Shown: positions 1 to 15,094 of the stretch, piece by piece
Layout: the number at the start of each line of letters is the position of its first letter
Numbering within the stretch: the stretch's first letter is position 1
Assembly: GCA_002338255.1 (NCBI GenBank)
Contig: DDHX01000060.1
Coordinates: 58,041-73,134 of the forward strand
Origin: Ruminococcaceae bacterium UBA1865
GTDB lineage: Bacteria; Bacillota; Clostridia; Oscillospirales; Acutalibacteraceae
Length of the DNA stretch: 15,094 nt
Direction: 5' to 3'
Translations under genes and position numbers: made by a program
Notes under the pieces: model-generated
What the model saw: only the letters and a program-made list of their open reading frames with translations
What the model was told of the DNA's origin: nothing
The model's database searches: none

Positions 1-435
1 GCTGAAATCACGTACCTTTATTAGAATTGTGTTTTCTTCCTTTAAATATGCGGTAATGTCTGCACTGAAAGGAGTATAGCCTCCGGTATGCGAGCAGACC
101 TCTGTCCCATTCAGGTAGACGGTTGCCACCTGATCTACGGCGCCAAAATGCAGAAGCACACGTCCCACATTAAAGTCCGGTGGGAGGTGAAGGGTGCGCT
201 GATACCACAGCGTCTGCGTGGGCAAAAGTGAACGCATCACTCCGCTCAGTTCACATTCGGGCGAAAAAGGAACCAGAATATCCCCGTCAAATTGCTCAGG
301 AAGCTCTTCGGTTCCGGTAATGGCGTATTGCCATGTTCCATTTAAATTAAGGTAGCTGTCCCGTTCCATCTGCGGCCGGGGATATTCGTTTAAAATATTG
401 TTTTGGTCAAGATTTTCTCCCCATTTTGTTTTCAT
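1..435 (-). CDS. Glycoside hydrolase family 2 protein, N-terminal part (runs off the left edge)
   Basis: The first 145 codons of a gene that continues beyond the window. The translation begins MKTKWGENLDQ and contains a typical GH2 sugar-binding (jelly-roll) domain: LNLNGTWQYAI near residues 34-44, LWYQRTLHLP near 80-89, then FGAVDQVATVYLNG and GGYTPFSADIT. This pattern is seen in beta-galactosidase/beta-glucuronidase-type enzymes, which hydrolyse terminal beta-linked sugars from oligosaccharides. No signal peptide is visible, so the enzyme is probably cytoplasmic and acts on imported sugars. The ATG at 433-435 has a GGAGAG ribosome site about 6 nt upstream, and that site lies inside the end of the transporter gene. 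The two genes overlap by 29 bp, which implies one operon and possible translational coupling. The catalytic TIM barrel lies outside the window, so the exact sugar specificity cannot be read. Confidence 0.85.
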   Translation of the reverse strand, partial: MKTKWGENLDQNNILNEYPRPQMERDSYLNLNGTWQYAITGTEELPEQFDGDILVPFSPECELSGVMRSLLPTQTLWYQRTLHLPPDFNVGRVLLHFGAVDQVATVYLNGTEVCSHTGGYTPFSADITAYLKEENTILIKVRDFS

Positions 436-1702
436 TGCGTTCTCTCCGTTTCAACATCATAATTGGGATTACAACAAACAGCAAAGCAGCCGCGGCTGCA
501 AGAAAAATGGACGGCGTAGGTACATTTTTTACAACGCCTAATTCCACGTAAGTGCTGCTGCTGTTTTTGATAACCGCGGCTCCAATATAGGGGCCGATGA
601 TCATAGGCAGTAATACCGCGAAAATCATACGGATTCCCTGAAAATGCCCGGCTTTATCGACCGGGGTGTAATCGCGGACTGTAGCGGAAAGGGAGGCTGT
701 GACCAGCATATATCCGGACATCATCACTGCGCCCGCAACAATCACAAAGAGTACTGTCCGTGCAAAGAACATACCGACCAGTCCCATTAGCATAACAGCT
801 GCTGCGGGAAATACGAATTTCAGTTTTCCTACCTTATCGATAAAATTACCGCCAATCACACTAACCACGGAAGCAACAATCAGCACGATACCCAGCACAA
901 TCGCATACGAATTGATTTTCAGGTAGTTTTGCATATAGATAATCAAATAGGGAAAGAAAATCTGTACTGCAACCGAAAAAAGCAATAAGGCACAAAGAGC
1001 AAGATACAGGAATGGATTTCCACGTATTACAGAGGGCTTAAACCCATAAATCAGATTTTTAAAAAAGGAATTCTCTTTTCTCTCAATCTTTTTGTCTTTC
1101 AACAGAAAAATTGAGACAACCCCCGTCAGTGTTACCATGCTGCCAAAAATGGTGAAAAATTCTCTCCAGCGTCCCTGTTGTGTCATTGAGTCGAATGCCC
1201 CAAAAATGATCAGCATGGAAATCAGCGGTAAGACAGCGAGAACCGATTCAACCTTTCCACGGTTTTCTTTGTTTGTAACGTCAGTGATGTAGGCATTAAA
1301 GGCTGCATCGTTGGCGGTTGAACCGAAAAAGGTCATAACACAGTCCATCACCACCACAAATGCGGCGGCTGTTGCGACAGCATTCGCGGCAGGAAACCAC
1401 ACCGCAACATTTTGCACGCTGATAAATCCGAATGCCATCGTGGAAAATCCCCACAATATGTAGCCTCCGCATACAAACACCTTGCGCTTACCCAATTTAT
1501 CCGACAGCGCACCCATCAGTAAGGTGGTCAGCGTTGCCACAATGGCGCTGGCGGCAACCATGGCAGCTATGTAGTTGGGATCGGTGGAAATGGTATTATA
1601 AAGAAAAACATTGAAGTACATATTCTCGATTGTCCATGCAAATTGCCCCATCAAACCAATGAGCATAAATGACGCCCATATCCGTTTTGTTAGTTTGCTC
1701 AT
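407..1702 (-). CDS. MFS transporter, probably for a sugar or glycoside
   Basis: A 431-residue membrane protein with about 12 hydrophobic segments. MFS motif A is clear in the loop after the second segment (GALSDKLGKRKVF, about residues 64-76), and a degenerate copy sits in the second half (GGNFIDKVGKLKF, about 284-296). DVTNKENRGK near 141-150 and VRDYTPVDKAGHF near 342-353 resemble the cytoplasmic loops of GPH-like and other sugar-type MFS carriers. The gene lies directly upstream of, and overlaps, a GH2 glycosidase, so the likely job is uptake of the oligosaccharide or glycoside that the enzyme cleaves. The ATG at 1702 is preceded by GAGGGGGAA at good spacing, and a plausible promoter lies about 25 bp upstream. 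Family is secure. Substrate is inferred from the neighbour only, and efflux cannot be excluded. Confidence 0.85.
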   Translation of the reverse strand: MSKLTKRIWASFMLIGLMGQFAWTIENMYFNVFLYNTISTDPNYIAAMVAASAIVATLTTLLMGALSDKLGKRKVFVCGGYILWGFSTMAFGFISVQNVAVWFPAANAVATAAAFVVVMDCVMTFFGSTANDAAFNAYITDVTNKENRGKVESVLAVLPLISMLIIFGAFDSMTQQGRWREFFTIFGSMVTLTGVVSIFLLKDKKIERKENSFFKNLIYGFKPSVIRGNPFLYLALCALLLFSVAVQIFFPYLIIYMQNYLKINSYAIVLGIVLIVASVVSVIGGNFIDKVGKLKFVFPAAAVMLMGLVGMFFARTVLFVIVAGAVMMSGYMLVTASLSATVRDYTPVDKAGHFQGIRMIFAVLLPMIIGPYIGAAVIKNSSSTYVELGVVKNVPTPSIFLAAAAALLFVVIPIMMLKRRERNENKMGRKS

Positions 1703-1725
1703 GATGTTCCCCCTCAGTTCCCTGT

Positions 1726-1754
1726 TTTATAATTTATGAGTTGTCTTGCACCAA
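1726..1754 (-). promoter_or_regulatory. Candidate promoter of the MFS-GH2 operon
   Basis: On the minus strand, TTGGTG (1749-1754) and TATAAA (1726-1731) are separated by 17 bp. Transcription would start about 17 bp ahead of the MFS start codon. The -35 box is weak. No clear intrinsic terminator separates this promoter from the upstream flavodoxin gene, so read-through from that gene is also possible. Confidence 0.45.
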
Positions 1755-1772
1755 TCAACAAAAAACGACTTT

Positions 1773-2255
1773 TCAAAGCGCTAAATTTTTAGCCCACTGA
1801 ACCGCTTTTTCAGCGCTTGCTTCTTTATCATTTTTTAACGGGTCGACAAAATCGATTTCACCGATAAACTCATTGTCTGGAAGTGCTTCCTTGAACATCT
1901 TAAAGCATTTTTCTACTCCGCCGCCTAAATTACAGGCAAATAAAGCAACCTTTTTCCCGCTGAACCGGTATTGTTTAACAAATGTATTGTATGGCGCCGC
2001 ATAAGTTCCCGCCCAAATCGGTGTACCAATTACGATATTTTCATAGGAGTCCAACTCTACTCCTTGATTAGTTAACTCAGGCAGCTCCTTAAAGACAACA
2101 CTTTTTCCTCCCCAAACATATTTTTTAAATCCGGAAGATGGAAATTCCTTTTTTGTTTTCAATTCCAACAAATCCGCTTTCAACTCTTTCGCAATCCGCT
2201 CGGCAATGAATTTTGTATTTCCCTCTAATGAATAGAACACTACTAACGTTTTCAT
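1773..2255 (-). CDS. Flavodoxin-like FMN protein
   Basis: A 160-residue protein beginning MKTLVVFYSLEGNTKFIAE. The first beta strand and its phosphate-binding loop (YSLEGNT, residues 8-14) are those of a flavodoxin fold. VIGTPIWAGTYAAPYNTF and VALFACNLGGG match the FMN-isoalloxazine loops of stand-alone flavodoxins of the flavodoxin_4/5 type. Such proteins carry electrons or act as small NAD(P)H-linked quinone or flavin reductases in the cytoplasm. The ATG at 2255 was chosen because AGGGG lies 8-9 nt upstream and the flavodoxin fold begins exactly there. A longer in-frame reading of 202 codons adds an N-terminus that matches nothing. The gene looks monocistronic, with a palindrome in its promoter region. 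The redox partner is unknown. Confidence 0.85.
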   Translation of the reverse strand: MKTLVVFYSLEGNTKFIAERIAKELKADLLELKTKKEFPSSGFKKYVWGGKSVVFKELPELTNQGVELDSYENIVIGTPIWAGTYAAPYNTFVKQYRFSGKKVALFACNLGGGVEKCFKMFKEALPDNEFIGEIDFVDPLKNDKEASAEKAVQWAKNLAL

Positions 2256-2290
2256 CTTGTAATTCCCCTTTTTATTGTTTTTTATTGTTG

Positions 2291-2309
2291 TATAATATTG
2301 AATAATATA
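2291..2309. promoter_or_regulatory. Near-perfect palindrome upstream of the flavodoxin gene, candidate operator
   Basis: TATAATATTGAATAATATA is a 19-bp inverted repeat with one mismatched pair and an odd centre. It lies 36-54 bp upstream of the flavodoxin start and covers the likely -10 region (TATTAT/TATACA on the minus strand, with CTGACT as a possible -35). The position is typical for a repressor site, for example of a redox or peroxide regulator. The regulator cannot be named, and the AT richness means chance is possible. Confidence 0.35.
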
Positions 2310-2424
2310 GGCAATAGTCAGTGATTTCTTCCTGTGCCGACGACCAATAATTGTCACACTATTATTACATAAACCAATCATAACACGATTGAGTCAAACA
2401 TAAAATAAAAATTTTTAGATGTAC

Positions 2425-2461
2425 AAAAAATCCCTTTACCCAAAATGGATAAAGGGATTTT
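2425..2461 (-). terminator. Intrinsic terminator of the PHP-phosphoesterase gene
   Basis: On the minus strand, a 12-bp-plus stem (AAAATCCCTTTA 2427-2438 with TAAAGGGATTTT 2450-2461, extended by CC/GG around one bulge) is followed by a U tract (the A run at 2425-2430). It lies 29 bp beyond the stop codon of the PHP gene. It separates that gene from the flavodoxin gene. Confidence 0.85.
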
Positions 2462-2489
2462 AAATTGCGGCAGTACGATAAAACGATTT

Positions 2490-5400
2490 TTATTTCAAAA
2501 TAGTTGCTATCGCTACCGGTGCTTTTTGAGAATTAAGATAAAATCCGCAACCTGCGCCTGCTTTACCAACCGCCGTTACCTTAAAGAAATAATCTCTGCC
2601 GACAGATTTTACGAATTTAACTCTGAATACCGATGCTGTACCGGCAACAAAGGTTGGCATTGATTCCGCTGTAATTTTAAAGGTATAATCCGCGTCTGCT
2701 TTAACATTAAACGGAAGGGTTGTGTCGCTCTTTGCGTTAGGAGCAGCAGAACCGACTGTTGCGACCAAAAGCTTCACACCGTTCACATAGATACCGGCCT
2801 GTGTGCCGAGCGCACCGATTCCAATTATCTTAAAGTAGTAATCATTGTCAGATGTTCTGACAAGCTCTATGCTGAACACGCCAGCCGTTCCCACTACCAA
2901 TGTCGGTACATGACCGTTCACGCCTGTGATTTTAAACTGATAAGCACCCTTAACATTAAAATCAGCTGTTGTATCACTGATAAATGTTGCAGGTGGTGTG
3001 GAGAAATCAAGATTCGAAGATGGTTTGGACGGAGTATTCACTGCTTTTATTTCCGCGCGGTCACGAACCCGAATGCGAGGGCCATCCGTGTCATAAGAGA
3101 CCAGACCAATTGCGCTGATTGTTTTTCCTACCTGCGCAATGGTTTCTAACGGTGTGCTGAGTTGCGTAGAACTACCGATATAGCCATCGATGAAGACTCT
3201 TAGTTCTGCACCGCTGCTATCCTTAAGCAGTACATACGACAAAACATTATTTTCAAGAACAGCATTTGTGATTTGGCCTTGAACTTGAATTAGCCTGCCG
3301 CCATTGGCTGCGTAATCAGCGGCTTGCTTTGTTGTTACAGTTGCAGGAGCAATCGGATGAATTTCTGTATCGATGACGTCTGCACTGATTACGCGCAGCT
3401 CCAAATCACCAAGATACTGGTAGAGACTTCCGACAACACGAACCTTTTGCCCGACTTTGATTTCGCCGCTGTTGATCGGGAAAATGTTGATACCACCTGT
3501 TTCATCCTGAATATAAATGGTGTCAAAGAATGCATTTCCGGTTTGCGTACCTGCGGTTACAATTCCCTCCACCGCAAAGGTTTCACCGATTGCTTGTTTG
3601 CGAACATCCCCGATTTTGGTCGTATCAATATTCTTTTTGACAGAATCAAGTATATTGCTTATGATGGTGTAATTGGTATACTGCAGGTCAGCGTAACTGT
3701 CCATCGATACCTTCACTTCAAAGTCCGACATAAAAACCGTTCCGCCGACAAAAACATTTCCTTTGCCGACTTTCTCCTGTGCCAGAGCACAGGCATCACC
3801 TTGTTTCTTGACGGCTTTACTTTCATCATAATCAGCTTTTCCGTCAGAAGCGGGAACGTTACTTTCGTATTTTCCATCTGTCATTTTGGAGTTAATGGAA
3901 TAGGTTGTATTGTATCCTTCAACAAGCTTTGTGGCGTTCTCCCCCGGTGTTACGGTACAGCCGCTGTAAAAACTATATTTCTGCCCGTCTACAACTCCTT
4001 GCAGATACGGGGATTCCTTATTCACATTGGTCATGTACACTCTGAATTTTTGCCCGCCATTCGTTACATCATCAAGAACTTCATCGCTGCTGATGGTAGT
4101 TTTAGCTCCTATTGCCTTCAAGAGGTTGTTGATCTGGGTGCTGGAGGTATAGGGGTCCTCAGCAGCGTCCTGATAATCGGCTAAACCGCAGGTAATAACG
4201 GTGCCGCCGTTTTCAACGTACTCTTTTACCATCGCAATAAAATCATCGCTAAAGGTCATTGGCGTGTAAGAAACGCCGTTGGATGTCGCTGTTTTCTTTG
4301 CAGGGGCTGAAATTATGAGCAGGCTAACTCCGTCAAGCATTTCTTTGGTGATTTGAGTCTTTTCAACTTTCACCTGAATTTGATCTGCGGCGGCGATTGC
4401 AGTAAAATTGTTCATGTTGTTGGCATAATAACCGTTGACATAATCATTATAGTGCGTGCCGTCAATCAATACCTTCGTTACAACTTTCGGGTCGGAAAAG
4501 TTCAGCTTCAGAACATCGGTAAATATTTTTTCTACACCGTCAATTGTTGCTACCAACTTAACATCAACATTGCAAGTGCCGGATTTTGCGCTTGTGTATT
4601 GAAAACTATAGTCTTTCGTAGCGAGGGAGTCCACAGTACCAATATCCAGTACCGTTTTAATGATTGTACCATCAATTGAATATTCCAATGATTTTATATT
4701 CATTGGTACAGACTCATTGTTATATAAATTAGACGTAATCGTCAGTTCTTCGCTCTTGACAGGCAATGCTGTACTGGCAGATGTTTTAGAAATACCGGCT
4801 TTATCGACCTCGCCTACCCACACCGGTGCAGTTACGGCAATATCTTTGTCAGGCTGTGTTACGCGAATATAGTAGTAGGAGTAGTTTGCCGGAAGCTGGA
4901 ACGTAACATCTTCATCGGAGGAAGTAACTGTTTTGGTCGCTGCCACTTTGCCTCCGTTGACAATAACATCTACTTTGCCGATTGCTTCTTTATCCGGATC
5001 GGAAATTTTCACATCAATATTAACATCATCCGGCTTTGAGTCTAAAATTGTGCCCATGATTTCATTGTTCAGTTTATATGTGATTTTTAAATCATTATCT
5101 TCCGACGCATAGATTCGTCTGTTTCTCATCGCATCATACAGATTATCCTCTGTAAGGGAATCCGCTAAAATAACACTGCGGGCTGTGTTGGCATCGCCCC
5201 ATTTGCCTTTATGGTTATCCTGATTATTGGTTGGCGCAACATGCCATCCTTTATCCAATGCGCGTGTATAATATTCATAGGATGGAAAATATCCGGAGCC
5301 GCGCACAGCGCCTTCCCCGTTTCCAACCTCAACCATATTGACTACCTTATCGATTTGCGGACTATAGTTCGCAAAATCATTAAAGTCACCAAAGGTAGTT

Positions 5401-6944
5401 CCCGGATGATTGAATTGAGAGATAGAATCCGGATTCTGCACCAATCGCGCATAGTAATTAGAAAGCGCGCTTGCAGTTTTATATTGTGCAGCATTTCGGT
5501 TTTCAAACCCATTTGTATTATAGGTATTAATATGCCCGATTCCATTTGACCAGGTCATTTCAAAGCCATAGATACCAAGGAAAGTGTGGTCGCCCTTTAT
5601 TACTTTTTGATCCGTTATTTTTTGGGCGGCTGCTTTACCGGATAACCATTTGGTACTGCTTGATCCATCCTCTAAACTTGCGGTGCCTGCCGTTGTTTCA
5701 AGCGAATTTGAGTGGTCGGTTACCGCAAGAAAATCCAGGTTGTCAACTTTCGAGGCATAATCAAAAGCTTCTTTTACACTGCCAATACCGTCAGAATTTG
5801 TTGTATGGGAATGAAGCTGGCCAAAATAAATATTGTAGTTATTGTTAACGCGTTCACTAAAGATAAAACTCGCCTGTGCGCTGTCAAGTTTTCCTAATGC
5901 GGTCGCCTTCGCCAAAACGGTAACAGGCAGTTTTGGGGCAGCAAAAGGAGCATTGTAAGAATTCCAAGTAGTTCCATCGTCAACAGAATACGTAATATGC
6001 GAATCTAAGGTTGCACATTTCAACGTAATCAAATCACCAATTTTAATGCTCCCGCCGTTTGGTTTCGCTGTTACGGAATCCACCGTTGCCTGGGTATATT
6101 GGAATGTGGCGGGAACGCTGTCTGTCAATCCGGTTTTGGTTGCGTAAGCAACGACGGTAGCCGGAAGTTCATTTAGTTTCGGCTTATTGTCCGTATCATA
6201 AGTCTGTTCCTCGCCGCTATTAATTTTGTATTTGATCGTGGCGCCCGCTGTTTCAGAACTAAGTGAAAGCGCTTGGCCAAGCGCAACTGCGCTGCCGCTA
6301 ACAGGCTCCGCAACAACCCCGTTCACCGTAGACGCATCTGTCACAGGAGTCCCTTTTACAAAAACATTGTTGATGTAACTATTGCCGGTGCTTACAGTAC
6401 CACCATTTACTGATACATTACTGCTCATAATGAGGCGAATGTGCAAGCTATCTTGATTGGAAGCTTCGGCAGGAAGTGCCAAATCCTTCATCCAATCGCT
6501 CAGCTTTGAATCTTCGCTGATTACATAATTTGCTCCATCTACGTCTATAAACTTAACTCCATCAGTACTGTACTGCACTTTCCAGTCCCGTGGGCCAGTC
6601 TTTGAAGAACGAGTTTGAGCGGATAAGATTAGGGAATCAAATCCTTTCGAGGATAATGAAATCTCCCAGTATTTTGAATTCGCGCCGTCGTCCCAGCCTG
6701 TTATGTACAAACCGTTGGCTGACACCGTCCGAGTTCCTGTTGCAGTGGCCGTTAAAGAGGCTTCGTCTTTTTGCAATCCGTCAGTTGCAAGAATCGGAAT
6801 ATTTGAATCTTTAAATCCATCCCATGATGCAAGGGTCTGCTGCACCCCTGCGGCATTAGCGGTTGTGCCGGTACTGACAAGTGCTGAAAAGGCAATCAAA
6901 ACGGTTAATAGTAGTGCTAAAGGCTGCTGTAAACGTTTTTTCAT
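2490..6944 (-). CDS. Secreted multidomain PHP-family (CehA/McbA-like) metallohydrolase
   Basis: A 1,484-residue exported protein. A signal peptide (about 1-31, MKKRLQQPLALLLTV... cleaved near ANA-A) is followed by a beta-sandwich domain (36-200) and two chitobiase/hexosaminidase-C-like Ig modules (about 210-284 and 290-364). A PHP phosphoesterase domain (about 370-620) carries metal-ligand motifs LHSHTTNSD (H378, H380), VTDHSN (D410, H411), GFEMTW (E462), FNHPG (H513) and NNQDNH (D576, H578). Then come Ig/CARDB-like linkers, a Rossmann/DUF4350-like region (820-1105), two tandem OB folds (about 1110-1300) and two C-terminal repeats. PHP domains hydrolyse phosphoesters or other esters with bound metal ions. 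OB folds in secreted nucleases bind nucleic acid, so an extracellular phosphodiesterase or nuclease role is plausible, but the substrate is unknown. The ATG at 6944 has GGAG 8 nt upstream. A GTG five codons earlier overlaps that ribosome site and was rejected. Confidence 0.85.
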   Translation of the reverse strand: MKKRLQQPLALLLTVLIAFSALVSTGTTANAAGVQQTLASWDGFKDSNIPILATDGLQKDEASLTATATGTRTVSANGLYITGWDDGANSKYWEISLSSKGFDSLILSAQTRSSKTGPRDWKVQYSTDGVKFIDVDGANYVISEDSKLSDWMKDLALPAEASNQDSLHIRLIMSSNVSVNGGTVSTGNSYINNVFVKGTPVTDASTVNGVVAEPVSGSAVALGQALSLSSETAGATIKYKINSGEEQTYDTDNKPKLNELPATVVAYATKTGLTDSVPATFQYTQATVDSVTAKPNGGSIKIGDLITLKCATLDSHITYSVDDGTTWNSYNAPFAAPKLPVTVLAKATALGKLDSAQASFIFSERVNNNYNIYFGQLHSHTTNSDGIGSVKEAFDYASKVDNLDFLAVTDHSNSLETTAGTASLEDGSSSTKWLSGKAAAQKITDQKVIKGDHTFLGIYGFEMTWSNGIGHINTYNTNGFENRNAAQYKTASALSNYYARLVQNPDSISQFNHPGTTFGDFNDFANYSPQIDKVVNMVEVGNGEGAVRGSGYFPSYEYYTRALDKGWHVAPTNNQDNHKGKWGDANTARSVILADSLTEDNLYDAMRNRRIYASEDNDLKITYKLNNEIMGTILDSKPDDVNIDVKISDPDKEAIGKVDVIVNGGKVAATKTVTSSDEDVTFQLPANYSYYYIRVTQPDKDIAVTAPVWVGEVDKAGISKTSASTALPVKSEELTITSNLYNNESVPMNIKSLEYSIDGTIIKTVLDIGTVDSLATKDYSFQYTSAKSGTCNVDVKLVATIDGVEKIFTDVLKLNFSDPKVVTKVLIDGTHYNDYVNGYYANNMNNFTAIAAADQIQVKVEKTQITKEMLDGVSLLIISAPAKKTATSNGVSYTPMTFSDDFIAMVKEYVENGGTVITCGLADYQDAAEDPYTSSTQINNLLKAIGAKTTISSDEVLDDVTNGGQKFRVYMTNVNKESPYLQGVVDGQKYSFYSGCTVTPGENATKLVEGYNTTYSINSKMTDGKYESNVPASDGKADYDESKAVKKQGDACALAQEKVGKGNVFVGGTVFMSDFEVKVSMDSYADLQYTNYTIISNILDSVKKNIDTTKIGDVRKQAIGETFAVEGIVTAGTQTGNAFFDTIYIQDETGGINIFPINSGEIKVGQKVRVVGSLYQYLGDLELRVISADVIDTEIHPIAPATVTTKQAADYAANGGRLIQVQGQITNAVLENNVLSYVLLKDSSGAELRVFIDGYIGSSTQLSTPLETIAQVGKTISAIGLVSYDTDGPRIRVRDRAEIKAVNTPSKPSSNLDFSTPPATFISDTTADFNVKGAYQFKITGVNGHVPTLVVGTAGVFSIELVRTSDNDYYFKIIGIGALGTQAGIYVNGVKLLVATVGSAAPNAKSDTTLPFNVKADADYTFKITAESMPTFVAGTASVFRVKFVKSVGRDYFFKVTAVGKAGAGCGFYLNSQKAPVAIATILK
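2493..2978 (-). repeat. Two C-terminal protein repeats of about 75 residues in the PHP protein
   Basis: Residues about 1323-1397 and 1405-1484 are diverged copies of one module. Shared landmarks are SDTT..FNVK, an aromatic followed by FKIT, PT.VVGTAGVF or PTFVAGTASVF, DYYFKI.G or DYFFKVTA, and a closing G.YVNG or GFYLNS. Similar all-beta modules end many clostridial secreted proteins. A role in cell-surface or substrate attachment is inferred from the terminal position only. Confidence 0.6.
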
Positions 6945-7001
6945 AATTTCTCTCCTCACAAAAAATCTTCCGAGCGATTTTTTACTCTACCACGTTACAA
7001 C

Positions 7002-7082
7002 TTACAGACAAAAACAGATTGCTAAAACACGAAATCCGCATGAATGAGAAAGCGTATTCCCGGTTTTTCTGTTGCGCGGCAT
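7002..7082 (-). CDS. Possible 26-residue leader ORF upstream of the PHP gene
   Basis: An ATG at 7082 opens a 26-codon frame (MPRNRKTGNTLSHSCGFRVL...) that ends with TAA at 7002-7004, 57 bp before the PHP gene. AAAGGA lies 7 nt ahead of the ATG, a real ribosome-site arrangement. The peptide resembles nothing I know. It is basic with a hydrophobic, Cys-rich end. It could be a translated leader peptide or chance. Confidence 0.25.
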   Translation of the reverse strand: MPRNRKTGNTLSHSCGFRVLAICFCL

Positions 7083-7145
7083 TACCGTCCTTTCCTCTTG
7101 ATTTGAAATTTATAAAAAATAAAATAACACTTGATTATGATTGGA

Positions 7146-7168
7146 GATGGCGCAGTATTGCGTGCATC
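7146..7168 (-). other. Hairpin in the PHP gene leader
   Basis: In the leader RNA, GATG/CATC and CGCA/TGCG pair around an ATAC loop, with a small asymmetric interior loop. It lies about 55 bp downstream of the TTGAAACC palindrome in the direction of transcription. No U tract follows, so it is not a terminator. Function is unknown. Confidence 0.3.
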
Positions 7169-7191
7169 AAATTCATCGTTTTAAAGTTTGA

Positions 7192-7207
7192 TTGAAACCG
7201 GTTTCAA
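7192..7207. promoter_or_regulatory. 16-bp perfect palindrome, LacI-family-type operator
   Basis: TTGAAACCGGTTTCAA is perfectly symmetric with a central CG, the signature of LacI/GalR-family binding sites. It lies in the leader of the PHP gene, roughly 120-135 bp downstream of the predicted transcription start and about 250 bp ahead of the start codon. There it could act as a roadblock operator. No LacI-family gene is in the window, so the regulator is unknown. Confidence 0.6.
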
Positions 7208-7312
7208 AAATAACTTATAAATGTTTCTTGGGATATTTGCTTTCATAATCCTATAAAAACAGATGACTATTATTCTCTATTTGTTTTGAAATGATATAAT
7301 ATTTAACATAAA

Positions 7313-7327
7313 TGTAAAATATTTACA
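7313..7327. promoter_or_regulatory. Inverted repeat at the PHP promoter start site
   Basis: TGTAAA-ATA-TTTACA (6-3-6) overlaps the predicted transcription start at about 7326, just downstream of the -10 box, which is a classic repressor position. It resembles the GlnR/TnrA half sites (TGTNA...TNACA), but the spacing is two bases too short for that family. The regulator is unassigned. Confidence 0.4.
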
Positions 7328-7332
7328 AATTA

Positions 7333-7361
7333 ATTATATGGTATTTCAATTTTATTGTCAA
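7333..7361 (-). promoter_or_regulatory. Perfect consensus housekeeping promoter for the PHP gene
   Basis: On the minus strand, TTGACA (7356-7361) and TATAAT (7333-7338) are separated by exactly 17 bp, a perfect sigma-A match. The predicted start near 7326 leaves a leader of about 380 nt before the PHP gene. Nothing else on this strand is a better target. A promoter this strong would be expected to need repression, which fits the two nearby palindromes. Confidence 0.75.
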
Positions 7362-7400
7362 TTATTATTTGAAGACATAAAAACAGAAGTTTCGCAAAAT

Positions 7401-7438
7401 TAAAAAGCCGGTATGGAAAATAAAATCCAATACCGGCT
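7401..7438 (-). terminator. Intrinsic terminator of the ABC-F gene
   Basis: On the minus strand, AGCCGGTATTGGA and TCCATACCGGCT form a GC-rich stem of about 12 bp around an AT-rich loop, followed by a run of U (complement of 7401-7405). It lies 77 bp after the ABC-F stop codon and just upstream of the PHP promoter, insulating the two units. Confidence 0.85.
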
Positions 7439-7514
7439 CATTTGTTTTATTCACTTTTATACGAACTTGTTGATGTGACAACTTGCTTTCGGACAAAAAA
7501 TCAAGGTATCTCCC

Positions 7515-9068
7515 CTACACGATTTTGGTTGTCCATTGCTCCAAATCCCAAACATCAGTGACAATATCATAATAAAAATCCGGTTCATGGCTTACGAGCA
7601 GAACGGTTCCTTTAAATTCTGATATTGCTTTTTTAAGTTCCGCCTTTGCATCTACATCAAGGTGATTTGTTGGTTCGTCGAGCACCAGTAAATTGATTTC
7701 GTTTAACATCAGCTTACACAAGCGTACCTTTGCATTTTCTCCGCCTGACAGCACTTTCATTTGCGATGTAATGTGCTCATTTGTCAACCCGCATCGAGCC
7801 AGAGCGGCTCTGACCTCCCCGTTTGTCATTCCGGGGTACTCATTCCATATTTCCTGCAAGGCTGTGTTATCGGAAGCTGCTTCCTCCTGCTCAAAATAGC
7901 CGATTTCAACAAAAGAGTCCAGCTCCGTATCCCCTGAAATTGAGGGGATACGCCCGAGCAAGGTTTTTAGCAGTGTCGACTTGCCTAATCCGTTTACTCC
8001 CTTGATTGCGACCTTTTGATTGCGTTCAAGCAACAAATTGAGCGGTTTTGTTAGAGGCTCCGTATACCCCAAGACCAATTCATTCGCTGTAATGACCTGC
8101 TTGCCCGGGGTTCTGGCTGATTTAAAAGAGAAGGACGGCTTTGGCTTTTCGCGTGTGATCTCAATCATTTCCATATTGTTCAGCTTCTTCTGCCTTGACT
8201 TTGCCATATTGGCAGTGGAAGCTCTTGCCTTATTCTTTGCGATAAAAACCTCAAGATTTGAAATTTCCTTTTGCTGTTTTTCATAAGCTTGCTCTGTTTG
8301 GCGTTTCTTGAGTTCGTACATTTCAGTAAACTGGTGATAATCTCCTGTATAGCGGGTTAATACTGCATTTTCAACATGATAGATAACATTGACAACATCA
8401 TTTAGAAATTCGATATCGTGAGATACTAATATGAATGCGTTGTCGTAGTTCTGCAAAAAGTTCTTCAGCCATGCAATATGGTTCTCGTCCAAAAAGTTTG
8501 TCGGTTCGTCCAAAATTAAAATCATCGGATTTTCCAGCAGCAGCTTTGTTAAAAGGACCTTGGCGCGCTGGCCGCCGGACAGTTCATCAACATCATGGTC
8601 AAGTCCAATTTCACCAAGTCCCAAGCCATTAGCGTATTCTTCAATTTTACTGTCGATGATGTAAAAACCGCTGTAATCCAATATCTCCTGAATCTCACCG
8701 ACGTCCTCCATCAAAGAAGATATTTCCTCATCTGAACAGTCCGACATTTTTTCATAAGCGCCTAACATTTCCTGCTCTAAATCATACAGATGCTGGAAAG
8801 CCTCACGCAAAACGTCACGAATTGTTTTGCCCTTTGTCAACGTGCTGAATTGATCCAAATACCCTGTTGTAATATGTTTGCACCACGAAATTGTGCCCTC
8901 GTCGGGCGTTAGCTTACCGGTGATAATATTTAAAAAGGTTGATTTACCTTCTCCGTTTGCACCAACCAGCCCCACATGTTCCCCTTTTAATAAGCGAAAA
9001 GAGGCATCTTCTAAAATACTTCTCGCACCAAATCCATGTGTGACATTTTCAACGTCTAATATGCTCAT
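7515..9068 (-). CDS. ABC-F family ATPase (ribosome-associated type)
   Basis: A 517-residue soluble protein with two ABC ATPase domains and no membrane segments. Domain 1 has Walker A GANGEGKST (36-44), signature LSGGQ (163-167), Walker B ILILDEPT (183-190) and H217. Domain 2 has GVNGLGKST (357-365), LSGGE (440-444), LVLDEPT (461-467) and H494. A charged helical linker (about 250-320) corresponds to the P-site-tRNA interaction region of ABC-F proteins. These proteins bind the ribosomal E site. They either rescue stalled translation or protect against ribosome-targeting antibiotics, and the sequence alone does not say which. The ATG at 9068 has GGAGG 4 nt upstream. A reading 22 codons longer includes the promoter and is not credible. 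The 5' leader is only about 27 nt, leaving no room for the attenuators often found before resistance-type ABC-F genes. Confidence 0.92.
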   Translation of the reverse strand: MSILDVENVTHGFGARSILEDASFRLLKGEHVGLVGANGEGKSTFLNIITGKLTPDEGTISWCKHITTGYLDQFSTLTKGKTIRDVLREAFQHLYDLEQEMLGAYEKMSDCSDEEISSLMEDVGEIQEILDYSGFYIIDSKIEEYANGLGLGEIGLDHDVDELSGGQRAKVLLTKLLLENPMILILDEPTNFLDENHIAWLKNFLQNYDNAFILVSHDIEFLNDVVNVIYHVENAVLTRYTGDYHQFTEMYELKKRQTEQAYEKQQKEISNLEVFIAKNKARASTANMAKSRQKKLNNMEMIEITREKPKPSFSFKSARTPGKQVITANELVLGYTEPLTKPLNLLLERNQKVAIKGVNGLGKSTLLKTLLGRIPSISGDTELDSFVEIGYFEQEEAASDNTALQEIWNEYPGMTNGEVRAALARCGLTNEHITSQMKVLSGGENAKVRLCKLMLNEINLLVLDEPTNHLDVDAKAELKKAISEFKGTVLLVSHEPDFYYDIVTDVWDLEQWTTKIV

Positions 9069-9101
9069 AAGTCCTCCAATAAAGTAAGTTAAATACACAT
9101 T

Positions 9102-9130
9102 ATTATACCATGCAACAAAACCATCCACAA
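9102..9130 (-). promoter_or_regulatory. Promoter of the ABC-F gene
   Basis: On the minus strand, TTGTGG (9125-9130) and TATAAT (9102-9107) have 17-bp spacing and an extended -10 TG (TGGTATAAT). Transcription would begin near 9095, giving a short leader. The adjacent stretch 9131-9272, up to the riboswitch promoter, shows nothing I can name. Confidence 0.65.
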
Positions 9131-9272
9131 CCATTTGTCGATGTGATGCGGTTTGTGGGGATATGAATGTAAACTAAGAGTCCTTACAGTTACAAAATCC
9201 CCTGCATTTATGTAAATTTCTTCTATCTTCATCTGCTTATTATTTTAACCGTTATAGAAATAAAATTGGCAC

Positions 9273-9301
9273 TTGACAAATCATTTTGCATATACTATTA
9301 T
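9273..9301 (+). promoter_or_regulatory. Promoter of the NiCo riboswitch/ATPase unit
   Basis: TTGACA (9273-9278) and TATTAT (9296-9301) are separated by 17 bp. The predicted start near 9308 lies about 35 nt ahead of the riboswitch P1 stem. Confidence 0.7.
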
Positions 9302-9340
9302 TTGAATTATCTCTTTGCACTGCATATCAATCTACAGTAC

Positions 9341-9429
9341 AAACTGAGCAGGCGATGAACCGATAAGGTTCGTGGGGCTGGGCTGGCAACAGCAACAGAT
9401 GGAATGATTTCACATCTGTGGGACAGTAG
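9341..9429 (+). ncRNA. czcD/NiCo-type metal riboswitch
   Basis: The sequence reproduces the czcD (NiCo) riboswitch architecture. P1 is ACTG (9343-9346) with CAGT (9424-9427). The conserved GAGCAGGC strand follows. P2 is a hairpin (GAACC-GATAA-GGTTC). P3 has GCTG-GCAA-CAGC with a tetraloop. P4 is ACAGATG...CATCTGT (9395-9417), and GGGACAG closes the core. The landmarks CTGAGCAGGC, GGGCTG, CAACAGATG and CATCTGTGGGACAG match my recollection of the structurally characterised Erysipelotrichaceae NiCo RNA. Known members bind Ni2+ and Co2+ cooperatively, and later work reported response to Fe2+. They normally raise expression of metal exporters by preventing terminator formation. Here it precedes a P-type ATPase. 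Confidence 0.9.
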
Positions 9430-9430
9430 T

Positions 9431-9468
9431 ATGTTCCATAGGTGTGTTTTTTTATACACTTTTTTGGA
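9431..9468 (+). terminator. Riboswitch expression-platform terminator
   Basis: Immediately after the aptamer, AGGTGTGT and ATACACTT pair (with G-U pairs) around a T-rich loop and are followed by a T run to 9465. An outer TCCA/TGGA pairing is also possible. Its 5' edge abuts P1 of the aptamer, as expected for a metal-controlled terminator. The stem is AT-rich and weaker than the other terminators in the window. Confidence 0.6.
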
Positions 9469-9561
9469 GCATAAACTGGGTTAGTCAATGTGAGCTTGAC
9501 TTTATGAAGTGCCATAGAGCTATCTTATGAAACGCTGAAAAGCGAAATGGAGGTAACTTGT

Positions 9562-12099
9562 ATGACAGACCAAAAAAATGCGCACACCATGCAGGGCTTA
9601 ACGACAGAGGAAGCCAAAAAACTTCAGGAGCAGTTCGGGAAAAACGAGCTAACAGCACAAAAAAAGCAGAGTTTTTTTGTGAAGGCGCTCCACATTATCG
9701 GCGAGCCGATGTTTCTCCTTTTAATCGTTGCGGCAATCATCTACTTTATTTTAGGTGAACCGCGCGACGGTGCGATTATGTTGATATTTGTACTTGGTGT
9801 AATCAGCATCGACATTGTGCAGGAATGGAAAACCGATAAAACGTTAAATGCACTGAAAGACCTTTCCGCACCGCGTGCTGCGGTTATCCGCGACGGGAAA
9901 GAGCAGACGATTGACAGCTGCGATTTAGTTCCCGGTGATTTGATGATGATTGCCGAAGGCGTTAAAGTTCCCGCTGACGGTAAAGTGATGAAGGCGAGCG
10001 ACCTTTGTGTTGATGAATCTTCCCTGACAGGGGAGGCGGAGGGCGTTTGGAAAGTAACGGTTGACAACGCCGAGCCAAACTCCGACTATTGGCGCAAAGA
10101 TTACTGCTATGCAGGCACGCTCGTAACGCAGGGCAGCGCTATTATTCGTGTAGACAAAATCGGGTCTGCTACGGAATATGGCAAGATAGGCGCTCATGTG
10201 GCGTCCGCCCCGGAGACCCCGACCCCCTTGCAAAAGCAAACGGGCAGTCTTGTAAAACTATGCTCCGGGATTGCCGCCGTACTCTTCGCGCTGGTTGGCG
10301 TGATTACGTATTTTAATCTTCCGAATCATGCGTTTGGCGACAGAGTAGTCGAAAGTATCTTGTCCGGCATCACTCTTGCGATGGCGATGATACCGGAGGA
10401 ATTTCCGGTTATTCTTACCGTGTTCCTGTCAATGGGCGCATGGAGGCTTGCGAAAAAGCAATCGCTTGTCCGCAAACTGCCTTCTGTGGAAACGTTAGGC
10501 GCGGTTTCCGTCCTTTGCGTTGATAAAACAGGCACGATCACAATGAATCAAATGACTGTTCAAGACACCTGGGCGCTCAATGGCGACACAAACGATTTGG
10601 CCGAACTAATGGGGCTTGCCTGTGAAACTGATGCGTACGACCCGATGGAGCAGGCAATGATTGCCTATTGCGAAACGTTGGGGATTGGTAAAGAGCATTT
10701 GTTTGGCGGTGAACTGATTACCGAATATGCTTTCACCAATGAACTGAAAATGATGGGTCACGTTTGGCGGCATGACGGTGAAATCCTCATCGCGGCCAAA
10801 GGCTCGCCGGAACGGATTCTGACCATCTGCAAACTTTCTGATTCTGAACGCAGGCTGGCAGAGGATAAAATTGCAGAAATGTCAAAACAGGGCCTGCGTG
10901 TGATTGCCGTAGGCGTGATGAAGCCACACAGCGAGGCTGAAATTCCTGCAGCAATTACAGATTGCACACTCAGCCTTTGCGGCCTGATCGGCCTTGCCGA
11001 CCCGCCGAGGGAATCGGTCAAAGCGGACATTCGGCATTGCGTCAACGCAGGGGTTCGCGTTGTTATGATTACAGGTGATAACGGAATAACTGCCAGCTCA
11101 ATCGCAAAACAGATTGGTATGCCAAACAGCGACCAGATTATTACCGGTGATGAGCTGAACAATATGAGTGACGAAGAGCTTCGTGAACGGATTCGCGGTG
11201 TAAGCATTTTCTCCCGTGTTGTGCCGGAGCACAAAATGCGTATTGTAAAAGCCTTTAAGGATAACGGCGAGATCGTTGCAATGACAGGCGACGGCGTAAA
11301 TGATGCGCCTGCCCTCAAATATGCCGACATCGGTATTGCCATGGGGAAGCGCGGCTCCGAAGTATCAAGAGAAGCCGCGGATTTAATTTTGATGGATGAC
11401 AATTTCTCTACAATTGTCGATACCATCAAGGATGGCAGAAGAATTTATGACAATATCCGAAAAGCGGTCGGTTATGTATTTACGATTCACATTCCGATTG
11501 CATTTTCCGCACTGCTTGCGCCGTCTCTGAATATAAATCCTGCGAGCCTGCTCTTACTGCCGCTACATGTGGTACTTTTAGAGTTGATTATTGACCCCAC
11601 CTGTTCTGTGGTGCTGGAGCGCCAGCCTGCCGAACGAAATATTATGGAGCGTAAGCCCCGTAATCCAAACGAAAAGATTTTAACCCCGGGAATACTTTTT
11701 AAAAGCATTCTTCAGGGATTGGCGGTATTTTCCGCATCCTTTGGAACTTACTTTACATTTTTGCAGCAAAACCCCGCCAACGCTGCCCTCGCAAGAACCA
11801 TGGGTCTTGCGGTTATTATGCTTGCCAATTTGTTTCTGGTACAGGTCAACAGCTCAAACTATGATTTCGCTATTCAGTCAATCACCCGTCTTGCCAAAGA
11901 CAAGGTGATGTGGGCAGTCAATATCGGCACTATTGCAGGGCTCCTACTCATTCTTTACACTCCGCTTTGCGGCTTTTTAAAGCTTGCGCCATTGTCCGCC
12001 GGTCAGTTCTTTCTTGCTGTCAGAATTGCGGCTGTGTCTGTGCTGTGGTATGAAATTGTAAAGCTAATCCATTTTATCCGACACAAAATTGTTAGATAA
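9562..12099 (+). CDS. P-type cation-transporting ATPase under metal-riboswitch control
   Basis: An 845-residue P-type ATPase of P2-like layout. It has an N-terminal cation-ATPase domain, M1-M2, an actuator with TGEA (156-159), M3-M4 with PEEFP (278-282), DKTGT with the phosphorylated Asp (321-325), KGSPE (413-417), TGDN (504-507), TGDGVNDAP (575-583) and M5-M10. There is no CPC motif and no heavy-metal-binding domain, so it is not a P1B pump. Ca2+ pumps of this class have PEGLP in M4; here a second acidic residue replaces Gly. M6 carries ELIID (674-678) followed by Cys681. This PEEFP group is usually annotated loosely as calcium- or cation-transporting. The NiCo riboswitch upstream points to export of Co2+, Ni2+ or Fe2+ from the cytoplasm, which is inference. 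The ATG at 9562 has GGAGG 8 nt upstream. An ATG 15 bp earlier overlaps that site. Confidence 0.9.
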   Translation: MTDQKNAHTMQGLTTEEAKKLQEQFGKNELTAQKKQSFFVKALHIIGEPMFLLLIVAAIIYFILGEPRDGAIMLIFVLGVISIDIVQEWKTDKTLNALKDLSAPRAAVIRDGKEQTIDSCDLVPGDLMMIAEGVKVPADGKVMKASDLCVDESSLTGEAEGVWKVTVDNAEPNSDYWRKDYCYAGTLVTQGSAIIRVDKIGSATEYGKIGAHVASAPETPTPLQKQTGSLVKLCSGIAAVLFALVGVITYFNLPNHAFGDRVVESILSGITLAMAMIPEEFPVILTVFLSMGAWRLAKKQSLVRKLPSVETLGAVSVLCVDKTGTITMNQMTVQDTWALNGDTNDLAELMGLACETDAYDPMEQAMIAYCETLGIGKEHLFGGELITEYAFTNELKMMGHVWRHDGEILIAAKGSPERILTICKLSDSERRLAEDKIAEMSKQGLRVIAVGVMKPHSEAEIPAAITDCTLSLCGLIGLADPPRESVKADIRHCVNAGVRVVMITGDNGITASSIAKQIGMPNSDQIITGDELNNMSDEELRERIRGVSIFSRVVPEHKMRIVKAFKDNGEIVAMTGDGVNDAPALKYADIGIAMGKRGSEVSREAADLILMDDNFSTIVDTIKDGRRIYDNIRKAVGYVFTIHIPIAFSALLAPSLNINPASLLLLPLHVVLLELIIDPTCSVVLERQPAERNIMERKPRNPNEKILTPGILFKSILQGLAVFSASFGTYFTFLQQNPANAALARTMGLAVIMLANLFLVQVNSSNYDFAIQSITRLAKDKVMWAVNIGTIAGLLLILYTPLCGFLKLAPLSAGQFFLAVRIAAVSVLWYEIVKLIHFIRHKIVR

Positions 12100-12166
12100 A
12101 GCAGCGAATTTTGTATCCAAATTCACTGAATCGATCAATGCTTTGAGCGCGGTGACAATTCAAATA

Positions 12167-12220
12167 AAAACCTGTATGAGACAGCCGTTTATGGCGTGTT
12201 TTATACGGGTTTTATTTTTT
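12167..12220 (+). terminator. Intrinsic terminator of the ATPase gene
   Basis: AAAACCTGTAT (12167-12177) pairs with ATACGGGTTTT (12203-12213) over 11 bp, with an inner GCC/GGC hairpin, followed by ATTTTTT. It lies 68 bp after the stop codon and ends the riboswitch-ATPase transcript. The stretch 12100-12166 holds nothing else I can see. Confidence 0.8.
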
Positions 12221-12229
12221 GTAATTAGC

Positions 12230-12259
12230 TTGACAAATTTATATCAAATATGATACGAT
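12230..12259 (+). promoter_or_regulatory. Promoter of the hydrogenase-maturation operon
   Basis: TTGACA (12230-12235) and TACGAT (12254-12259) are separated by 18 bp, with TG just ahead of the -10 (TGATACGAT). The spacer contains the inverted repeat TATCA-AATA-TGATA (12242-12255), a possible operator. Predicted start is near 12266. Confidence 0.6.
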
Positions 12260-12265
12260 TTGGCT

Positions 12266-12427
12266 ATACAAACCGTAAGAATAAGGCTGCTAAAACCTGT
12301 TTTTATGGCAGACTAAACGCAATAAAAAGTTATCGTGCTGAGTCAGCAAGGGTTCGTCCCGAGCAAGAAGGCGAGAGAATAGTTTGAATGAGCCGTGAGT
12401 CCTATGACTCGTATGGTTTTGTTTGCT
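12266..12427 (+). ncRNA. Structured 5' leader RNA of unknown class before the hydrogenase-maturation operon
   Basis: About 160 nt of non-coding leader lies between the promoter and a strong terminator. Visible helices are CTGC-TAAAA...TTTTA-GCAG (12287-12311), TGCTG-AGT-CAGCA (12336-12348), GGG-TTCGT-CCC (12350-12360) and GAGTC-CTAT-GACTC (12397-12410). CAAGGG (12347-12352) could pair with TCCTTG (12429-12434), the 5' arm of the terminator, giving a candidate antiterminator. The arrangement is that of a riboswitch or other attenuator. It lacks the hallmark sequences of the TPP, SAM-I, cobalamin, FMN, lysine, Moco, NiCo and T-box leaders I compared from memory. The function and ligand are unknown. 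Confidence 0.5.
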
Positions 12428-12465
12428 ATCCTTGTGCCTTTTCGGTACAAGGATTTTTTGTTTTT
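12428..12465 (+). terminator. Strong intrinsic terminator inside the hydrogenase-maturation leader (attenuator)
   Basis: ATCCTTGTGCC (12428-12438) pairs with GGTACAAGGAT (12444-12454) over 11 bp around a TTTTC loop, followed by TTTTT-G-TTTTT. It sits about 200 nt after the promoter and 45 bp before the TM1266-family gene, with no gene ahead of it. It must therefore act as a conditional attenuator rather than as a gene end. Confidence 0.85.
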
Positions 12466-12510
12466 CAGACCAAGGTCAGGACGAAAATGAATGAGAAGGA
12501 AGCAATCAAT

Positions 12511-12756
12511 ATGGAAACAAGAATAGCGCTCATTGGTATTATCGTGGAGGACATGGATTCCGTAGAACAGCTGAACACGATTCTCCATGAGTATTCGCAA
12601 TACATTATCGGAAGAATGGGTATTCCGCATGCGAAACGCGGCATTTCTGTCATCAGCATTGTACTGGACGCTTCCAATGATGTAATCAGCGCGCTTTCCG
12701 GAAAATTAGGGATGCTGCCTCAGATCAATGTCAAAACAATCTATTCAAAGGTTTAG
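12511..12756 (+). CDS. TM1266-family iron-only hydrogenase system putative regulator
   Basis: An 81-residue protein, METRIALIGIIVEDMDSVEQ at its start and ISALSGKLGMLP near its end. This matches the small ferredoxin/ACT-like family named after Thermotoga maritima TM1266, which recurs in [FeFe]-hydrogenase maturation clusters of Firmicutes and Thermotogae and resembles the NikR regulatory domain fold. Its biochemical role is unproven. A regulatory or metal/cofactor-sensing role is suggested by the family name and context. The ATG at 12511 matches the usual family N-terminus and has AAGGA about 10 nt upstream. An in-frame ATG at 12487 with AGGA 5 nt upstream would add eight residues (MNEKEAIN) and is a real alternative. 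The next gene begins 21 bp downstream, so the two are surely co-transcribed. Confidence 0.85.
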   Translation: METRIALIGIIVEDMDSVEQLNTILHEYSQYIIGRMGIPHAKRGISVISIVLDASNDVISALSGKLGMLPQINVKTIYSKV

Positions 12757-12777
12757 AAAATTACAAGGAGGATGCGG

Positions 12778-13821
12778 GTGAAGTATTTAATCGACAAATT
12801 AGAAGTCACGGGTTCACTCACAAAAGAGGAATTCGTATTACTGCTGAATTACACATCCCCGGCTCTTTCGGAATATTTGTTTGAGAAATCCAGAAAAACG
12901 GCCGGCAAATATTTCGAAAATCACGTTTATACGCGCGGGTTAATTGAATTTACCAACTATTGTAAAAATGATTGCCTTTACTGCGGGATACGGGCGGGGA
13001 ACCGAAACGCGGAGCGCTACCGACTGAGCAAGGACGAAATCCTCAGCTGCTGTGCGGACGGATATGCTCTTGGCTTTCGTACTTTCGTTTTACAGGGCGG
13101 AGAAGATTGTGCTTACAGCGACAGCGATATAGCGGATATCATTTCAGATATCAAGGAGCATTATCCCGACTGCGCCTTGACTTTATCCATCGGCGAAAAG
13201 GAGGACGAATCCTACAGGCTAATTTACGAAGCGGGCGCCGACCGGTATCTTCTTCGCCACGAAACCGCAAACGCCGCTCATTACGGACTGCTTCATCCCA
13301 AAAGACAGACTTTGGAAAACCGGAAACGATGCCTTTACGCATTAAAGAAAATTGGGTATCAGGTTGGAACGGGCTTTATGGTTGGTTCGCCGTTCCAGAC
13401 TACCGAGTGCCTTGCCGAGGATTTACTGTTTATAAAAGAGCTGTCACCGCAGATGATTGGAATCGGCCCTTTTATCCCGCATCACGATACCCCCTTTGCC
13501 CACCAGGCACAGGGTTCACTGGAACGGACTCTGTTTTTAATCGGGATATTGCGTCTGCTCATTCCAAACGCATTGATTCCTGCCACCACCGCGCTGGGCA
13601 CGATTGACCCTATGGGTCGTGAAAAGGGAATTCTGGCCGGTGCGAATGTGGTCATGCCAAATCTTTCCCCCGTAAAAGTCCGCAAAAAATACGAACTGTA
13701 TGACAATAAAATCTGCACCGGTGAAGAAGCCGCCGAATGCAGATCCTGCCTGCAAAACCGTATGAAAAGCATCGGCTACAAGCTTGTTGTGGACAGAGGG
13801 GATTTTCAGCCAATAAATTGA
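12778..13821 (+). CDS. hydE: [FeFe]-hydrogenase maturase HydE (radical SAM)
   Basis: A 347-residue radical SAM enzyme. The SAM-cluster motif CX3CX2C is in FTNYCKNDCLYCGIR (C62, C66, C69), and LQGGEDC (about 105-111) follows as in the BioB/ThiH-like HydE group. Three further cysteines, C313, C321 and C324, correspond to the second [Fe-S] site present in some HydE proteins. Together with HydG and HydF, HydE builds the dithiolate-bridged di-iron cofactor of [FeFe]-hydrogenase in the cytoplasm, acting on the Fe(CO)2(CN)-cysteine synthon made by HydG. The start is GTG at 12778, because AAGGAGG lies 6 nt upstream. The ATG at 12772 is directly adjacent to that site, with zero spacing, and cannot be used efficiently. 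The gene is followed 21 bp later by hydG. Confidence 0.93.
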   Translation: MKYLIDKLEVTGSLTKEEFVLLLNYTSPALSEYLFEKSRKTAGKYFENHVYTRGLIEFTNYCKNDCLYCGIRAGNRNAERYRLSKDEILSCCADGYALGFRTFVLQGGEDCAYSDSDIADIISDIKEHYPDCALTLSIGEKEDESYRLIYEAGADRYLLRHETANAAHYGLLHPKRQTLENRKRCLYALKKIGYQVGTGFMVGSPFQTTECLAEDLLFIKELSPQMIGIGPFIPHHDTPFAHQAQGSLERTLFLIGILRLLIPNALIPATTALGTIDPMGREKGILAGANVVMPNLSPVKVRKKYELYDNKICTGEEAAECRSCLQNRMKSIGYKLVVDRGDFQPIN

Positions 13822-13842
13822 AAAAAGAAAGGATCAAATACT

Positions 13843-15094
13843 ATGTATGATATGAAATCAAAAAACGCTGAGGATTTTATCAACGACGAAGAGATACTTG
13901 ATTCGCTAAAGTTTGCAAATAAAAACAAGAATAACCGTGTGCTAATTGATGAAATCATTGAGAAAGCAAAACACATGAAGGGCATTTCTCATCGGGAGGC
14001 CGCCGTCCTTCTGGAATGTGACCTTGAAGATGAAAACGAGAAAATTCATCAGCTTGCCATGGAGATAAAGCAAAGATTTTACGGAAATCGCATTGTGATG
14101 TTCGCACCGCTTTATCTTTCCAATTATTGCGTAAACGGCTGCGTCTATTGCCCCTATCATTATCAAAACACCCATATCTGCCGCAAAAAGCTGACGCAGG
14201 ACGAAATAAAAAATGAAGTCATCGCGCTGCAGGACATGGGTCACAAGCGTTTAGCCCTTGAAACAGGAGAAGACCCTGTGAACAATCCCATTGAGTACAT
14301 TCTGGAAAGTATTCAAACGATTTACTCCATCAAGCATAAAAACGGCGCTATCCGCCGGGTGAATGTCAATATTGCCGCAACGACTGTCGAAAATTACCGC
14401 AAGCTAAAAGAAGCGGGTATCGGCACATACATTCTGTTTCAGGAAACGTATCATAAAAAGAATTACGAAGAGCTGCATCCGGTCGGCCCCAAGCACAATT
14501 ACGCCTATCATACCGAGGCCATGGATCGCGCGATGGAGGGCGGAATAGACGACGTAGGCGTCGGCGTGCTGTTCGGCCTGAATATGTACCGCTATGACTT
14601 TGTCGGCCTTTTGATGCACGCAGAGCATTTGGAAGCGGCAATGGGTGTAGGCCCCCATACAATCAGTGTCCCCCGTATCCGCCCGGCCGAAGACATTGAT
14701 CCAAATACGTTTTCCAATGCCATTTCCGACGATATATTTGCCAAAATTGTCGCCGTTCTTCGCATTACGGTTCCTTATACCGGAATGATTATTTCTACCC
14801 GTGAATCCAAAGCAACAAGAGAAGCCGTTTTGCGGCTTGGCATTACACAAATCAGCGGCGGTTCCCGAACCAGCGTCGGCGGATATGTTGAACCGGAGCC
14901 GGAGGAGGAAAATTCCGCCCAGTTCGATGTTGCCGATACACGCACGCTCGACCAGGTGGTCAACTGGCTTTTGGAATTGGGATATATTCCAAGCTTCTGC
15001 ACCGCGTGTTATCGTGAGGGCAGAACAGGCGACCGTTTTATGGGCCTCGTAAAATCCGGTCAGATTGTAAACTGCTGCCAGCCAAACGCTCTGC
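13843..15094 (+). CDS. hydG: [FeFe]-hydrogenase maturase HydG (radical SAM tyrosine lyase), partial at right edge
   Basis: Open to the window end, 417 codons visible of roughly 470 usual. The radical SAM motif CX3CX2C is in LSNYCVNGCVYCPYH (C96, C100, C103). The HydG-specific C-terminal cluster motif CX2CX22C is present as C386, C389 and C412, the site of the auxiliary cluster that carries the labile iron. HydG cleaves tyrosine to p-cresol and dehydroglycine and converts the latter to CO and cyanide, which are loaded on iron to give the synthon used by HydE and HydF. Landmarks LETGEDP, GVGVLFGL and ISGGSRTSVGGY are typical. The ATG at 13843 has AAAGGA 9 nt upstream. An in-frame ATG at 13852 is less well placed. 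hydF is expected further downstream. Confidence 0.95.
   Translation, partial: MYDMKSKNAEDFINDEEILDSLKFANKNKNNRVLIDEIIEKAKHMKGISHREAAVLLECDLEDENEKIHQLAMEIKQRFYGNRIVMFAPLYLSNYCVNGCVYCPYHYQNTHICRKKLTQDEIKNEVIALQDMGHKRLALETGEDPVNNPIEYILESIQTIYSIKHKNGAIRRVNVNIAATTVENYRKLKEAGIGTYILFQETYHKKNYEELHPVGPKHNYAYHTEAMDRAMEGGIDDVGVGVLFGLNMYRYDFVGLLMHAEHLEAAMGVGPHTISVPRIRPAEDIDPNTFSNAISDDIFAKIVAVLRITVPYTGMIISTRESKATREAVLRLGITQISGGSRTSVGGYVEPEPEEENSAQFDVADTRTLDQVVNWLLELGYIPSFCTACYREGRTGDRFMGLVKSGQIVNCCQPNAL

Follow-up and report, generated by a model that had tools for sequence, protein, structure and literature searches.

What decides whether transcription passes the terminator that stands in front of a set of [FeFe]-hydrogenase maturation genes? 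The question arises in a 15,094-nucleotide stretch of Ruminococcaceae bacterium UBA1865 (contig DDHX01000060.1), hereafter the window, where a leader lies between a P-type ATPase gene, ending at 12099, and TM1266, with hydE and hydG further downstream. No gene intervenes between 12099 and TM1266, and by eye a separate hairpin with a T run, at ~12168–12220, belongs to the P-type ATPase gene. The first-pass annotation had described a promoter, a hairpin-rich leader and an 11-bp terminator with a U tract ahead of TM1266-hydE-hydG, and all three were confirmed: the gene products matched their families (PF21699 and TIGR03959 for TM1266), and the leader (12266–12480) folded at −64 kcal/mol with a z-score of −3.24, 1 of 200 shuffles being equally good. 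The features are as follows.

9334–9428, + strand: NiCo riboswitch, scoring 77.2 bits and followed by the P-type ATPase gene (9547–12099)
12219–12236, strand unassigned: possible Rex-like box TTGTAATTAGCTTGACAA, overlapping the −35 element and matching 11 of 14 consensus positions
12230–12259, + strand: promoter, with −35 TTGACA (12230–12235), a spacer of 18, −10 TACGAT (12254–12259) and a TG before the −10; consensus match 10 of 12
12273–12308, + strand: 5′ leader hairpin, not part of the conserved core, its sequence not common to the relatives compared
12331–12374, + strand: conserved core of 44 nt, made of P1, P2 and a GGG:CCC hairpin
12370–12383, + strand: antiterminator 5′ arm GGCGAGAGAAUAGU, partly common to P1
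12390–12418, + strand: variable hairpin between the antiterminator arms, absent from short relatives such as L003
12425–12438, + strand: antiterminator 3′ arm GCUAUCCUUGUGCC, common to the terminator 5′ arm
12428–12460, + strand: intrinsic terminator AUCCUUGUGCC-UUUUC-GGUACAAGGAU with T tract, 11 pairs over 12428–12454 and then TTTTTG
12511–12756, + strand: TM1266, with a fold like the NikR C-terminal domain; 12511 is the most likely start by eye
12772–13821, + strand: hydE (HydE, TIGR03956)
13843–15093, + strand: hydG (HydG, TIGR03955), cut by the window end

Elsewhere in the window, positions 7515–9134 of the minus strand encode an ABC-F protein that scores above the NCBIfam cut-off for ribosomal-protection-like ABC-F.

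Promoter-like matches in the region 11500–15094 were no commoner than chance (6 versus 5.5 in shuffles), so the promoter call rests on its position; terminator-like sites in the same region numbered 11 versus 4.6. With a consensus that we take to be that of Rex, palindromes matching at least 12 of 14 positions were found in 27 of 115 leaders and in none of 115 shuffled ones, and boxes matching at least 11 positions in 43 versus 6. These boxes suggest that the leaders are likely to be controlled at initiation in addition. Since 6 shuffled leaders also reach 11 positions, the window's own box is weak. Rex-like palindromes are seen in the leader promoters of, for example, L003, L017, L001 and L009.

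In the window core, UCGU-n-CU (12333–12339) pairs with AGGCGA (12369–12374) to form P1, GC pairs with GC (12346–12347 with 12363–12364) to form P2, and GGG:CCC (12350–12352 with 12358–12360) closes a UUCGU loop, leaving the internal loops CUGA/GAAG and AA/GA. The core consensus reads UCGUnCUGA, P2, AAGGG or AAAGG, loop, CCCGA or CCUGA, P2′, GAAGGCG, and the family carries two similar internal loops in succession, CUGA versus GAAAGG and AAGG versus CCYGA. A second core-like copy upstream of the core found by the model, with a single terminator, occurs in three regions (L202, L207 and L228). By eye, L194 may possess a double core too, and L102 has another core-like match (24.1 bits, covering model positions 5–46) at 2996–3036 on its minus strand, ~1.4 kb upstream of the main match there. 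Six leaders (L001, L003, L004, L010, L031 and L122) show by eye an extra hairpin 5′ of the core with GGU(G/A)nG...(C/G)AACC-like ends and a varying stem.

Relatives of the leader were sought by scanning for HydE in one genome per species (84,980 species) and keeping the best 80 of 589 loci. Of these best 80 loci, 13 held copies of the leader by blastn at E ≤ 0.001, and alignment A1 (MAFFT) comprised 12 sequences, namely the window and 11 of these 13. The structure assigned to it by eye consists of P1 (UCGU..CU with AG.GCGA), P2 with GGG:CCC and the loop UUCGU, a stem AUAGU:ACUAU, and the terminator. Across A1, 93.2% of cells were paired, falling to 40–49% when the structure was shifted by 1–3 columns. 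The covariation check on related leaders that the first-pass annotation had proposed came out in favour of the structure: 11 of 26 pairs were changed on both sides, and 0 of 500 shuffles had as many; by pair types alone, 42 of 500 shuffles reached the observed value. The antiterminator structure was 90.7% paired on the same rows, and its lower arm (7 pairs, 92.9% paired) varied on one side only, with no doubly changed pair.

Model R1 matched 36 of the best 80 of 589 loci at E ≤ 0.01, including L036, where no clear core was seen. All 36 matches lay on the hydE strand and, save L006 and L023, within ~700 bases upstream of TM1266 or hydE. Alignment A3 (74 rows, fitted to the model) added whole-genome matches, including a false row from 2424–2542 of the window; it was 91.4% paired, with 369 doubly changed cells versus 94 in shuffles, and P2 occurred in it as CG, UA, AU and GC. 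The recurrence of core and terminator in related leaders, with covariation, is beyond chance. A chance hairpin beside an ordinary terminator, serving no regulation, could appeal to model matches elsewhere that, on inspection by eye, were no more than terminators or leaders of another kind: L113, L116 and L120 are T-box-like, L121 and L128 are terminators or other leaders, and L182 is PyrR-like, none with the core. It is contradicted by the covariation and by the uniform strand of the 36 locus matches, and we consider it highly improbable.

Two further kinds of match were rejected by eye. Window 2424–2542 (minus strand) is a gene-end terminator, and L175, L176, L178 and L179, near-identical leaders from four genomes, do not contain the core. 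The latter weak match precedes an operon with uppS-like, cdsA-like and dxr-like genes (names by eye) and is perhaps another leader.

The first-pass annotation had also argued that the terminator must be conditional, and the sequence of the core suggests how. The GGCG of AAGGCG has two uses, one in P1 and one in pairing with the terminator 5′ arm. A script located both antiterminator arms in 91 of 113 leaders, with 22 unparsed and some terminators mis-parsed (L031); left out beforehand were partial alignments (L055, L022 and L102:2996–3036), variant cores (L105 and L166), repeats (L189–L191, of L107, L115 and L123) and false matches. In these 91 leaders the own duplex averaged −10.0 kcal/mol, compared with −8.3 for swapped partners (z −7.9, 2,000 permutations) and −6.1 for shuffled 5′ arms; it beat its swapped mean in 69 leaders and was no better in 22. 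Judged by sequence complementarity and comparison only, the leader thus has the mutually exclusive terminator and antiterminator of a transcription attenuator. Because the structure covaries and the alternative pairing of AAGGCG is stronger within a leader than between leaders, we regard the leader as a conserved conditional terminator, probably able to stop its own transcription.

For the window itself, the best folds with the terminator and with the antiterminator reached −44.1 and −44.4 kcal/mol, respectively, and on paper only the two states would be balanced. P1 together with the terminator gave −39.3 kcal/mol, less stable than the best terminator fold by about 5 kcal/mol. In both the free and the terminator folds the core strand paired with the T tract, an interaction that would not be open to a nascent terminator.

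We propose that this attenuator, of a new family, is off when the core is folded and on when it is open, with TM1266 as its reader and autogenous repressor, and we give this reading a probability of about 0.5. Formation of P1 would mask AAGGCG, leaving the terminator free to form and the operon off; with the core open, AAGGCG...AUAGU would pair with the terminator 5′ arm and allow read-through. The letters that are conserved yet unpaired are part of the core fold, and for this reason binding would most likely stabilise the core and switch the genes off. TM1266, whose gene frequently opens the operon, would read the RNA, repress its own regulon and carry its own signal, as co-occurrence and gene order suggest. 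Control of the terminator by another protein, or by a ribosome on a leader peptide, seems unlikely to us: starting from an ATG at 12388, a frame shared with TM1266 runs through the terminator, yet the stretch with this ATG is variable and missing in short relatives such as L003, and the conserved part is the RNA core.

The link with TM1266 was evaluated on a fixed set of 391 Clostridia genomes, which are related, so that tests overstate their independence. TM1266 occurred in 237 of them and HydG (E ≤ 1e-100) in 238. Model R2, derived from A3 with the core pairs only, matched 66 genomes at E ≤ 0.01 (a few falsely), of which 64 carried TM1266; the exceptions, G251 and G495, were weak (E 0.005 and 0.0056). 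Tightening to E ≤ 0.001 removed 11 genomes, including the PyrR-like G528, and left 55, at least 13 of which had supplied rows to the model. All 55 carried TM1266 and 41 carried HydG, while at this threshold the RNA was found in none of the 154 genomes lacking TM1266. Where HydG was present, the RNA occurred in 41 of 189 genomes with TM1266 and 0 of 49 without; where it was absent, the counts were 14 of 48 and 0 of 105. Since the RNA follows TM1266 also into genomes without HydG, and none was found without TM1266 at E ≤ 0.001, we prefer TM1266 to HydG chemistry, and signals specific to HydG or HydE appear disfavoured. SAM or tyrosine supply, which the first-pass annotation had listed as possible signals, therefore lost ground, the more so as in 12 genomes without HydG no HydE or HydF was found either; iron and a hydrogenase-related metabolite would still be candidate signals.

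Two observations count against TM1266 as the reader. No RNA match at E ≤ 0.01 was obtained in 173 of the 237 TM1266-positive genomes, and the window's TM1266 is not basic (8 Asp/Glu versus 7 Lys/Arg by count), which is unusual for an RNA-binding protein. R2 does miss diverged copies, as 14 of 40 TM1266-upstream regions from R2-negative genomes reached E ≤ 0.01 when searched alone; several of the remaining regions showed, by eye, no core and a GTTAA..TTAAC box in its place. The strict core pattern occurred at least once in 11 of 40 TM1266-upstream regions, and 800 shuffled regions yielded 10 matches. With R1, matches were found in 15 of 18 genomes of chosen loci, in 21 of 200 genomes of one family (false matches alone account for at least two, G052 and G065) and in 13 of 33 genomes of one order, where one of two G233 matches was false. 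No match came from viral contigs scanned with TM1266, nor from plasmids scanned with the leader.

The genes under the RNA are TM1266, hydE, hydG and hydF and, in 19 genomes, the binding-protein gene of an ABC transporter (Pfam NMT1-like and others) that we take to be NitT/TauT-like. Permease or ATPase genes were also seen in 16 of the 19; for G219, G221 and G578 the binding-protein gene alone was looked at. HydG was found in five of these genomes (G051, G218, G219, G221 and G578) and not in the other 14 (G005, G167, G220, G223, G224, G225, G226, G233, G238, G258, G260, G325, G398 and G602). In HydG-lacking genomes the RNA stood mostly ahead of TM1266 and the ABC transporter. In G167 (L245), G005 (L244) and G398 (L242/L243), none with HydG, the RNA-controlled transporter lay beside a HydA-like gene or in an operon with hydE-hydF; Sedimentibacter acidaminivorans (G005) has the order RNA-permease-ATPase-binding protein-hydE-hydF, and both G005 and G398 keep HydE and HydF. 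G167, which has a 3.5 Mb contig, yielded nothing with the HydG model even when the threshold was relaxed to 1e-10, a level where HydE usually shows. Binding-protein relatives at 1e-30 occurred in 98 of the 391 genomes, 50 without and 48 with HydG (odds ratio 1.9, p 0.006); at 1e-115 the split was 15 to 11 (p 0.06). TM1266 was absent from 40 of the 98. The link between transporter and HydG is loose. By eye, the binding proteins of L232–L240, L245 and L247 share a cysteine, set within P(Y/N)C(N/S)I, that L241 lacks. Two genomes have a variant core ahead of hydE and a nifH-like gene (L105 in G135; L166 and L246 in G461), L246 also having nifD-like, ABC-transporter-like, hydF and TM1266 genes.

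Twelve genomes carried TM1266, the RNA and HydA (G220, G223, G224, G225, G226, G227, G233, G238, G258, G260, G278 and G602; loci L232–L236, L238–L241, L248–L256 and L258–L260) with no HydE, HydF or HydG above cut-off, many of the assemblies being fragmented and their completeness not given. A transporter gene was under the RNA in 10 of the 12. The three H-cluster motifs were present in the HydA regions of 9; G258 lacked one by the pattern used, G227 was cut and G233 had none in the stretch examined. HydA is described as requiring maturases (PMC10711303). From these 12 genomes, and from G005 and G398 with a transporter and no HydG, one could suppose that TM1266 is an RNA-binding sensor of H-cluster supply, controlling either the maturases or the ABC transporter, which would then import an H-cluster precursor, and that [FeFe]-hydrogenase maturation in some clostridia proceeds with no cofactor synthesis of their own; we rate this as a long shot.

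The main rival to TM1266 as reader is a riboswitch, in which the core directly binds a small molecule or ion (an H-cluster-related metabolite, the transporter substrate or iron) and TM1266 is merely co-regulated. It fits the data almost as well, and we hold it to be a serious possibility that falls short of even odds. Its letters outside standard pairs are strongly conserved above a variable platform, three regions have second core copies, and the RNA controls an ABC transporter, ABC transporters being common riboswitch targets. Weighing the other way are the strict co-occurrence with TM1266 and, in our judgement, the form of the core, a single 44-nt hairpin with two internal loops that is more like a protein site than most aptamers.

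The first-pass annotation had recognised no riboswitch or T-box signature, and its view held when the Rfam search it called for was run. Against Rfam 15 (cmscan), neither the leader nor 20 related loci matched any family at gathering score, the leader gave no match to T-box models, and the only family in the window was the NiCo riboswitch; the best sub-threshold match of the leader was the L10 leader (19.6 bits versus a gathering score of 44). By its sequence features, the leader is best described as a transcription attenuator belonging to a new RNA family, one that Rfam 15 does not contain. What goes beyond the first-pass annotation is the core module, its alternative pairing and the association with TM1266. 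Among the open-licence papers searched we found no report of the leader element (PMC9481103, PMC8632094, PMC6429828, PMC8040213, PMC2864571), and nothing on hyd leaders among the term-mapping papers listed. As far as the literature searched extends, no RNA control of [FeFe]-hydrogenase maturation had been reported, and this conserved family would be the first. For TM1266, whose family entries (PF21699, TIGR03959) say only putative regulator, it offers a function that can be tested, and it draws attention to a transporter possibly relevant to HydA maturation where maturases were not found.

Among known systems, terminator-platform riboswitches such as NiCo (RF02683) and Moco/Wco likewise combine a conserved 5′ core with a variable platform, but no Rfam model reached gathering score in the leader or the 20 related loci; tandem Wco riboswitches precede genes such as ferredoxin hydrogenase (PMC9481103). 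TM1266 shares its fold with the C-terminal domain of NikR and differs in having no ribbon-helix-helix, that is, DNA-binding, domain. The RAT antiterminators of LicT/SacY are short hairpins with two internal loops that overlap a terminator and are read by a dimeric protein of the operon. The hyd core resembles them in its two internal loops and its overlap with the terminator, whereas its fold would favour termination, and no CAT RNA-binding domain was found in TM1266, which matched only its own family in Pfam and NCBIfam. In PyrR-dependent pyr attenuators (RF00515), a hairpin site precedes an antiterminator/terminator pair and the regulator gene heads the operon. The leader shares the hairpin site ahead of alternative pairings, but scores 17.7 bits against a gathering score of 54, has another core sequence and precedes a hyd operon with no pyr genes. 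The position of TM1266, a small protein encoded where the operon begins and next to a putative hairpin-controlled terminator, recalls PyrR and LicT.
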